This document shows positions 1 through 57,486 of a DNA stretch of 57,486 nt, one piece after another (the first letter of the stretch is position 1; every line of letters starts with the position of its first letter). Source of the DNA: Candidatus Poribacteria bacterium (lineage in GTDB: Bacteria > Poribacteria > WGA-4E > WGA-3G). The stretch spans positions 1-57,486 of the forward strand of contig JAJECN010000034.1 of the NCBI GenBank assembly GCA_022821965.1, given 5' to 3'. A program made the translations under genes and the position numbers. The notes beneath the pieces are model-generated. The model did no database searches. It was not told where the DNA came from and worked only from the letters and a program-made list of their open reading frames with translations.

Positions 1-1
1 G

Positions 2-388
2 CTCACTGAGGCACGCTTAGCCGATGATGGATCTGATATTTTTCGGCGGGGCATTGCTACCTTAGAGGGTCTAATCAATACAGTTGTCCCCGCAGAGACC
101 TTGCTTTTACCCAACTATCCGAACCCCTTTAATCCGGAGACATGGATCCCTTACGATTTGGCAGAGGCTGCGGAGGTCTACATCCACATCTATAATACAA
201 AGGGCGAGTCTGTTCGTCAATTATCACTCGGATTCCAAACAGCTGGCACCTATCGAACGCGATCGCGCGCTGCATATTGGGATGGACGCAATTCGGCAGG
301 CGAGGCAGTGGCGAGCGGCATCTATTTTTACACACTTCGGGCTGGACAAACCAGTAGTGCTACACGCCAAATGGTGATTCTCAAATAG
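2..388 (+). CDS. C-terminal part of a secreted protein with T9SS-like sorting domain
   Basis: The reading frame is open from base 2, so the gene begins upstream of the window; 128 codons remain. The visible part carries LLPNYPNPFNPETWIPY at about residues 38-54, followed by a beta-rich segment with YWDGR, VASGIYFYTL and a terminal RQMVILK. This is the FlgD-like / type-A C-terminal domain found on proteins exported through type IX secretion and related routes. The same domain and about 40 residues before it (LTEA.L.DGS.IF.RGIATLE.LINTVVP) recur at the end of the next gene, so the two are paralogous at least at their 3' ends. The catalytic or binding part lies outside the window, so no activity can be named. 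The gap to the next gene is 21 bp. Confidence 0.85.
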   Translation, partial: LTEARLADDGSDIFRRGIATLEGLINTVVPAETLLLPNYPNPFNPETWIPYDLAEAAEVYIHIYNTKGESVRQLSLGFQTAGTYRTRSRAAYWDGRNSAGEAVASGIYFYTLRAGQTSSATRQMVILK

Positions 389-409
389 TCTTTTCTCGGA
401 GGAGAGTAT

Positions 410-2497
410 ATGGCAAAAACGACTATTGGACGACATGATTTCTCACGGCAGACCCGTCGCGATTTTCTTTCAACGAGCCTTAAAACGGGGGCTGCTGCCT
501 TTACAACAGGTTTGTTGCCAAGCCTTAATGCAAAGGCAGCGGAACGGTATAATGTCTTGTTTATCGTTGTGGATGATTTGCGTCCTTTGCTAAGGTCTTA
601 CGGTTATCCAGAAATGCATACGCCTAACATTGATAAGCTTGCCGAGCGTGGAACCCTATTTAGACGTGCTTATTGCCAATATCCGCTCTGTAATCCCTCT
701 CGGACTTCAATGATAACCGGTCTGCGTCCTGAGACGACTGGTGTAATAAGTAATTCGGCGAATTTCCGAGATCTTTTACCGGATGTTGTTACACTTCCTC
801 AACATTTTAAAACACACGGATATCATACCCAATGTATTGGTAGGGTTTTGCATATCCATGAACTCCAAAATGATGAGCGCGCTTGGAGCGTCCGTTCTTG
901 GGGACCGCCCTGGGTTCCCTTTAGCAAAAGTAGAACTCCATCGTGGCAAGCTCTTGATGTCGCTGACCATGAACTACGGGACGGACAAACAGCGGACAAG
1001 GCGGCGGAAGTTTTAGAAGTTTTAGCAAAGTTCCGAAGTCAGCCTTTTTTTCTTGCTGTCGGTTTTTACAAACCGCATCTACCTTACAACGCCCCTCAGA
1101 AATATTACGATTTATATAATTCCCAGACTTTTAACATACACACCGATTCTATGACTCCAGAAGGCGCACCACGCATAGCGAGAACCGACTGGAATGAAAT
1201 AAGGGTCTATCAGGATCTGCCATCTGGAGCGGGGCCGGTTTCTGATGCGAAAACATTAGAACTAACTCGCGCTTACGCTGCATCAACGAGTTATACGGAT
1301 GCTCTTGTCGGGCGTGTCCTTGGGCAATTGGACGCGTTAAATCTTAACGAAAACACAATTATTGTTTTCGCTGGTGACCATGGATACCACCTCGGAGAGC
1401 ATGGGACTTGGGGCAAAAACACCCTTTTTGAAGTGAGTGCTCATTCGCCTTTAATTATTAGTGTTCCGGAGCAACAGCCGAGCCAAACAGATGCTCTCGC
1501 CGAACTCGTTGACATCTATCCGACGCTGTGTGATGCCTGTGAGCTTCCAGTACCTTCAGAATTAGAGGGGCTCAGTCTGATGCCTGTCATTTCACAACAG
1601 ACTCCCCCATGGAAGACTGCTGTTTTTAGCGACCTCTGGCGGTACCGTATCCGTGGGCGCAGTATCCGTACTGAACAATATCGGTATACCGAGTGGGGAA
1701 ATGAGGCAGAGCGCGGACGGGAACTTTACGATTATGATGTTGATCCAAATGAGACCATAAATATGGTGGATTTTCCAGAAAATACGGAACTTATCGCTCA
1801 CCTTAGTGAACGGCTTCACGCTGGATGGCGCGAAGCTTTGCCGGGTATGCAGCAACAAATCCCTATCCCACGAACGGTACCGTGGGATATAAACAGCGAT
1901 GGCGTTGTTGATATCCAGGATCTCATCTTGGTTTCAAACAGTTTTGAAGTAAGAAATCCGGCATATCCCAAAGTTGATGTGAACAAGGATGGTAAAGTTG
2001 ACATCACTGACCTGCTTCTGGTTGCTGCACACTTCGGTGAATCTGGCAATTCTAACGCCCCATTAGTGCTCACTGATATTAGTTCAGAACATTTTGACTT
2101 CATAGAGCGATGGCTCACTGAAGCACATCTCGTACATGATGGTTCTCCTATTTTCCAGCGTGGTATTGCTACTTTGGAACGTCTGATTAATACCGTGGTG
2201 CCCACAAAAACCGTCCTCTTGCCGAACTATCCGAATCCATTTAACCCCGAGACGTGGATTCCTTATGATTTGGCAGAGGGCGCGGATGTCCGCATCCATA
2301 TCTATAACTTAAAAGGGGAATCTATTCGAGATTTATCGCTTGGCTTTCAAACCGAGGGCATCTATCGAACTCAATCGCGTGCTGCTTATTGGGATGGACG
2401 TGATTCTATTGGCGAACGTGTCGCAAGCGGTGTCTACTTTTATACACTCCACGCAGGACAAATTAAAGCCACGCGCCAAATGGTGATTCTCAAATAA
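410..2497 (+). CDS. Secreted sulfatase (iduronate-2-sulfatase-like) with dockerin and T9SS-like C-terminal domain
   Basis: 695 residues; strong ribosome binding site (GGAGGAGAG) before ATG 410. It starts with a twin-arginine type leader (R16-R17, hydrophobic stretch, AKA about residue 43). The sulfatase domain follows: metal-binding VVDD at 53-56 and the formylglycine motif C94-N-P-S-R98, a canonical CxPSR, so Cys94 should be converted to formylglycine. GDHGYHLGEHG supplies the second metal-site motif. After the catalytic domain come two dockerin-type Ca-binding repeats (DINSDGVVDIQDL and DVNKDGKVDITDL) and the YPNPFNPETWIPY C-terminal domain. It probably removes sulfate from sulfated polysaccharides outside the cell. 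The substrate is inferred only from family resemblance. The C-terminal domain suggests surface anchoring or release by a type IX-like route, although the leader looks Tat-like. Confidence 0.93.
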   Translation: MAKTTIGRHDFSRQTRRDFLSTSLKTGAAAFTTGLLPSLNAKAAERYNVLFIVVDDLRPLLRSYGYPEMHTPNIDKLAERGTLFRRAYCQYPLCNPSRTSMITGLRPETTGVISNSANFRDLLPDVVTLPQHFKTHGYHTQCIGRVLHIHELQNDERAWSVRSWGPPWVPFSKSRTPSWQALDVADHELRDGQTADKAAEVLEVLAKFRSQPFFLAVGFYKPHLPYNAPQKYYDLYNSQTFNIHTDSMTPEGAPRIARTDWNEIRVYQDLPSGAGPVSDAKTLELTRAYAASTSYTDALVGRVLGQLDALNLNENTIIVFAGDHGYHLGEHGTWGKNTLFEVSAHSPLIISVPEQQPSQTDALAELVDIYPTLCDACELPVPSELEGLSLMPVISQQTPPWKTAVFSDLWRYRIRGRSIRTEQYRYTEWGNEAERGRELYDYDVDPNETINMVDFPENTELIAHLSERLHAGWREALPGMQQQIPIPRTVPWDINSDGVVDIQDLILVSNSFEVRNPAYPKVDVNKDGKVDITDLLLVAAHFGESGNSNAPLVLTDISSEHFDFIERWLTEAHLVHDGSPIFQRGIATLERLINTVVPTKTVLLPNYPNPFNPETWIPYDLAEGADVRIHIYNLKGESIRDLSLGFQTEGIYRTQSRAAYWDGRDSIGERVASGVYFYTLHAGQIKATRQMVILK

Positions 2498-2512
2498 GAT
2501 GGACCGAAAAAT

Positions 2513-4204
2513 ATGATAATTTTACGTAATCTACTAATTGTTTATTTGGCAATGTTAGTTATAGCTTCTCCAGTGGTAGAGGCTGCTTCGCTCATTAATG
2601 TCCCACTCAATCCAGATGTATCTGACTTTAACCGTGAAACCTATCGTTTTATTCATCGTTTACTTAATAAAAAAGTGCTGCCGGGCATACCGCGCGGGTC
2701 TTTACCGCTTACTTACAAACAGGTCGTCTCTTCTCTATTAGAAGTGAAACAGAAACAGGAGAGTGGCGAAATTACATTAAGTGCCATTGACCAGAAGCGA
2801 CTGAATGACTTGCTCACTTTTTTTCGGGATGATCGTGCGTCGTCCAAACGTGCTACAGAAGCGGCAAATGAAGCTGCACGGGAAAGTACATCTACCAAAC
2901 GACATCTGATGACACATGTTGGCACGCATGCTGGCGAGGACTACGGCTTCTACTTTGATATGAGGGGCTCACAACGCTTTATCAGTCGTCTCGTCGATAA
3001 TGTATCGGAGGAGCCTCCTGTTGAGGGAAACATGTTTGTTACCACCATCTATCCACATCTCTATGGACAGGTGGGGGAAAAATTCGCGTTTACGACCGAT
3101 ATAGCACATAGATTCGTATACGGTGAATTTTTTGAAGATTTCTTTCCTGACGAGACGAAAATTAGGCAATTGGAGGGCGACCTCAGAAATAGAACTGCCA
3201 TTAACGGTTATCTGAAATTTAACTTACCGTGGTTTGAGTTGCAGCTTGGACAAGATACACTTCAGTGGGGACCTGGTTATCATGACAGTTTGTTAGTTTC
3301 CAAAAACCCGCTCGCTATGGATATGATTAAGCTGCAAGCTACATATTCGCCCATTACCTTCACGGCATTCACCGGTATATTAGAGGATATGGCGGAGGAC
3401 ATCAATGAGAAGTATATTTCGGGGCACAGAGTCGAGGGATATTTTTGGGATAGGTTTGGTTTTGGTCTTTCTGAAGTCGTCGTCTACGGCAGCCGTTTTG
3501 AGCCGGGGTATTTGAACCCGGTCAATATCTACCTGATTAACGAGCAACCGATTTCACGGGCAGATGGACGCGTCCCGGGCAGTGGGGACAATGTGCTTAT
3601 GAGTGTGGATATGCGACTTCGTCCGGTCGATAATTTTGAAATTTATGGCGAACTAATGGTTGATGATGGCAATCCTGCAGCGAATTTTAAGCATTGGGAT
3701 ACGAAATTCGGTATCCTTGGCGGCATATATCTGACAGATCCTTTTGGTATCCCAGACACCGATTTCCACGCTGAGTACGCCTTTATCAATCAATATGCAT
3801 ATACACACGTAAACCCGGTAAATGTCTACAAACACTTTACCACACCTATTGGACATCAGATCGGTTCTGATGCTGATAACCTATGGCTGGAGATGCGTCG
3901 CCGATGGACAGATAAACTTGAAACGGTTTTCGGTTACGAATTAGAACGGCACGGGTCCGGCGATATTGACAAAGAGCATCCCGCTGATGCCCCTAAAGAT
4001 GATGTGTGGACACCTTTATCCGGGGTTACACAGAGTGATCATCGGTTGTCGGTCTCGGCTAACTGGGTTGTTATTGGGGGTCGTGTAGGGAGTTATTCAA
4101 TTTATGCTGAGTGGGCGCGCGTATGGCAGCGGAACGTCGGGAATCGTAGGGATGTGCACGAAAATGCGAATGAAATTGAAGCCAAGTTTCTTTACCGATG
4201 GTAA
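2513..4204 (+). CDS. Wzi-like capsule assembly outer membrane protein
   Basis: 563 residues with an N-terminal signal peptide (hydrophobic stretch ending VVEAAS near residue 25). The body alternates short amphipathic strands typical of an outer membrane beta-barrel and contains LGQDTLQWGPGYHDSLLVS, close to the conserved region of the Wzi/capsule assembly family; the last residue is aromatic (YRW). Wzi-type proteins bind or organise surface polysaccharide. It lies 15 bp after the sulfatase and just ahead of polysaccharide synthesis genes, which fits a cell-surface polysaccharide role. The ribosome binding site is weak, and reading may depend on the upstream gene. The family call rests on motif resemblance only. 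Confidence 0.75.
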   Translation: MIILRNLLIVYLAMLVIASPVVEAASLINVPLNPDVSDFNRETYRFIHRLLNKKVLPGIPRGSLPLTYKQVVSSLLEVKQKQESGEITLSAIDQKRLNDLLTFFRDDRASSKRATEAANEAARESTSTKRHLMTHVGTHAGEDYGFYFDMRGSQRFISRLVDNVSEEPPVEGNMFVTTIYPHLYGQVGEKFAFTTDIAHRFVYGEFFEDFFPDETKIRQLEGDLRNRTAINGYLKFNLPWFELQLGQDTLQWGPGYHDSLLVSKNPLAMDMIKLQATYSPITFTAFTGILEDMAEDINEKYISGHRVEGYFWDRFGFGLSEVVVYGSRFEPGYLNPVNIYLINEQPISRADGRVPGSGDNVLMSVDMRLRPVDNFEIYGELMVDDGNPAANFKHWDTKFGILGGIYLTDPFGIPDTDFHAEYAFINQYAYTHVNPVNVYKHFTTPIGHQIGSDADNLWLEMRRRWTDKLETVFGYELERHGSGDIDKEHPADAPKDDVWTPLSGVTQSDHRLSVSANWVVIGGRVGSYSIYAEWARVWQRNVGNRRDVHENANEIEAKFLYRW

Positions 4205-4289
4205 AAAACTATCAAAAATGAAGATTTAATCCCGTTGAATCATCAAAGGTTATGAAACGTCACTTGAGCGTTTCTGTTGGAAAAAGAAA

Positions 4290-4319
4290 TTGGACTTTCG
4301 TGCCTAAAGTGAGTATAAT
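4290..4319 (+). promoter_or_regulatory. Sigma-70-type promoter for the glycosyltransferase genes
   Basis: TTGGAC at 4290-4295 and a perfect TATAAT at 4314-4319 are separated by 18 bp. This is in the 207-bp gap before ATG 4412, giving a leader of about 85 nt. Confidence 0.6.
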
Positions 4320-4411
4320 ATATATGTAGAACCCAATGTAGAGCATAGACAAATTGCGCTTTAATCGCACAATTTGATTTGTAATGTGGATTGGGATGAG
4401 GTAAAAAAAGG

Positions 4412-5530
4412 ATGAGAATTCGGGTATTGGGCATACGCGGGCTCCCCGCTACCTACAGTGGGTTAGAAACGATCATGGGCGAATTAGCCCCCCGCTGGGT
4501 AGCAGCCGGGCATGAAGTGATTGTCTACTGCCGGAAGGCACTTTTCAAGGAGAGGCCTGCCGAATGGAAGGGCATCAAGCTCGTTTACTTGCCAAGTATA
4601 GAACATAAAATGTTCAGTACCCTCAGTCACAGTTTTCTCGCAACACTACACGCTTCAGTTACCACATCTGATGTTATTCTGACCTGGAACGCTGGCAACG
4701 GTCCGTTCGGGTGGTTCTTCCGTGTTGCAGGCAAAACCGCTGTTATCAATGTTGATGGAATGGAATGGCTACGTCCAAAATGGAAAGGAATCGGTGCAGC
4801 CTACTTCAAGTGGGCGGCAAAGATGGCGACAGCGGCGTTTCCAATTGTGATTACCGATGCATCTGAGATGAAACGGCTCTACCTTGAGGAGTTAGGCGCA
4901 GAAACAACCTATATCGCTTATGGTGCGAACATTGAGCCGTCAGAGCACCCAGAAATCTTGGAAACGTATGGGCTTGAATCCCGGAATTATTATCTCATCG
5001 CCAGTCGGCTCGTACCTGATAACAATGCCGATCTCATTTTAGAGGCATTTGTTGCTTCAAACAGTCAAAAACAACTTGCTATTGCCGGTGGGGCTGATTA
5101 CAAAGGCAACAAACTCGAAAATGAATTTTTAACGAAGTTGAAAAGCATTGCCAACGAAAACGTCAAGTTTCTCGGGCATATTGACGATTCTGACCACATT
5201 AAGGAACTTCACCATCATTGCTTTGCCTACATTCACGGGCATCAGTTCGGCGGCATTAACCCTTCTATTCTGAAGGCGTTGGGGTTTTCCAATTGCATCC
5301 TTGCACTCAATACGCCTTTCAACGATGAAGTCCTGGAAGGCGGACATTATGGCGTGCTCTTTGACAAAAACGTCGTATCGCTCACAGAGAAAATTCAGAT
5401 GTTAGAACAACACCCGGAGCAGGTTGAAGATTTCCGAAAGCGTGCCCCAGAACAGATCCAAAAGCGATTCAATTGGGAAAACATCGCACAGCAGTATCTT
5501 GATGTTTTTGAGAAACTCCAACAGAACTAA
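4412..5530 (+). CDS. GT4-type glycosyltransferase with DUF1972 N-terminal domain
   Basis: 372 residues. The N-terminal half begins IRVLGIRGLPATYSGLET, the hallmark of the DUF1972 domain of rhamnosyl-/glycosyltransferases that act on lipid-linked polysaccharide intermediates. The second half has a GT-B C-terminal fold (YLIASRLVPDNNADL, IAGGADYKGN, FLGHI, and a GGINPSILKALGF acceptor/donor region). Cytoplasmic or membrane-peripheral. A good sigma-70 promoter lies about 100 bp upstream. The following gene encodes the priming sugar-phosphate transferase, so this enzyme probably adds a later sugar to the same undecaprenyl-linked glycan. The sugar specificity cannot be read from the sequence. Confidence 0.88.
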   Translation: MRIRVLGIRGLPATYSGLETIMGELAPRWVAAGHEVIVYCRKALFKERPAEWKGIKLVYLPSIEHKMFSTLSHSFLATLHASVTTSDVILTWNAGNGPFGWFFRVAGKTAVINVDGMEWLRPKWKGIGAAYFKWAAKMATAAFPIVITDASEMKRLYLEELGAETTYIAYGANIEPSEHPEILETYGLESRNYYLIASRLVPDNNADLILEAFVASNSQKQLAIAGGADYKGNKLENEFLTKLKSIANENVKFLGHIDDSDHIKELHHHCFAYIHGHQFGGINPSILKALGFSNCILALNTPFNDEVLEGGHYGVLFDKNVVSLTEKIQMLEQHPEQVEDFRKRAPEQIQKRFNWENIAQQYLDVFEKLQQN

Positions 5531-5579
5531 TATTTATCGGTTGTAAGTGCCTTAGAAATTTCGCCGAGAGGGATTGACT

Positions 5580-6260
5580 ATGCCATTCCTATCAAGAAGC
5601 ATAGACCGGATAGGAACAGATGCCGGCAAAACTAACGTGCATCATGATGAAGATATACTAAAAACAGGGAATCTAGTGGAACGACTCTCCTCTTTCTACG
5701 CAAAGCGTGGCAAACATTTGTTTGATGCAATCGCTGCATTTTTCCTTATTATTATTTTTGCCCCGCTGATGGGATTAATTGCCATTCTTATTAAACTCAC
5801 CTCGTCCGGTTCCGTTTTTTTCTCCCACAAGCGGGTTGGATTAAACAACGAACTGTTTATCATGCACAAGTTTCGGAGCCTCCATGTTGATACGCCGTCC
5901 TATTCAGAGAAACCTGATTCGACGGACGATGAACGCATTACGCTGATCGGCAAATGGCTCCGTAAAACAAGCCTGGACGAGTTACCGCAGCTTTTCAATG
6001 TACTCAAAGGGGAAATGAGCCTCGTAGGTCCACGACCGGAAATGCCTTTCCTCGCTAAACATTATGAAGCGTGGGAAAATCAGCGTCACCTCGTCCGACC
6101 AGGGATGACCGGGCTTTGGCAGCTCAGTCCCCGTCGCCAAGGCACAATCCGAGAGGGTATATCTGTAGATCTGGAGTACATTGAGAACCTATCTTTATGG
6201 AACGATTTCAAAATACTTCTGCGGACCTTCAAAGTTTTTTGGGATAACAACACCTATTAA
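5580..6260 (+). CDS. Undecaprenyl-phosphate sugar phosphotransferase (priming glycosyltransferase)
   Basis: The ATG at 5580 is preferred to the TTG at 5574 because the GAGAGGGA ribosome site ends only 2 nt before the TTG; the result is 226 residues. One hydrophobic hairpin ([20 protein letters not shown]) is followed by the bacterial sugar transferase core: [44 protein letters not shown]. The family transfers a sugar-1-phosphate from a UDP-sugar to undecaprenyl phosphate, starting exopolysaccharide, capsule or O-antigen synthesis. The short form without the multi-TM N-terminal domain resembles PglC-type enzymes. Its stop codon abuts the next ATG. Confidence 0.9.
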
Positions 6261-6617
6261 ATGCAATTAACCCTTCGGGACCTCGCCAAAATTCTCCGAT
6301 ATAGTTTTCGATTGAAATGCCCGCGGTGTGGCGCGGGGGATCTGTTTCAAACCTATTTCAAGATGTTTGCTTGCTGTCCACGGTGCGATTTGAAGTTTGA
6401 ACGAGAGTCCGGCTATTTTATTGGTGCTATGTACCTCAACTATGGTGCGACGGTCTGCACTGCTTTTCCAGGCTACTTCCTCGTTGAAACGTTTACCTCT
6501 ATTCCCTTCCTCGCTAATTTGAGTATCTGGGCACTCTTTTCTACTATTTTTCCCATCTTCTTCTATCGTTATTCAAAAAGTTTGTGGCTGAACTTCGATT
6601 ACATCTTTTCATCTTAA
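6261..6617 (+). CDS. DUF983 family small membrane protein
   Basis: 118 residues. The N-terminal part holds a four-cysteine zinc-ribbon-like pair (CPRCG and CPRCD, about residues 20-45), then ESGYFIGAMYLNYGA typical of DUF983, then two hydrophobic segments. The start codon follows the previous stop with no gap, so the two genes are translationally coupled. The function of DUF983 proteins is unknown. The position suggests a link with the polysaccharide genes. Confidence 0.8.
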   Translation: MQLTLRDLAKILRYSFRLKCPRCGAGDLFQTYFKMFACCPRCDLKFERESGYFIGAMYLNYGATVCTAFPGYFLVETFTSIPFLANLSIWALFSTIFPIFFYRYSKSLWLNFDYIFSS

Positions 6618-6618
6618 T

Positions 6619-7365
6619 TTATCTTGTGAAAATCTGCCCGCGCATGTATGAACCGGCATCTGAGACTAAGAACGTAAGGATTCGTGCGACACCAGCCGGG
6701 TCACCGAGCGAATTGCGTGCATTTGCAACAGCAGCATCTGGATCTTGTCCATCCCGCTTCGCCGATTCTGCAATCTGCCCCAATTTAAGAGGTGTTGCTA
6801 ATCCCCCGGGACAGATGGTGTGCATGCGAATGCCCGACCCGACCTGGTTTTCTACCGTCATTACAAGCCCATTGACCCCGCCTTTGCTGGAGGCATAAGC
6901 AACTGAAGAACTCCCACCGCGAACTCCTGCGCCTGAAGCAATACACAGGATAACACCGCCACCTTTTTGCATTATCGGTACAGCGTGTTTGAGTGCGTAA
7001 AAGGTTCCTTTGAGGTTAACATCAATAACCGAATCAAAAGTCGCCGCTTCAAAGTCATCGATGCGAACGCTTGGTCCTTGCAGGACACCTGCTGAAGTTA
7101 CCAATGCGTCAATCCCACCAAACACCGTGTCTGCAGTTTTCATCAAATCCGCTACCTCAGTTTCTACAGTGACATCCGTGCGTTGGAACTTCGCGACTCC
7201 ACCGCTTTCAACGATCGTCTTAAGTGTTTTTTCAGCATCTTCCTCATTAATATCACCAAAGACAACCTTCGCGCCTGCTTTAGCATATTCAATCGCTGTT
7301 GCTGCGCCAATTCCTGTAGATCCACCAGTAATCACAGCCACTTTATTGTCAAGTCGAACATCCAT
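6619..7365 (-). CDS. Short-chain dehydrogenase/reductase
   Basis: 248 residues, with a good ribosome site (AAGGAGAT, 7 nt before ATG). Classical SDR: NAD(P)-binding TGGSTGIG at 13-20, acidic D38 after beta-2 (points to NAD preference), N117, catalytic S144, Y157 and K161 (YASSKG). The C-terminus stops at RGQIFTR, shorter than the usual VDGG ending of FabG-like members. The substrate is not predictable. It is convergent with the DUF983 gene, whose stop is only 1 bp away. Confidence 0.92.
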   Translation of the reverse strand: MDVRLDNKVAVITGGSTGIGAATAIEYAKAGAKVVFGDINEEDAEKTLKTIVESGGVAKFQRTDVTVETEVADLMKTADTVFGGIDALVTSAGVLQGPSVRIDDFEAATFDSVIDVNLKGTFYALKHAVPIMQKGGGVILCIASGAGVRGGSSSVAYASSKGGVNGLVMTVENQVGSGIRMHTICPGGLATPLKLGQIAESAKRDGQDPDAAVANARNSLGDPAGVARILTFLVSDAGSYMRGQIFTR

Positions 7366-7565
7366 ATTGCTTTATCTCCTTGGAAACAGTAAGAGCGATC
7401 GCCAGGTCACTACGGTAACGATCTCTGGGTCACGACAGTCTTATCTATTCAGTGGGAAACATTATACGTGGAACGCCTTGGGAGTGCAAGCCTTTTTTCC
7501 CTTAACACTAAGGAGAGGCGCGAGCGAAAACCGCGATGTTAGGTGGAAAATCACCAATAAGGCAT

Positions 7566-8363
7566 CTAACTTTTAAATTTGAAACGATAGGGAATACGGA
7601 GACGTTGACTGACAACTACGTTGCCCCGTTTCGCTGGCACGAATTGGGACGCTTTGAGTGCCGTGATTGCCGCTTCTTCACACCCTAACCCACTAATTTC
7701 GGTCACTTTAACAACTTTGATGTTTCTGGCTACGCCATCTACACCTATTGTCGCTTCGATCACAACGAGACCCTGTTTGTGAGAAAGGCGAGCAGACTCC
7801 GGATATATAGGGTCCACTTTGCGAAAGAATCGAGCGTTTTGCGTAGGTTCGTTCCAATCTACCGAAACTGGTGGAAGTTCTGTGGTATGCACACCCGCAA
7901 TAGCTGTTGATGTCGGTGTCCATTCTGGTCGTGGTACCCGTTTAGGGGTGAAGTGTGTCGGTTGTGAACCGCGCTCCGTTGGACGTGGATGTAAGCGGTA
8001 CTGGAGTGCATTTTCACTTCCAGTACTAATTTCCGTAGAGGTTGTCTCGTGGACAACGGAAACTGGGAGCGTATCAACAGCGAATTGCAGCTCGTTTTGT
8101 GAGACGTGCGTGATTTTTGCAATCGGTTGGATACGTGGCGGCTGTGAACGAAGCGTATCCGGCTGCATTAATTCCGGCATCTTGAGCCGACGAGGTGTGA
8201 GCACCGGTTTCGTCTTTGGGAGTGAGACAAACTCAGCAACGATAGTATCGCCGTATTTATCTGGACCTCCAACGATAGACAGCGATGCGATCGCAGCACC
8301 TATCAGATGAACGCAGATGGATAAAAATATAGATTTGTTCAAAAACTGGATAGCCTTGTTCAT
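7566..8363 (-). CDS. TonB-family energy transducer (C-terminal TonB domain)
   Basis: 265 residues. One N-terminal membrane anchor (IFLSICVHLIGAAIASLSIV), a long proline-rich, basic periplasmic linker, and a C-terminal TonB domain (KVDPIYPESARLSHKQGLVVIEATIG, then SQFVPAKR and IPYRFKF). TonB-like proteins carry the proton-motive force from ExbBD to outer membrane receptors; no exbB, exbD or receptor gene is in the window. Some members of this fold in secretin-like systems act differently, so the precise role is open. Confidence 0.85.
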   Translation of the reverse strand: MNKAIQFLNKSIFLSICVHLIGAAIASLSIVGGPDKYGDTIVAEFVSLPKTKPVLTPRRLKMPELMQPDTLRSQPPRIQPIAKITHVSQNELQFAVDTLPVSVVHETTSTEISTGSENALQYRLHPRPTERGSQPTHFTPKRVPRPEWTPTSTAIAGVHTTELPPVSVDWNEPTQNARFFRKVDPIYPESARLSHKQGLVVIEATIGVDGVARNIKVVKVTEISGLGCEEAAITALKASQFVPAKRGNVVVSQRLRIPYRFKFKS

Positions 8364-8722
8364 AATTTAAACACCTGTCTGCTAATTTCCCGTCGGTAAA
8401 TCGTGCCCAACACAGCGGTGGCGTATACTTTGACTACGTTTCCATGAACACAACGAGTATCTACACTAAATATAGTAGCAAAATTCGTGCCAATCGAGTT
8501 AAACTGACAAAAATTGGAATACGCTTGTATGATTTCATGAGGAATCTAACTGCTAATATTTCGATTTTTTTCAACAGATTGACTTGCGTCTCAATTTGAG
8601 GCATAATGTTTGTGTAGACGGAGGGAAAAATAACACTATTGTGTTGACCGAAGCGGCGGAAGAAACTTAATACTCATAACATCTAAGGGAATAGAGATTA
8701 GACAGAAGATGGAGGTTTGATG
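8364..8722. other. Divergent intergenic region (359 bp)
   Basis: Spacer between the tonB-like gene (minus) and the 8723 gene (plus). It holds one clear plus-strand promoter (8579-8607) and a GGAGG ribosome site at 8711. I see no gene, RNA or repeat in the remainder. Confidence 0.6.
8579..8607 (+). promoter_or_regulatory. Sigma-70-type promoter
   Basis: TTGACT at 8579-8584, 17-bp spacer, CATAAT at 8602-8607; drives the 8723 gene with a leader of about 110 nt. Confidence 0.55.
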
Positions 8723-9910
8723 ATGTCACGGGTTTCGGATGAACGCTTAGTAGTAGCCGCGGTAAAAGGCGGTGATTGTGAAGCAGTGAAAATATTAGAC
8801 GACCGAATAAAATCAATAATTGAGTCTCAAACGCTGCCTCAAGCACTCCAGGAGGAAGTACGTCAGAAAATACTGACGCAGTTACATAATTATCGCTTCG
8901 TCGGGTCCTTTCAGAAATGGGTACACACGATTGCTCGCAATACATCCATCAGGTATAATAACGAGCAATTGTTTAACAGAAAGCCTGAGAGTAAAAAATC
9001 GCTGCCTAAAGTGCCACCGGCATTAAACCGTCCACCTGTTCAGGCAAAACTTCCGCCACTTGAAGAGATTGACTTAGAGATTCGTTCGCTTGTTGTTTTA
9101 CTGAATGAATCACCTCACATCCGAACGACCTGTTCTTGCAGTGGGCATCCAAACCAGAAGGCATGGAAGGCTCGTGGATGGGATCCATTTGGCGGGTGGA
9201 TTCATATAAAACCTACTGGTGATCCGCGCGCTGCTTTGGAGTTCCTTACTACTTTTCTCGCGCGGTTAGATAATACCGCCGCTGTGGAAACAGGACCCGG
9301 CATTCGCCAGGAGGGCGACACTTCTACCGATGCCATCCACCGGCTATACCAGCAAGCGGGGGCAGAAGAGCTCTTCCGATCCGGGGGTCCTGTTGTCATT
9401 ATCGGGGTTCATTTAAATCTCTTTGCTTGTCACCAAGAAGAGGCGCGTCGTTTGCAGATATGGCAACGATTCATTGATTCCATAACGGATTTAATAACCG
9501 ATAGGGAGGACCACTATCCAGAGATTGACACGCCGGAGATGGCATCGCGATGTTTACGAGAAGAATTACGTCGGTTGCCTTTCATTTATCGTGTGGAATT
9601 GAGGACGGATGAGGACGGTTATCCTGGACTCCATCTCTATACAAAGGCGGATCTTGCCTTATGCCAATGGTTTTCGGAGTTGGCGAATCGAATCTATTTG
9701 TTCCAAAGTAAAACGGCATATTGGGAGGCTGAAGCGGAAGGTCAGGCACAATTTGTTGCAGAGTGGGGTTTTACTTTACAACCGTGGCTGAACGCGGAAC
9801 TCATACCCATGCCGCATCTGATGAAACGCGACTGGACCTCACGCACTCGCGAGGACCATCTAAAAATTTGGAAACTTATTGAACTTGCAGTTGCGGAGCA
9901 AATTCACTGA
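8723..9910 (+). CDS. Fusion of an ECF sigma region-2-like domain with a SCSGH domain protein
   Basis: 395 residues from ATG 8723 (7 nt after GGAGG; TTG 8717 and ATG 8720 are alternatives). Residues about 5-80 look like sigma-70 region 2 of ECF factors (DERLVVAAVKGGD at the start, then VGSFQKWVHTIARNTSIRY). After a short linker comes DLEIRSLVVLLNESPHIRTTCSCSGHP, with the SCSGH motif at 138-142, reminiscent of the SCSGR/SCSGH motif of TYW3-like proteins. The rest (about 150-395) has no domain I recognise. No region 4 is visible, so ordinary sigma activity is doubtful. A regulator or RNA-modifying activity is possible but unproven. It has its own promoter. Confidence 0.6.
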   Translation: MSRVSDERLVVAAVKGGDCEAVKILDDRIKSIIESQTLPQALQEEVRQKILTQLHNYRFVGSFQKWVHTIARNTSIRYNNEQLFNRKPESKKSLPKVPPALNRPPVQAKLPPLEEIDLEIRSLVVLLNESPHIRTTCSCSGHPNQKAWKARGWDPFGGWIHIKPTGDPRAALEFLTTFLARLDNTAAVETGPGIRQEGDTSTDAIHRLYQQAGAEELFRSGGPVVIIGVHLNLFACHQEEARRLQIWQRFIDSITDLITDREDHYPEIDTPEMASRCLREELRRLPFIYRVELRTDEDGYPGLHLYTKADLALCQWFSELANRIYLFQSKTAYWEAEAEGQAQFVAEWGFTLQPWLNAELIPMPHLMKRDWTSRTREDHLKIWKLIELAVAEQIH

Positions 9911-9997
9911 CATCTACCGGTGGATTCTGCAACAGTAAATCTCTCGTCGTATTTCCTGAATGTAACAAAATTTGTAATGCTTGATGCGCGAAAAAAC

Positions 9998-10026
9998 TTG
10001 CAATTTACGGCTGTTTATGGTAAAAT
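9998..10026 (+). promoter_or_regulatory. Sigma-70-type promoter of the SelW-like gene
   Basis: TTGCAA at 9998-10003, 17-bp spacer, TAAAAT at 10021-10026, about 55 nt upstream of ATG 10083. Confidence 0.55.
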
Positions 10027-10082
10027 CTTTAGAAGCAGCAGTTGAATTCACTCAAAATTTGAATGAGGAGGAATAGTAAACC

Positions 10083-10316
10083 ATGGAAGTGAGAATTGAA
10101 TACTGCACCGCTTGAAACTACCAACCACGGGCAGCCAGTTTGGCAGATGCCTTGAGACAGAAGTATGGTACGGCGGTTAAGACAGTCGATCTGATTCCTG
10201 GTAGTGGCGGGGCTTTTGAAGTTTCGTTAAACGGGACATTGCTCTACTCGAAGTTAGAAACTGGGCAGTTTCCAACGACAGATCAGATAACATCTGCAAT
10301 AGACGCGGCGGCATAA
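10083..10316 (+). CDS. SelW-like (Rdx family) selenoprotein, in-frame TGA = selenocysteine
   Basis: 77 residues when the TGA at 10113-10115 is read as selenocysteine, ending at TAA 10314. The ribosome site GAGGAGGAA precedes ATG 10083 by about 10 nt. The protein starts MEVRIEYC-T-A-U-NYQPRA, giving C8-x-x-U11 right after the first beta strand, exactly where SelW/Rdx proteins carry CxxU. The rest (GGAFEVSLNGTLLYSKLETGQFP) matches the family's FEV.v.G.L..SK...G.fP pattern, and the length is typical. Read with TGA as stop it would be a pointless 10-residue peptide. These thioredoxin-fold proteins are redox proteins in the cytoplasm with poorly known partners. Flanked by its own promoter and a rho-independent terminator, so it is a single-gene unit. 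Confidence 0.9.
10130..10151 (+). promoter_or_regulatory. Candidate bacterial SECIS hairpin in the SelW-like gene
   Basis: GGCA (10130-10133) can pair with TGCC (10148-10151), and GCCA (10134-10137) with TGGC (10141-10144), leaving a GTT apical loop and a 3-nt bulge. The loop lies 23-25 nt after the TGA, within the range used by bacterial SECIS elements recognised by SelB. Pairing was judged by eye. Confidence 0.55.
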
Positions 10317-10331
10317 CCAGCGTCTTTGGAA

Positions 10332-10370
10332 GGGCGGAGGTTGTTCCCTTGCTACCTCCGTCTTTTTTTT
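10332..10370 (+). terminator. Rho-independent terminator after the SelW-like gene
   Basis: CGGAGGT and ACCTCCG form a 7-bp stem (plus a possible G-U pair) around a 12-nt loop, followed by a run of eight T. It ends 2 bp before the stop of the convergent lpxI gene. Confidence 0.85.
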
Positions 10371-10371
10371 G

Positions 10372-11175
10372 TTACGCTACGGCTACGATTACGATCTTCC
10401 ACTGGTCGGCTTGCTGAACGAGCGCATCGGCATCCATAACAAAGGTTCGCCGTGCCTCCACAGCTAACACATTTGCTTTGACTTGATGTAACACCTCCAG
10501 CGTTTGCATTCCGACCGTTGGTACATCAATACGGAAATCGTGATTCTCGGCAGCCGCTTTCGCTACAACGACTCCTTTCCTTCCTAAGTTCCCTCCCCTC
10601 AGAATAGTCGCATCCGTCCCTTCAATGGCTTCCATAGCAAGCACAATCTGATTTTTAACGACAACCGTTTGTCCTATATCCATGTTTGCTATTTGGCGGG
10701 CGGTGCTGATACCGAGTTCAATATCTGCCCATTGGCTTGCTGTTGGTTGTCGTGTTGTTAAAACACTGGGTTGTGGAAGAAGGTGATGGAGGTACTGGTC
10801 TTGCGGGAGGATAGTAAGTCCAGCAGATTCAAGGTAATTGAGTGCTGCGTTAACGATTGCGGTAGGTTTTTCGCGTCGATTCTGTACTAAAATTTTAATG
10901 GTGGTAGTATCAATTTGAAATGGACGAAGGAGAATATTTTTTTCGACTTTCCCGATAATCACAACCTCTTTTACGCCTGAAGTGAGAAGTGTTCGGGTAA
11001 TCTTTTGAATCTGACCCACCCCATAGGTGTGGAGTTCACAGGCAATTCCAGCGAAGCGTTGCGCGTCGGACTTTGTGATTTGGATGATAACGGGTTGTCG
11101 TTTATGGGCAACAGCGGCGTATGCTAATAGCACCGGCAGCTCACCTGCACCCGCAATAATACCCAATTTTTCCAT
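10372..11175 (-). CDS. lpxI: UDP-2,3-diacylglucosamine pyrophosphatase LpxI
   Basis: 267 residues, the family length. Begins EKLGIIAGAGELPVLLA and carries the LpxI (DUF1009) signatures VVIIGKVEK, DQYLHHLLP, DIELGISTARQIANMDIGQTVVVKNQIVLAMEAIEGTDATILRGG and RIDVPTVGMQTLE. LpxI hydrolyses UDP-2,3-diacylglucosamine to lipid X in lipid A synthesis and replaces LpxH in many non-enteric bacteria. It is the last gene of the minus-strand lipid A block. Its start is preceded by CCGCAAGGAACTTTAAAAAT, close to the 3' end of the repeat leader that precedes several other genes here. Confidence 0.93.
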   Translation of the reverse strand: MEKLGIIAGAGELPVLLAYAAVAHKRQPVIIQITKSDAQRFAGIACELHTYGVGQIQKITRTLLTSGVKEVVIIGKVEKNILLRPFQIDTTTIKILVQNRREKPTAIVNAALNYLESAGLTILPQDQYLHHLLPQPSVLTTRQPTASQWADIELGISTARQIANMDIGQTVVVKNQIVLAMEAIEGTDATILRGGNLGRKGVVVAKAAAENHDFRIDVPTVGMQTLEVLHQVKANVLAVEARRTFVMDADALVQQADQWKIVIVAVA

Positions 11176-11265
11176 ATTTTTAAAGTTCCTTGCGGTTAAG
11201 TAAGGTTGTTTAAGGGTATGGTGTGCTTCTGTGTAAGGTCGCCCTCCATTTCATTACGGGCTTAC
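11176..11265 (-). promoter_or_regulatory. Divergent copy of the repeat leader before lpxI
   Basis: On the minus strand the bases just before ATG 11175 read AACCGCAAGGAACTTTAAAA-AT, nearly the 3' module of the leader repeat. About 70 nt further upstream GTAAGCCC also occurs, as at the 5' end of the plus-strand copies, but the middle is different. Either a diverged member or a mosaic. Confidence 0.45.
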
Positions 11266-11323
11266 GTCTCCGATGTTTTCATAACGGAGAGATCGGAGCG
11301 GAAACCAAATATTTAGAAATACC

Positions 11324-12148
11324 TTAACCGTGTAGGATGCGATTCGGTTGGCTGAATCCGATGCCACGTTTAGACGTTTCGATAAATTCAAGTAGGTATT
11401 CAACTTCCGGAGTCGCTTCAAGCTCCTCCTTAACTCTGGCGACGGCGTGTTTGAGAGGTAGACCGGAGCGGAACAAGATGCGAAATGCCTTCTTTAACGC
11501 CGCAAGCGTTTCATCGGTCAGTTGCGACAAAGGATTAATTCGCGATGTTCGGATGCCAATGCGGTTGAGACTGCGAACACGCGCCGGTTGTCCGGCGGAG
11601 AGGGCGAAAGGTGGAATATCTTGAACGATCTTTGAGAAACCTCCTGCCATTGCCATTTTGCCGACGCGTACATATTGATGCAATGCTGCGTGTGCGCCAA
11701 GCCGAACGTCATCCTCAATTACGACATGCCCCGCAAGTGAAACAAAGTTTGCCATGATTGTTCTATTGCCGACGATAGTGTCGTGTGCAAGGTTAACCCA
11801 GTTCATCAGTAAATTGTTATCACCGACGATAGTTGACCCGTCTTCAAAGGTTGATCTGGAAATGGAGACGTACTCGCGTAGTATATTGCGATTCCCAATT
11901 TTCACATAACTCCGCCAACCCCCGTACTTCAAATCTTTAGATTCGTTGCCGATGGTAGCACCGAAATAGATTTTGCATTCTTCACCGATAATCGTCCACT
12001 TCTCAATCTGAACATGCGGACCGATCACGGTCCCGCGTCCAATGTGAACATCTTCACCGACAAGACTGTAGGCACCGACTTTAACTCCCTCTTCCAACGT
12101 TGCTTTTGGAGAGATAATAGCCGTAGGGTGAATATTAGTTTCTAACAT
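11324..12148 (-). CDS. lpxA: Acyl-ACP--UDP-N-acetylglucosamine O-acyltransferase LpxA
   Basis: 274 residues. A left-handed beta-helix of hexapeptide repeats fills residues 5-190 (IHPTAIISPKA.., VGAYSLVGEDVHIG), and NLAHDTIVGNRTIMANFVSLAGHV contains the catalytic-region His of LpxA. The C-terminal helical domain follows. It transfers a 3-hydroxyacyl chain to UDP-GlcNAc, the first step of lipid A synthesis, in the cytoplasm. A GAGGAA ribosome site lies before ATG. Between lpxC-fabZ upstream and lpxI downstream, as in many genomes; the 148-bp gap to lpxI holds that gene's leader. Confidence 0.94.
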   Translation of the reverse strand: MLETNIHPTAIISPKATLEEGVKVGAYSLVGEDVHIGRGTVIGPHVQIEKWTIIGEECKIYFGATIGNESKDLKYGGWRSYVKIGNRNILREYVSISRSTFEDGSTIVGDNNLLMNWVNLAHDTIVGNRTIMANFVSLAGHVVIEDDVRLGAHAALHQYVRVGKMAMAGGFSKIVQDIPPFALSAGQPARVRSLNRIGIRTSRINPLSQLTDETLAALKKAFRILFRSGLPLKHAVARVKEELEATPEVEYLLEFIETSKRGIGFSQPNRILHG

Positions 12149-12292
12149 GGATGTTCCTCTCTAATAGTTACCGACAGTCGGTTAAGACGTGGTTTGTAAC
12201 GGATAACCTCTCTGTAGCATACACCGAGTGAAAGTAGATTGTTAAAGGCGATCTCTTGACCGATAGCCGATGGCTGACTGCTGATAGCCAAG

Positions 12293-13579
12293 TCAGACCG
12301 ATGCTAATACAATTGACAACTCAGCCTCTGTGGCAAGTTCGTCTCCTACATAAACGCGTCCTTCGATGCGTGCAAGCCTGCTCCGTAGTTGGGCAACTTC
12401 TATTTCCAATCGGAGTTGGTCGCCCGGAATGACGGCGCGTCGGAATGTTGCCTTGTTAATCGAACGAAAATAGCCAAGTTCGCCTTCCTTACCGATGTCT
12501 CGAAGGACGAGCCATGCCGCAAGTTGTGCGAGAGCTTCAATCTGTAGTACGCCTGGCATCACAGGTTGCGTCGGGAAATGTCCCTCAAAAATTGGTTCGT
12601 TATAGGTCACGTTCTTTATGCCAACTGCGCGTTTCTTACTTTCATATTCAATGACTCTATCAACCATGCACATCGGATGCCGATGAGGTAATACTTCGTA
12701 GATGTCCATTACCTCAATAGGTTCTTGAACAGCGGGATGTTCAAGGTGTCCTGCCTCAGCAAGAGCACGCACAAATTCCGCATGGAATGTATGTCCCGTT
12801 CGCGTTGCCATGACATGTGCCTTTGGTAAGTGTCCAGCCAGATAGAGATCACCGATCAGATCAAGAATTTTATGTCGGACAAACTCGTCTTCAAATCGCA
12901 AGGGTGTGCTGGGTTCACCAGCCTCATTGATGACGAGCACGTTGTCATAGCTTGCCCCTTTCCCAATACCGAGTGCTTGAAGTGCTTCAATTTCATTCTC
13001 GAAACAGAAACTCCGAGCTGGCGCGATATCACTTGCGTATGATTCTGCGGTTATTTTGAAGGTCGCAACTTGAGGCGTGGTTTGCGGGTGTGCGTAAACG
13101 AATGTGACTTCCAGCGCATCAGCGGGTAATAAAACGAGCTGCCGATCCCCTGCAGAAAGCGCGAAAGGTTCCGTAATCTCAATAAAATTCCGTGGCGCAT
13201 CTTGTAAGACAAGCCCTGTCGCTTGAATATTTTCCACATAGGGCAGGGCACTTCCATCAAGCCCAGGAGGTTCCGGGGCATCCAATTCCACTGCCACATT
13301 GTCAATACCAAGACCACCAAGGGCAGAAAGGAGATGTTCAACACTACTAACTGTTGTATCACCACTCCGTAAACTGGTGCATCGCGGCAGAATATCTGCC
13401 CAGTTTTCTGGACACACCGCTACTTCTGGCATGCCTTCCATATCCATACGCCGAAAAACGATGCCGGAATCCGCTGGTGCTGGTTTTAGGGTTAAGGTCA
13501 CGGGTTCCCCTAACATTAACCCTTTGCCTGTCATTGTTATTTCGTTTTGAATTGTTTGCTGTAAATCAGCCTTTGCCAT
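12293..13579 (-). CDS. lpxC/fabZ: Bifunctional LpxC deacetylase / FabZ dehydratase fusion
   Basis: 428 residues in two domains. Residues 1-285 are LpxC: zinc ligands H82 (SSVEHLLSALGG), H236 and D240 (HKILDLIGD) and the catalytic H263 (GHTFHAEF). Residues about 288-428 are FabZ: VLPHRHPMCMVDRV, GHFP with catalytic H334, and PGVLQIEALAQ with E348. LpxC makes the committed step of lipid A synthesis and FabZ dehydrates 3-hydroxyacyl-ACP, so the fusion couples two enzymes that compete for the same hydroxyacyl pool. Such fusions are known in Bacteroidetes and some other phyla. All key residues are present in both halves. No clear ribosome site. Confidence 0.95.
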   Translation of the reverse strand: MAKADLQQTIQNEITMTGKGLMLGEPVTLTLKPAPADSGIVFRRMDMEGMPEVAVCPENWADILPRCTSLRSGDTTVSSVEHLLSALGGLGIDNVAVELDAPEPPGLDGSALPYVENIQATGLVLQDAPRNFIEITEPFALSAGDRQLVLLPADALEVTFVYAHPQTTPQVATFKITAESYASDIAPARSFCFENEIEALQALGIGKGASYDNVLVINEAGEPSTPLRFEDEFVRHKILDLIGDLYLAGHLPKAHVMATRTGHTFHAEFVRALAEAGHLEHPAVQEPIEVMDIYEVLPHRHPMCMVDRVIEYESKKRAVGIKNVTYNEPIFEGHFPTQPVMPGVLQIEALAQLAAWLVLRDIGKEGELGYFRSINKATFRRAVIPGDQLRLEIEVAQLRSRLARIEGRVYVGDELATEAELSIVLASV

Positions 13580-13654
13580 TCGCTTTTGTCACTTTCTGTG
13601 GCTTCAGTTTCGATCTTCCAAACAAGAAAGATGCGAAGTTGTTATCAAACGCAC

Positions 13655-14683
13655 TTACTGCTTCCGAGAGGCACGCCGTATTTTTCGTATCATTCTATTA
13701 TGTTCTGAAAGCGTCTTTGAAAAATGGTGCTTTCCCTCGCCTATCGCCACGAAATAGAGATAATCCGTTTTTTCGGGACGCAGTGCCGCTATAATTGAAT
13801 CAATACCCGGATTTGCTATGGGACCAGGTGGTAAACCCTTATGCATGTAAGTATTATAAGGCGAATCAACGCTCAAATCGCCTTTAGTTAAGAGTCTTTC
13901 TGGGTTTCCTAAGGCGTAAAGCACCGTCGGATCTGCCTGCAGCCTCCACTTACGTCTGAGTCGGTTATGAAAGACGCTTGAAATACGAGGGCGTTCTGAT
14001 TTAGATTGTGCTTCCTTTTCGATAATGGAAGCAAGCGTTACAATTTCGTGACGGGTGCGTCCTAAATTTCGAGCTTCCTCGTCGAATGAATCTGTCCACC
14101 TCTGTTTGAATTCGTCGAGCATCATCTCAACAACCTTCTTTGCGCTCGTACCTTTCGCGAACTTGTACGTATTCGGGAACAAATAGCCCTCCACTGTTTT
14201 ATCAGCAAGTCCGTATAGCTCCAACAAACGAGACGATTCGGAGGCTTCCTGAAATGCCTGAGTTGTACCGAGACCTGATGTTTTCCAAAGTTCAGCGATG
14301 CCGGATACCGTTAAACCCTCTGGCACTGTCCAGCGAATTAGCGTAACCTGTCCCTTTTCAAATTCGTTGAGGATGTCCCACAACGCCATATTCCGTCGCA
14401 ACACATAAGTTCCAGCTTGTAGACGTCTACCGGTCCCTCTATATCGGACAACGAGCCGAAAAGCATGTTCGCTCCGTATTAACTTTTCTTCAACCAATCG
14501 TTTGGCTATCGTTCGTGAACTACTACCCGTTGGCACGTCAAAGTTGACAACCTCTTCTGAAGATGTTGGTGGTAGCGTCAAAAACACCGCTATCAACAGG
14601 ACAGTGAGGCAAAGTGCAGCGAGACTACAGAGGACCAGTATGACTATCTTTTTAATGTTTCGTATTTTTTTGATTGACTCCAT
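13655..14683 (-). CDS. mltG: Endolytic transglycosylase MltG (YceG-like)
   Basis: 342 residues: an N-terminal membrane anchor (IVILVLCSLAALCLTVLLIAVF), a LysM-like/linker region, then the YceG domain with PEGLTVSGIA, VEGYLFPNTYKF, ASIIEKEAQ (catalytic Glu), SVFHNRL, QADPTVLYALG, SPYNTYMHKGLPPGPIANPG and YLYFVA. It cleaves nascent peptidoglycan strands on the periplasmic face of the inner membrane and sets glycan length. It precedes lpxC-fabZ with a 75-bp gap. Confidence 0.95.
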   Translation of the reverse strand: MESIKKIRNIKKIVILVLCSLAALCLTVLLIAVFLTLPPTSSEEVVNFDVPTGSSSRTIAKRLVEEKLIRSEHAFRLVVRYRGTGRRLQAGTYVLRRNMALWDILNEFEKGQVTLIRWTVPEGLTVSGIAELWKTSGLGTTQAFQEASESSRLLELYGLADKTVEGYLFPNTYKFAKGTSAKKVVEMMLDEFKQRWTDSFDEEARNLGRTRHEIVTLASIIEKEAQSKSERPRISSVFHNRLRRKWRLQADPTVLYALGNPERLLTKGDLSVDSPYNTYMHKGLPPGPIANPGIDSIIAALRPEKTDYLYFVAIGEGKHHFSKTLSEHNRMIRKIRRASRKQ

Positions 14684-14767
14684 ACGTCCCGTAGGATCGA
14701 TCGCCCGATCGTGACATGCTATTGATAAGAATTGTTAGAACAAACCCTTTACACCGGAATGGAGGAA

Positions 14768-15214
14768 TCAAGAATCCTCAGTGGGGACCGTAGAATTGAT
14801 CCCCTGATCGCGATTCAAGTAGTCATCAAGGATAATCACCGCTGACACCTCATCGATAAGTTCTTTCTGTGCTTTTGCGTCTTTGTTAAGTTCATGCAAA
14901 ATTTCTTCTGCCTCAGCGGTTGTAAAACGTTCATCCTGAAATTCAATTGGGATATCAATTACATGTTCTAAGCGTTTTGCAAACTTCTGAACCTTCTCCG
15001 CCTGTGTACCGATAGAGCCATCAAGAGAGATGGGCAAGCCGATAACAACGCATTCCACCTTGTGAATCGAAACGAGATCAGAAATAGCAATTAAGTCAAC
15101 CTTCCGATTTTTTCGGGTGAGTGTACACAGTGGGTGTGCTGCGACACCAAGTTCGTCACTGAGTGCCACACCAATACGTGTATCACCGACATCTAATCCG
15201 AGTAGAATTGCCAT
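14768..15214 (-). CDS. ruvX: Holliday junction resolvase-like RuvX/YqgF
   Basis: 148 residues, family length. RNase H-like fold motifs GLDVGDTRIGVALSD at the N-terminus, VVIGLPISLDGSIG in the middle and FQDERFTTAEAE near the end, with the conserved acidic residues. YqgF proteins act in pre-16S rRNA 5' processing and/or as Holliday junction resolvases. The pairing of mltG and ruvX is common in bacteria, which supports both calls. Confidence 0.95.
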   Translation of the reverse strand: MAILLGLDVGDTRIGVALSDELGVAAHPLCTLTRKNRKVDLIAISDLVSIHKVECVVIGLPISLDGSIGTQAEKVQKFAKRLEHVIDIPIEFQDERFTTAEAEEILHELNKDAKAQKELIDEVSAVIILDDYLNRDQGINSTVPTEDS

Positions 15215-15303
15215 GATTGACCCCTTTTTGTTAGTTGTTAAATGAGTGAGACACTTTTTGGCTGAACACTAACACCCTTCCCGCAATGCGAATATACGAA
15301 AAA

Positions 15304-17082
15304 TTAGAAGCGACCCGAACGCAAAATAGAAATTACCAATCCGAATCCGAAAAACGTTGCAGTCAAATAACCCATAATGCCGAGAAAAAACTTCCATTCC
15401 CAGATTTCAACACCTTGTAGGATGATAGACGAGCCCACAATCAGTGAAGCAATGATGAGACTGAAGGCAACTCGATTGATAACCCGATCGAAGGCTTTAA
15501 TCACCGCTTCAAGACTTAAATGTTCTAACTCAAATTTGAGAGAACCTCGCTGTAATTTTTGGAGGATACGGTGCAAGTGAAGTGGCATGTCGCGTGCAAG
15601 TTCTGTGAAATCTTCCACAGAATCCGCGAGCTGCCGCTCCCACCTTTTGCTCCCAAAGTTTTGGACGAGAAATTGCGAAATATACGGTTCACTGAATTCT
15701 AAAATATTGAAATCAGGGTTTAGTTTCATCACGACTGATTCAACCGTTGCGACCGTTTTACCGAGCATCAAAAATGCTGGCGGCACATGGATTTGATGCC
15801 GCAACGATGCGTTAAAGACTTCGTGAATTACCTCTCCGAGACGGAGCCTGCTCGGCGGCATATTGAAGTAACGTTCCAGGAAGTCGTTCATTTCCAACTT
15901 TAAAGCTGCGATGTCTGTTTCATCACCCAAAATGCCCATCCGAATGTAGCTTCTGACCACAGCGTCTACATCTTTGGTTAACACGGCACTCAGCCAATTA
16001 CAGATATGCCTCAACATATCGTCGCTTATTCTGCCGACCATCCCGAAGTCTACTAATCCGATCCGTCCATCTTCTAAAACAAAGACATTCCCAGGATGCG
16101 GATCCGCATGGAAAAACCCATCGCTCAGTACCTGCGTGTAGAATATCTCTACAAGTGTTTCAGCGAGTTCCGTCCGATCAAATCCCATCTCGTCCAGTTG
16201 AGTGATGGCGTTGATTGGCACACCGTCAATCCGTTCCAACGTCAAAACACGGCGATTCGTGAAATCCCAGTGGACTCTCGGAATCTTTACCTTTGATGAC
16301 GTTGCGAATCTCTGGTAGAAAGCATCTGTATTTGTTGCCTCGATTGTAAAATCGATCTCCTTCCGAATCGAGCGTGAGAACTCCCGAACAAGCTCAGTCG
16401 GTTTAAAGAGGTGCATCTCTGGATCCCGGTTTTCAAGCCGTTCGGCTAACTCCATCAATAGGTTGAGATCTGTCTGAATAATCGTTGCTACACGTGGACG
16501 TTGGACTTTAACGACTACCGATTCACCTGTTTCTAATGTTGCTGCATGCACCTGGGCAATTGAAGCCGCCGCGAACGGTTGTTGTTCGTAAGTCGAAAAG
16601 ACTTTCTCAAGCGGCGTTTTGAATTCCTGTTCAATGGTCGTGCGAACCTCTGAAAAATCAAAGGGTTGGGCATGTCGTTGCAATTTCTGGAACTCGGTGC
16701 TCCATGCCAAAGCCTCTTCTTGCCCAACAAGTTCGGAAAGAATGTCCACGCGGGTGCTGAGTACTTGACCTAATTTAACAAACGTCGGTCCCAACTCTTC
16801 AAACGCAAGCCGCAACCGTTCTGGCACAGACAGTAGTGATCCTGAAGTGTTTTCGTCTGAATCCTTTTTTTCCCTTCGGAAACGCCACCATCTCCGTTTC
16901 TGGGCGTGGCTACCTCCCCTTGCTCTCCGCGTGAACGCGCTTCTGAGACTGAAACGACTTGTCCGTCCTCGCTCAAAAATTTGAGCGAGAATGTGCCCAA
17001 AACCGTGTCTCGCGAAAACGCTAACAATCTCAGGCAGGCGTTTGGCGCTTTTAAGTTTACGATTCAAATTCAGAAGGCGCAT
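15304..17082 (-). CDS. ABC1/UbiB-family atypical kinase
   Basis: 592 residues. UbiB/ADCK family motifs: PTFVKLGQVLSTR (KxGQ), an alanine-rich loop FAAASIAQVHAA in place of the Gly-rich loop, VVVKVQRP, HADPHPGNVFVLEDGRIGLVDFG for metal and ATP binding. Two hydrophobic segments at the C-terminus anchor it in the membrane. Family members support ubiquinone or other lipid metabolism through a weak ATPase activity. An unusual basic insertion sits near residues 45-75 (many R/K/W), ahead of the kinase core. First gene of the minus-strand block; a good promoter lies just upstream. The gap to ruvX is 89 bp. Confidence 0.9.
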   Translation of the reverse strand: MRLLNLNRKLKSAKRLPEIVSVFARHGFGHILAQIFERGRTSRFSLRSAFTRRARGGSHAQKRRWWRFRREKKDSDENTSGSLLSVPERLRLAFEELGPTFVKLGQVLSTRVDILSELVGQEEALAWSTEFQKLQRHAQPFDFSEVRTTIEQEFKTPLEKVFSTYEQQPFAAASIAQVHAATLETGESVVVKVQRPRVATIIQTDLNLLMELAERLENRDPEMHLFKPTELVREFSRSIRKEIDFTIEATNTDAFYQRFATSSKVKIPRVHWDFTNRRVLTLERIDGVPINAITQLDEMGFDRTELAETLVEIFYTQVLSDGFFHADPHPGNVFVLEDGRIGLVDFGMVGRISDDMLRHICNWLSAVLTKDVDAVVRSYIRMGILGDETDIAALKLEMNDFLERYFNMPPSRLRLGEVIHEVFNASLRHQIHVPPAFLMLGKTVATVESVVMKLNPDFNILEFSEPYISQFLVQNFGSKRWERQLADSVEDFTELARDMPLHLHRILQKLQRGSLKFELEHLSLEAVIKAFDRVINRVAFSLIIASLIVGSSIILQGVEIWEWKFFLGIMGYLTATFFGFGLVISILRSGRF

Positions 17083-17126
17083 GAGGTTTTCGTCTCTTTA
17101 ATAAGTTTGACAATACCGCTTTTAAA

Positions 17127-17155
17127 ATTTTACACGAAAAATTGTGTGGAGTCAA
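17127..17155 (-). promoter_or_regulatory. Promoter of the UbiB-lipid A block
   Basis: Read on the minus strand: TTGACT (17155-17150), 17-bp spacer, TAAAAT (17132-17127), about 45 bp upstream of ATG 17082. It faces away from the methyltransferase promoter. Confidence 0.65.
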
Positions 17156-17190
17156 GAAAAATCTCATAGATACAACATTGCGAAGGATAC

Positions 17191-17220
17191 TTGATAAATT
17201 ATCCTTAAGTATGCTATAAT
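17191..17220 (+). promoter_or_regulatory. Promoter of the DNA methyltransferase gene
   Basis: TTGATA at 17191-17196, 18-bp spacer, perfect TATAAT at 17215-17220; 34 bp before the GTG start. Confidence 0.65.
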
Positions 17221-17254
17221 TTCGCGATAATAAACAAAAGAAAGGTAGCAAGTT

Positions 17255-18172
17255 GTGCAATTGCCTATGGAGTTTAAAGAAGATAATCAGATAACTAACC
17301 ATTATCTCTATTATGGCGATAACCTCTCGATTCTTCAGGAATATGTTTCTGATGAGAGCGTCAACTTGATTTACATTGATCCGCCCTTTAACACCGGAAA
17401 ACTTCAACAGCGCACTGAAATTAAAGTTGAACCGGATGCCCAAGGCGACCGTGTAGGTTTCCAAGGCAAGACCTACCGAACTCGCAAAGTCAAAACCACA
17501 CATTATACTGATAAATTTGAAAGTTTAGATGATTATTTGCAGTTTTTACGCCCCCGTTTTGAGGAGGCAGGTCGAGTGCTACATCCGCACGGCAGCTTCT
17601 TCCTTCATATTGATTATCGCGCGGTGCATTATTGTAAAGTGATACTTGACGAGATTTTCGGGCGAGAATCGTTTATGAACGAGATTATCTGGGCTTATGA
17701 TTATGGCGGCAGACCCAAATCGAAATGGCCCGCGAAGCACGATAACATCTTGTGGTACGCGAAAACGCCGAAGCATTACACTTTCAATTTCGATGAGATG
17801 GATAGGATTCCATATATGGCACCCGGATTGGTCGGCAAAGCGAAGGCAGCGCGTGGCAAAACACCAACCGATGTTTGGTGGCATACCATCGTCAGTACCA
17901 CTGGAAGCGAAAAAACCGGTTATCCGACGCAAAAGCCACTCGGGGTTCTTAATCGCATCGTCAAGGTGCATTCAACACCGGGCGATACCCTTTTGGATTT
18001 TTTTGCTGGCAGTGGGACATTTGGAGAAGCCGCAGCACTCCACAATCGCTCCTCAATTCTGGTTGATAACAACATCCCCGCGATCAAAGAAATCATGAAG
18101 AGATTAGCGTGCTATGGCGTTGAGCTTGTCAATGTTGATTATGAGGCATTACACGCGTATCAAATGGAGTAA
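17255..18172 (+). CDS. Site-specific DNA methyltransferase (N6-adenine/N4-cytosine type), orphan
   Basis: 305 residues. GTG 17255 is chosen because AAAGG lies 9 nt upstream; ATG 17267 is the alternative. Catalytic motif IV is D42-PPF45 (YIDPPFNTGK) and the SAM-binding motif I is FAGSG at 250-254 near the C-terminus. The order IV then I makes it a beta-class enzyme. GYPTQKPLGVLNRI is the usual motif ahead of FxGxG. No restriction gene adjoins it, so it is likely a solitary methylase with a regulatory or housekeeping role, or the relic of a restriction-modification pair. The target base cannot be settled, though DPPF favours adenine or N4-cytosine. Confidence 0.88.
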   Translation: MQLPMEFKEDNQITNHYLYYGDNLSILQEYVSDESVNLIYIDPPFNTGKLQQRTEIKVEPDAQGDRVGFQGKTYRTRKVKTTHYTDKFESLDDYLQFLRPRFEEAGRVLHPHGSFFLHIDYRAVHYCKVILDEIFGRESFMNEIIWAYDYGGRPKSKWPAKHDNILWYAKTPKHYTFNFDEMDRIPYMAPGLVGKAKAARGKTPTDVWWHTIVSTTGSEKTGYPTQKPLGVLNRIVKVHSTPGDTLLDFFAGSGTFGEAAALHNRSSILVDNNIPAIKEIMKRLACYGVELVNVDYEALHAYQME

Positions 18173-18323
18173 AATTGTTTGGTATTCTCATTCCTGACCA
18201 GAAACCAGAAATTGCGTTTTTAACTATACTTTTTAAGGATAGATGTCTCTAATAAGCAGATGTCCCACATTATGGCGACAGATCCCGAAGGAACTGGGTA
18301 CCTCTAAAGACAAACGCTTCTGT

Positions 18324-18352
18324 TTGATTTGCGTTCAGGAATTGTGTATAAT
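18324..18352 (+). promoter_or_regulatory. Sigma-70-type promoter of the PspA-like gene
   Basis: TTGATT at 18324-18329, 17-bp spacer, perfect TATAAT at 18347-18352, 20 bp before ATG 18373 with a GGAG site in between. Confidence 0.6.
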
Positions 18353-18372
18353 AAGCATCTGGAGACATAGAA

Positions 18373-19038
18373 ATGAAAAGAATCAAAGAAATTTCAGAGC
18401 AGGTTCGAGAGAACATAAGCCAATTTCTGGAGGCGGTAGATGGTGCTGAATCGTCTCTTGATAAAGTCATCGTTGACATGAAAGAGCGGCTCGCTGAGGC
18501 GAAAGAGCTCGTCGCTACAGCGATCGCGGAAGAGCAGAGGCTCAAGCGCGCTTATCAGGAGGCTGTTGCCACTGCCAAAGTATGGGGTGAAAGGGCGGAC
18601 GCTGCTTTACAAAATCGAGACATGGCACGTGTAAAAGATGCGCGACAACGCAAGCAACAGCAATTGGACATTGCAGACACCTATAAACGCCAGTTTGTTG
18701 CTCAGGAAACGGTTGTAGCATCTCTCAAAACAGTGCTACACGAATTTTATCAACAGTTCCAGAACGCAGCAGTGCGATCCGAAACGCTATCTCACCGTCA
18801 AAAGCAAGCGGAGACGCGGACTGAACTCTATAAGTTAATTGCAACAGCGGAACATACGATTTCTACCGCTTTTGAACACGCTGAACAGAAATTGAAAACG
18901 GCGGAAGAGAAAGCAGAAATTTGGGAGAACCGAGAGCACAGCGATGCCACTGAAGTGAAAAAAAATGTAAATGATTCCGACCTCGACCAAGCACTGGCAG
19001 AACTTAAAAGCGATGTCTTGGGCAGTAATGGAAAGTGA
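18373..19038 (+). CDS. PspA/IM30-family coiled-coil protein
   Basis: 221 residues, almost entirely alpha-helical and rich in A, E, K and Q heptads (long coiled coil about 20-190), with a short acidic tail (DLDQALAELKSDVLG) that matches the C-terminal pattern of PspA/IM30 proteins. Family members form ESCRT-III-like rods that protect or remodel the inner membrane under stress. No pspBC or pspF is adjacent. The N-terminal amphipathic helix is shorter than usual, so the family call is likely rather than certain. A perfect -10 sits 20 bp upstream. Confidence 0.65.
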   Translation: MKRIKEISEQVRENISQFLEAVDGAESSLDKVIVDMKERLAEAKELVATAIAEEQRLKRAYQEAVATAKVWGERADAALQNRDMARVKDARQRKQQQLDIADTYKRQFVAQETVVASLKTVLHEFYQQFQNAAVRSETLSHRQKQAETRTELYKLIATAEHTISTAFEHAEQKLKTAEEKAEIWENREHSDATEVKKNVNDSDLDQALAELKSDVLGSNGK

Positions 19039-19100
19039 TCTTTTATAGTAAAACGGAAAAATAAAAGGGCACTTTGGAAAACGCAAAACACCTCACCGCC

Positions 19101-19127
19101 GCTGGCGAGGTTTGTAACCTCGCCCTT
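19101..19127. repeat. Palindrome of the GGCGAGGTT family (copy 1)
   Basis: GGCGAGGTT (19104-19112) and AACCTCGCC (19116-19124) form a 9-bp stem with a 3-nt loop. Related copies lie at 41806-41824 and 54604-54632. It could terminate the PspA transcript but has no T run. Confidence 0.75.
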
Positions 19128-19258
19128 CTACAATGTCTAATTAATTGTAGGTTTTACTATAATTATGGGCATTGCTATAGATTGCTCTCGTTGAAAGGAT
19201 ATCAACCGGTTTTCGAGGGGGATTGGGCGTTTTCGCGGAACATTCCGGTTTCTAAAGA

Positions 19259-20017
19259 ATGATTAAAACCTTAAGCTTAACTAAATATTTTGGTAAGTTA
19301 TGTGCTGTAGATGAACTGACACTTGAGGTAGATGCCGGTGAGATATTTGGATTTCTTGGACCTAATGGTGCAGGAAAGACGACAACAATCAATATGCTGA
19401 CGGGCTTGCTCCGCCCTACATCTGGCACAGCGATGCTTGGTGGGTACGACATTCAGAAACAGAGTTTACAAGCGAAAGCGATTCTCGGACTGATGCCAGA
19501 TACGCCACAACTTTACGAAGCGTTGAGTGGTAGACAGTTTGTCCGTATGATAGCTGATTTATATGAGGTGCCGCCGGAGCAAACCGAAAATGAGATGGGT
19601 GTCCTACTTGAGCAGCTTGAACTTACCGATGCCGCTGACGATCAGATTAAGGGATATTCTTACGGCATGCAGAAGAAAATCTTGCTCATTTCGGTGCTTG
19701 TGCATCACCCGCAAATTCTTTTTCTTGATGAACCCACCAGTGGTCTGGATCCGAGGAGTGCACGCACTGTCAGGGAGATCTTGCGAGAACGCTGTGAACA
19801 GGGTTCTACTGTATTCATGACAACACATATCCTTGAAATTGCCGAGCGTATTTGTGACCGAGTTGGTATTATCAGTAAAGGTCAACTTATTGCTGTGGGA
19901 ACCCTTGCGGAATTGCAACAAAAAAAGCAGGAAGACCACAAACAACCTGCTGATGTCAACCAGCACCAGACAGAGACATTGGAGGATATTTTTCTTGATC
20001 TGACAGCGGATGCCTAA
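19259..20017 (+). CDS. ABC transporter ATP-binding protein (ABC-2 exporter type)
   Basis: 252 residues. Walker A GPNGAGKT with K40, signature region YSYGMQKK in place of LSGGQ (usual for ABC-2 exporters), Walker B ILFLDEPTSGLDP and the H-loop TTHIL. The C-terminal tail is Q/E-rich. It powers the membrane protein encoded 161 bp downstream. The ribosome site is weak. The two genes are split by a copy of the leader repeat, so the permease may have its own control. The substrate is unknown. Confidence 0.93.
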   Translation: MIKTLSLTKYFGKLCAVDELTLEVDAGEIFGFLGPNGAGKTTTINMLTGLLRPTSGTAMLGGYDIQKQSLQAKAILGLMPDTPQLYEALSGRQFVRMIADLYEVPPEQTENEMGVLLEQLELTDAADDQIKGYSYGMQKKILLISVLVHHPQILFLDEPTSGLDPRSARTVREILRERCEQGSTVFMTTHILEIAERICDRVGIISKGQLIAVGTLAELQQKKQEDHKQPADVNQHQTETLEDIFLDLTADA

Positions 20018-20085
20018 ATTTTGTTGACAACGCTGCTGACTTCGCCATAGCAATCTGATGGCAGTTGCCTTAGGAATGCTTCAGG

Positions 20086-20178
20086 GCGTAAGCCTAAGCA
20101 TCGCGCCGGGAAACCGGATATACGGAGAGGATCGTTCCTGCAAAACGTGCCTTATCGAACCGCAAGGTAAATTAAAAA
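20086..20178 (+). repeat. Leader repeat, copy 1 (before ABC permease)
   Basis: 93 bp running directly into ATG 20179: 5' GTAAGCC, then CGCGCCGGGAAACCGGATAT, ACGGAG, a small hairpin AGGA-TCGT-TCCT, GCAAAAC, TATCGAACCGCAAGG and TAAATTAAAAA. It contains the ribosome binding site of the permease gene. Full-length relatives are at 22391, 23941 and 24111; 3' parts at 38830, 43298 and 45796. Confidence 0.85.
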
Positions 20179-21813
20179 ATGTTAAAAAATATTAAAGTTC
20201 TACTCAGAGCGGATTTGCAGGGATGGTTGAATGGCATTAAATACGGTGGAGAGGCGTGGCGAAAAACCACTTTGAAGTGTATCGGTTACCTCGTCTTCGT
20301 TGTCGCGCTATCGGTGTTAGGTAACTCCCTTTTCACGCATTTGCGGCTCACTGAAGCGCAGCCAGCACTTGTGTTAGGTGTAATTAACGGGTTCATAGTT
20401 TTCGGGATTATCGTTATCGCAAAAGAATTGATGGAGAGTTCGCTAAAGATTCTATACGAGGCACCGGACACCAATCTGTTACACGCTGCGCCGATTCAAC
20501 CGATCGCAATTTTCGGGTATAAGCTTATACATCTCACGATCACGCGCTTTCTGAGTATACTCTGTTTTCTGGGACCGCCATGGGTAGCATTCGGTCTCAT
20601 ATTTGACCTGCCGTGGTATTTTTATGCAGGACTGTTTCCGGTCTGCTTGTGTCTTCTGGTGATGATCGCGAGTTATGTTACCATCAGCGTAATGTTGATT
20701 GCCCGCTTCTTTTCATCTGGGTGGTTTCTCGCAACACTCAAGGTAATCGGCACTGCAATCGGCGTAGCTGTGGGCTTTTTATTGTCGTTGACCCTATTTT
20801 CCGAGTTTGAACCGATTCAGATAAAAAAGTTTTTGCTCAATTGGGCTTCCGAGGGAACGACAGATGCGGGTACCACGTGGTATCCACACGAGTGGATTGG
20901 GAAGTTCCTATTGAGTTGGGTCACTGAACCCACAATTGGGGTCCGATTGAGATGGGCACTGCAGGGTTTCGGGGGAAGTCTCGCTGCTGTTGGAGTGGCA
21001 GTGCTTGTCGCACAACTGATTTATCAGCGTGGTTGGGAGAACATCCGGCAATTGAAATCTAAGCGTAAACCTGTGCGGAATACCGGTGATTCTAAAGCAC
21101 TTCACCTGGGACGTGTGGGGATTACACTTGGACGTGGGAAGGTCCGAGCCATGATGCTAAAAGACTTCCTCATTTTTGTCAGGCACAGTGGGCGGCTAAT
21201 TGCGGTTGTGATGCTCACACTTTTTTTACTGATTCACATTGCTATCTTGCTCATGCATGGAGGCGGCGCAGATGAGAACGCTGGGCAAATCCTAACGGTG
21301 CAGATAGTTCTTTATAGCGTGCTGATTACCTTTGGTATTAGTTGTAATGGGCTTCGAGACGAAGCGAAAACATGGTGGATGCTGAAAACCGCACCTGTTG
21401 CCCCGAAGTTAGTGTTCATGGGTAAATTCTTGACTGCACTCCTCTGTGCGCTGATTTATGCTGAGTTCTGGTCCCTGTTTGCTGTTTGTTTGCTCCAAAT
21501 ACCGAGAGATGCTATGATACCAGTGATGCTAACGCCTATCTTAACACTTCCAGCAGCGTGTGCGATGAACACGGCGATTGGAACACTACCGTGGATGGCG
21601 GAATTGACACATCAGCCGAGACCGATCTTGCGGGTTTTAACGTTCACGGTGGTGCTTATTATTGATGTGGCTCTCGTCCTTGCCCCGGTAATAGCGTGGC
21701 ATACAGAAAGTTTCATTGCGTTTATCGTGTTGATAATCCTCCTGGCAGGCATATTTGCGATGTCTTATAGATGGGGAATAGGGAACCTCCGTAGGTTATT
21801 GGTCGCACAGTAG
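20179..21813 (+). CDS. ABC-2 type transporter permease
   Basis: 544 residues with about a dozen hydrophobic segments in two groups (residues about 35-210 and 270-535), separated by a soluble stretch rich in R and K (290-330). It is long for an ABC-2 permease and resembles the putative ABC exporter membrane subunits that pair with a single ATPase. Partner of the 19259 gene. Its ribosome site AAGGTAAATTAAAAA comes from the leader repeat. Substrate unknown. Confidence 0.85.
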   Translation: MLKNIKVLLRADLQGWLNGIKYGGEAWRKTTLKCIGYLVFVVALSVLGNSLFTHLRLTEAQPALVLGVINGFIVFGIIVIAKELMESSLKILYEAPDTNLLHAAPIQPIAIFGYKLIHLTITRFLSILCFLGPPWVAFGLIFDLPWYFYAGLFPVCLCLLVMIASYVTISVMLIARFFSSGWFLATLKVIGTAIGVAVGFLLSLTLFSEFEPIQIKKFLLNWASEGTTDAGTTWYPHEWIGKFLLSWVTEPTIGVRLRWALQGFGGSLAAVGVAVLVAQLIYQRGWENIRQLKSKRKPVRNTGDSKALHLGRVGITLGRGKVRAMMLKDFLIFVRHSGRLIAVVMLTLFLLIHIAILLMHGGGADENAGQILTVQIVLYSVLITFGISCNGLRDEAKTWWMLKTAPVAPKLVFMGKFLTALLCALIYAEFWSLFAVCLLQIPRDAMIPVMLTPILTLPAACAMNTAIGTLPWMAELTHQPRPILRVLTFTVVLIIDVALVLAPVIAWHTESFIAFIVLIILLAGIFAMSYRWGIGNLRRLLVAQ

Positions 21814-21871
21814 TGAAGCCCGCATCACTTGCAACCTCGCCTGTTTCTAAAAGTGCAAGAAAGAAGGGAAG

Positions 21872-22396
21872 ATGTTAATACAATATGAAAGCATAACGCC
21901 AGATGTACATCCTTCTGTTTTCATCGCTCCAGGCGCGATGATTATTGGTGATGTAACAATTGGTGAAGCGTCGAGCATCTGGTTTAACAGTGTGCTCCGC
22001 GGAGATTTAGAGCCAATCCGAATCGGGTGTCGCACCAACGTTCAAGACGGTGCAGTCATACACATGGACAAAGAGATTCCGTGTCTTATCGGTGATGATG
22101 TTACCATCGGACACGGCGCAATTCTCCATAGCTGCACCATCGGCAACGGTGCCCTGATCGGCATGGGAGCGATTCTCCTGACAGGTTCGGTGATTGGCGA
22201 AAATGCCGTTGTCGCAGCGGGCACGCTTGTCCGTGAGGGGCAGGAAATCCCGCCGGGTGCCGTTGCAATGGGAGTCCCGGCAAAAGTCCGACGTGAGGCT
22301 ACTGAGGCGGAACTTGAGCGTGTTCGACGTGGCAAAGACGATTATGTTGAACGTGGCAAACTGATGCGAGAAGCAAGTGTTGGTCAAGGTGCCTAA
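21872..22396 (+). CDS. Gamma-class carbonic anhydrase family protein
   Basis: 174 residues, left-handed beta-helix made of hexapeptide repeats (MIIGDVTIGEASSIW, VTIGHGAILHSCTIG, ALIGMGAILLTGSVIG). The three metal ligands of the gamma-carbonic anhydrase/YrdA group are visible as His in AVIHMD and in IGHGAILH. A C-terminal helix follows. Family members bind zinc or iron; many have no measured carbonic anhydrase activity. Its TAA stop lies inside the first bases of the next leader repeat. Confidence 0.92.
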   Translation: MLIQYESITPDVHPSVFIAPGAMIIGDVTIGEASSIWFNSVLRGDLEPIRIGCRTNVQDGAVIHMDKEIPCLIGDDVTIGHGAILHSCTIGNGALIGMGAILLTGSVIGENAVVAAGTLVREGQEIPPGAVAMGVPAKVRREATEAELERVRRGKDDYVERGKLMREASVGQGA

Positions 22397-22510
22397 GCCC
22401 AAGCAACGCGCCGGGAAACCGGATATACCGATAAGAACATTCTTGCAAAATCGACTTGATCGAACCGCAAGGAAAGTTAAAAATATCAAACCGCGAGGAA
22501 AATTAATAAT
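22391..22510 (+). repeat. Leader repeat, copy 2 (before Gfo/Idh gene), with doubled 3' module
   Basis: Begins in the stop codon of the previous gene and runs to ATG 22511. It has the CGCGCCGGGAAACCGGATAT core. The small hairpin reads AAGA-ACAT-TCTT, a changed but still paired version of AGGA-TCGT-TCCT in copy 1. The 3' module occurs twice: TCGAACCGCAAGGAAAGTTA and then AAACCGCGAGGAAAATTAAT. Confidence 0.85.
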
Positions 22511-23551
22511 ATGGCAAAACGAACATGTTTGATGATTGGTGGCAGTGGTATGGCTGGTGGTTGGATCAACAATTTCACTACTAATTTCGATGATCGTATC
22601 GAAATTGTTGGTTTAGCAGATGTGAATACAGATGTCCTCACAGCACAGGGCGAAGCGTTAGGGCTTGGCACCTCACAACTCTTCACGGACTTTAACGAAG
22701 CGTGTGCGACGGTCAAGGCAGACTTCTGTGGCATTGCTGTTCCACCGCAATTCCATAGCCCCGCCGCGATTGCCGCTATGGAAAACGGGATGCCCGTTAT
22801 CTGTGAAAAACCGATTGCCGACACTTTAGATGCAGCAAAAGCCATGGTGCACACCGCCCAAAAAACCGGATTGCCGTGTGCTATTATCCAAAACTATCGT
22901 TATGCTGATAATAAGCAGGAATTGATTCGTATCCGTGATGAAGGCAGATTGGGCAGACTTCAGCATATTGTAGGTCGATACGCGTGCGATTACCGTCGTT
23001 ATCTCTCATGGGGCAGGGCATGGCGACACGATATGGATTTTGGGCTTCTTTTTGAAGGTTCCGTCCACCACCTTGACATGCTTCGGTTCCTCTCCGGTGG
23101 CGATTGTGAAACACTAATCGGATTCGGTTGGAATCCAGAATGGTCAAGTTTTAAACATTATTCAAGCGGCTTCTATATGATGCGAATGGATAACGGGGTT
23201 CATACCTCTTATGAGGGAAACAGTTCTTCCGCAGGCATCATTAATTGTTGGAATTCTGAACACTACCGCGCCGAGTTTGAAGAGGGTGCCGTCGAAATCG
23301 CAGGCGGAAACCAGATGACGATCCACCGCGTCGGTGGTGAAACCGAAGTCTATGAGGCACCAGCAATCCCTTATCACGCGCATCAACACTTGTTTGATGA
23401 ATTCCTGAATTGGCTTGACGGTGGTGAACCTTCTGATACGCGAGTTGAGGACAACATCAAAAGTTTCGTGCTTGTCATCGCCGCGATGGAGACAACCCTT
23501 GACGGGCAACCGAAACAAATCGCCGATTACCTGAGTGATTTGGAACTTTAA
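22511..23551 (+). CDS. Gfo/Idh/MocA family oxidoreductase
   Basis: 346 residues. Rossmann NAD(P)-binding N-terminus (MIGGSGMAGGWI), the family motif CEKPIA with its catalytic-region Lys at about residue 101, then the alpha/beta C-terminal domain with SVHHLDMLRFLSG (H of the active-site region). Family members oxidise or reduce sugars and inositols. In this kind of genome they are abundant and linked to carbohydrate breakdown. The specific sugar cannot be named. Confidence 0.92.
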   Translation: MAKRTCLMIGGSGMAGGWINNFTTNFDDRIEIVGLADVNTDVLTAQGEALGLGTSQLFTDFNEACATVKADFCGIAVPPQFHSPAAIAAMENGMPVICEKPIADTLDAAKAMVHTAQKTGLPCAIIQNYRYADNKQELIRIRDEGRLGRLQHIVGRYACDYRRYLSWGRAWRHDMDFGLLFEGSVHHLDMLRFLSGGDCETLIGFGWNPEWSSFKHYSSGFYMMRMDNGVHTSYEGNSSSAGIINCWNSEHYRAEFEEGAVEIAGGNQMTIHRVGGETEVYEAPAIPYHAHQHLFDEFLNWLDGGEPSDTRVEDNIKSFVLVIAAMETTLDGQPKQIADYLSDLEL

Positions 23552-23599
23552 GGTCTGGGTTTTATACTTGGGAAGGTACGTATCGAATAGGTGTTGACT

Positions 23600-23896
23600 A
23601 TGTTCGATCCTAACCCTGAAATACCGCATGTTCTTGAAGATATTCCTGAATCTGAGCAACGCGCACTTCTTGAGAAGGCAGCGACGTGGATTGTGCGGCG
23701 CGGTTTGACTGCTCCAGCGATTCTATTCTTAGAAATCGGCAAGCCGCTTAACTTTTTGGGAAGCCAACTTTTGATTGGATTTAGTCCTTTTATTCAAGTG
23801 GTCTTCAAAGGGGACGAATACCAAAAATTCGCACTCATCTTGGAAAGAGATGAAAATGTTGAATTGCTGATTGAATTGATTGAGGCACACTCGTGA
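23600..23896 (+). CDS. Conserved small protein of unknown function
   Basis: 98 residues from ATG 23600; the upstream in-frame GTG 23591 is less likely because it overlaps the AGGTG ribosome site. Acidic N-terminus (PEIPHVLEDIPESEQRALLEKAATWIVRRG), then a hydrophobic centre (APAILFLEIGKPLNFLGSQLLIGFSPFIQVVF) and an acidic C-terminus. The centre may be membrane-associated. I do not recognise a family. It lies 48 bp after the oxidoreductase gene. Confidence 0.65.
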   Translation: MFDPNPEIPHVLEDIPESEQRALLEKAATWIVRRGLTAPAILFLEIGKPLNFLGSQLLIGFSPFIQVVFKGDEYQKFALILERDENVELLIELIEAHS

Positions 23897-23940
23897 CTCC
23901 GTTACCAACAAATAGGGGTCGGTTCTCCATTAATTACAGT

Positions 23941-24030
23941 GTGTAAGCCAAGCATCGCGCCGGGAAACCGGATATACGGAGGGGATCATTCCAGCAAAAC
24001 ATACCCTATCGAACCGCAAGGAAAATTAGA
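23941..24030 (+). repeat. Leader repeat, copy 3 (no gene attached)
   Basis: Full-length copy with the CGCGCCGGGAAACCGGATAT core and GAACCGCAAGGAAAATTAGA at its end. No gene starts here: the first ATG downstream opens a 6-codon frame. A GTAGCATA repeat and then copy 4 follow. The 305-bp gap 23897-24201 is thus made almost wholly of repeats. Confidence 0.85.
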
Positions 24031-24055
24031 TAGGACTTATGCATGCTGCTCTTTT

Positions 24056-24078
24056 GTAGCATAAACTTTTAGTTTGTG
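24056..24078. repeat. GTAGCATA repeat (copy 1)
   Basis: GTAGCATA followed by the palindrome AAACTTTTAGTTT and GTG. Related units at 25593-25681 and 38721-38774. Confidence 0.75.
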
Positions 24079-24110
24079 TTTCCGCTGTTAGGAATAGAGA
24101 TTAGTTAGTG

Positions 24111-24201
24111 CGCGTAAGCCCAAGCAACGCGCGGGCTGGATATACGGAGAAGATCGTTCCCATAAAACCGGTCTTACCGAACCGCAAGGAAAATTAAAAA
24201 T
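24111..24201 (+). repeat. Leader repeat, copy 4 (before the acyltransferase gene)
   Basis: Runs into ATG 24202. The 5' part has GTAAGCCCAAGCAACGCGC but a shortened GGGCTGGATATACGGAG centre; the 3' module CCGAACCGCAAGGAAAATTA plus AAAAT is intact and provides the ribosome site. Confidence 0.85.
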
Positions 24202-25569
24202 ATGGCAGTAGAATTGAGAATGCTTCAGATGGATCAGACGATGACCAAGGGAAAAATCGGAAAATGGCTGGTTAAGGAAGGCGATACCGTCACGCAGGGA
24301 CAACCCTTGTTAGAGATTGAAACCGATAAGGTAGTCCATGAACAAGAATCTCCTACCGATGGTGTTATCGCGCAATTGTTTGCTGAGGAAGGTGCAAATG
24401 TCCCCGTCAACGCCTTATTAGCGATTATCGGAGCGCCCGGCGAAGAGGTGGCACGCGTTGAAGTGGATACCGCTGCGGAACAGCAGCAAGAACCGGAACA
24501 GGAAGAACCGGTACAACCCACACGACCGGAAGCAACACCATCAACGCCGACCGTTGCACCAAAAGCCTCCCCAGCGGCACGCCAACTCGCCGAAAAACTC
24601 GCTATTGATCTGACCGAGGTCAAAGCCTCTGGTCCGGGTGGACGCATCCTTGAAAGCGATGTACAACGATACATTGACTTAAGAGAACCAGTTCCGGCTC
24701 CGACCGAAACGACGCGCCTTAAAGCATCACCGCTTGCACGGCGATTAGCGAAGGAGCATGGTGTTGATCTTAGCGCAATTGCCGGTTCCGGCCCCGATGG
24801 CAGAGTCGTCCGGGATGATGTCCTACAAGCGAGCGCGACGGCTGTTGAAACCCCTATTGTGGAGACTCCTGCTCTTCAGCAGGCAACAGAAGTTATCCCT
24901 ATGGATGGCATCCGTGAAATTATCGCAGAACGGATGACCATGAGCGTTCAAACCAATGCCAGCGTCACACTCCACACCGAGGTTGACGCAACGGCTTTCG
25001 TCGAATTGCGCGGGATGCTCAACGATAAATTGCAAGCAAGAGAGGTAAGCCTTACTTACACCGATCTGCTTGTGAAGGTCGTAGCGAATGCTTTGTGCGA
25101 ACACCCACGACTCAACACAACGCTCACGGATGAAGGAATACACCTATTGCCAGAGGTTAACATTGGGGTGGCAGTTGCCTTGGAGGATGGGTTGGTGGTA
25201 CCGGTCGTCCAAAATGCGGATAAAGAGCGGTTATCAGAAATCTCCGCGCAGGTAAGAAGTTTCGCTGAGCGCGCACGCAATAATCAACTGACACCCGGCG
25301 AACTTCAGGGTGGGACCTTTACCATTACAAATCTTGGAAACTTTGGGATTGATGCGTTCACACCGATCATCAATCCACCGGAGAGTGCTATTCTTGGGGT
25401 AGGACGGATTCTGAAGAAGCCAGTCGTTCACGAAGATGAGATTGTTATCCGAAGTATGTTGACGCTGAGTTTAACGTTCGATCACCGTGTGATAAACGGC
25501 GCGCCCGCTGCACAGTTCCTACAAACCGTCTCCGGCTATATTCAAGATCCATATCTTTTGTTAGTGTAA
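24202..25569 (+). CDS. Dihydrolipoamide acyltransferase (E2 of a 2-oxoacid dehydrogenase complex)
   Basis: 455 residues. Lipoyl domain at 1-80 with lipoyl-lysine K43 (IETDKV); a P/E/Q-rich linker; two peripheral-subunit-binding domains in tandem (KASPAARQLAEKLAIDLTEV and KASPLARRLAKEHGVDLSAI), where one is usual; then the trimeric catalytic domain ending LTFDHRVINGAPAAQFL. The catalytic His of DHRV is present, but the Asp of the classic HxxxDG is Asn. Such N variants occur in the family. It moves acyl groups to CoA in a pyruvate, 2-oxoglutarate or branched-chain complex; no E1 or E3 gene is adjacent, so which complex is unknown. Confidence 0.92.
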   Translation: MAVELRMLQMDQTMTKGKIGKWLVKEGDTVTQGQPLLEIETDKVVHEQESPTDGVIAQLFAEEGANVPVNALLAIIGAPGEEVARVEVDTAAEQQQEPEQEEPVQPTRPEATPSTPTVAPKASPAARQLAEKLAIDLTEVKASGPGGRILESDVQRYIDLREPVPAPTETTRLKASPLARRLAKEHGVDLSAIAGSGPDGRVVRDDVLQASATAVETPIVETPALQQATEVIPMDGIREIIAERMTMSVQTNASVTLHTEVDATAFVELRGMLNDKLQAREVSLTYTDLLVKVVANALCEHPRLNTTLTDEGIHLLPEVNIGVAVALEDGLVVPVVQNADKERLSEISAQVRSFAERARNNQLTPGELQGGTFTITNLGNFGIDAFTPIINPPESAILGVGRILKKPVVHEDEIVIRSMLTLSLTFDHRVINGAPAAQFLQTVSGYIQDPYLLLV

Positions 25570-25592
25570 TATCTAACGTAAGTTGCCACTTT

Positions 25593-25681
25593 GTAGCATA
25601 ACCTGTTAGATTGTGCTGTTTTTTGTAGCATAGACTGTTAGTCTGTGCTTCTGCGTGCGCAAACTGAAAGTTTACGCTACA
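25593..25681. repeat. GTAGCATA repeat cluster (three units)
   Basis: Two direct units (GTAGCATA at 25593 and 25625, the second followed by AGACTGTTAGTCTGTGC) and one inverted unit whose CTAC ends at 25680 with palindrome AAACTGAAAGTTT. Located between convergent genes, where the hairpins could act as a terminator. Confidence 0.75.
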
Positions 25682-25738
25682 AAGACGTAGGTTTCATAAC
25701 TAAAATCTTGTAGGTAGCAACTTGGGTTAGTGTAGTAT

Positions 25739-26152
25739 CTACCAACATTCTGTCTGTAAGGATTCGACTTCATCAAAATGTGTATCTCGCGTGACGAGGA
25801 TGAGTCCGCGTTGCATAGCAATTGCTGCAATCCAGATATCGTTGTCGGGGATAGGGCGACCTTTCCTTCGCAGTTGGTCCTTGATAATCCCGTACCACTG
25901 CGCCGTTTCCAAATCACAGACGAGGAGCGGAAATCGGCGCGTGAGCCGATTGACTTTTTCAAGGTTTTCTATAGGTCTGCCCGATTTCCGGGCACCGTAG
26001 TAGAGTTCACCTATTGCAGGCGAAGGCAAAGACACTTTAACAACATTTTGCCTTCCCTCCGGGACTTGGATCACGATCTCATTAGCCAACACAGCAATAA
26101 GGATATTGGTGTCCAACAGATATTTACCATTCTGATGCATCGACTTGTCCAC
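25739..26152 (-). CDS. PIN-domain toxin (VapC-like ribonuclease)
   Basis: 137 residues from GTG 26152 (GAGGAAG 6 nt upstream); ATG 26140 is the alternative. PIN-fold acidic residues are in place: D in LLDTNILIA, E in PAIGELYYGARKS, D in DNDIWIAAIAM and D in LVTRDTHFDEV. VapC-type toxins cleave RNA, often initiator or other tRNAs. It overlaps the 3' end of the 26124-26354 gene by 29 bp, the classic toxin-antitoxin arrangement with the antitoxin first. Confidence 0.92.
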   Translation of the reverse strand: MDKSMHQNGKYLLDTNILIAVLANEIVIQVPEGRQNVVKVSLPSPAIGELYYGARKSGRPIENLEKVNRLTRRFPLLVCDLETAQWYGIIKDQLRRKGRPIPDNDIWIAAIAMQRGLILVTRDTHFDEVESLQTECW

Positions 26153-26354
26153 AGTCTTCCTCTATCGCTTGCTTTATTTCTTCCAAGTCTTCAGGTGGAA
26201 ACATGCCTGCAAATTCAAGCAGTTCCTGAAGGGGTATACCCTTTGGCTGTTCGCCTGCAACTTCTAACGTGAAATCTAAAACTTGTCTCTGTTGTCCGGG
26301 CGAAAGATTTTCTAACTGCTCTACAATTTCTTGGATAGTTGTTGATTTTTTCAT
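26124..26354 (-). CDS. Antitoxin of the PIN toxin
   Basis: 76 residues, strongly acidic, with STTIQEIVEQLENLSPGQQRQVLDFTLEV, a helical DNA-binding/dimerisation pattern seen in small antitoxins beside PIN toxins (DUF2281-like). A strong AAGGAGG site lies 8 nt before ATG, and a TTGATT-N18-TAAAAT promoter at 26444-26415 (minus). It should bind and silence the toxin whose start overlaps its end, and repress its own promoter. Confidence 0.8.
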   Translation of the reverse strand: MKKSTTIQEIVEQLENLSPGQQRQVLDFTLEVAGEQPKGIPLQELLEFAGMFPPEDLEEIKQAIEEDCGQVDASEW

Positions 26355-26449
26355 TATGTTGCCTCCTTTTTGATTAAGGGATGGTGTTTCTGCCCCTACG
26401 GATCTCTTGGAAAGATTTTATCACAGGTCGTATAAGAAAATCAACACTT
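26355..26449 (-). repeat. Promoter region duplicated with the antitoxin gene (copy 1)
   Basis: About 95 bp that recur nearly unchanged at 26692-26783 before the second antitoxin gene. Both carry the promoter TTGATT-N18-TAAAAT. Copy 1 has AGGAGG as ribosome site; copy 2 has the weaker GGGGG. Confidence 0.9.
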
Positions 26450-26689
26450 TTTGGTATGCTGTCCTTGCGATAACGATGCCATTCCGCATCCTTCTTCAAT
26501 CGTTTGCTTCATTATTTCTAAATCTTCCTTTGAGATTGTACCTACAAATTTAAGCAATTCCTTTCCCGGTGTCCCTCTTATTGGTTCCCCCAAAAAAGAT
26601 AGAACAGAATTCAAAATTTGTCTCTGTTGCCAGGGGGTGAGTTTGTCCAACCGCTCTACAATTTCTTGGATAGTCGTCGATTCTTCCAT
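26441..26689 (-). CDS. Duplicated antitoxin gene without a toxin
   Basis: 82 residues from ATG 26689, the start homologous to that of the downstream gene; a longer 97-residue frame from 26734 would begin inside the duplicated promoter. EESTTIQEIVERLDKLTPWQQRQILNSVLSFLG parallels the antitoxin at 26124-26354, and the acidic segment SKEDLEIMKQTIEEGCG is also shared. The C-terminus differs (SLSQGQHTKKC). No PIN gene follows it; the next thing downstream is the promoter of copy 1. It may be a decoy or relic. Confidence 0.75.
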   Translation of the reverse strand: MEESTTIQEIVERLDKLTPWQQRQILNSVLSFLGEPIRGTPGKELLKFVGTISKEDLEIMKQTIEEGCGMASLSQGQHTKKC

Positions 26690-26691
26690 TG

Positions 26692-26783
26692 TGTTGCCCC
26701 CTTTTTGATTAAGGGATGGTGTTTCTGTACCCACCGATCTCTTGGAAAGATTTTATCACAGGTCGTATAAGAAAATCAACTTT
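26692..26783 (-). repeat. Promoter region duplicated with the antitoxin gene (copy 2)
   Basis: Second copy of the segment at 26355-26449; -35 at 26779-26774 and -10 at 26755-26750 on the minus strand, offset by 335 bp from copy 1. Confidence 0.9.
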
Positions 26784-26927
26784 TTTGGTATACCGACCAG
26801 ATCCATTCAGTTTTCTGTTCTTCAGGACAGTTTTGGATAACTAACTCTCTTATCGGAAAAAAAGAACAGATGGAAGGCTTTAACCAGTCTACTGAAAACT
26901 GACAACTGAAAACTGATAACTACACCC

Positions 26928-28364
26928 CTATATGTATCCAGCAAGTTTCAACCCTTCCTGTTCTGCCCACTTGCTTAACAGGTCTTTCTCTTTAGGTGTT
27001 GGCAACCGATTCTGCTTGCCCCGAACCTGACGAATAACTTTTTCGCGTGGGGCAACCTCAATCGTCAAAATCTTGCGTCGTCCGTTTTCGTCTTCAATCT
27101 CCATGCTCCAAATCGATGACCGTCCGGTATGACAGGATCTCGCGTAAGTTGAGGCGCAATGCTGCAGTGCCCGACTTTCGTCAACGAGTTCGTCGCTGCT
27201 GAGCAATTCTCGAATAGACCAGAATTTCATATCGCGCAACGCCTCATTCCCTTCTAAGGTGTGGAATTCACCGATCTCTGAACGCGTCCACTCAAGTTCC
27301 CCGCCTTTCGCCTCTCTACCGAGTTGACCGTGCCATGCCGCAACTTGACGGAGCAGCGTCTCAGGGGTTCTCCTTCTCATGCTGAAGTTGGGTTGAGCGG
27401 GTCCAATTTCCCTTGCAACCCCTCTCTCGACAAAAACGCGACGGTTCTCGTATCTCTGATGCCAAATGTAGTCAATGATCGGGTTCACATGGCTAACATC
27501 TAACATCGGATTCGCGATAAAAAAGCGAATCACATTCAGCCAAAAATCGTCGTTGCTAAAAGTTCGGGTCAATCGTGTACCTCGGAGTGCCTCCACCAAA
27601 TACCTATCGCCACCAAGTGCGTGTACTTGTCCCCAGCGAAGTGCTTCCTCAACGGTGTACTGCCGCGGTGCCTTAAGAAAATGGTGTGCCATTTTTTTCG
27701 TGAGCGATATAGGAATATCTTGTGCAGACCGGATATTTTGACCGATGCCGATATGTTTAAACCAGTTTTGGTGCGTCACATTTCCATTAAACCAGACACT
27801 ATCCATAAAAAGTGGGACATCATAAGCAGCAAGTAGATGTCGAGCGAGTTCGGAGAACTGGCGGGCACGGTTATGTTTTTTGACTTTCCACGTCTCAACG
27901 GATCGAATCCAACTTTCATGATGGTTTACGAGTGCTGCGATGCCTTGAATATAGCTGGTTTCCTTTAGCAGGTCTGAATTGTCTTCGAGATATAACAGGA
28001 ATTTCAAGAGAACTTTCGGGGCTATACTGCTCTCAAAAGCTTCCGAAATAGCTCTGGTAACCGCATTCTGTAATTTTTCTAACCGTAGTTCTTGGTTGTA
28101 TATTTTTGGGAGAAGTTCCTTCAAGTTGCGGTCTTTTTTCTCCTTTGCCATTATTCTGGTGGCGCGCGTCCGGCTTAAAACATAGAGTTCATCTCGGCGT
28201 TGGCGTGGATTTTTATCTAAACCCTGACTTAAATTATGGGTACGGCACCACTCCTTATATCCCTCGACTGAAGATATACCGAGTTGACTGATATGTTCCT
28301 GCATTTTCAATGAACAGTCCTCTATCCGCATTTTTCTTTCAGGTTGTTTTCTCTTTTGAGCCAT
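26928..28364 (-). CDS. PcfJ-like protein
   Basis: 478 residues, basic. The C-terminal third matches the PcfJ-like domain: ESRALQHCASTYARSCHTGRSSIWSM, TIEVAPREKVIRQVRGKQNRLPTPKEKDLLSKWAEQ. PcfJ was named from an enterococcal conjugative plasmid, but relatives are widespread on chromosomes and their role is not established. The N-terminal 150 residues are basic and helical. No conjugation gene is nearby. The nearest neighbour upstream in transcription is 272 bp away. Confidence 0.8.
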   Translation of the reverse strand: MAQKRKQPERKMRIEDCSLKMQEHISQLGISSVEGYKEWCRTHNLSQGLDKNPRQRRDELYVLSRTRATRIMAKEKKDRNLKELLPKIYNQELRLEKLQNAVTRAISEAFESSIAPKVLLKFLLYLEDNSDLLKETSYIQGIAALVNHHESWIRSVETWKVKKHNRARQFSELARHLLAAYDVPLFMDSVWFNGNVTHQNWFKHIGIGQNIRSAQDIPISLTKKMAHHFLKAPRQYTVEEALRWGQVHALGGDRYLVEALRGTRLTRTFSNDDFWLNVIRFFIANPMLDVSHVNPIIDYIWHQRYENRRVFVERGVAREIGPAQPNFSMRRRTPETLLRQVAAWHGQLGREAKGGELEWTRSEIGEFHTLEGNEALRDMKFWSIRELLSSDELVDESRALQHCASTYARSCHTGRSSIWSMEIEDENGRRKILTIEVAPREKVIRQVRGKQNRLPTPKEKDLLSKWAEQEGLKLAGYI

Positions 28365-28636
28365 TTATTTTGTCCTCTGATTATGCTGTGGATTGAGCCA
28401 CCTAATACATTACAGTGGCTTTCTGACACAGTCTAATTTCTTTAACCCAACCGACGCGGTATATATTCCCAATTTTTTATGGTATGTTGAATTTTGCTCG
28501 TATTTGGAAAGTTGTATAGCAATGTGATCGCAGAGGTTTCAAAGGGATACTAATGTTATATTCTACCCGACCCACGCAATGCGTAAACCCTATGTTTAAT
28601 AAGTTATACGGAATGTCAGGAGATGTCAAGTTGTTT

Positions 28637-29509
28637 TCAATAGAAAAGCCGAACTGAAAATAGCGAGGTCTGCGAGCCGTATTTCTCGTTCACAAAGGCA
28701 TAATCTAACCCGATATTACCGTACTGATAACCGAACCCCGCCGTAAATCCGCGGGTGAACCGCCATCCCAACCGAAACGCGAAGTCGCCGTGCTTTGCAT
28801 TGTGTCGGTATTCACATCCGATGAGAGGAACGCCATTGGCTATCTCGACAGCAGCTAACAAAGAATCCGGTGTCCCTGAACCGAAGTTGACTTTTATAGC
28901 AGTGCCGATACGCCATTCGCGGAGCAGCGGCTCTTCGTATCTGCTGCCAGTCGTATTTTCTTCGAGCCTACGATAAGACAGATTTGAGAATAGATTTGGA
29001 AATACCACACCGATTCTAACTCGATCTGTCATCGGGGCATACTGTATACCGAGATCGGTGCCCCACCCGCTGCCGCTGCCTAACAACACTTGCTCGAGAT
29101 TGACCGAGGTACTAAAATACTTCGCATTAATACCGATGTGCAACCGCTTCCATACACGGGTTGCAGCGGACAACAGCACAATCCTTTCGTGAGAGATCCC
29201 CTCTGTGTCACTTGAGTTCAAGATTGCTGCACCGACGCTCTGCCCTGTCCGAATTGGATGCGCAATGCCAATCAAGCTATAGCCTAACACACCGTGTAAA
29301 TCCAGATAACCGATAGCGATTTCGGGTGTTGATAGTCCTGCTAAACCTGCCGGATTCCAGATTAGCGCGCTGGTGTCTTGAGTCGCGGCTGAGTACGCGC
29401 CACCCATTCCAGCGGGTCCCGCCATGAGTTCGATGTTCTCGAATGCGGCGCTAACTGATCTATTCAGCAACAAAATTAGCATTAACACAAAGCATCGAGC
29501 GAGTCTCAT
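28637..29509 (-). CDS. PorV/PorQ-like outer membrane protein
   Basis: 290 residues from ATG 29509, which gives a proper signal peptide (MRLARCFVLMLILLLNRSVSA); in-frame codons extend to 29617 but would bury the signal. The mature part starts with LMAGPAGMGGAYSAATQDTSALIWNPAGLA, the hallmark of the PorV/PorQ/UPF0164 beta-barrel group, and ends in an aromatic residue (RLFY). PorV-type proteins shuttle or hold type IX secretion cargo at the outer membrane. That fits the YPNPFNPETW-type domains on the first two genes. A ribosome site is not clear. Confidence 0.78.
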   Translation of the reverse strand: MRLARCFVLMLILLLNRSVSAAFENIELMAGPAGMGGAYSAATQDTSALIWNPAGLAGLSTPEIAIGYLDLHGVLGYSLIGIAHPIRTGQSVGAAILNSSDTEGISHERIVLLSAATRVWKRLHIGINAKYFSTSVNLEQVLLGSGSGWGTDLGIQYAPMTDRVRIGVVFPNLFSNLSYRRLEENTTGSRYEEPLLREWRIGTAIKVNFGSGTPDSLLAAVEIANGVPLIGCEYRHNAKHGDFAFRLGWRFTRGFTAGFGYQYGNIGLDYAFVNEKYGSQTSLFSVRLFY

Positions 29510-29992
29510 CGTGGAATAGGGAAAGCGATTCGCGTTTTTCGTGTGTCTGCCTCCTTTAAGGTATTGATGACGTGGCGAAGCACGGGTAATTTTATCAAAA
29601 TGCTGTCTCTTTGTCAATCAATGGGATTTATAGTGGGACCTGTAATTACTAAAGTTTTGACAATTCGTGTCGCGTAGGAGTTGAGTTTTCAAAGCGTTCT
29701 CTATTTTCCTGTGAGTTTTGCATACAGCGATAACTCAGGGAAAAAGATTCTAAGCAGAAGGAAGCACAGCCCCAGCGGGGCGGTATGTCTATAGAATTAA
29801 AATTGTCCAAAGTTTAGTGTAATTAGCGTAAGTTCGATAAACGAGGCTAATTCTTGTAGGTTGGGTTGAGCGAGAACTTGAAGATAATTACAGTGTGAAG
29901 CAACTAAAATTACAATGCCAGCGTAAACACACCATGATGTTGATAGTTCCCCGAACTGAAATGCGGCTGTTTTCGATAGAAGGAGGGTTTTT
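29510..29992. other. Intergenic region with a truncated GTAGGTTGGGTT repeat
   Basis: Divergent gap between the PorV-like gene and the first LamG gene. At 29820-29872 it contains the left end of the repeat seen intact at 30895-31050: AAGTTCGATAA, then GTAGGTTGGGTTGAGCG (29856-29872). The right half is missing. An AAGGAGGG ribosome site stands before 29993. I see no convincing promoter. Confidence 0.65.
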
Positions 29993-30868
29993 ATGGTTGT
30001 TAACTTTAGATTCCTATTCATCGTAATGTTGTTATTCCACTTGATTCTACCCGTTTTTTCCTTCAACCCTTCTGGCGGGGTCTTGGTACTGGATGGTGAT
30101 GATGACTACGCAATACTCTCACTTGTGGAACACGGATATCTGATCCCAGCAAACACCTTTGATTTTACCGTCGAGGTCTGGTTCTATCCGAAATCTGGAC
30201 CTGAGCGTGGAGAAAATAATCTCATCCTGAGTCAGCAAGTTCGTTTCGGGTTGACCTCAAATACTCAGGGTTGTAACCTTGATAAGAATCAACTGTGTTG
30301 CTATGGCTCAGTGCATCTTGAAGGAAAAGTTAAAGGTGTGATAACTCTTGACGTTGAAGTAGAGGAGGCCCAATGGAACTATCTGGCAGTCATTTTCAAA
30401 GATGGCGCGTTTAACTTCGCATACAACAACCGAATCCTTCAAACACGGTTCCCTTTGGTAGATCGAGTGGCTGCGGAGGTTCGTCAAAAACAGAAAGATT
30501 TCTTCGTAGGTGGGTATGATGAAGATGTGTTCACAATTAATCGGGACGGCATAGTTCTATCGCAAACGACTCGCTTTCATGGCGAGATTGATGCGATAAG
30601 ATTTTCAAGTATCGCTCGATATGACTTACCTGCCGAACGCGGGATCGAATCCTTCGATCCGCCGCACCGTTTCGAGAGTGATGAACACACTTTAGCTCTA
30701 TGGAATTTTGATGAGCGAGAAGGGGCAAATCGCTTTCGAGATGCGTCCGGAAACGGTAAGACCTTAATCGGAATGAATGGTGCCACTACCAGCGGTGCGC
30801 TTGCCGTCAATCCGGCGAGTACCTCTGTAACCACGATATGGGGTCGAATCAAATTGGAGTCGCGGTAA
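29993..30868 (+). CDS. Secreted LamG-domain protein with TTWGxIK-type C-terminus
   Basis: 291 residues; strong AAGGAGGG site. Signal peptide (FLFIVMLLFHLILPVFSF), then a concanavalin A-like/LamG jelly roll: GGVLVLDGDDDYAIL, TVEVWFYPKSGP, WNYLAVIFKDG, FHGEIDAIRFSSIARY, HTLALWNFDE. LamG domains usually bind carbohydrate or protein ligands. The end VNPASTSVTTIWGRIKLESR resembles the C-termini of the proteins at 31287 and 37395, suggesting a shared sorting or anchoring tag. No enzyme domain is present. Confidence 0.82.
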   Translation: MVVNFRFLFIVMLLFHLILPVFSFNPSGGVLVLDGDDDYAILSLVEHGYLIPANTFDFTVEVWFYPKSGPERGENNLILSQQVRFGLTSNTQGCNLDKNQLCCYGSVHLEGKVKGVITLDVEVEEAQWNYLAVIFKDGAFNFAYNNRILQTRFPLVDRVAAEVRQKQKDFFVGGYDEDVFTINRDGIVLSQTTRFHGEIDAIRFSSIARYDLPAERGIESFDPPHRFESDEHTLALWNFDEREGANRFRDASGNGKTLIGMNGATTSGALAVNPASTSVTTIWGRIKLESR

Positions 30869-30894
30869 ACCTAACATACTAAATCCTAAGTGAC

Positions 30895-31050
30895 GTGAGT
30901 TCGATAATAGAACATAAACGTCCTGTAGGTTGGGTTGAGCGGTAAAAAACAAGAAGCCACCAATTTATACGGCACATTTCGATGGACGAGAACCTTATTC
31001 GCATAATAAATTTAGCGAAACCCAACGAAATAACCATTTATCGAACTCAC
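30895..31050. repeat. 156-bp MITE-like element (GTAGGTTGGGTT family, intact)
   Basis: Perfect 13-bp terminal inverted repeats, GTGAGTTCGATAA (30895-30907) and TTATCGAACTCAC (31038-31050). Inside is a second inverted pair, GTAGGTTGGGTTGAGCGG (from 30925) against GCGAAACCCAACG (31015-31027). No coding capacity. Relatives at 29820-29872 (truncated), 38575-38606 (short) and 47292-47529 (double). No clear target duplication. Confidence 0.8.
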
Positions 31051-31076
31051 ATTAAGTAACGCCTATGGGGTTTGGT

Positions 31077-31105
31077 TTGACATAGCACACGATAGGTGAT
31101 ATACT
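31077..31105 (+). promoter_or_regulatory. Sigma-70-type promoter upstream of the LamG-selenoprotein operon
   Basis: Perfect TTGACA at 31077-31082, 17-bp spacer, TATACT at 31100-31105. The leader to ATG 31287 would be about 175 nt. This is in the 418-bp gap 30869-31286, which otherwise holds the MITE-like element and a sigma-54-like site. Confidence 0.6.
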
Positions 31106-31227
31106 ATAAAAGAATATGAGCGGGTCTACAGTAATTTCAGTTATTTATGATTGCCCCTTTTTGTGCACGTTGAAATGAGAAGTGCCCTGTTTCGTGCAAA
31201 ATTTCACGCTTAAGGCAGAAAAACCGA

Positions 31228-31243
31228 TGGCATAGAAATTGCT
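31228..31243 (+). promoter_or_regulatory. Sigma-54-like (-24/-12) promoter candidate
   Basis: TGGCATAGAAATTGCT: GG and GC are exactly 10 nt apart, as in sigma-54 promoters, and the site is about 45 bp before ATG 31287. Two TTTxGTGCA words at about 31156 and 31189 could be activator sites. By eye only. Confidence 0.4.
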
Positions 31244-31286
31244 TTTCTCTATTGTGAACTGACCGCGATTTTAAGGAGGAACTCTA

Positions 31287-32084
31287 ATGTTTTTATTTAA
31301 AAGTGTGCGAGTAACGCTTGCGAGTTTTATGGCAGTTTTTTTGTTGGTAGCACTGCCCAGCCTCGCTAAGATTGACCCGGAGAGTATCACCGGAATGTGG
31401 CTCTTTGATGAAGGGAAAGGTGGCACCGCCGCAGATTCATCAGAAAATGGGAACGATGGTGAAATACACGGCGCAAAGTGGGTAGATGGAAAGTTCGGTA
31501 AGGCACTTGAATTTGATGGTGCAAGCAATTGGGTTGAAGTTCCGCACTCAAACACTGTTGGGTTTAAGGCGGGTGTCTCATTCACAATCACCTGCTTTTT
31601 CAAAGGGACCAAGGTCGCTGGTGCACTCGTTGGAAAAAATTATGAGGATACATCACAAGTAGTGCCATGGTACCTGCTCTGGAACGGAGGCGGCGATAAC
31701 AAGGTAACCCTCTATCTGCGCGATAGTGCGTCAACCAGCTTCCGAGCCAACGGCACAACCGAAATTGGAGATGACAAATGGCATTTTGTCGTTGGTAGAG
31801 CGGATGCTGATGCAGGCAAGGCTTCGATATGGATAGACGGCGAAATGGAAGCCGAAGCCGACTTTAACAAAAAAGATGGATACGGCACTGGTGATGGTGT
31901 GTTTCATATTGGGCGGCACTATGACCGGTATACTGCAGGCATCATTGACGATGTTGCCCTTTTCAATGTCGCTTTGGAAGAAGAGGATATAAAATTTCTC
32001 ATGGAGAACGGTGTTGAAACTGCTGCCGCTGTTGACCCTGTGAACAAACTGGCGACGACGTGGGGTAGAATCAAACAACAATAG
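31287..32084 (+). CDS. Secreted LamG-domain protein with TTWGRIK C-terminus
   Basis: 265 residues; AAGGAGGAA site before ATG. Signal peptide with a hydrophobic core (LASFMAVFLLVALPSLA). LamG/concanavalin A-like domain: ITGMWLFDEGKGGTAADSSENGNDG, GKALEFDGASNWVEVPHS, FTITCFFKG, DDKWHFVVGRADAD, YTAGIIDDVALFNVALEEEDI. Ends VDPVNKLATTWGRIKQQ, the same tag as the 29993 protein. It is the first gene of a tight operon with the selenoprotein peroxiredoxin 18 bp downstream, DUF362 and a small lipoprotein. Confidence 0.88.
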   Translation: MFLFKSVRVTLASFMAVFLLVALPSLAKIDPESITGMWLFDEGKGGTAADSSENGNDGEIHGAKWVDGKFGKALEFDGASNWVEVPHSNTVGFKAGVSFTITCFFKGTKVAGALVGKNYEDTSQVVPWYLLWNGGGDNKVTLYLRDSASTSFRANGTTEIGDDKWHFVVGRADADAGKASIWIDGEMEAEADFNKKDGYGTGDGVFHIGRHYDRYTAGIIDDVALFNVALEEEDIKFLMENGVETAAAVDPVNKLATTWGRIKQQ

Positions 32085-32102
32085 GTAAATAGAGGAAAAA
32101 CG

Positions 32103-33209
32103 ATGAAACAGATAATGGCACTTCTTGCGTTCGCACTCCTGCTGTTAGTGGGATTGGGCTGCGGAACAGAAAATCCCGTTGAGGAAACGGTAGATCTCTC
32201 TGAAACCGAGACATTGACAGGCACGCTGCGTGGAGAGGTACAATCCATTGAGGGTGTATTAATTCAGGTGCGTTTGCTGAAAGATGGGCAGCTTTTGACA
32301 CAGACCGAGACACAGGGGACCTATGAACTTGGAGCGGTCGAAGCTGGAAACTACACACTTCAAGTATCAGCGAAGGGCTATGAAACCAAAGAGATAAATG
32401 CCACAGTCACCCCTGGGCAAGTTGTTTCGCTGGATAAGGTGACACTTGTGGCGTTGGAAAACCCCGTTTCACATCTGCGCGGTGTGCTAACGAACGCGGC
32501 GACGAGTGAACCTCTCGGTGAGGTGAACCTGCAGCTTACTGATAAGGCGGGGAAAGTTTACGAAGCCTTGACGACAGCGACAGGTGTTTTTAACTTTGAA
32601 AACCTTCCAGTGGAACAAGCGTTGACCTTGACAATTGATCACGCAGGTTATGAAGGTAAAGAAGTAGCAGTGCATCCAATACCCGCAGATGAGACGTTGG
32701 AGTTGGTTCTTGAACTCACACCGCTGGCGGAACCGGAAAGGTTGGACCCTGGTCAAGGTTTAAGTATTGGAAGCCGCGCACCAGACTTTAAATTACCGGA
32801 TGGAAACGGCAAATTGCACGCACTCGCCGATTATGTCGGTAACAAGAATGTCGTACTCATATTTTACCGTGGGGGCTGGTGACCGTTCTGCCGAGGGCAA
32901 CTCGGTGAGTTGCAAAAAAACTATGCTAAAATTCGAGCCGCAGGTGCAGAACTTATCGCTATCAGTTCCGATGATCAAGGCGATACCCAAAAGACGGTTC
33001 AAGGCAGTGGACTTGAATTCCCAGTACTCGCGGATAAGGACAAAAAAGCGATCACTGCTTACAACGTCGTTGATCCAGGCAACAATAGGATAGCACGTCC
33101 TGCTGCCTATATCGTTCAGAAGGATGGAACAGTCGTTTGGAAATCCATTGATACTAAGGTCGCTCGTGTGCCAACAGCACAAATTCTCACAGAATTGGGT
33201 AAGCTTTAA
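32103..33209 (+). CDS. Lipoprotein peroxiredoxin with selenocysteine active site (in-frame TGA)
   Basis: 368 residues if the TGA at 32880-32882 is selenocysteine. Layout: lipoprotein signal with lipobox GLGC (C20); two CnaB/carboxypeptidase-regulatory-like beta domains (about 38-100 and 120-200, each with LRG start and Y.L..V.AGNY/EN pattern); an AhpC/TSA peroxiredoxin domain from about 228 (GSRAPDFKLPDGNGKLHALA, VVLIFYRGGW-U260-PFC263-RGQL, then LIAISSDDQGD, FPVLADKD, RPAAYIVQKDG). Cysteine homologues read FYRGxWCPFC, so Sec replaces the peroxidatic Cys. Upstream and downstream parts share one frame, and the protein continues for 108 residues with normal family sequence. It should reduce peroxides on the periplasmic side of a membrane. 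Its TAA overlaps the next ATG. Confidence 0.92.
32891..32905 (+). promoter_or_regulatory. Candidate SECIS hairpin in the peroxiredoxin gene
   Basis: CCGAG (32891-32895) pairs with CTCGG (32901-32905) around a GGCAA loop that starts 14 nt after the TGA. The GG at the start of the loop resembles bacterial SECIS loops recognised by SelB. Position is at the near edge of the usual range. Confidence 0.6.
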
Positions 33210-34333
33210 TGAAACCTTACGACTCGGTTACGGCGAACATTATTGCTGATAGCCAAGAGACTGAACAACATCAAGACGCACTTGACCGCCGACAGTTCCT
33301 AACTCGGCTTGCTGCCGGTGTCGGCGGAATCAGTGGCGCGCTTAGCACACTTCCAGCAATTGCGCAGCTGAGTAGTGGGCACTTGCACCCCGACACTACG
33401 CAGTCAGGACCCCTTACGCCTGTTGTTGAGGCGATCGGTAAGGAAGTCTGGGATGGCGATCGGCTCAATGAAGATGCAGTTAGCGAACTGATTGATCAGG
33501 CGATGATGAAGTTGACTGGACGCGCCTCTGCGAAAGAGGCGTGGCGAGATATTGTGCTACCCGATGATGTTGTCGGTATAAAAATCAACCCGCTCGGTGG
33601 ACCAGAACTCAGCACACATTCCATCATTGTTGATAAGATTGTTGAAGGGGTATACGGGGCGGGTGTCCTCAAAAAGCAAATTGTTATCTGGGACCGGTTT
33701 GAAGACCACCTCTTGAACGCTGGGTATCCGATCAGGCAGGAGGATGGTGAGGCGCGAACCATCGCCTCTGACACAGAGGGTATCGGGTATGATGACGAAG
33801 TGTTTTATGAAAGCGAGAAGGATAGCGTCGCCCGTCGAGAAAACGAAAGCACCCGTTCCCGGTATTCCCGCATCGTCACGCAAGAGGTTGATGTGCTAAT
33901 TAACGTTCCTGTCTTGAAGCACCACGCGATGGCAGGTGTGAGTGGATGTTTAAAGAATCTGGCATTCGGAAGTGTGGATAACACACGCCGGTTCCACGGG
34001 AAACCGATCTATTGTAATCCGTCTATCGGCGAGATTCTTGAACATAAGGTGCTGAAAGAGAAACTCGTACTCAATATTGTTGATGGATTGGTCGCATCGT
34101 TCGATAAGGGACCAACATATCATGCCGAGAGCGCGTGGAAATACGGTGGTCTCTTTATCAGTACCGATCCAGTTATCCTCGATGTGCTGGTCCTTCAGAC
34201 CATCAACCAGAAACGCGAGGAGATGGAATTGGATTCTATTTCTAAACTCGCGAACCATGTCAACACAGCGAGTAGTCTCGGTTTAGGGACGAATACATTA
34301 GATCAAGTGGATCTTCAAAAAGTTGAGGTGTGA
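33209..34333 (+). CDS. DUF362 protein with twin-arginine leader
   Basis: 374 residues. R27-R28 in DRRQFLTRLAAGVGGISGAL gives a Tat-type leader. The body matches DUF362: DVVGIKINPLGGPELSTH, IVIWDRFEDHLLNAGY, VDVLINVPVLKHHAMAGVSGCLKNLAFG, DGLVASFDKGPTYH, FISTDPVILDVLVLQTI. DUF362 proteins have no settled biochemical function; many are fused to ferredoxins, but no CxxC cluster motif is seen here. The start overlaps the stop of the peroxiredoxin gene by one base, implying coupled translation. A Tat leader suggests export of a folded, perhaps cofactor-bearing protein. Confidence 0.85.
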   Translation: MKPYDSVTANIIADSQETEQHQDALDRRQFLTRLAAGVGGISGALSTLPAIAQLSSGHLHPDTTQSGPLTPVVEAIGKEVWDGDRLNEDAVSELIDQAMMKLTGRASAKEAWRDIVLPDDVVGIKINPLGGPELSTHSIIVDKIVEGVYGAGVLKKQIVIWDRFEDHLLNAGYPIRQEDGEARTIASDTEGIGYDDEVFYESEKDSVARRENESTRSRYSRIVTQEVDVLINVPVLKHHAMAGVSGCLKNLAFGSVDNTRRFHGKPIYCNPSIGEILEHKVLKEKLVLNIVDGLVASFDKGPTYHAESAWKYGGLFISTDPVILDVLVLQTINQKREEMELDSISKLANHVNTASSLGLGTNTLDQVDLQKVEV

Positions 34334-34335
34334 TA

Positions 34336-34593
34336 ATGAAGCATTGCAAGGTAGCAGGCATACTCCGCTGTACCGTCATCGCCTTCTGTATCGCGATTGC
34401 CCTTTTTCAGATAACAGGATGCACCGTGACTTTCACGCAAAACGACACCCTCCACCTCAGTCTATCGGAACCGACGGAGAAGGCAATGTCCCTCGTCGCC
34501 GAGTTTGAAGCAGGCGAGGCAGAGAGTGTTGCCGGTGATGTGACGCAACAGGCAGGCAGTGTCTGTGCCGGTGGGGCGTGTATTATCTATTAG
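34336..34593 (+). CDS. Small lipoprotein with C-terminal CxxxxC
   Basis: 85 residues from ATG 34336 (GAGGTG 6 nt upstream; GTG 34330 overlaps the previous stop and is less likely). Lipoprotein signal with lipobox ITGC (C29). The mature part is short, acidic and ends VCAGGACIIY, a cysteine pair that could be redox-active or bind metal. Last gene of the LamG-peroxiredoxin-DUF362 operon. No family recognised. Confidence 0.7.
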   Translation: MKHCKVAGILRCTVIAFCIAIALFQITGCTVTFTQNDTLHLSLSEPTEKAMSLVAEFEAGEAESVAGDVTQQAGSVCAGGACIIY

Positions 34594-35222
34594 TCGATTT
34601 TTGACTGCGCTTCAGTGCTTGCTTTGAAGACAGCATTAACCGCACCAAAGAGGACAGGCAAATTATCCATCGTCACGCTTGTTCTATTTCGGGTAAAGGT
34701 GTTATCAACAAGCTGTCCAAACTGCCATAATGTTCCGTCGCTCACGATGCCGTAAACCGGAAAATCGGTATCCTCATTTATTTTTTGGGCGGCTACCAAC
34801 TCGAATAAACATTGTCCCCAACCTTGCTCAAAATCGTTCTTCTTTGCTTTGACAAGGATTATTATTAAAGGCGTTCCGAGAACGGGAATTCCCAATTCTG
34901 ATCGTGTTGAGATAAGATAATCAGGCGTTCCGTTGAGCGTTTCATCATAGCTAATAGCTTTCTTTATCCAGAGTGCATAGTCGTCTGCATACCCTTTGTA
35001 TATCTCCTTTAAAATCGGAAAAATAATTGCCTCGCAGCGGGCCGCCTCGGATGCGAAAACGTCAATGTGTTGCAGGCAAAACTCAAAATCTTGCAGAAAC
35101 TGTTCGGAAGGGGTGCCGGGGATTTCCTCAATATGGACGAAGTCTTTTGTTGTATATGTGATTCTGAATCTCTCTAAGACTTCAGGAATTGTCTTAAAAT
35201 CGCTAAATGCCATGAGTGCCAC
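34590..35222 (-). CDS. PD-(D/E)XK nuclease-like protein of unknown function
   Basis: 210 residues. The core TPDYLISTRSELGIPVLGTPLIIILVKAKKNDFEQGWGQCLFELVAAQKIN follows the pattern of PD-(D/E)XK-fold proteins common in cyanobacteria, in which the second motif is usually a VEAKK. Here that Glu is Lys (VKAKK), so nuclease activity may be lost. Later VYGIVSDGTLWQFGQL is a conserved strand pair. No restriction or toxin partner is adjacent. The last 4 bp overlap the 3' end of the convergent lipoprotein gene. Confidence 0.65.
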   Translation of the reverse strand: MALMAFSDFKTIPEVLERFRITYTTKDFVHIEEIPGTPSEQFLQDFEFCLQHIDVFASEAARCEAIIFPILKEIYKGYADDYALWIKKAISYDETLNGTPDYLISTRSELGIPVLGTPLIIILVKAKKNDFEQGWGQCLFELVAAQKINEDTDFPVYGIVSDGTLWQFGQLVDNTFTRNRTSVTMDNLPVLFGAVNAVFKASTEAQSKID

Positions 35223-35276
35223 CTTCTTACTTAAAGTATAATGGACACCGCTGTATATTTCAACCCAATCTATCCA

Positions 35277-37295
35277 TTATCTATTATTACCCGGCCCCCT
35301 TTTGGCACTGATTTCGTCCCAGTCCCAGAGGAGTACTGTGCCATCCTCACTGCCGCTGGCAAGGGTTTTCCCATCGTGTGAAAATACCAAAGTTTCTATT
35401 GGTTCCGTATGTCCAGACAAAGTTCCCAAACTTCTACCGGTGTCCACATCCCATAGCTGGATTCGAGCCTCACTCCATTTGGAATCAAGAAGCGTTTTCC
35501 CATCGGGTGAGAATATTAATATATCACTGAATTGTCGGTGATTATCAGAAATTACGCTGTGCGCCTGCATGCCTGTCTTTGTTACGTTCCATAAAGTAAT
35601 GCTGTTCCGATGTCCAAGAGCAAGCGTCGTATCGTCCGGTGAGAATGCCAAGCTCCAGGCTCTCTCATCGGTGAATGCCGGAAATTGGTGCCCCGCATCT
35701 ATATCCCATACCAGTGGAATGCCGTGAATACCGTACACAGCAAGTAGAGTGCTATCGGGTGAAAACATCAACTGCCTTGGAAATGGACTCCCTACGTTAA
35801 TACGAGACAGTTCAGTACCGGTCTTTATATCCCATACCCGAACATCTTCTCTCGGACCGCGACTTGCCAGGACTTTGCCATCAGGTGAAAATTTAAATGC
35901 CGATATGGTATCTGCAACCTGCTGCCAAGGTCCAGGGAGTTCCTCATCAGTGACGACTTCCAATAATTGCATGCTGCCGCGTCCTTTGAAACTATAACGG
36001 GACCCCCACCCGGACGGATCGAATGCAATTGGACCGTTGTATCCTCGCGTTACAAAGAATCTACCATCGGTTGAAAACGTGGCGAGCTCGGCTAAATCGC
36101 TATGTCCAGCAGTGAGTGTAGTAAATTCACGTCTCGTCACCAGACTCCATACGTCAACGGTGCCATTATGCGCGGCACTTGCAAGTGTTATTCCATCTTC
36201 AGCAAACGCAACGGCTTTCACCCATTCTGTGTGCCCCGCGGTAAAAGTAGCGAGTTCCTGTCCGTTGCTTGGATTCCAGAACCGGATTGTACCATCAGCA
36301 CTCCCGCTGGCAAGGCACCCAGCATAAGGAAGGGATCCCTTAGGCGCGAAGGCTAAAGCGTTGATGGTATTTTTATGTCCTCTAAGCGTCGCGCGTTCAT
36401 TTCCGGTACTGACATCCCAGACCTTGATTACCCCATCTGTATCGCCACTGGCAACGATTTTACCGTCAACGGAGAAAACGACGGCAGTAACCCACTCTTC
36501 ATGCCCTCTGAGCGTCGCTCGTTCAGCACCGTTTTTTGTATTCCACAGTATTACTGTCTTATCTTCGCTCCCACTTGCGAGCGTTTTTCCATCTTGTGTG
36601 AACGCCAACCCCCGAATGTCTGTTTGCTTCTCGTCTTCGTCCGGACCCCCTTTGAAAAAACCTGCATGCCCGTTGAGCGTCACCCGTCGTCTGCCTGTCG
36701 TTGTGTTCCATAAATGGATTTGTGGACCTCGCTTGTCTCCCGTGGCGAGGGTGCCACCGTTTTGAGAGAGTGCTACTGCCTTGTAGGTCTCCACGTTTTT
36801 TGTATCCGACAATTTGCTACCTGTAACAATATCCCAACGGATAATGTCACCAAATGTGTCCAGACTCATCAACGTTGTACCATCATCGGAGAATGCCAAC
36901 GCTGTCACTGAATCATGCCGCTCGGCTAATTTGAGAGTTGCGAGTTTGCTACCAATTTCCAAATCCCACAACTGTATGATTGGATTAGCGGACCCACCAC
37001 TTGCGAGAAACTTTCCATCTGGCGAGAATGCCAGCGCGTTGACTTGCCCGCCGTGTCCTGTGAACAGAGCGGTTTCTTTTCCATCAAGGACATCGTATAC
37101 CCAAACCGCGACATCCGTCCCTACCACGAGGCGGGTCCCATCGGGTGAGAACCGCATCAGGTTGATGCCACCCTTTCCAAGGCGTGCAATTGCCCCGTCA
37201 GGTAACCCGACTTTTGTATTGTCTTGAGCAAAACTGGTAGAGAGCATCGCTGCAATTGATAAAAAAATGATGAGGAGTAGGCGTTTCATTTTCAT
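35277..37295 (-). CDS. Secreted WD40-repeat protein, 14 repeats
   Basis: 672 residues from ATG 37295, which places a signal peptide at the N-terminus (MKRLLLIIFLSIAAMLSTSFAQ); an in-frame ATG at 37325 adds 10 residues. I count 14 WD-type repeats (.FSPDGK.LASG....I.LWD...G), enough for two seven-bladed propellers. Two central repeats (residues about 395-450) are degenerate. WD40 propellers are protein-binding scaffolds. Outside the cytoplasm their partner is unknown. No catalytic domain is attached. The gene stands alone between unrelated minus-strand genes. Confidence 0.9.
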   Translation of the reverse strand: MKMKRLLLIIFLSIAAMLSTSFAQDNTKVGLPDGAIARLGKGGINLMRFSPDGTRLVVGTDVAVWVYDVLDGKETALFTGHGGQVNALAFSPDGKFLASGGSANPIIQLWDLEIGSKLATLKLAERHDSVTALAFSDDGTTLMSLDTFGDIIRWDIVTGSKLSDTKNVETYKAVALSQNGGTLATGDKRGPQIHLWNTTTGRRRVTLNGHAGFFKGGPDEDEKQTDIRGLAFTQDGKTLASGSEDKTVILWNTKNGAERATLRGHEEWVTAVVFSVDGKIVASGDTDGVIKVWDVSTGNERATLRGHKNTINALAFAPKGSLPYAGCLASGSADGTIRFWNPSNGQELATFTAGHTEWVKAVAFAEDGITLASAAHNGTVDVWSLVTRREFTTLTAGHSDLAELATFSTDGRFFVTRGYNGPIAFDPSGWGSRYSFKGRGSMQLLEVVTDEELPGPWQQVADTISAFKFSPDGKVLASRGPREDVRVWDIKTGTELSRINVGSPFPRQLMFSPDSTLLAVYGIHGIPLVWDIDAGHQFPAFTDERAWSLAFSPDDTTLALGHRNSITLWNVTKTGMQAHSVISDNHRQFSDILIFSPDGKTLLDSKWSEARIQLWDVDTGRSLGTLSGHTEPIETLVFSHDGKTLASGSEDGTVLLWDWDEISAKRGPGNNR

Positions 37296-37394
37296 GGTGT
37301 CTTTATATGGCATCTGTTGCTGCAAAGCCTGCAGATTAATGAAAAGGCGGACTGATAAGCCCGCCTGTGATAGAATTCGGTTTGAATGATGGTG

Positions 37395-37976
37395 CTACTG
37401 ATCCGATTTGATTTCACCCCACGTGGTCGTGAGACTTCCAGCTGGATCAACGGGGAGAGTGCCTTCTTCAACGAAGATTGTCCACATGATGACCGGGTCC
37501 CCGATAACCTCGTCAATACCGAGCAATTCCACTTCTCCCTCCGGATACGGTTCATTCGATTTGTAGATAAAATACTCGGTCGGTGCATGAGGGGCGTCGA
37601 GCATCAGTATTTCTTCGGTATCTGTGTATCCCTTTGTAAACCAGCCTTTCGGATCTTGTCCGCGATCTTCCGGGCGCTTATGTCGGCTGTCCCATGCTTG
37701 ATAGACATAAGCAGGTCGGTCGATGTTAAATGTCAACCGATAGTCCTGTCCACCGGGGCAATCCGCTGACGTGGAAACTTGCGTCAATCCTTGAAACTCT
37801 TTCGGAATGTTTGTGATCGTGTAGTCCCTATCGTGGAAAAATTTCCCACCTTCCTCCAACTCTACCGCTTTATAGGCACCACCCTTATTATCCTTTATTT
37901 CTGTTACCTCTACTGCGAAAGCAGTTAACGCCGCTGCGATGAAGAGCGCAGCGATACAAACATACGTTAGTTTCAC
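37395..37976 (-). CDS. Secreted protein with TTWGEIK C-terminus
   Basis: 193 residues from GTG 37976: AAAGGAGG stands 8 nt before this GTG, and the resulting N-terminus (MKLTYVCIAALFIAAALTAFA) is a signal peptide. Longer in-frame versions lack one. The mature part is hydrophilic with few recognisable features (DRDYTITNIPKEFQGL, YRLTFNIDRPAYVYQAWDSRHKRPED, WFTKGYTDTEEILML). The end VDPAGSLTTTWGEIKSDQ matches the tag of the two LamG proteins. Function unknown. A promoter is at 38084-38055. Confidence 0.75.
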   Translation of the reverse strand: MKLTYVCIAALFIAAALTAFAVEVTEIKDNKGGAYKAVELEEGGKFFHDRDYTITNIPKEFQGLTQVSTSADCPGGQDYRLTFNIDRPAYVYQAWDSRHKRPEDRGQDPKGWFTKGYTDTEEILMLDAPHAPTEYFIYKSNEPYPEGEVELLGIDEVIGDPVIMWTIFVEEGTLPVDPAGSLTTTWGEIKSDQ

Positions 37977-38054
37977 TTTTGGTCCTCCTTTGTTGTTCGG
38001 TTTATAAGCCTCGTGGAAAACTTGAAAAAAAACAACATCTGTGTCATACTTATG

Positions 38055-38084
38055 ATTATACAACAATTTTTTCTAATTTACCAA
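38055..38084 (-). promoter_or_regulatory. Sigma-70-type promoter of the 37395-37976 gene
   Basis: On the minus strand TTGGTA (38084-38079), 18-bp spacer, TATAAT (38060-38055), about 80 nt before the GTG start. Confidence 0.5.
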
Positions 38085-38232
38085 ACAAAACACATTTTCG
38101 CGGGTCCGAAAAAGTTGTCTCGTTTTTAAAATTCTCTTCTTTAGACTAAAAATGTCCGAACTCGGTCGCGAATTAATCGGAAACCTGCCCAGAACGTAAT
38201 GGCGGGTAGCCCAGGAGGCCATATTTAAAAAA

Positions 38233-38544
38233 ATGGTTGAACACATTGTCCTACTCAAGTTAAAGTCAGAGGTTACCGAAGCGCAGCTGGAAACCTTATC
38301 CGATGCCCTGTTCGGAATGACTGACGAAATCCCCGGCATTGAGTCCATAACTGCTGGCACGAACAACAGTCCTGAAGGCAAAAGCCAAGGGTACGGGTAC
38401 GGTTTTATCGTCCGTTTCACAGACGAAGCCGCACGCGACGCATATCTACCACACCCGTTTCACCGTCAAGTCGCAAGTGAGCACATCCGTCCACTTGTTG
38501 AAGATGTGCTTGTTTTCGATTATTCGGTCCCTATCAACGCCTAA
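38233..38544 (+). CDS. Dabb-domain (stress-responsive alpha-beta barrel) protein
   Basis: 103 residues, family length. MVEHIVLLKLKSE at the start, GIESITAGTNNSPEG in the middle and RDAYLPHPFHRQVASEHIRPLVEDVLVFDYSV at the end follow the Dabb (PF07876) ferredoxin-like dimer pattern. The family is functionally varied and mostly uncharacterised in bacteria. No ribosome site is evident. Confidence 0.88.
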   Translation: MVEHIVLLKLKSEVTEAQLETLSDALFGMTDEIPGIESITAGTNNSPEGKSQGYGYGFIVRFTDEAARDAYLPHPFHRQVASEHIRPLVEDVLVFDYSVPINA

Positions 38545-38574
38545 AGCGCAAGGGCGAGGAATGTAATACAAGTT

Positions 38575-38606
38575 GTAGGTTGGGTTGAACGCAGTGAAAC
38601 CCAACG
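38575..38606. repeat. Short GTAGGTTGGGTT repeat
   Basis: GTAGGTTGGGTTGAACG and GTGAAACCCAACG form an inverted pair with a very short loop: the ends of the 30895 element with its centre deleted. First of three repeat families in the 315-bp gap 38545-38859. Confidence 0.75.
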
Positions 38607-38720
38607 TCCCCAGTTAATCTAATCTATGAGTTTAGAGGTGACACAGCAGTAGGTTTCCTTGCCCATATAGAAAGCAGATATACGAAAAAGAACGAATTAA
38701 TACCATTTCTGATTGGAATC

Positions 38721-38774
38721 GTAGAATAAACTTTTAGTTTGTGCTCCCTTGTAGCATAGACTGTTAGTCTGTGC
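38721..38774. repeat. GTAGCATA repeat (two units)
   Basis: GTAGAATAAACTTTTAGTTT (38721) and GTAGCATAGACTGTTAGTCT (38751), each with an internal palindrome. A half unit (ATAAACTTTTAG) follows near 38797. Same family as 24056 and 25593. Confidence 0.75.
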
Positions 38775-38829
38775 ACTCAGGTGTGGTTAATGCGATATAA
38801 ACTTTTAGAAATGGTATAACCAGAACTTA

Positions 38830-38859
38830 CCTCACCGAACCGCAAGGAAAATTAAAAAT
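38830..38859 (+). repeat. Leader repeat 3' module (before the sulfatase-fold gene)
   Basis: CCTCACCGAACCGCAAGGAA followed by AATTAAAAAT directly before ATG 38860; identical over the last 24 nt to copy 4. Only this 3' third of the leader is present. Confidence 0.8.
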
Positions 38860-40248
38860 ATGAGTTGTAACATAGTCGTCGTTGTTTCAGATACATTACG
38901 AACCGCATATCTCAGTCCTTACGGCAACGATTGGATTCAGACACCGAATTTGGCACGCTTTGCCGAACAGAGTGTCAGATTTACGAACGCACACCCAGAA
39001 TGCTTGCCGACGATTCCGACGCGCCGCACCTTACATACCGGTAGACGCGCCTATCCGTTCAGCACTTATACGCCTGTGCCGTGGGACAACGTCTATACAC
39101 CCGGTTGGCAGCCGATGTCTTCCGATGAACCCGCAATCGCTGAATCGCTCGTCCAAAATGGGTATCATACCGGCTTCTTCGCCGATGTACCGCACTATTT
39201 CGTGCCGGGCATGAATTTCACGCGCGGCTTCCGGCAGTGGGAATTCGTTCGTGGGCAAGCCGAGGATAGATACCGCGGTGGCGCGCACGCGGATCCATCA
39301 CTGATTTCTCGCTACCGAGGGAACCCCGCTCGTATCCGTGCCCATATTGTGAACGTCCAACCTGAACGTCCGGAGGAAACGTGGCCCACCGCGCGGTTGT
39401 TCCGTTCCGCCATCGAATTCGTCGAACACAACCATCAAAATACACCCTTTTACCTCTATGTTGACGGATTCACACCGCACGAAACATGGGAAGCACCAAT
39501 CCATTACTATGATCTCTACGGTAAGCGCGAAGACCGAGAACCTATCTGTCTCAATCTGCCCTACGGTTCGCTTAAAGATGAAGAACTTGAGGAACGATTG
39601 CCGAGTGTTAAAGCCAACTACGCCGGTTTGGTAACGCTCGTAGATACATGGTTTGGAAGATTGGTGGATACCATTGATCGCCTCGGACTCCGTGAAAATA
39701 CACTCATCATTTTCCTGGCAGACCACGGCACGAACTTCGCAGAGAATCCGGACAAAGCCACCGGCAAACCCGCAAACTTTATGTACCCCGGTACGATGGA
39801 CATCCCTTTGATAGTCAGCCATCCGTCAGGTGCTAACGCTGGCACGACGTGTGATGAATTCGTCTATACGCTTGATGTGCCCGCCACCGTCATGGCGGCA
39901 AGCCAAGTCGAGCCTGCTGGCGAGATTCAAGGGCAGAGTTTGCTTCCACTTGTGGAAGGAAAAAGCGGTTTTGAGTCGCGTGAATACCTGACCTGTCGCT
40001 ATGTCAACTCTGTTTGGTATAAAGACGCGAAGAGTTGGTACTTCTCCAGCGTTGATTTCGAGGATGATATACGGCTGTTTGACCTTGAGTCAGATGTCGC
40101 TTGTCAGCATAATATCGCCGACAAGGGGGCTGATCGGATTGCACTCGCGCAGGAGCGGATCTTGGCGGATGCAGGCGGCCACCTACCGCACTATAAACGC
40201 CAAGGTAGAACGGATGCCCTCGGCAGACCGCAGTTCGCTGAGGCATAG
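38860..40248 (+). CDS. Sulfatase-fold hydrolase lacking the formylglycine cysteine
   Basis: 462 residues, no signal peptide. Alkaline-phosphatase/sulfatase superfamily: metal-binding VVSDTLR (D11), QTPNLARFAEQSVRFTNAH, LPTIPTRRTLHTGRR, and LADHGTNFAE as the second metal motif. Aligning on the TG that follows the nucleophile (9 residues after it in the 410 sulfatase), the nucleophile position is Thr51 in T-I-P-T-R, not Cys. C48 is 3 residues too early and followed by LPTI rather than xPSR. A Thr nucleophile is known in nucleotide pyrophosphatase relatives, so this may be a phosphatase or phosphodiesterase rather than a sulfatase. Cytoplasmic as far as visible. The leader repeat provides its ribosome site. 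Confidence 0.82.
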   Translation: MSCNIVVVVSDTLRTAYLSPYGNDWIQTPNLARFAEQSVRFTNAHPECLPTIPTRRTLHTGRRAYPFSTYTPVPWDNVYTPGWQPMSSDEPAIAESLVQNGYHTGFFADVPHYFVPGMNFTRGFRQWEFVRGQAEDRYRGGAHADPSLISRYRGNPARIRAHIVNVQPERPEETWPTARLFRSAIEFVEHNHQNTPFYLYVDGFTPHETWEAPIHYYDLYGKREDREPICLNLPYGSLKDEELEERLPSVKANYAGLVTLVDTWFGRLVDTIDRLGLRENTLIIFLADHGTNFAENPDKATGKPANFMYPGTMDIPLIVSHPSGANAGTTCDEFVYTLDVPATVMAASQVEPAGEIQGQSLLPLVEGKSGFESREYLTCRYVNSVWYKDAKSWYFSSVDFEDDIRLFDLESDVACQHNIADKGADRIALAQERILADAGGHLPHYKRQGRTDALGRPQFAEA

Positions 40249-40274
40249 TCTTTAGAAAGGGAAGGATGGAGAAC

Positions 40275-40520
40275 ATGAGCGTTATTGCCAAGGATATTCA
40301 GGCGCACTGGCGTGTTGTTCAACCTTTATTTTCAATTCGTTATGAGGACGAATACGATAGAGCCATTGTAACCTTAAATGCTTTGATTGATGAAGTGGGG
40401 ACGGATGAACAACATCCACTCTATGAACTTCTTGATACACTGGGGACAGTCGTACATGCTTACGAGGAAAAGCATCATTCAATCCGCGAGTGTGATGGAG
40501 TTGAGGAGTTTAAATTATGA
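40275..40520 (+). CDS. HigA-like antitoxin fragment without the DNA-binding domain
   Basis: 81 residues from ATG 40275 (AAGG 9 nt upstream; ATG 40266 is directly against the ribosome site). The segment SIRYEDEYDRAIVTLNALIDEVGTDEQHPLYELLDTLGTVVHAYEEKHHSI follows the N-terminal pattern of HigA-type antitoxins (acidic two-helix region ending YE..H.PI). The HTH domain that should follow is missing, and no HigB toxin is near. The stop overlaps the next ATG (ATGA). Either a truncated relic or a stand-alone small protein. Confidence 0.55.
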   Translation: MSVIAKDIQAHWRVVQPLFSIRYEDEYDRAIVTLNALIDEVGTDEQHPLYELLDTLGTVVHAYEEKHHSIRECDGVEEFKL

Positions 40521-41770
40521 CACGTCCATACTCCGGCAGCTTTCATGTTGTTATTCTCGCTGGTATTGTTGCACTTACACTTGTGTTTTCCTTGGATAGT
40601 ATAGCCCAGGAGGATAAATCAAGCCTTTCCGGTCGCGTTGTGGATCCAGATGGAAAGCCGGTTGCAGGGCTTAAGTTGGCGATTAAACCCGTTGAAATTA
40701 AGGCACCGAGGGACATGGTGCCGCGCACGCCTTTTTCGTCCTGGTTGCGAGTGGTAACCGATGAGGAAGGACGTTTCTTTTTCCCTAATATAGACGCTGT
40801 TTCATCACAATTTGTGATGTTTCCTGAAAGTGCTTCGGATTTTGAGATTATCTCCCTTGAAATTGGGGATTTAACCTTCTATTCTACGGGCTTCCTTCAG
40901 AATTTTCAGACCTGGTTTGGTAAACTCACCTTTACCATTGAACCAGGGACACATCTCGAAGGCGTGGTAGTCAACGTGAAACCGCCTCGGATGCGAATTC
41001 GTGGACGAGTACTTCTAAAGGATAAAACGCCACTCGCCAATACAGACGTTAGCCTTACCGTCCGACGGCGGCAACGAGATACTTTCCTTCTTGTCCTTCC
41101 AGGCGGTGGCAGTTCTGGAGCCTCAGGGAGAGGCGTTAGAACTGACGCTGAAGGTTATTTCGTATCATATTATCCAGATGAGGCTTCGGAATACTCGGTG
41201 ATAGTGAAATATGAAGGTGCGTCCGCAAAGTCCAGATGGTTTCGTCTTAAAGAGGGACAGCAGTACGATGAACTCGTTTTGGTACTCAGAGACTTAGAGG
41301 AACACCGCGCCAGGCGCAGTGAAAGAGAAAAAGCACGACAAGCAGTGTGGGTAGTGAATCCTCAGAATAATCACGCTTACAAGAGAATAAAGTGCGACAG
41401 TTGGAAAGACGCAAAAGCCAAGGCGGAAGCCGAGAATGCATATTTCGTTGCCATTAACGACGAAGCGGAGCAGAAATGGTTGGAGGCACTTTATCCAGAG
41501 AAAACGTTTTTTTGGATTGGGCTGCGTGTTCCAGAAAAAGGGGCAACATGGCAGTGGAGCAACGGTGAATCTGTCTCTTATGCGAATTGGATAGCCTCTC
41601 AGGAACCGGATAGTGTGTCCACTGATGACAATGAACACCCCGTCGCTATGGAATTCTTTTCAAAGAGATGGATGGCAATTGGCTCTAAAAGTCCGTTCTT
41701 GCCTATAGTTAAACACGCAATTCTTGAAAAAGAGAATATACCTACGGAACCTGCCGAAGCGACACAGTAA
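40517..41770 (+). CDS. Secreted CnaB-like / C-type-lectin-fold protein (paralog 1)
   Basis: 417 residues; GAGGAG 8 nt before ATG, which overlaps the previous stop. Signal peptide (VVILAGIVALTLVFSLDSIAQ). Two carboxypeptidase-regulatory-like beta domains (LSGRVVDPDGKPVAGLKLAI and IRGRVLLKDKTPLANTDVSL), then a C-type-lectin-like domain from about 275: VWVVNPQNNHAYKRIKCDSW, KAKAEAENAYFVAINDEAEQKWLEAL, FFWIGLRV, WQWSNGESVSYANWIASQEP. Such domains bind carbohydrate or protein; the Ca-binding residues are not obvious. Paralog of the next gene. Confidence 0.85.
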   Translation: MTRPYSGSFHVVILAGIVALTLVFSLDSIAQEDKSSLSGRVVDPDGKPVAGLKLAIKPVEIKAPRDMVPRTPFSSWLRVVTDEEGRFFFPNIDAVSSQFVMFPESASDFEIISLEIGDLTFYSTGFLQNFQTWFGKLTFTIEPGTHLEGVVVNVKPPRMRIRGRVLLKDKTPLANTDVSLTVRRRQRDTFLLVLPGGGSSGASGRGVRTDAEGYFVSYYPDEASEYSVIVKYEGASAKSRWFRLKEGQQYDELVLVLRDLEEHRARRSEREKARQAVWVVNPQNNHAYKRIKCDSWKDAKAKAEAENAYFVAINDEAEQKWLEALYPEKTFFWIGLRVPEKGATWQWSNGESVSYANWIASQEPDSVSTDDNEHPVAMEFFSKRWMAIGSKSPFLPIVKHAILEKENIPTEPAEATQ

Positions 41771-41805
41771 ATCCTGTACGATCACTATCTAAGCTATCTT
41801 CGCTG

Positions 41806-41824
41806 GCGAGGTTTGCAACCTCGC
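41806..41824. repeat. Palindrome of the GGCGAGGTT family (copy 2)
   Basis: GCGAGGTT (41806-41813), TGC loop, AACCTCGC (41817-41824). Lies between the two lectin-like paralogs. Confidence 0.7.
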
Positions 41825-41876
41825 TTGTCCATAAAGAGGTAGACTTTTCAGACGTATTTGTAAAGAGGTATCTACT

Positions 41877-43289
41877 ATGACTCGTTTTCCTTTCACCAAA
41901 CCGATTTTTACAATGCTGGTGGCAGTTATTGTGTTAGGGTTTGCCGTGGAGTCCCAAAGTGCTACTGAGGAACAGCCGTCAACGTTATCTGGACGCGTTA
42001 TTAGTACAGAAGGTAAACCGCTTGCCGAGGCAGCGATAGCTCTCTTATACGTCAAAATTGAAAAAGATAGCGGAGTTGACACCCTATACGATAGGTCCCT
42101 GTATCCTTTCCTTCGCCAGAGACCAGACCATTTTCCTCCCGAGCTTAGCGGAAAAACCCCGAAGGAAGAGGAACAACAGGCGCAGCCACCCTTTCTCAAA
42201 TCGAAAACTGATTCAGAAGGACGATTCACTTTCACTGGTATCGCTACAGGGATGGTGCAATTAATGGTCCTACCGATAGAAAAGGTACCGGAATCGCCAC
42301 GTCCAACACCTCAAAACCTTAAGCCTGTACCTGAGATTCAGACCATTAAGTTCGGAGAAGTAACGTTTCATCCGCATGAATTCTCTTTCTTTCCACCGAT
42401 CGGGGCAGTCACCTTTGCTATCAAATCCGGTTCAGACATCAAAAACGTGGAAGTCACCATAGACACCCGACCGAAACTAAGGATCCAAGGTAGACTTGTC
42501 TTTAAGAACGGTGAACCGCTTGCCGACACGACTGTTGAAATTAACATTGGTCACTTGGATTTAAATGGGTCGGGTGGTTCAGCCTTCAAGCGTTCCTTAC
42601 ATACTGATGCAGATGGGAATTTTGTCTCCGCTGTACACGTTCCTGGAACCTACGCACTGTCTGTTGAACATCGCAGACTTTCGGCGATGTCAGAACCCTT
42701 TACTGTTGAAACAGGCAAACCGCATGAAGCGGTGGTTTTGAGACTTAGTGGCAATCCTGCCGATCTTTCCGAGTTATCCTCTGAGAGATCCAAAGAGCCG
42801 CGATATGGTATGCCAGATATTCCCGGTGTATGGATAGTGAATCCAACGAATGGACACGCTTACAAGTGGATTGCCTGTGATGATTGGGAAGATGCGCGTG
42901 TTCAGGCTGCTGACGAAGATGCGCATCTCGTTACGATTACGAGTGAGGCGGAGCAGATATGGCTTGAAGCCATCTTTGGACCTGGTCCGTATTGGATCGG
43001 TTTGACCGATCTTCTAAAAGAGGGTGAGTGGTCATGGGAGACCGGAGAACTCGTCACATACACCAACTGGGGAGAGGTCGAAGAAGACATTTTAGGTGAA
43101 CCGCCTGCGCTTCTCAAAGCATTCGGTGCCAAAAATCGTCGCCAACGCCGAAGGGAGAATGAAGAAAATTACGTCATCATGTCCTCTCGTTGGGATGAAC
43201 AGGTCGGGAAATGGTATCCAGCTGATTCAAAAAGTGCACACCGCCACGGCAGAGTACGGATGGCAATCCTTGAGAAAGACGGTATGTGA
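41877..43289 (+). CDS. Secreted CnaB-like / C-type-lectin-fold protein (paralog 2)
   Basis: 470 residues; GAGGTA ribosome site. Signal peptide (FTMLVAVIVLGFAVESQSA). Same layout as the preceding gene: LSGRVISTEGKPLAEAAIAL, IQGRLVFKNGEPLADTTVEI, then a lectin-like domain (VWIVNPTNGHAYKWIACDDW, EDAHLVTITSEAEQIWLEAIF, YWIGLTD, WSWETGELVTYTNWGEVEED). It has an extra proline-rich insert near residue 80-100. Tandem duplication of an ancestral gene. The strongest conservation is in the lectin-like part. Likely a surface or periplasmic ligand-binding protein. Confidence 0.85.
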   Translation: MTRFPFTKPIFTMLVAVIVLGFAVESQSATEEQPSTLSGRVISTEGKPLAEAAIALLYVKIEKDSGVDTLYDRSLYPFLRQRPDHFPPELSGKTPKEEEQQAQPPFLKSKTDSEGRFTFTGIATGMVQLMVLPIEKVPESPRPTPQNLKPVPEIQTIKFGEVTFHPHEFSFFPPIGAVTFAIKSGSDIKNVEVTIDTRPKLRIQGRLVFKNGEPLADTTVEINIGHLDLNGSGGSAFKRSLHTDADGNFVSAVHVPGTYALSVEHRRLSAMSEPFTVETGKPHEAVVLRLSGNPADLSELSSERSKEPRYGMPDIPGVWIVNPTNGHAYKWIACDDWEDARVQAADEDAHLVTITSEAEQIWLEAIFGPGPYWIGLTDLLKEGEWSWETGELVTYTNWGEVEEDILGEPPALLKAFGAKNRRQRRRENEENYVIMSSRWDEQVGKWYPADSKSAHRHGRVRMAILEKDGM

Positions 43290-43291
43290 TC

Positions 43292-43316
43292 CAAAGTACA
43301 AGGAAAATTAAAAACA
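43292..43316 (+). repeat. Leader repeat 3' end (before the MBL gene)
   Basis: ACAAGGAAAATTAAAAACA immediately before ATG 43317: the ribosome-site part of the leader repeat only, starting within the intergenic 27 bp. Confidence 0.6.
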
Positions 43317-45137
43317 ATGGAGACCCACTTTTCCCAACTCAGCCAACACCTATATGTCCATCACGGACATGTCAACACGGGTATTCTCCGCGACGGAAAC
43401 CGGGCACTCCTCATTGATCCGAGTGGAACCACTCTACAGGCTACGCTCTCGGAACTCGGCATCACGAATGTTGAGCAGATCCTTTTTACGCATCACCATC
43501 GCGATAGTACAGCAGGCTTTCCAATATCTAATAATGCCCGCATCGGGGTTCCAGCGAAAGAGGCAACATGGTTTAGCGAAGTCGAAACCTTTTGGAACGA
43601 CCCGAAATACCGTTGGCATCTCTACAACTATCACCCCCATAACCTCATGCTTGCTGACGCGGTCTCCGTAACGGATACATACACCGAAGACGCGCAGATC
43701 CAGTGGGGTCCGGCATCCCTACAAGTCCTTGAAACACCAGGGCATACCGATGGGAGTATTACCTATCTCATTGATGTTGATGGTGAACGCTTCGCTTTCT
43801 CTGGTGATCTCATCTACGACGAGGGGAAGGTGTGGGAACTTTATAGTTTACAGAAAGGGCAACAAACGAGCGATTATCACGGGTTCCTCGGCGCACGAGA
43901 TGAACTGACGGAGAGCCTTGAAAAGGTCCGTCAGGCATCGCCTGCAACACTCATTCCAACACACGGCATTGTCATGAACAATCCGGACAAGGCAATTGAC
44001 GCGCTTTTGGAACGGTTGGCGTACTGCTACGATAAATATGTGGCGATTTCTGCGCTCCGGCACTACTTTCCGCAGCTTTTTGCGGAATTTGAGGGACATC
44101 CGGGGCACATGCCGATCCGAGAAGGTACACCGCCACCCGAATTCCTACGCCATTTCGGTACGACGTGGTTGATTATCTCCGAGACAAATGAAGCGTTTGT
44201 GATGGATTGTGGTTCGCCGAATGTCATCAAACAGATTCAGCAGTTGCAAGCGGATGGCGAAATCTCGGAAGTTACACAGTTTTGGGTGACGCACTACCAC
44301 GATGACCACGTTAACGCTACCCCTGAGTTTCAGGAAACTTTCCCGTGTGAAACGATCACTGATAGAGTTGTCGCGCGAGTCATCACAGAACCAATTGGTT
44401 TCCGACTCCCTTGTATTTCGCCCGCGGTTACCAGAGTAGATCGCATCACCCAAGATGGGGATACTTGGCAGTGGAATGAGTTCACAATGACAGCATACCA
44501 TTTCCCGGGGCAGACCTATTATCACGGTGGATTGCTCGTTGAGGGACGTGGCGTACGGATGTTCTTTGCGGGTGATTCTTTCACAATGGCGGGAATTGAC
44601 GATTACTGCTCTGGCAATCGGAATCTACTCGGCAAGGATGTCGGTTACGAAAAGTGTCTGCGATTGATTCAGCAACTCAGACCGACGCATATTTTTAATT
44701 GCCACGTCAATCCGGCGTTTGATTTTACTGATACCGAGATTCAGTGTATGCTGGACACGCTTGCCGAGCGTGAAAAGTGCTATACCGCTCTCTTCCCTTG
44801 GGACCACGCCAACTACGGAATGGATGAACATTGGATCCGCTGTTATCCGTATGAGCAGGAGATTGGATTGGGAGAAACAGCACAGTTGCGCGTGGAGATA
44901 ACAAATCATTCGTTTGAACCGCGTACAGCAATTGCTCAACCGATTCTGCCAGTATCGTGGGGTATAGAGGTTCCTGTAATGGAAACAACTATTCCACCAA
45001 GGACGGATGGACACATCGATTTTTCCATTCCCATTCCACAGCACTGTGAAGCATTGGGACGAATTGTCGTGCCTGTGGACATCACTTATGACGCGCGTCC
45101 ACTCGGTCAATTTCGAGAAGCAATCTTTGTTTTTTAA
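43317..45137 (+). CDS. Protein with two metallo-beta-lactamase domains
   Basis: 606 residues, no signal peptide. Domain 1 (about 1-230): H59-x-H61-x-D63 (THHHRDSTAG), TPGHTDGS, SGDLIYDEG, TPTHG. It lacks the His that normally follows the Asp (Ser instead). Domain 2 (about 275-480): full H326-x-H328-x-D330-H331 (THYHDDHVN), FPGQTYYHGG, FAGDSF, FNCHV. Residues 490-606 form a beta-sandwich-like tail. The fold covers hydrolases of many esters and amides, so the substrate is open. Domain 2 looks complete; domain 1 may bind one metal or be regulatory. Ribosome site from the leader repeat. Confidence 0.85.
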   Translation: METHFSQLSQHLYVHHGHVNTGILRDGNRALLIDPSGTTLQATLSELGITNVEQILFTHHHRDSTAGFPISNNARIGVPAKEATWFSEVETFWNDPKYRWHLYNYHPHNLMLADAVSVTDTYTEDAQIQWGPASLQVLETPGHTDGSITYLIDVDGERFAFSGDLIYDEGKVWELYSLQKGQQTSDYHGFLGARDELTESLEKVRQASPATLIPTHGIVMNNPDKAIDALLERLAYCYDKYVAISALRHYFPQLFAEFEGHPGHMPIREGTPPPEFLRHFGTTWLIISETNEAFVMDCGSPNVIKQIQQLQADGEISEVTQFWVTHYHDDHVNATPEFQETFPCETITDRVVARVITEPIGFRLPCISPAVTRVDRITQDGDTWQWNEFTMTAYHFPGQTYYHGGLLVEGRGVRMFFAGDSFTMAGIDDYCSGNRNLLGKDVGYEKCLRLIQQLRPTHIFNCHVNPAFDFTDTEIQCMLDTLAEREKCYTALFPWDHANYGMDEHWIRCYPYEQEIGLGETAQLRVEITNHSFEPRTAIAQPILPVSWGIEVPVMETTIPPRTDGHIDFSIPIPQHCEALGRIVVPVDITYDARPLGQFREAIFVF

Positions 45138-45213
45138 TAGTAGTAGGCATACGCCGTTATGCCGTAGCAATCTTTGTTTTTAATAGTAGTAGGCATACGC
45201 CGTTATGCCGTAA
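45121..45213 (+). repeat. Tandem duplication of gene 3' end plus REP unit
   Basis: Two copies (45121-45167 and 45168-45213) of CAATCTTTGTTTTT(T)AATA followed by GTAGTAGGCATACGCCGTTA and TGCCGTA. The first half of the unit is the last codons and stop of the MBL gene. The second half is a REP hairpin (GGCATA...TATGCC) of the same family as those around the transposase at 56724. Confidence 0.9.
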
Positions 45214-45233
45214 AAAAGGGAGTTAAAAAGCTT

Positions 45234-45653
45234 GTGTTAAACTTATCGCATCCGACTATTGACATCGCTATTACCTGCAGCGATTTTGAAACGTCACTGG
45301 ATTTCTATCATAACAAGTTGGGACTTGAGATCGTGTTAGAGTTAGAGATTCCAGATGCTCTTGCACAAGATGTAGGGCTTGCGCCGACAGGCTTTCGCCA
45401 AGTTCGCCTTCAAGCCGGTAACACGCTCATCAAACTGATGGATATCGAGTCGCCACCACCGACACCGGCAGGTGGATTCTCAGCAGGTGTCCGTTGGCTC
45501 ACCTTCTTTGTGGAAGATATTCAAGCAACCGTCGAAAACCTAAAGCAGAACGGTGTCGAATTTCTATCCGAACCTATAAGCGCACCGGACGCAGGAGGTG
45601 TTGTGTGTGCGAAGGATCCGGACGGTATTCTGATTGAACTCGTCCAAATTTGA
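45234..45653 (+). CDS. VOC-family (glyoxalase-fold) protein
   Basis: 139 residues from GTG 45234, about 11 nt after AAAGGGAG. In-frame codons reach 45174, but that stretch is REP repeat. Begins LNLSHPTIDIAITCSDFETSLDFYHNKLGLEIVLE and ends GGVVCAKDPDGILIELVQI, the two halves of the vicinal oxygen chelate fold with a metal-ligand Glu at the end. Members include dioxygenases, isomerases and resistance proteins. The reaction cannot be named. Confidence 0.85.
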   Translation: MLNLSHPTIDIAITCSDFETSLDFYHNKLGLEIVLELEIPDALAQDVGLAPTGFRQVRLQAGNTLIKLMDIESPPPTPAGGFSAGVRWLTFFVEDIQATVENLKQNGVEFLSEPISAPDAGGVVCAKDPDGILIELVQI

Positions 45654-45795
45654 CCTATATGCTGTCAAATTTCGCATTCACATTATATGAGAGACATAGC
45701 GGAATTTCTTATCTTTTTAGCCCAGGAGACCTAAGCTTGAAACGAAGTGGAAAGCGATTCGACACAAAGAAACGTGAATGCCAAATTCACGCTGC

Positions 45796-45819
45796 TTATC
45801 CGCAAGGAAAATTAAAAAG
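45796..45819 (+). repeat. Leader repeat 3' module (before the PhyH gene)
   Basis: TTATCCGCAAGGAAAATTAA then AAAG before ATG 45820, matching the 3' end of the leader copies upstream. The 166-bp gap before it has nothing else I recognise. Confidence 0.7.
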
Positions 45820-46704
45820 ATGAAGGCATTGACTGATTCCCAAATCCACGATTTTAATGAGAACGGCTATCTATTACTCGAAGATGCGCTTGCGCCTGAC
45901 GATCTAAACCCACTCATCGAGGAGTTTGAGGAGATTGTTGATACGGGGGCATCGGAACTCTATGCGGAAGGAGAAATTGATTCCGAATTCAAAACGGAAG
46001 GGTTTGACACCCGTTTGGCAAAAATTACGGCGCAATCCCCTGCCGTATTTCAGAAGGTCTTTAGCGGTGCACACACCGGACCGGCACTCTTCGATCTGCT
46101 CATCAATCCGAAACTCCTTGACATCGCCGAGTCGCTCGTCGGACCAGAGATTATGTGTCACCCCGCATACCGGGTGCGCCCTAAACTTCCTGAACATGAC
46201 CGGACCCTCGTTCCGTGGCATCAGGATGCTGGCTATATGGAACCTAAATGCGATTCAGTTTTACAACTCACGATCTGGATTCCACTAATAGATGCGACTG
46301 TTGAGAACGGCTGTATGGAAGTTATCCCGCATGCCCATCGGGACGGCGTTTTCCGACATCGTCACTCTGAACGCTTCTATCTTGAGATACCAGATGATGC
46401 ATTACCCGAAGTCGATCCGGTCGTAGTCCCCGTCAAGTTCGGCAGTGTCCTCCTGTTTACCAATCTAACACCACACCGCTCTATTCCGAATGTTAGCAAT
46501 CAGGTCAGATGGAGCGTTGATTCCCGCTATCAGGACGCGGCAAAACCGACGGGTTATCAACCGGAAGCAGGCTTTCTCGCACGGAGCCGACTGCACCCTG
46601 AAGATGTCGTTACCACACCTGAGGAGTTTAAGCGGGTTCGCGACGAACATCAACCTGGTCCCGGTCCAAATCGATGGGCAAAGAAGGAGAATAATGATGC
46701 GTAA
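45820..46704 (+). CDS. Phytanoyl-CoA dioxygenase (PhyH) family Fe(II)/2-oxoglutarate oxygenase
   Basis: 294 residues from ATG 45820, which carries the leader-type ribosome site; in-frame codons upstream to 45778 run through that leader. Begins LTDSQIHDFNENGYLLLEDAL, the usual PhyH start. Iron ligands: H134-x-D136 (VPWHQDAGY) and the distal His in LTPHRSIPN, with the 2-oxoglutarate-binding Arg in RWSVDSRY. C-terminal part ends GPGPNRWAKK. Family members hydroxylate diverse small molecules; they are strikingly abundant in poribacterial genomes. Substrate unknown. The 3' end overlaps the next gene by 11 bp. Confidence 0.93.
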   Translation: MKALTDSQIHDFNENGYLLLEDALAPDDLNPLIEEFEEIVDTGASELYAEGEIDSEFKTEGFDTRLAKITAQSPAVFQKVFSGAHTGPALFDLLINPKLLDIAESLVGPEIMCHPAYRVRPKLPEHDRTLVPWHQDAGYMEPKCDSVLQLTIWIPLIDATVENGCMEVIPHAHRDGVFRHRHSERFYLEIPDDALPEVDPVVVPVKFGSVLLFTNLTPHRSIPNVSNQVRWSVDSRYQDAAKPTGYQPEAGFLARSRLHPEDVVTTPEEFKRVRDEHQPGPGPNRWAKKENNDA

Positions 46705-47188
46705 TCTCCTACGGTTATTCCCATTTTTCGTTATTCTGGTTTTTCTGTTGAGCGGTGCCACACCTCCAACCGAAGCTCCGAAACCAGAGGCGGTTGAACT
46801 TAAAGGCACCGTCGTCTGCTTGGCAGAAGAGATGCACACACACTATAACGTAGAACTCTTTAAAACCCATGAACCTCTATACGGTATCAAGACAGAGGAT
46901 GGCAAATACTACACACTTTTGCGGACATCGTTAGCAGAAGCGTTATTCATTGACGAGCGGTTGCATGAGAAAGACTTGATCATCAACGGACGCGTCTTTC
47001 CCAAAACGCTGTTGCTGGAGATCACTCGGTTTGCCTCTATCAAGGATGGTGTGGTACACGAACTCTACTATTACTGCGATACATGCTACATCCGCGCGGT
47101 TGCACCCGGAAATTGCGACTGCTGTCAGGCACCCGTTGTGCTGATTGAAAGACCACTAAATGTCGATTCTACAATACCTTCACCATAG
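46694..47188 (+). CDS. Exported protein with C-terminal four-cysteine cluster
   Basis: 164 residues from ATG 46694 (ATG 46697 also possible; AAGGAGA just upstream). N-terminal hydrophobic signal or anchor (LLRLFPFFVILVFLLSGA). A small beta domain with TEDGKYYTLLRTSLAEALFIDERLHEKDLIINGRVFPKT follows, and then YYCDTCYIRAVAPGNCDCCQAPVVL, a C-x2-C / C-x-C-C cluster likely to bind zinc or iron. Overlaps the end of the PhyH gene, so the two are coupled. I do not know a function for this family. Confidence 0.72.
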   Translation: MMRNLLRLFPFFVILVFLLSGATPPTEAPKPEAVELKGTVVCLAEEMHTHYNVELFKTHEPLYGIKTEDGKYYTLLRTSLAEALFIDERLHEKDLIINGRVFPKTLLLEITRFASIKDGVVHELYYYCDTCYIRAVAPGNCDCCQAPVVLIERPLNVDSTIPSP

Positions 47189-47749
47189 GTGTCAATTTAA
47201 GAAAAAACGACCGTCGCAGACCCAGGTCCGGTAGGTTCGGTTTTGCGGTGTACCGTAACTGTCAATTTTAAAAAAAACGCGTCATAGCATCGTAGGTTGG
47301 GTTGAGCGGAACCGAGAAAAATCGTCCCGACATCCCAAGCACATTTTACCACCTTACGCCGTTCTATCAATCAACAAGATAGCGAAACCCAACGGAAACT
47401 GCCATGTTTGTAGTTTGACGCAAAGAACGTTGGGTTTCGCTGGCTATCTCTATGGCTATGTGGGTATATCAGGTTTGATGTATTTTGAAATATCCACCTT
47501 GATTTTCAACCCCGCTCAACCCAACCTACGGGACCCGGAAACCCTAAATTGACCCCTATGGTTCGGTTTTGCGGTGTACTCACCTGCCTCCTTGATAAGG
47601 GGGGATAAAGGGGGTGTTTTTGCTGGGGTGTTTCTTACGATCTGCATTCCTAACCACACCGATGCTGAGTGTCCAAGTAATTACAGAATCTGCTATAAAA
47701 TCCACGTCATCCGTATAATCCAAGATTCAGACAAAGAGGTATTGGAATT
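47189..47749. other. 561-bp intergenic region built from repeats
   Basis: An exact 20-bp direct repeat (47234-47253 and 47560-47579, beginning GGTTCGGTTTTGCGG) brackets two GTAGGTTGGGTT repeats in inverted orientation. The rest holds a GGGGGGATAAAGGGGG purine-rich stretch near 47600 and a possible -10 (TATAAA, 47694) for the hsdS-like gene. No gene seen. Confidence 0.75.
47292..47529. repeat. Inverted pair of GTAGGTTGGGTT elements
   Basis: GTAGGTTGGGTTGAGCGG at 47292-47309 and its exact complement at 47512-47529 form 18-bp terminal inverted repeats. Internal ends GCGAAACCCAACG (near 47382) and CGTTGGGTTTCGC (near 47428) complete two facing copies. Confidence 0.85.
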
Positions 47750-49087
47750 ATGAATCGTTATCCTAAATATAAAGAGAGCGGCGTGGAATGGATTGGAGAG
47801 ATACCAAAGCATTGGGGAATCAAAAAACTCAAATACGTTGCAAAGATACTGCCAAGTAATGTTGATAAACACATCTATCCAGATGAGATCCAGGTCAGGT
47901 TATGCAATTATACAGATGTTTATTACAACGATTATATTACAGCTGATACCGTTTTGAAAAAGGGTAGTTGTAAGGAAAGTGAGTTTGCGAAATTCGCTTT
48001 GAAGAAAAGTGATGTTATAATTACCAAAGACTCTGAGACCCCAGATGATATTGGCGTTCCAACTTATGTCAAAGACAATTTGGACAGTGTTGTTTGTGGT
48101 TATCATTTAACAATGCTTAGACCACTCGCTTGTCGTGGGGAGTACATTTTTAGATTTATTCAATCTGATAGGACGAGAAGATATTTTGAGTTGGAGTCAA
48201 ATGGAATTACCAGATACGGCTTGGGAAAATCATCAATTGAAAATCTGCTTTTAACCATACCTACTGATTCCGAACAGCAGCAAATCGCCAACTTCCTCGA
48301 CCGCAAGACGGGACAGATTGATGAACTCATCCGCATCAAAGAACGACGCATCGAACTGCTGCAGGAACAACGCACCACGCTAATAAATCAGACAGTGACA
48401 AAGGGACTTGATCCGAGTGTGGAGATGAAACCCTCGGGCGTGGAGTGGATTGGAGACATACCAAGACGTTGGGAAGTCAATAGACTCAAATACGTTGCGA
48501 AGATACTACCAAGTAATGTTGATAAACACATCTATCCAGATGAGATCCAGGTCAGATTATGCAATTATACAGATGTTTACTACAACGATTATATTACAAC
48601 TGATACCGTTTTGAAAAAGGGTAGTTGTAAGGAAAGTGAGTTTGCGAAATTTGTTTTGAGGAAAGACGATGTTATAATTACCAAAGATTCTGAGACCCCA
48701 GATGATATTGGCGTTCCAACTTATGTCAAAGACGATTTGGACAATGTTGTCTGTGGCTATCATTTAACAATGATTAAGCCACTTTCTTGTCGTGGGGAGT
48801 ACATTTTTAGATTTATTCAATCTGATAGGACGAGAAGATATTTTGAATTGGAATCAAATGGAATTACCAGATACGGTTTGGGAAAATCATCAATTGAAAA
48901 TCTGATTTTACCCATACCTACTGACTCCGAACAGCGACAGATCGCTGACTTCCTCAATAATAAGACCAAACAAATTGACGAATTGATAACCACAGAGCAG
49001 CAAAAAATCGAACTCCTCAAAGAATACCGTCAATCCCTCATCTCCGAAGCAGTGACCGGCAAGATAGACATCCGAAACGAGGTTTAG
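47750..49087 (+). CDS. hsdS: Type I restriction specificity subunit (HsdS), orphan, with near-identical halves
   Basis: 445 residues. Two target-recognition domains separated by conserved helices: SGVEWIGEIPKHW (start), IPTDSEQQQIANFLDRKTGQIDELI (spacer helix 1), SGVEWIGDIPRRW (start of half 2), IPTDSEQRQIADFLNNKTKQIDELI (helix 2). The two recognition domains are almost the same sequence, offset by 219 codons, whereas HsdS halves normally differ. If functional, it should recognise a symmetric (inverted repeat) bipartite site. No hsdM or hsdR is in the window on either side. A weak -10 sits 55 bp upstream. Confidence 0.92.
   Translation: MNRYPKYKESGVEWIGEIPKHWGIKKLKYVAKILPSNVDKHIYPDEIQVRLCNYTDVYYNDYITADTVLKKGSCKESEFAKFALKKSDVIITKDSETPDDIGVPTYVKDNLDSVVCGYHLTMLRPLACRGEYIFRFIQSDRTRRYFELESNGITRYGLGKSSIENLLLTIPTDSEQQQIANFLDRKTGQIDELIRIKERRIELLQEQRTTLINQTVTKGLDPSVEMKPSGVEWIGDIPRRWEVNRLKYVAKILPSNVDKHIYPDEIQVRLCNYTDVYYNDYITTDTVLKKGSCKESEFAKFVLRKDDVIITKDSETPDDIGVPTYVKDDLDNVVCGYHLTMIKPLSCRGEYIFRFIQSDRTRRYFELESNGITRYGLGKSSIENLILPIPTDSEQRQIADFLNNKTKQIDELITTEQQKIELLKEYRQSLISEAVTGKIDIRNEV
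47827..48957 (+). repeat. Internal direct repeat of hsdS recognition domains
   Basis: About 470 bp at 47827-48300 recur at 48484-48957, offset 657 bp, with only scattered differences. The repeat covers the recognition domain and the start of the spacer helix. Confidence 0.9.
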
Positions 49088-49110
49088 TCCCTATATTTCT
49101 GCTTTTTTAC

Positions 49111-49139
49111 TTGATTTTGTCTCTACTGCGCGTTATAAT
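49111..49139 (+). promoter_or_regulatory. Sigma-70-type promoter for the tandem unknown genes
   Basis: TTGATT at 49111-49116, 17-bp spacer, perfect TATAAT at 49134-49139, about 80 bp before ATG 49220. Confidence 0.6.
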
Positions 49140-49219
49140 AGTCAGTCCTATTGGAACGCAATACCACAACCCAGTAATCCTCGCTTAGGTATGATTGCCT
49201 CACAACAAGGAAATTGATT

Positions 49220-50413
49220 ATGGAAAAGCGACCCAAAATCGCCGCGATTGCGACGATTTACCACAAATACTCGCATACGCAGCACATCGTCGATCGGTTC
49301 TTGGAGGGGTATGGCTGGAACAGCCGACACCATCACCCACCGATGGATCTCGTCTCTCTCTTCGTCGAGCAGGTTAAAGATAACGACCTCAGTCGTGAAC
49401 GTCTGGAGCATTTTCCCTCAATGAAGGGATACCCCACAATCGCGGAGGCACTCACCCTCGGCGGCGAGGAATTGGCTGTTGACGGTGTCCTGATTATCGG
49501 CGAACACGGCGAATATCCCACCAACGAGAAGGGACAACGTCTCTATCCGCGCTATGAACATTTCATGCAGATTGCTGAAGTCTATGAAAAGAGCGGGCGC
49601 GGCGTACCAACCTTTAACGATAAACATCTCTCATGGAACTGGGAGTGGGCGCGTGAGATGTACGATATTTCTCAATCTATGGATTTCGCATTTATGGCAG
49701 GCTCATCGCTACCCGTCACGTGGCGCACGCCTTCTATTGACATGCCGCTTGGTGTGCCTGTCTCGGAGGCAGTCTGCGTTGGCTACGGCGGTGTGGACAG
49801 TTATGACTTCCACGCGCTGGAGACCCTACAATGTATGGTAGAACGACGCGAAGGCGGCGAGAGCGGTGTAAAATGGCTGCAGGCATACCGAGGTGACGCG
49901 TTCTGGGAAGCACATCACACCGAACTCTGGTCGCGGGAACTCTTTGAAACCGCGCTCTGTCGGAGCCATACGCTCACACCATCACGTCCGGGATTCAACA
50001 ATCCGTTTCCGACGTTGGACGAGTTGAAAGAGATCGTGAAAGACCCAATCGCCTATCAGTACGAACACAATGACGGGTTGAAATCTACAATGATTCTGAT
50101 GAACGGATTAGTGCAGGATTTCAACTTTGCCGCTTACATCGGTTCAGGCGACGAGATTCTTTCAACACAGATGTATCTCCCGATGCCACCCGCACGGACG
50201 ACATTGGCGAACTTCTTCTCACCACTGGTCAACAATATTGAGAAAATGTTCCTGACAGGCGAGGCGACCTATCCAGTTGAACGCACATTGTTGACGACAG
50301 GGCTTGTCGCTGCTGGCGTTGATAGCCTCTTCACTGATAGTACGAGGCAGGAGACACCGCATTTGGACATCGCCTATCAACCCACCGAGGCATCAACCTT
50401 CTGGAGGACATGA
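49220..50413 (+). CDS. Unknown-function protein, tandem paralog 1
   Basis: 397 residues from ATG 49220 (AAGG 9 nt upstream; TTG 49214 less likely). No signal peptide. Begins RPKIAAIATIYHKYSHTQHIVDRFLEGY, a Rossmann-like first strand. Conserved with the next gene: YPTIAEALTLGGEELAVDGV, IIGEHGEYPTNEKGQ.LYPRYEHF, PTFNDKHLS, FMAGSSLPVTWR, YDFHALETLQCMVERREGGESGV, EHNDGLKSTMILMNG, and TYPVERTLLTTG. The many conserved H, D, E residues (GEHG, NDKH, FHALE) look catalytic or metal-binding. I do not recognise a named family. Resembles NAD-binding oxidoreductase-like folds only loosely. Confidence 0.8.
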   Translation: MEKRPKIAAIATIYHKYSHTQHIVDRFLEGYGWNSRHHHPPMDLVSLFVEQVKDNDLSRERLEHFPSMKGYPTIAEALTLGGEELAVDGVLIIGEHGEYPTNEKGQRLYPRYEHFMQIAEVYEKSGRGVPTFNDKHLSWNWEWAREMYDISQSMDFAFMAGSSLPVTWRTPSIDMPLGVPVSEAVCVGYGGVDSYDFHALETLQCMVERREGGESGVKWLQAYRGDAFWEAHHTELWSRELFETALCRSHTLTPSRPGFNNPFPTLDELKEIVKDPIAYQYEHNDGLKSTMILMNGLVQDFNFAAYIGSGDEILSTQMYLPMPPARTTLANFFSPLVNNIEKMFLTGEATYPVERTLLTTGLVAAGVDSLFTDSTRQETPHLDIAYQPTEASTFWRT

Positions 50414-50416
50414 GTT

Positions 50417-51592
50417 ATGAAACGAATTGCTGTTGTTACCACGATCTATCGTTATCTGTCACACGCGCAACATTTTGCAGATCGTTTTCTCGTTGGCTAT
50501 CCGAAAGAGGGCAGATGGCATCGTCCAGATATGAAAGTCGTTTCTCTCTATGTTGATCAGAAACCGGAGGGAGAGCAGAGCGAAGACCGTGCCAGAGAAT
50601 TTGGGTTTTCAGTCTATCCTACCATTGCCGAAGCACTCCGGTGCGGCGGCGATGAAATCGCTGTGGATGCAGTGCTTTCAATTGGAGAGCACGGTGATTA
50701 TCCTACCAATGAGAAAAGCCAAGTGCTGTATCCACGGTATGACTTTTTCAAGGAGTGCGTCAAGGTCTTTGAGGAAGACGGACGTGCCGTACCGATCTTC
50801 AATGACAAACATCTCTCCTACAGCTTTGAGAAAGCGAAGGAGATGGTAGACGACGGGCACTGTCTCGGCTTTGGAGTGCTTTCGGGGTCGTCGCTGCCTG
50901 TCACATGGCGGTTACCTGATGTCGAATTGCCGTTGGAATGTGAGGTAGAAGAGGGACTTATGGTAGGGGTTGGTGGTTCGGATCCGATGGATTATCACGC
51001 CATGGAGGCGATGCAATGTATGATTGAACGCCGAAAGGGTGGTGAAACTGGAGTTGCTGCTGTCCAATTAATAGATGGTGAGGAAGTCTGGAAGGCTGGC
51101 GAGGATGGACGCTGGTCTCTGGAATTGTTAGAAGCAGCACTTTCGAGAAGCGATACACCGTGCGGTTTAACAGATGAAGACGGTAGAACGCAGGATATGA
51201 TAAGGAACGGTGAAATCTACCGGCTTGTTGAAAATCCGTCCGCCTATTTCATTGAATATAACGATGGATTGAGGGCAACGCTTCTGATGCTCAACGGAGC
51301 TGTCCGGGATTACTGCTTCGCCGCGAAACTTAGAGACGAACCGGTGCCAGTCTCCACGCAGTTTTTCTTAACACCCACCCCAAATGTCACCTATTCCGCG
51401 TGTCTTATCGCCAAGATTGAGGAACTTTTTGAAACAGGTATTGCACCGTATCCAGCGGAGCGGACCTTGTTGGTGAGTGGGACATTGGAGAGTTGTTTGA
51501 CTTCTCGCCTTCAAGGGCATGTCCGTTTAGAGACACCACATCTTAATGTTGAATACCGCGCTCCCGCAGAATCGCAGCACGCACGGCGTTAG
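50417..51592 (+). CDS. Unknown-function protein, tandem paralog 2
   Basis: 391 residues, ATG 50417 only 3 bp after the previous stop with GGAGG 10 nt upstream, so co-translated. Same block order as paralog 1: RIAVVTTIYRYLSHAQHFADRFLVGY, YPTIAEALRCGGDEIAVDAV, SIGEHGDYPTNEKSQVLYPRYDFF, FNDKHLSYSF, LSGSSLPVTWR, DYHAMEAMQCMIERRKGGETGV, EYNDGLRATLLMLNG, PYPAERTLLVSG. Identity is moderate, indicating an old duplication, and all presumed active-site residues are kept in both copies. They may form a heteromer or act on related substrates. Confidence 0.8.
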   Translation: MKRIAVVTTIYRYLSHAQHFADRFLVGYPKEGRWHRPDMKVVSLYVDQKPEGEQSEDRAREFGFSVYPTIAEALRCGGDEIAVDAVLSIGEHGDYPTNEKSQVLYPRYDFFKECVKVFEEDGRAVPIFNDKHLSYSFEKAKEMVDDGHCLGFGVLSGSSLPVTWRLPDVELPLECEVEEGLMVGVGGSDPMDYHAMEAMQCMIERRKGGETGVAAVQLIDGEEVWKAGEDGRWSLELLEAALSRSDTPCGLTDEDGRTQDMIRNGEIYRLVENPSAYFIEYNDGLRATLLMLNGAVRDYCFAAKLRDEPVPVSTQFFLTPTPNVTYSACLIAKIEELFETGIAPYPAERTLLVSGTLESCLTSRLQGHVRLETPHLNVEYRAPAESQHARR

Positions 51593-51606
51593 TGCCCTTA
51601 TTTTGT

Positions 51607-51629
51607 AGGCGCGCGTCACACGCGCGCCT
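51607..51629. terminator. Strong hairpin between convergent genes
   Basis: AGGCGCGCGT and ACGCGCGCCT form a perfect 10-bp stem with loop CAC, preceded by TTTTGT so that it reads GTAGGCGCGCG, like a REP unit. It lies 15 bp after the stop of paralog 2 and probably ends transcription, though there is no long T run. Confidence 0.6.
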
Positions 51630-51692
51630 TTGCTCGCGATATTTTTATCAAAACCTTCGAGACTAAAACCTCGCCCTTTAGGACGGGGTCTA

Positions 51693-54290
51693 TCACGCCC
51701 AAGTTATAAGCCCGAGTTCATGTGGAGATTGCAAATCCTCGTGGTATGGTAAAGCACGGACGGTATAGCCGTGCAGCCCTGTCTGCTTCACGGTGAATGT
51801 CCCTTCAAAGAGATAGGTCCCACCTCCGAGGTCAGATTGGTACGCCATCGGACTCACATTCCCATTGCGGATTTCGCCTGCCTCGTCTAACACACCGTGG
51901 TAAATCTGGACAGCGAGTTCGTGTGGAAACAACACATCGGTATGGACAACTGCCTGCACCGTTGTAGATTCGCCAACGCCCAACTCAGGGTTTTGAACCA
52001 CAGCAGCCGCGGTATCGGGCTGCTTTGCCTCAATCCGCAGATCACGCCAATGGTCTCGGATATGTGTTTTCCAGCGTGCTAAGGCGACACTGCGCTTTCC
52101 GCCTGCTTCATTGAGACATTGCCAGCGACGATGTGCTGGAAAGTACAATTGCTCTGCGTACTCTGCCACCATGCGCTTTGTATTGAAAATAGGGGCGAGG
52201 TTCTGCATGGCAGTCTTCATTCGAGCAACCCACTCGTACGGGACATCATCAACACCGTTACGCTGATAAAAGAGGGGCGCAATCTCTTTTTCAAGGAGTT
52301 CATAAATAGCATTCGCATGTGCCTTGTCAGTGGATTTTCCGTCTTCGGAGGTGGGACCGGCATCGATCGTCCAGCCACCGCCTAAATGATTCGCCTCTGC
52401 CCACCAACCGTCAGCAATGCTGAGATTAAGTGCCCCATTCGCTGCTGCTTTCATACCGCTTGTACCGCTCGCTTCATTCGGACGTAAAGGATTATTGAGC
52501 CAAACATCAACTCCCTCGACAAGGTAGCGTCCAACGCAGATATCATAGTTTTCAATAAAGACGATTTTGTGATAAAACCGAGGCTCCGCTGCGATACGGG
52601 AGATACGCTGGATAAGCAACTTTCCCTCATAATCGTGTGGGTGCGCCTTACCGGCAAAGATGAGTTGCACAGGACGTTCCGGATGGTTAAGAATCTTATC
52701 AAGGCGGTCAACATCTTGGAAAAGTAGAGTTGCGCGCTTATAGGTTGCAAATCGGCGTGCGAACCCGATCGTCAACGCCGCTGAATTGAGAATCTTCGTT
52801 GCCACGCTCTCGCTCTCCTTAGCAAGCCTTGAAACAGGGCCACTGATGGCATGCTTCTGCTCCTGCCGTTGGCGCGCGAATGCGATAAGACGTTCGCGTC
52901 GGCGTTCGTGTGTTCGCCACAACTCAGGGTCTGGAATCTGTGAAATCTGTGTCCAGACCGCTTGATTCGTAAGCTCAACAATCCAACGCGGACCGAGGTA
53001 TCTGTCAAAGAGACTCTGCATATCGCCAGAGACCCAAGAACGGGTATGAATTCCATTTGTAATCGCACCAATCGGCACCTCATGGATAGGTGTACCTTGC
53101 CAAAGGTCCTTCCACATTTCGCGAGAGACGTGTCCATGTAATTGGCTCACGCCGTTGCACATTGTTGCAAGTCTTAACGCCAAGAGTGCGGGGCTAAACT
53201 CACTGTGCGTGTTAGTAGGGTTCGTTCTACCAAGACCGAGAAAGGTGTCCGCAGAGATGCCGAGTTCTCTATAGTAAACACTGAAGTAATGGTTAACCAA
53301 ATCGGGTGGGAACCAGTCAATACCTGCGGGAACGGGTGTATGCGTCGTAAAGATATTTCCGGCTCTTGTGGCTTCACAGGCTTCTTCAAAGCGGATACCT
53401 GTTTCCAGCATTAACTGTCGGATACGCTCAATTGTGAGAAACGCAGCGTGCCCTTCATTCATGTGACAGACAGTCGGCTGGATGCCAAGCGCAGTCAAGG
53501 CACGGTACCCACCAATACCCAGCAGAATTTCCTGTTTGATGCGGAGACGCTCATCACCGCCGTACAGGTAATCTGTTATATTCCGTAACTCCTCATTCTG
53601 ATTTTCGGGGATATTTGTATCAAGTAGGTATAAGGGAACACGCCCGACTTGGGCATACCAGACTTTGGCGAATGCTTTACCTTCTGGATAGGCAACCTCT
53701 ACGAAGAGCGGTGTTCCATCAGCACATTTCGCAGGTTGGATGGGCATATTGTAGAAGTCATTCGTTGGGTAATCTGCCATCTGCCAACCGTCCGCTGTGA
53801 GCGTCTGACGGAAATAGCCGTGCTGATAGAGTAGTCCGACTGCGACAAAGGGCAGACCAAGATAACTCGTGGACTTCAAATGGTCGCCCGCTAAGACCCC
53901 TAAGCCGCCGGAGTAGAGTGGCATACATTCGGTCAACCCATACTCCATTGAGAAATAGGCAATCTTTAGGTCGTTGAGCGTCCCATCCTTGTGATCCGTC
54001 TCAAACCATGAAGGGGTCTTATGGTATTCTTTAAACTTTTTGTGGATGACTTCAAGGCGTGCGAGGAACACGCTGTCTTTTGCGGCAGCGTCCAAGTGTT
54101 CTTGGGAGATTTGCCCGAGCATCGCGACCGGATTGTGATACGTTTTTTCCCACAATTCGGTATCAAGGTGACGAAATAATCCGAGAGCTTCACGATCCCA
54201 GGTCCACCAGAGATTTAAGGCAAGTTCACGCAGAGGTTCAAGATTCGGGGGTAAAGTCGGCACCACTGTTAACTGACGAAGTGGCTTCAT
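51693..54290 (-). CDS. glgP: Alpha-glucan phosphorylase
   Basis: 865 residues, the length of the short (non-mammalian-type) alpha-glucan phosphorylases with the DUF3417 N-terminal domain (PLRELALNLWWTWDREALGLFRHLD). Further motifs: KIAYFSMEYGLTECMPLYSGGLGVLAGDHLKSTSYLGLP, MNEGHAAF, HTPVPAGID, ITNGIHTRSW, and the pyridoxal-phosphate segment EASGTSGMKAAANGALNLS. It releases glucose-1-phosphate from glycogen or maltodextrin in the cytoplasm. It faces away from the glycogen-synthase-like gene at 54876, with only a small gene in between, so storage and breakdown genes are side by side. Confidence 0.95.
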   Translation of the reverse strand: MKPLRQLTVVPTLPPNLEPLRELALNLWWTWDREALGLFRHLDTELWEKTYHNPVAMLGQISQEHLDAAAKDSVFLARLEVIHKKFKEYHKTPSWFETDHKDGTLNDLKIAYFSMEYGLTECMPLYSGGLGVLAGDHLKSTSYLGLPFVAVGLLYQHGYFRQTLTADGWQMADYPTNDFYNMPIQPAKCADGTPLFVEVAYPEGKAFAKVWYAQVGRVPLYLLDTNIPENQNEELRNITDYLYGGDERLRIKQEILLGIGGYRALTALGIQPTVCHMNEGHAAFLTIERIRQLMLETGIRFEEACEATRAGNIFTTHTPVPAGIDWFPPDLVNHYFSVYYRELGISADTFLGLGRTNPTNTHSEFSPALLALRLATMCNGVSQLHGHVSREMWKDLWQGTPIHEVPIGAITNGIHTRSWVSGDMQSLFDRYLGPRWIVELTNQAVWTQISQIPDPELWRTHERRRERLIAFARQRQEQKHAISGPVSRLAKESESVATKILNSAALTIGFARRFATYKRATLLFQDVDRLDKILNHPERPVQLIFAGKAHPHDYEGKLLIQRISRIAAEPRFYHKIVFIENYDICVGRYLVEGVDVWLNNPLRPNEASGTSGMKAAANGALNLSIADGWWAEANHLGGGWTIDAGPTSEDGKSTDKAHANAIYELLEKEIAPLFYQRNGVDDVPYEWVARMKTAMQNLAPIFNTKRMVAEYAEQLYFPAHRRWQCLNEAGGKRSVALARWKTHIRDHWRDLRIEAKQPDTAAAVVQNPELGVGESTTVQAVVHTDVLFPHELAVQIYHGVLDEAGEIRNGNVSPMAYQSDLGGGTYLFEGTFTVKQTGLHGYTVRALPYHEDLQSPHELGLITWA

Positions 54291-54313
54291 CTAATTCGTT
54301 CTCCTTCCAAAAT

Positions 54314-54538
54314 CTATGCCGCTGCTGCGTCAGATTGATGTGTCTTTAGTGTGATGTAGGTGCCCTGTTTTCGTTTTTCAAAATCTATTTTTCCTTCGCG
54401 GGCGAGCCAACCGACACCCATCAGGACTGTACGTTCGTTTCCGCCGATTTCGCGTGTTAATTTTGTAACACTGGCTTCGTTGTTAATTTCGAGATAGTGC
54501 CATATAGCACCGGCTACACTTCCAATATTCTCTAACAT
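54314..54538 (-). CDS. Small winged helix-turn-helix protein (DUF2582-like)
   Basis: 74 residues from ATG 54538, with GGAGGT 4 nt upstream. VAGAIWHYLEINNEASVTKLTREIGGNERTVLMGVGWLAREGKIDFEK is a winged-helix pattern of the DUF2582 group. The tail QGTYITLKTHQSDAAAA is short. Small DNA-binding or protein-binding domain of unknown role. It is transcribed just ahead of the phosphorylase gene (23 bp gap) and could regulate it. Confidence 0.8.
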   Translation of the reverse strand: MLENIGSVAGAIWHYLEINNEASVTKLTREIGGNERTVLMGVGWLAREGKIDFEKRKQGTYITLKTHQSDAAAA

Positions 54539-54603
54539 AACTACCTCCAATAAGGATATTAGAACTTACGCACTTTTCTGATAACGATTTACCTCCCACA
54601 CGC

Positions 54604-54632
54604 CGCTGGCGAGGTTTAAAACCTCGCCAGCG
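54604..54632. repeat. Palindrome of the GGCGAGGTT family (copy 3, perfect)
   Basis: Two perfect 14-nt arms, CGCTGGCGAGGTTT and its complement, around a single A. Longest member of the family with copies at 19104 and 41806. Confidence 0.85.
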
Positions 54633-54756
54633 AGAAGGCTGCGTAAGTCCTGGATATAAAACTTCAAACGGAAAATCATCGCATAAGTCTTTGTATATAT
54701 TGTAGTTGGATTCGGCAGAGTTGTCAAGAACAAAGAAAAATCCTCAATAGGTAAAT

Positions 54757-54786
54757 TTGACACCCTTTCCGATATTATGCTATAAT
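54757..54786 (+). promoter_or_regulatory. Strong sigma-70-type promoter of the glycogen-synthase-like gene
   Basis: Perfect TTGACA at 54757-54762, 18-bp spacer, perfect TATAAT at 54781-54786; 90 bp before the TTG start. Confidence 0.75.
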
Positions 54787-54875
54787 TCCCGTCAAGAATA
54801 CACGCTTACAATCTTCCTATCCTTTTAGGGCTTTGCTTGCAAGCCCATATAACAAACATTATACGAGGTAAAAAT

Positions 54876-56624
54876 TTGAGTATTGTTGTTCACGTCACAC
54901 ACGAAGCCATCCAAAAAATGGGGGGTATCGGGGCAGTTCTGGAAGGGCTGCTGACAACCCGCAGCTACAACGAAGCGATTGAGCGTACTTTTCTTGTTGG
55001 ACCGCTTTTTCCCGGGGCAGACCTCGGAGAACTCGACACCGTGTTCTATCGCGCAAGCGAAGGTATAACAGATACACCCCACGCAAACGCTCTCAGTGAG
55101 ATTGAGCAAACCTATCAGGTGGAACTCGTCTACGGACAACGGCAGTTTGTGGATAAAAATAAGCAAGTTACAACACTCACCGATGTCATCTTGGTAAATG
55201 TATCAAGCAGCGATGAATCTCAGACTGGGCAGTTCAAATGGCAACTCTACGAGCATTTCAATATTGAATCAAATAGGTATGAGAGCGAATGGGAATTTGA
55301 AGAGTATGTCCGCCTCGCCGAGCCTGCGTATGACACCCTGAAGGTGCTTATTGGTAAAAAAGCAAATACACCGGTATTCATCATCTCTCATGAATTTATG
55401 GGGATGCCGCTTGCGCTCAAAACACTTATTGAACGAAAGAACAATGAAGACGCTGCAAACATGCGTACTGTCTTTTACGCCCATGAAGTAGCAACGATAC
55501 GTCCTATTGTTGAAGGACATCCGGGACACGATATTCGCTTTTACAACGTCTTAGAACAGGCAAAGGCGCAGGGACAATCCATCCGAGATGTATTTGACGA
55601 TCCGTTTTGGTATTTCAAGCACGCGTTAATCGACAAAGCACACCTCTGTGATACGATTTTCGCTGTGGGGGATCTCGTCGTAGATGAACTCCGGTTTCTG
55701 GCAAAGTCGTTCGAGGACTTTCCGATTAATCTCGTTTACAACGGCATCCCCGCGTTTGAGGTGAACCTCCAAGAAAAACTGACCTCAAAGGCATTGCTCC
55801 AAAAATATGCGAAATCGCTGTTGGATTATCGTCCCGATTACGTTTTCACACATGTAACACGGCTCGTTAAAAGTAAGGGACTGTGGCGCGATTTACAAGT
55901 ACTCATGCATCTCGATTCCCTCCTCGCTTCTAACGATAAAACAGCTATCCTGTTCATCCTTTCCACAGAAATTGCGACCGGACGACCGAACGAAAGCATC
56001 CATGAGATGGAGGAAGCTTATGGCTGGCCCGTGTATCACAAAATCGGGTATCCTGATCTCGTCGGTGCAGAAATTGAGTTGAACAATGGTGTCTCTGCTT
56101 TCAATCTACAGTCCAAGGCGATTAAGGTTGTTTTTGTCAACCAGTTCGGTTGGACGCAGGCGGCTTGTGGGAAGCGGATGCCGATAGAGATGGAATTTAT
56201 GGATATTCGTAAAGGTAGCGACGCGGAATTCGGGCAGTCCATTTATGAACCCTTCGGGATCGCACAGGTCGAGCCACTCAGTTTTGGTGCGATCTGCGTT
56301 GTCAGTAATGTGTGCGGGTGCTGTGGTTTCATTCAGCGTGCCACTGACAATCGTGAAGTCCCAAATATCGTCATCGCGGACTATACGCAGCTGCATATCC
56401 CACCGAAATCGTTGGAGGATGTGCTTGATATCGGTTTGGCGGAACGGAATGCGATTGAAACGGAAAATAGTCGAGACATTGCGGCGAAACTTTTGGGACG
56501 CTTGCCGCGTAAACCACGTGATGTAGAAGATATGCTTCGAGAAGGCTACGACATCGCTTCCCGGATGAGTTGGGAAGTCGTTGTTAAAGATTATTTCTTA
56601 CCCGGATTGGAAAAAGCACTTTAA
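54876..56624 (+). CDS. Glycogen/starch synthase-like glycosyltransferase
   Basis: 582 residues from TTG 54876, chosen because GAGG lies 7 nt upstream and because the family-type N-terminus SIVVHVTHEAIQKMGGIGAVLEGL begins there. Frame extends upstream to 54837 without support. GT-B fold: K-x-GG-I-G-like MGGIG donor loop, ISHEFMGMPLALK, FYAHEVATIRPIVEGHPGHDIRFYN, VYNGIPAF, FTHVTRLVKSKGLWRDL, and YEPFGIAQVEPLSFGAICVVS with the E-x7-E donor-binding motif. It may build or extend alpha-glucan, in line with the phosphorylase next to it. The exact donor is not certain. Trails off into REP repeats 2 bp after its stop. Confidence 0.82.
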   Translation: MSIVVHVTHEAIQKMGGIGAVLEGLLTTRSYNEAIERTFLVGPLFPGADLGELDTVFYRASEGITDTPHANALSEIEQTYQVELVYGQRQFVDKNKQVTTLTDVILVNVSSSDESQTGQFKWQLYEHFNIESNRYESEWEFEEYVRLAEPAYDTLKVLIGKKANTPVFIISHEFMGMPLALKTLIERKNNEDAANMRTVFYAHEVATIRPIVEGHPGHDIRFYNVLEQAKAQGQSIRDVFDDPFWYFKHALIDKAHLCDTIFAVGDLVVDELRFLAKSFEDFPINLVYNGIPAFEVNLQEKLTSKALLQKYAKSLLDYRPDYVFTHVTRLVKSKGLWRDLQVLMHLDSLLASNDKTAILFILSTEIATGRPNESIHEMEEAYGWPVYHKIGYPDLVGAEIELNNGVSAFNLQSKAIKVVFVNQFGWTQAACGKRMPIEMEFMDIRKGSDAEFGQSIYEPFGIAQVEPLSFGAICVVSNVCGCCGFIQRATDNREVPNIVIADYTQLHIPPKSLEDVLDIGLAERNAIETENSRDIAAKLLGRLPRKPRDVEDMLREGYDIASRMSWEVVVKDYFLPGLEKAL

Positions 56625-56626
56625 AA

Positions 56627-56711
56627 GTAGTAGGCATACGCCGTATGCCGTGACAGTAGTAGGCACGCGCCGTATGCCGTAACAGTAGTAGGCACGCTCC
56701 GCGTGCCGTAA
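56627..56711 (+). repeat. REP array upstream of the transposase (three units, 29-nt period)
   Basis: GTAGTAGGCATACGCC at 56627, GTAGTAGGCACGCGCC at 56656 and GTAGTAGGCACGCTCC at 56685, each followed by the complementary GCCG arm and GTAACA-type spacer. Each unit is a GTAG tetranucleotide plus an imperfect hairpin. Confidence 0.92.
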
Positions 56712-56723
56712 ACCATAATAACT

Positions 56724-57365
56724 ATGTTCAATCTCTTTAATCCGAACAGCGACTTTCAAATTATAGCTGGTTCAAACCTACCACATTGGTTTCAACCCCA
56801 AGCAACCTACTTTATCACGTTTCGCACTGAAGATTCACTCCCTACGCACCTAGCTCGGCGATGGCATGCCGAACGATCCGCATGGCTTGCACGACATGGA
56901 ATTACCACTTCAACACCGGGTTGGAAAGATAAATTGGCGACGCTTCCAGAAAGGTTTCGTAAACAATTTCATGAAACCTTCTCACAGCGGTACATGGAAA
57001 ATCTTGATAAGGGTCTCGGAGCATGCGTCCTACGAAACCCCGAACTATCAAAGATCGTAGCGGACAGTTTATTATACTTTAATGGTGATCGTTATCATAT
57101 AGGCGACTTCGTGGTTATGCCTAATCACGTTCATTTGCTAATCTGTTTTTTAGGTAACACAGAACTCTTGAAACAATGCCGTTCATGGAAAAGATTCAGT
57201 GCTGGTAAAATTAACAAAGTGCTTGGTAAAACTGGACGGTTTTGGCAGGAAGAGAGTTTCGATCATCTCGTACGCTCACCTGAGCAGTTCTATGCGATCC
57301 AGCAATATATACGAAAAAATCCGAGCCATCTTCAGAAAGGTGAATATTTTTTGTATCAGATCTAA
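56724..57365 (+). CDS. REP-associated tyrosine transposase (RAYT, Y1/HUH family)
   Basis: 213 residues. HUH motif H135-x-H137 (VMPNHVHLLI) and a likely catalytic Tyr195 (QQYIRKNP), with FWQEESFDHLVRSPEQFY between, as in IS200/IS605-type TnpA_REP proteins. The start is FNPNSDFQII. RAYTs cut and join single-stranded REP DNA at a GTAG tetranucleotide and are held as domesticated single genes that spread REPs. Here the gene sits between two REP arrays with matching GTAG-hairpin units, so enzyme and substrate can be paired. The frame is intact and all key residues are present. Confidence 0.95.
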   Translation: MFNLFNPNSDFQIIAGSNLPHWFQPQATYFITFRTEDSLPTHLARRWHAERSAWLARHGITTSTPGWKDKLATLPERFRKQFHETFSQRYMENLDKGLGACVLRNPELSKIVADSLLYFNGDRYHIGDFVVMPNHVHLLICFLGNTELLKQCRSWKRFSAGKINKVLGKTGRFWQEESFDHLVRSPEQFYAIQQYIRKNPSHLQKGEYFLYQI

Positions 57366-57366
57366 A

Positions 57367-57486
57367 GTAGGCACGCTCTGCGTGCCGTAACAGTAGTAGG
57401 CATAAGCCGTATGCCGTAACAGTAGTAGGCACGCTCCGCCGTGCCGTTCACTAAATGGGTTTACGGCACGGCGGAGCGTGCCTACT
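57367..57486. repeat. REP array downstream of the transposase, ending in a large palindrome
   Basis: Direct units begin at 57367 (one GTA shorter), 57393 and 57422. The last one pairs with an inverted unit: 24-nt arms 57424-57447 and 57463-57486 are perfectly complementary around a 15-nt spacer. The array reaches the window end and may continue. Confidence 0.92.

Follow-up and report, generated by a model that had tools for sequence, protein, structure and literature searches.

The stretch of DNA analysed here (the window, 57,486 nt) carries full and partial copies of a repeat found just upstream of genes, which we call the leader and which occurs in two subtypes, A and B. A sequence-only reading had described full copies at 20086, 22391, 23941 and 24111, and we found all four at these places. 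It had also described the repeat as ending at start codons. This holds for copies 1 and 4 but not for copy 3, which stands upstream of copy 4 as its tandem neighbour. The further proposal that the 3' module stands alone at 38860, 43317, 45820 and before lpxI was right in part for 38860, where linker and module are both present, and not for the others. The copies at 45820 and before lpxI (11175, minus strand) are full subtype-B leaders, and at 43317 AAGGAAAATTAAAAA alone matches rather than the whole module. The features are as follows.

10372 to 11175, minus strand: lpxI gene
11174 to 11266, minus strand: full leader, subtype B, before lpxI (E 7.4e-13)
20086 to 20181, plus strand: full leader copy 1, subtype A, GGGAAACC variant (E 5e-6 with the subtype-B model)
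20179 to 21813, plus strand: ABC-2-type permease gene, with its ATG at the end of leader copy 1
21872 to 22396: hexapeptide-repeat gene, its stop codon supplied by TAAGCC of leader copy 2
22391 to 22486, plus strand: full leader copy 2, subtype A
22487 to 22509, plus strand: tandem partial second 3' module, CAAACCGCGAGGAAAATTAATAA, adjoining the oxidoreductase ATG
from 22511, plus strand: GFO/IDH/MocA oxidoreductase gene
23941 to 24032, plus strand: full leader copy 3, subtype A, no start codon, in tandem with copy 4
24112 to 24203, plus strand: full leader copy 4, subtype A, ending at the E2 ATG
24202 to 25569, plus strand: dihydrolipoamide acyltransferase (E2) gene, downstream of leader copy 4
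38784 to 38861, plus strand: partial leader, linker and 3' module (E 1e-5), its 5' hairpin replaced by a different repeat sequence, before a sulfatase gene at 38860
43300 to 43316, plus strand: leader remnant, the terminal 15 nt, AAGGAAAATTAAAAA, joined to the tail of the gene upstream
from 43317, plus strand: metallo-beta-lactamase-fold gene, after the 15-nt leader remnant
45730 to 45821, plus strand: full leader, subtype B (E 2.7e-10), ending at the ATG of the gene at 45820
from 45820, plus strand: phytanoyl-CoA dioxygenase-like gene

Aligned copies were about 105 nt long and share a common anatomy. The 5' edge is weak, either A-rich or CCAGAGCGC, and is followed by a GTA(A/G) foot (GTAG in subtype B, GTAAG in subtype A) and by a 4-bp hairpin, P2 (GCCC/GGGC and variants). 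P2 encloses a 2-bp inner hairpin with the triloop GNA in subtype B or AAC/AUC in subtype A. On the 3' side of the hairpin a conserved GGAU(A/C)UACGG leads into a linker of variable sequence and almost fixed length, such that 80 of 99 subtype-B copies could be aligned free of gaps. The 3' part, ACCGAACCGCAAGGAAAAUUAAAAA, runs directly into the start codon, and the AAGGA within its segment CCGCAAGGAAAAUUAAAAA is, judged by its sequence, the Shine-Dalgarno site. The CCGG-GAAA-CCGG motif that had been noted in the leader does exist, though it is a local variant confined to a minority of subtype-A copies.

Whole-genome searches (5.69 Mb) with up to two mismatches returned 130 copies of the 3' module GAACCGCAAGGAAAATTAAA and none of the reversed pattern. 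With a covariance model based on 63 subtype-B copies, at least 144 matches in the genome were obtained at E ≤0.01, a lower bound because 150 candidates were scored. Leaders were commonly in tandem or formed hybrids with other repeats. At L045:5413, L052:9839, L068:12892 and other loci the 3' half of the hairpin is swapped for TTTTTGCTTGGGGGTTTCTTCAGAT, which belongs to another repeat family, giving mosaic repeats. Another short hairpin repeat, GTAGCATARACTNTTAGTNTGTGC, is found in the window at 24036-24078, 25573-25647 and 38731-38773; several of its copies are near leaders, and the one at 38731-38773 occupies the place of the leader hairpin.

We measured the distance from the leader to start codons in 1.2 Mb of stretches from the same genome, many of them picked for holding copies, a choice that does not affect this distance. 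An ORF of at least 100 aa started within 15 nt of 78 of the 115 sampled copies, as against 9.5% of random positions (binomial p ~1e-51), and 53 of 80 such ORFs (at least 80 aa) began exactly 3 nt past the module. When only full copies with no tandem copy following were counted, 53 of 66 in the same genome (80%) and 79 of 96 in other genomes were found at the start of a long ORF. The genes behind the leader are unrelated, as had been proposed, both in the window and by protein family: 70 downstream proteins matched 117 Pfam families, the commonest of which occurred in 6 proteins, and no coherent gene set emerged. Upstream neighbours were co-directional in 69 of 78 assignable cases (88%, against a baseline of 77%, p 0.02), a modest excess.

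Comparison of orthologs revealed filled sites, empty sites and sites with another subtype at the same start codons. Among 30 genomes of the genus the E2 gene was filled in 20 and empty in 10, while lpxI was filled in 13 and the permease gene in 5. Orthologs of these three genes, 70-96% identical, were found with the leader, without it or with another subtype, and at least 14 changes on the tree are needed to account for them. Sixteen loci in twelve syntenic regions displayed the same presence/absence pattern. The clearest boundaries came from G001, in which a leader precedes a gene beginning MKRIAVV that has none in G000, G017, G009, G021 and G028. Aligned with G000, homology on the left ends 6 nt before the ATG of the empty site and starts again on the right at -2; G006 provided a similar clean insertion. 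At filled sites bases -1 to -6 resemble the leader and not the empty site. Leaderless lpxI orthologs mostly use a GTG start after GGAGCGAAAGCG and begin GGAGCGAAAGCGGTG, while those with the leader read CCGCAAGG up to an ATG; the ribosome site, and often the start codon, therefore differs between the two.

At most filled sites examined another 50-100 nt of local sequence preceded the leader, so that the mobile unit has no sharply defined left end. In the one case tested, 20018-20085, this extension was single-copy in the genome and was on this ground rejected as part of the mobile unit. When orthologous leaders were compared with their flanks for conservation, subtypes proved to be swapped at one and the same site and the flanks to take in coding sequence. 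The filled/empty alignments showed no target-site duplication, and the 5' edge of the insertion was blurred. Some of the turnover could reflect recombination among copies or horizontal gene replacement.

The leader was present in all 35 sampled genomes of the genus, with 2 to 223 module copies, and the exact module was found in none of 24 sampled genomes outside it. Among public GTDB species genomes, all the matches listed for the exact module were Poribacteria MAGs, and the organism of the window is therefore very probably a Candidatus Poribacteria; from background on the phylum and these MAGs, we take it to be sponge-associated. Two single-contig genomes of the genus, G021 and G028, have only 2 and 9 module copies and represent natural near-empty controls. 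Elsewhere the leader was rare or absent, apart from a small number of copies in three other genera of the class and a diverged version in a sister genus (G062, G063). Of the latter 28 copies were read, with a GTAG foot and a covarying hairpin of 9 bp whose pairs exchange freely (GUCAUCGAC/GUCGAUGAC, GAAAACAAC/GUUGUUUUC and others), double changes being seen at 6 of the 9 pairs in alignment A3. About half of the copies read were close to start codons. They keep GGAUAUACGGAGAG, while their 3' end, GAACGCCUUGCGAACAACAAAAA, differs and has no Shine-Dalgarno site, so the ribosome site may have been added to the element within the studied genus. The sister-genus CCTTGCG is the reverse complement of CGCAAGG in the studied genus, and one sister-genus locus (L329) has three tandem copies with 83-nt spacing.

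The leader pattern or exact module was also detected in viral contigs, in only four out of 2.9 million. One of these, IMGVR_UViG_3300012932_000188, encodes a terminase, a portal, a head protease and a major head protein, the last with no match in 50,697 phage records. The 22 kb read from this contig contain seven leaders (72-100 bits), all of which end at the ATG or GTG of ORFs of 85-424 aa, a density approximately 12 times that of the host (0.56 per 22 kb). IMGVR_UViG_3300000400_000001 has a leader at a homologous gene, and its terminase-like protein resembles that of the first contig by eye. Loci L369, L370 (on IMGVR_UViG_3300012932_000188), L371 and L373-L375 are phage-like, with leaders at start codons. 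Since the leader is common to both, these phages presumably infect Poribacteria.

Covariation was found in one part of the leader. A tree-based null test on subtype B returned pairs 15-29, 14-30 and 20-24 with E ~0 and a fourth pair with E 0.1; all four are Watson-Crick and lie within P2 or the inner hairpin. Pair counting agreed, with 96.4% of P2 cells paired and double changes at 4 of 4 pairs, and 98.4% of cells paired in the inner hairpin; the hairpin recurs in subtype A, where GC pairs are exchanged for CG. The hairpin proposed earlier from a single AGGA/TCCT compensatory change was absent from the covarying pairs, and the true one lies 5' of it, GTA(A/G)GCCC...GGGC(T/G). A longer helix seen by eye, P3 (CGG-NAGG/CCUNACCG), was 69.8% paired and not significant. 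P1 (CGUA/UACG) was 68.7% paired and unproven in the genus, and 92.5% paired in the sister genus. Folding of the whole leader, calculated for six copies, was no more stable than that of shuffled sequences (z -1.84 to +0.61). Covariation proves that the stem is under constraint and is compatible with action as RNA or as single-stranded DNA; the hairpin may function at the RNA level, or it may be used as single-stranded DNA in mobilisation.

We consider it probable that sponge Poribacteria and their phages share the leader as a mobile cassette for translation initiation that is itself non-coding. New copies would arise directly in front of unrelated genes, at their start codons and mostly within clusters of genes that run in one direction, and the inserted copy would then supply the ribosome site. 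The cassette would be transcribed with its gene and used for initiation as its ribosome-binding site, as the Shine-Dalgarno sequence suggests, and phages would carry it between hosts. Placement could come about either by insertion targeted to starts or by selection among insertions. The sequence-only reading had offered a selfish element, inserting at start codons and bringing a new ribosome site. As a pattern this is supported by the start-codon association, the presence or absence of leaders in orthologs, the clean insertions, the range of 2 to 223 copies, the tandems and the phage copies; as to machinery, we found no dedicated transposase.

A REP/REPIN-type element, moved by RAYT (Y1, HUH) transposases and found at starts through selection alone, would also account for a short, high-copy, non-autonomous, lineage-specific intergenic repeat, and we regard it as unlikely. 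Subtype B and the sister-genus copies have, as REPs do, a GTAG foot followed by a hairpin or imperfect palindrome, and the genome holds four Y1_Tnp genes, one of them in the window and flanked by GTAG-hairpin repeats. These flanking repeats, however, have a different hairpin, GTAGGCACGCTCCGCGTGCC. The number of Y1_Tnp genes was uncorrelated with the number of leaders over 36 genomes (Spearman rho -0.06), on which ground RAYT was rejected as the mobiliser, and G012 has 105 module copies with no Y1 match. Unlike REPs, the leader has a ribosome site as its 3' end, placed at start codons, and keeps one orientation to genes; we know of no REPs that end in this way. The Y1 (RAYT-like) transposase ORF of the window is at 56724 to 57365, with GTAGGCACGCTCCGCGTGCC repeats on both sides (56629-57468). 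It scored above the cut-off for PF01797 in one search and gave no match at 1e-5 in another. This region is a REP/RAYT arrangement unrelated to the leader.

A structured regulatory RNA that coordinates a regulon was the other half of the earlier reading; we considered it as a cis-acting Poribacteria leader, either riboswitch-like or bound by a protein, that is inherited vertically with its genes. Like the leaders and riboswitches in Rfam, the element has a covarying hairpin upstream of a Shine-Dalgarno site, its linker is of near-fixed length in the 80 of 99 gap-free subtype-B copies, and inspection of the sequence shows a CCU close to the 3' end that could form pairs with the Shine-Dalgarno site. 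What covaries is one short hairpin, while P1 and P3 are paired in just ~69% of cells and folding is no better than that of shuffled sequence (z -1.8 to +0.6). A regulon is unsupported because the downstream genes have no function in common, orthologs often have no leader or another subtype, and CsrA is absent. The two near-empty single-contig genomes also speak against it, and an Rfam search at permissive thresholds matched the leader to no family. Several ANGGA motifs had suggested a CsrA regulon, which we rejected when PF02599 gave no genome match at E 0.001 in a MAG that is 95% complete. A shared regulatory RNA is less likely than a mobile translation-initiation leader, and on its own terms quite unlikely.

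We think it very unlikely that the leader is a mobile promoter, that is, a repeat with transcription signals which includes a ribosome site by chance. Putative mobile promoters in the literature are repeated upstream of unrelated genes, and the leader is likewise a repeated, apparently transferable sequence with an expression signal before such genes. Its signal is instead translational, base-exact at the start codon and found within gene clusters, as the 69 of 78 co-directional upstream neighbours also indicate. A sigma-70-like search of 19900-24300 gave six promoter-like sites, a total equal to the shuffled number, and none was inside a leader; a promoter within the repeat was rejected on this basis. 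GGATATACGG moreover has GGATCTACGG as a variant, which departs from a -10 box. MITEs and Correia-type elements with outward regulatory signals resemble the leader in being non-autonomous, ~100 nt long and a source of expression signals for neighbours. They differ from it in that its signal is a ribosome site and not a promoter, and that we saw no terminal inverted repeats, target duplication or parent transposon for it; the sequences conserved at its 5' and 3' ends, (CC)AGAGCGCGTA and ATTAAAAA respectively, lack complementarity. A coding remnant or leader peptide running through the repeat is extremely improbable and was refuted as a general explanation: although one frame is open in a few copies and the L369 ORF runs through its leader, in the 80 gap-free copies the three frames are open in only 24, 1 and 25 cases, stop codons fall at fixed positions in every frame, and no frame is conserved.

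Returning to the mobile translation-initiation cassette, mobile repeats that donate promoters are known, but we know of no repeat that donates a ribosome site, base-exact at the start codon, in more than 100 unrelated genes and in phage structural genes. A search of open-licence papers found no report of such a Poribacteria repeat or of mobile ribosome-site cassettes. It is possible, though we put this forward tentatively, that the leader represents a class of element placed at NTG starts, host- and phage-borne, that seizes the initiation of any gene it meets and has reached hundreds of genes within a single genus, with sister genomes surviving almost empty of it. If targeting places it, there is a new mobilisation mechanism to be found. 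If selection does, the genus offers a natural library of one 5' UTR before many genes, for which orthologs that lack the leader serve as controls and which would allow a direct measurement of what ribosome-site replacement does to expression and genome evolution.

Apart from the leader, the window contains two direct repeats of at least 300 nt, at 47780-48736 and 1-2412 (identity 93% and 76%), which are probably duplicated gene segments.
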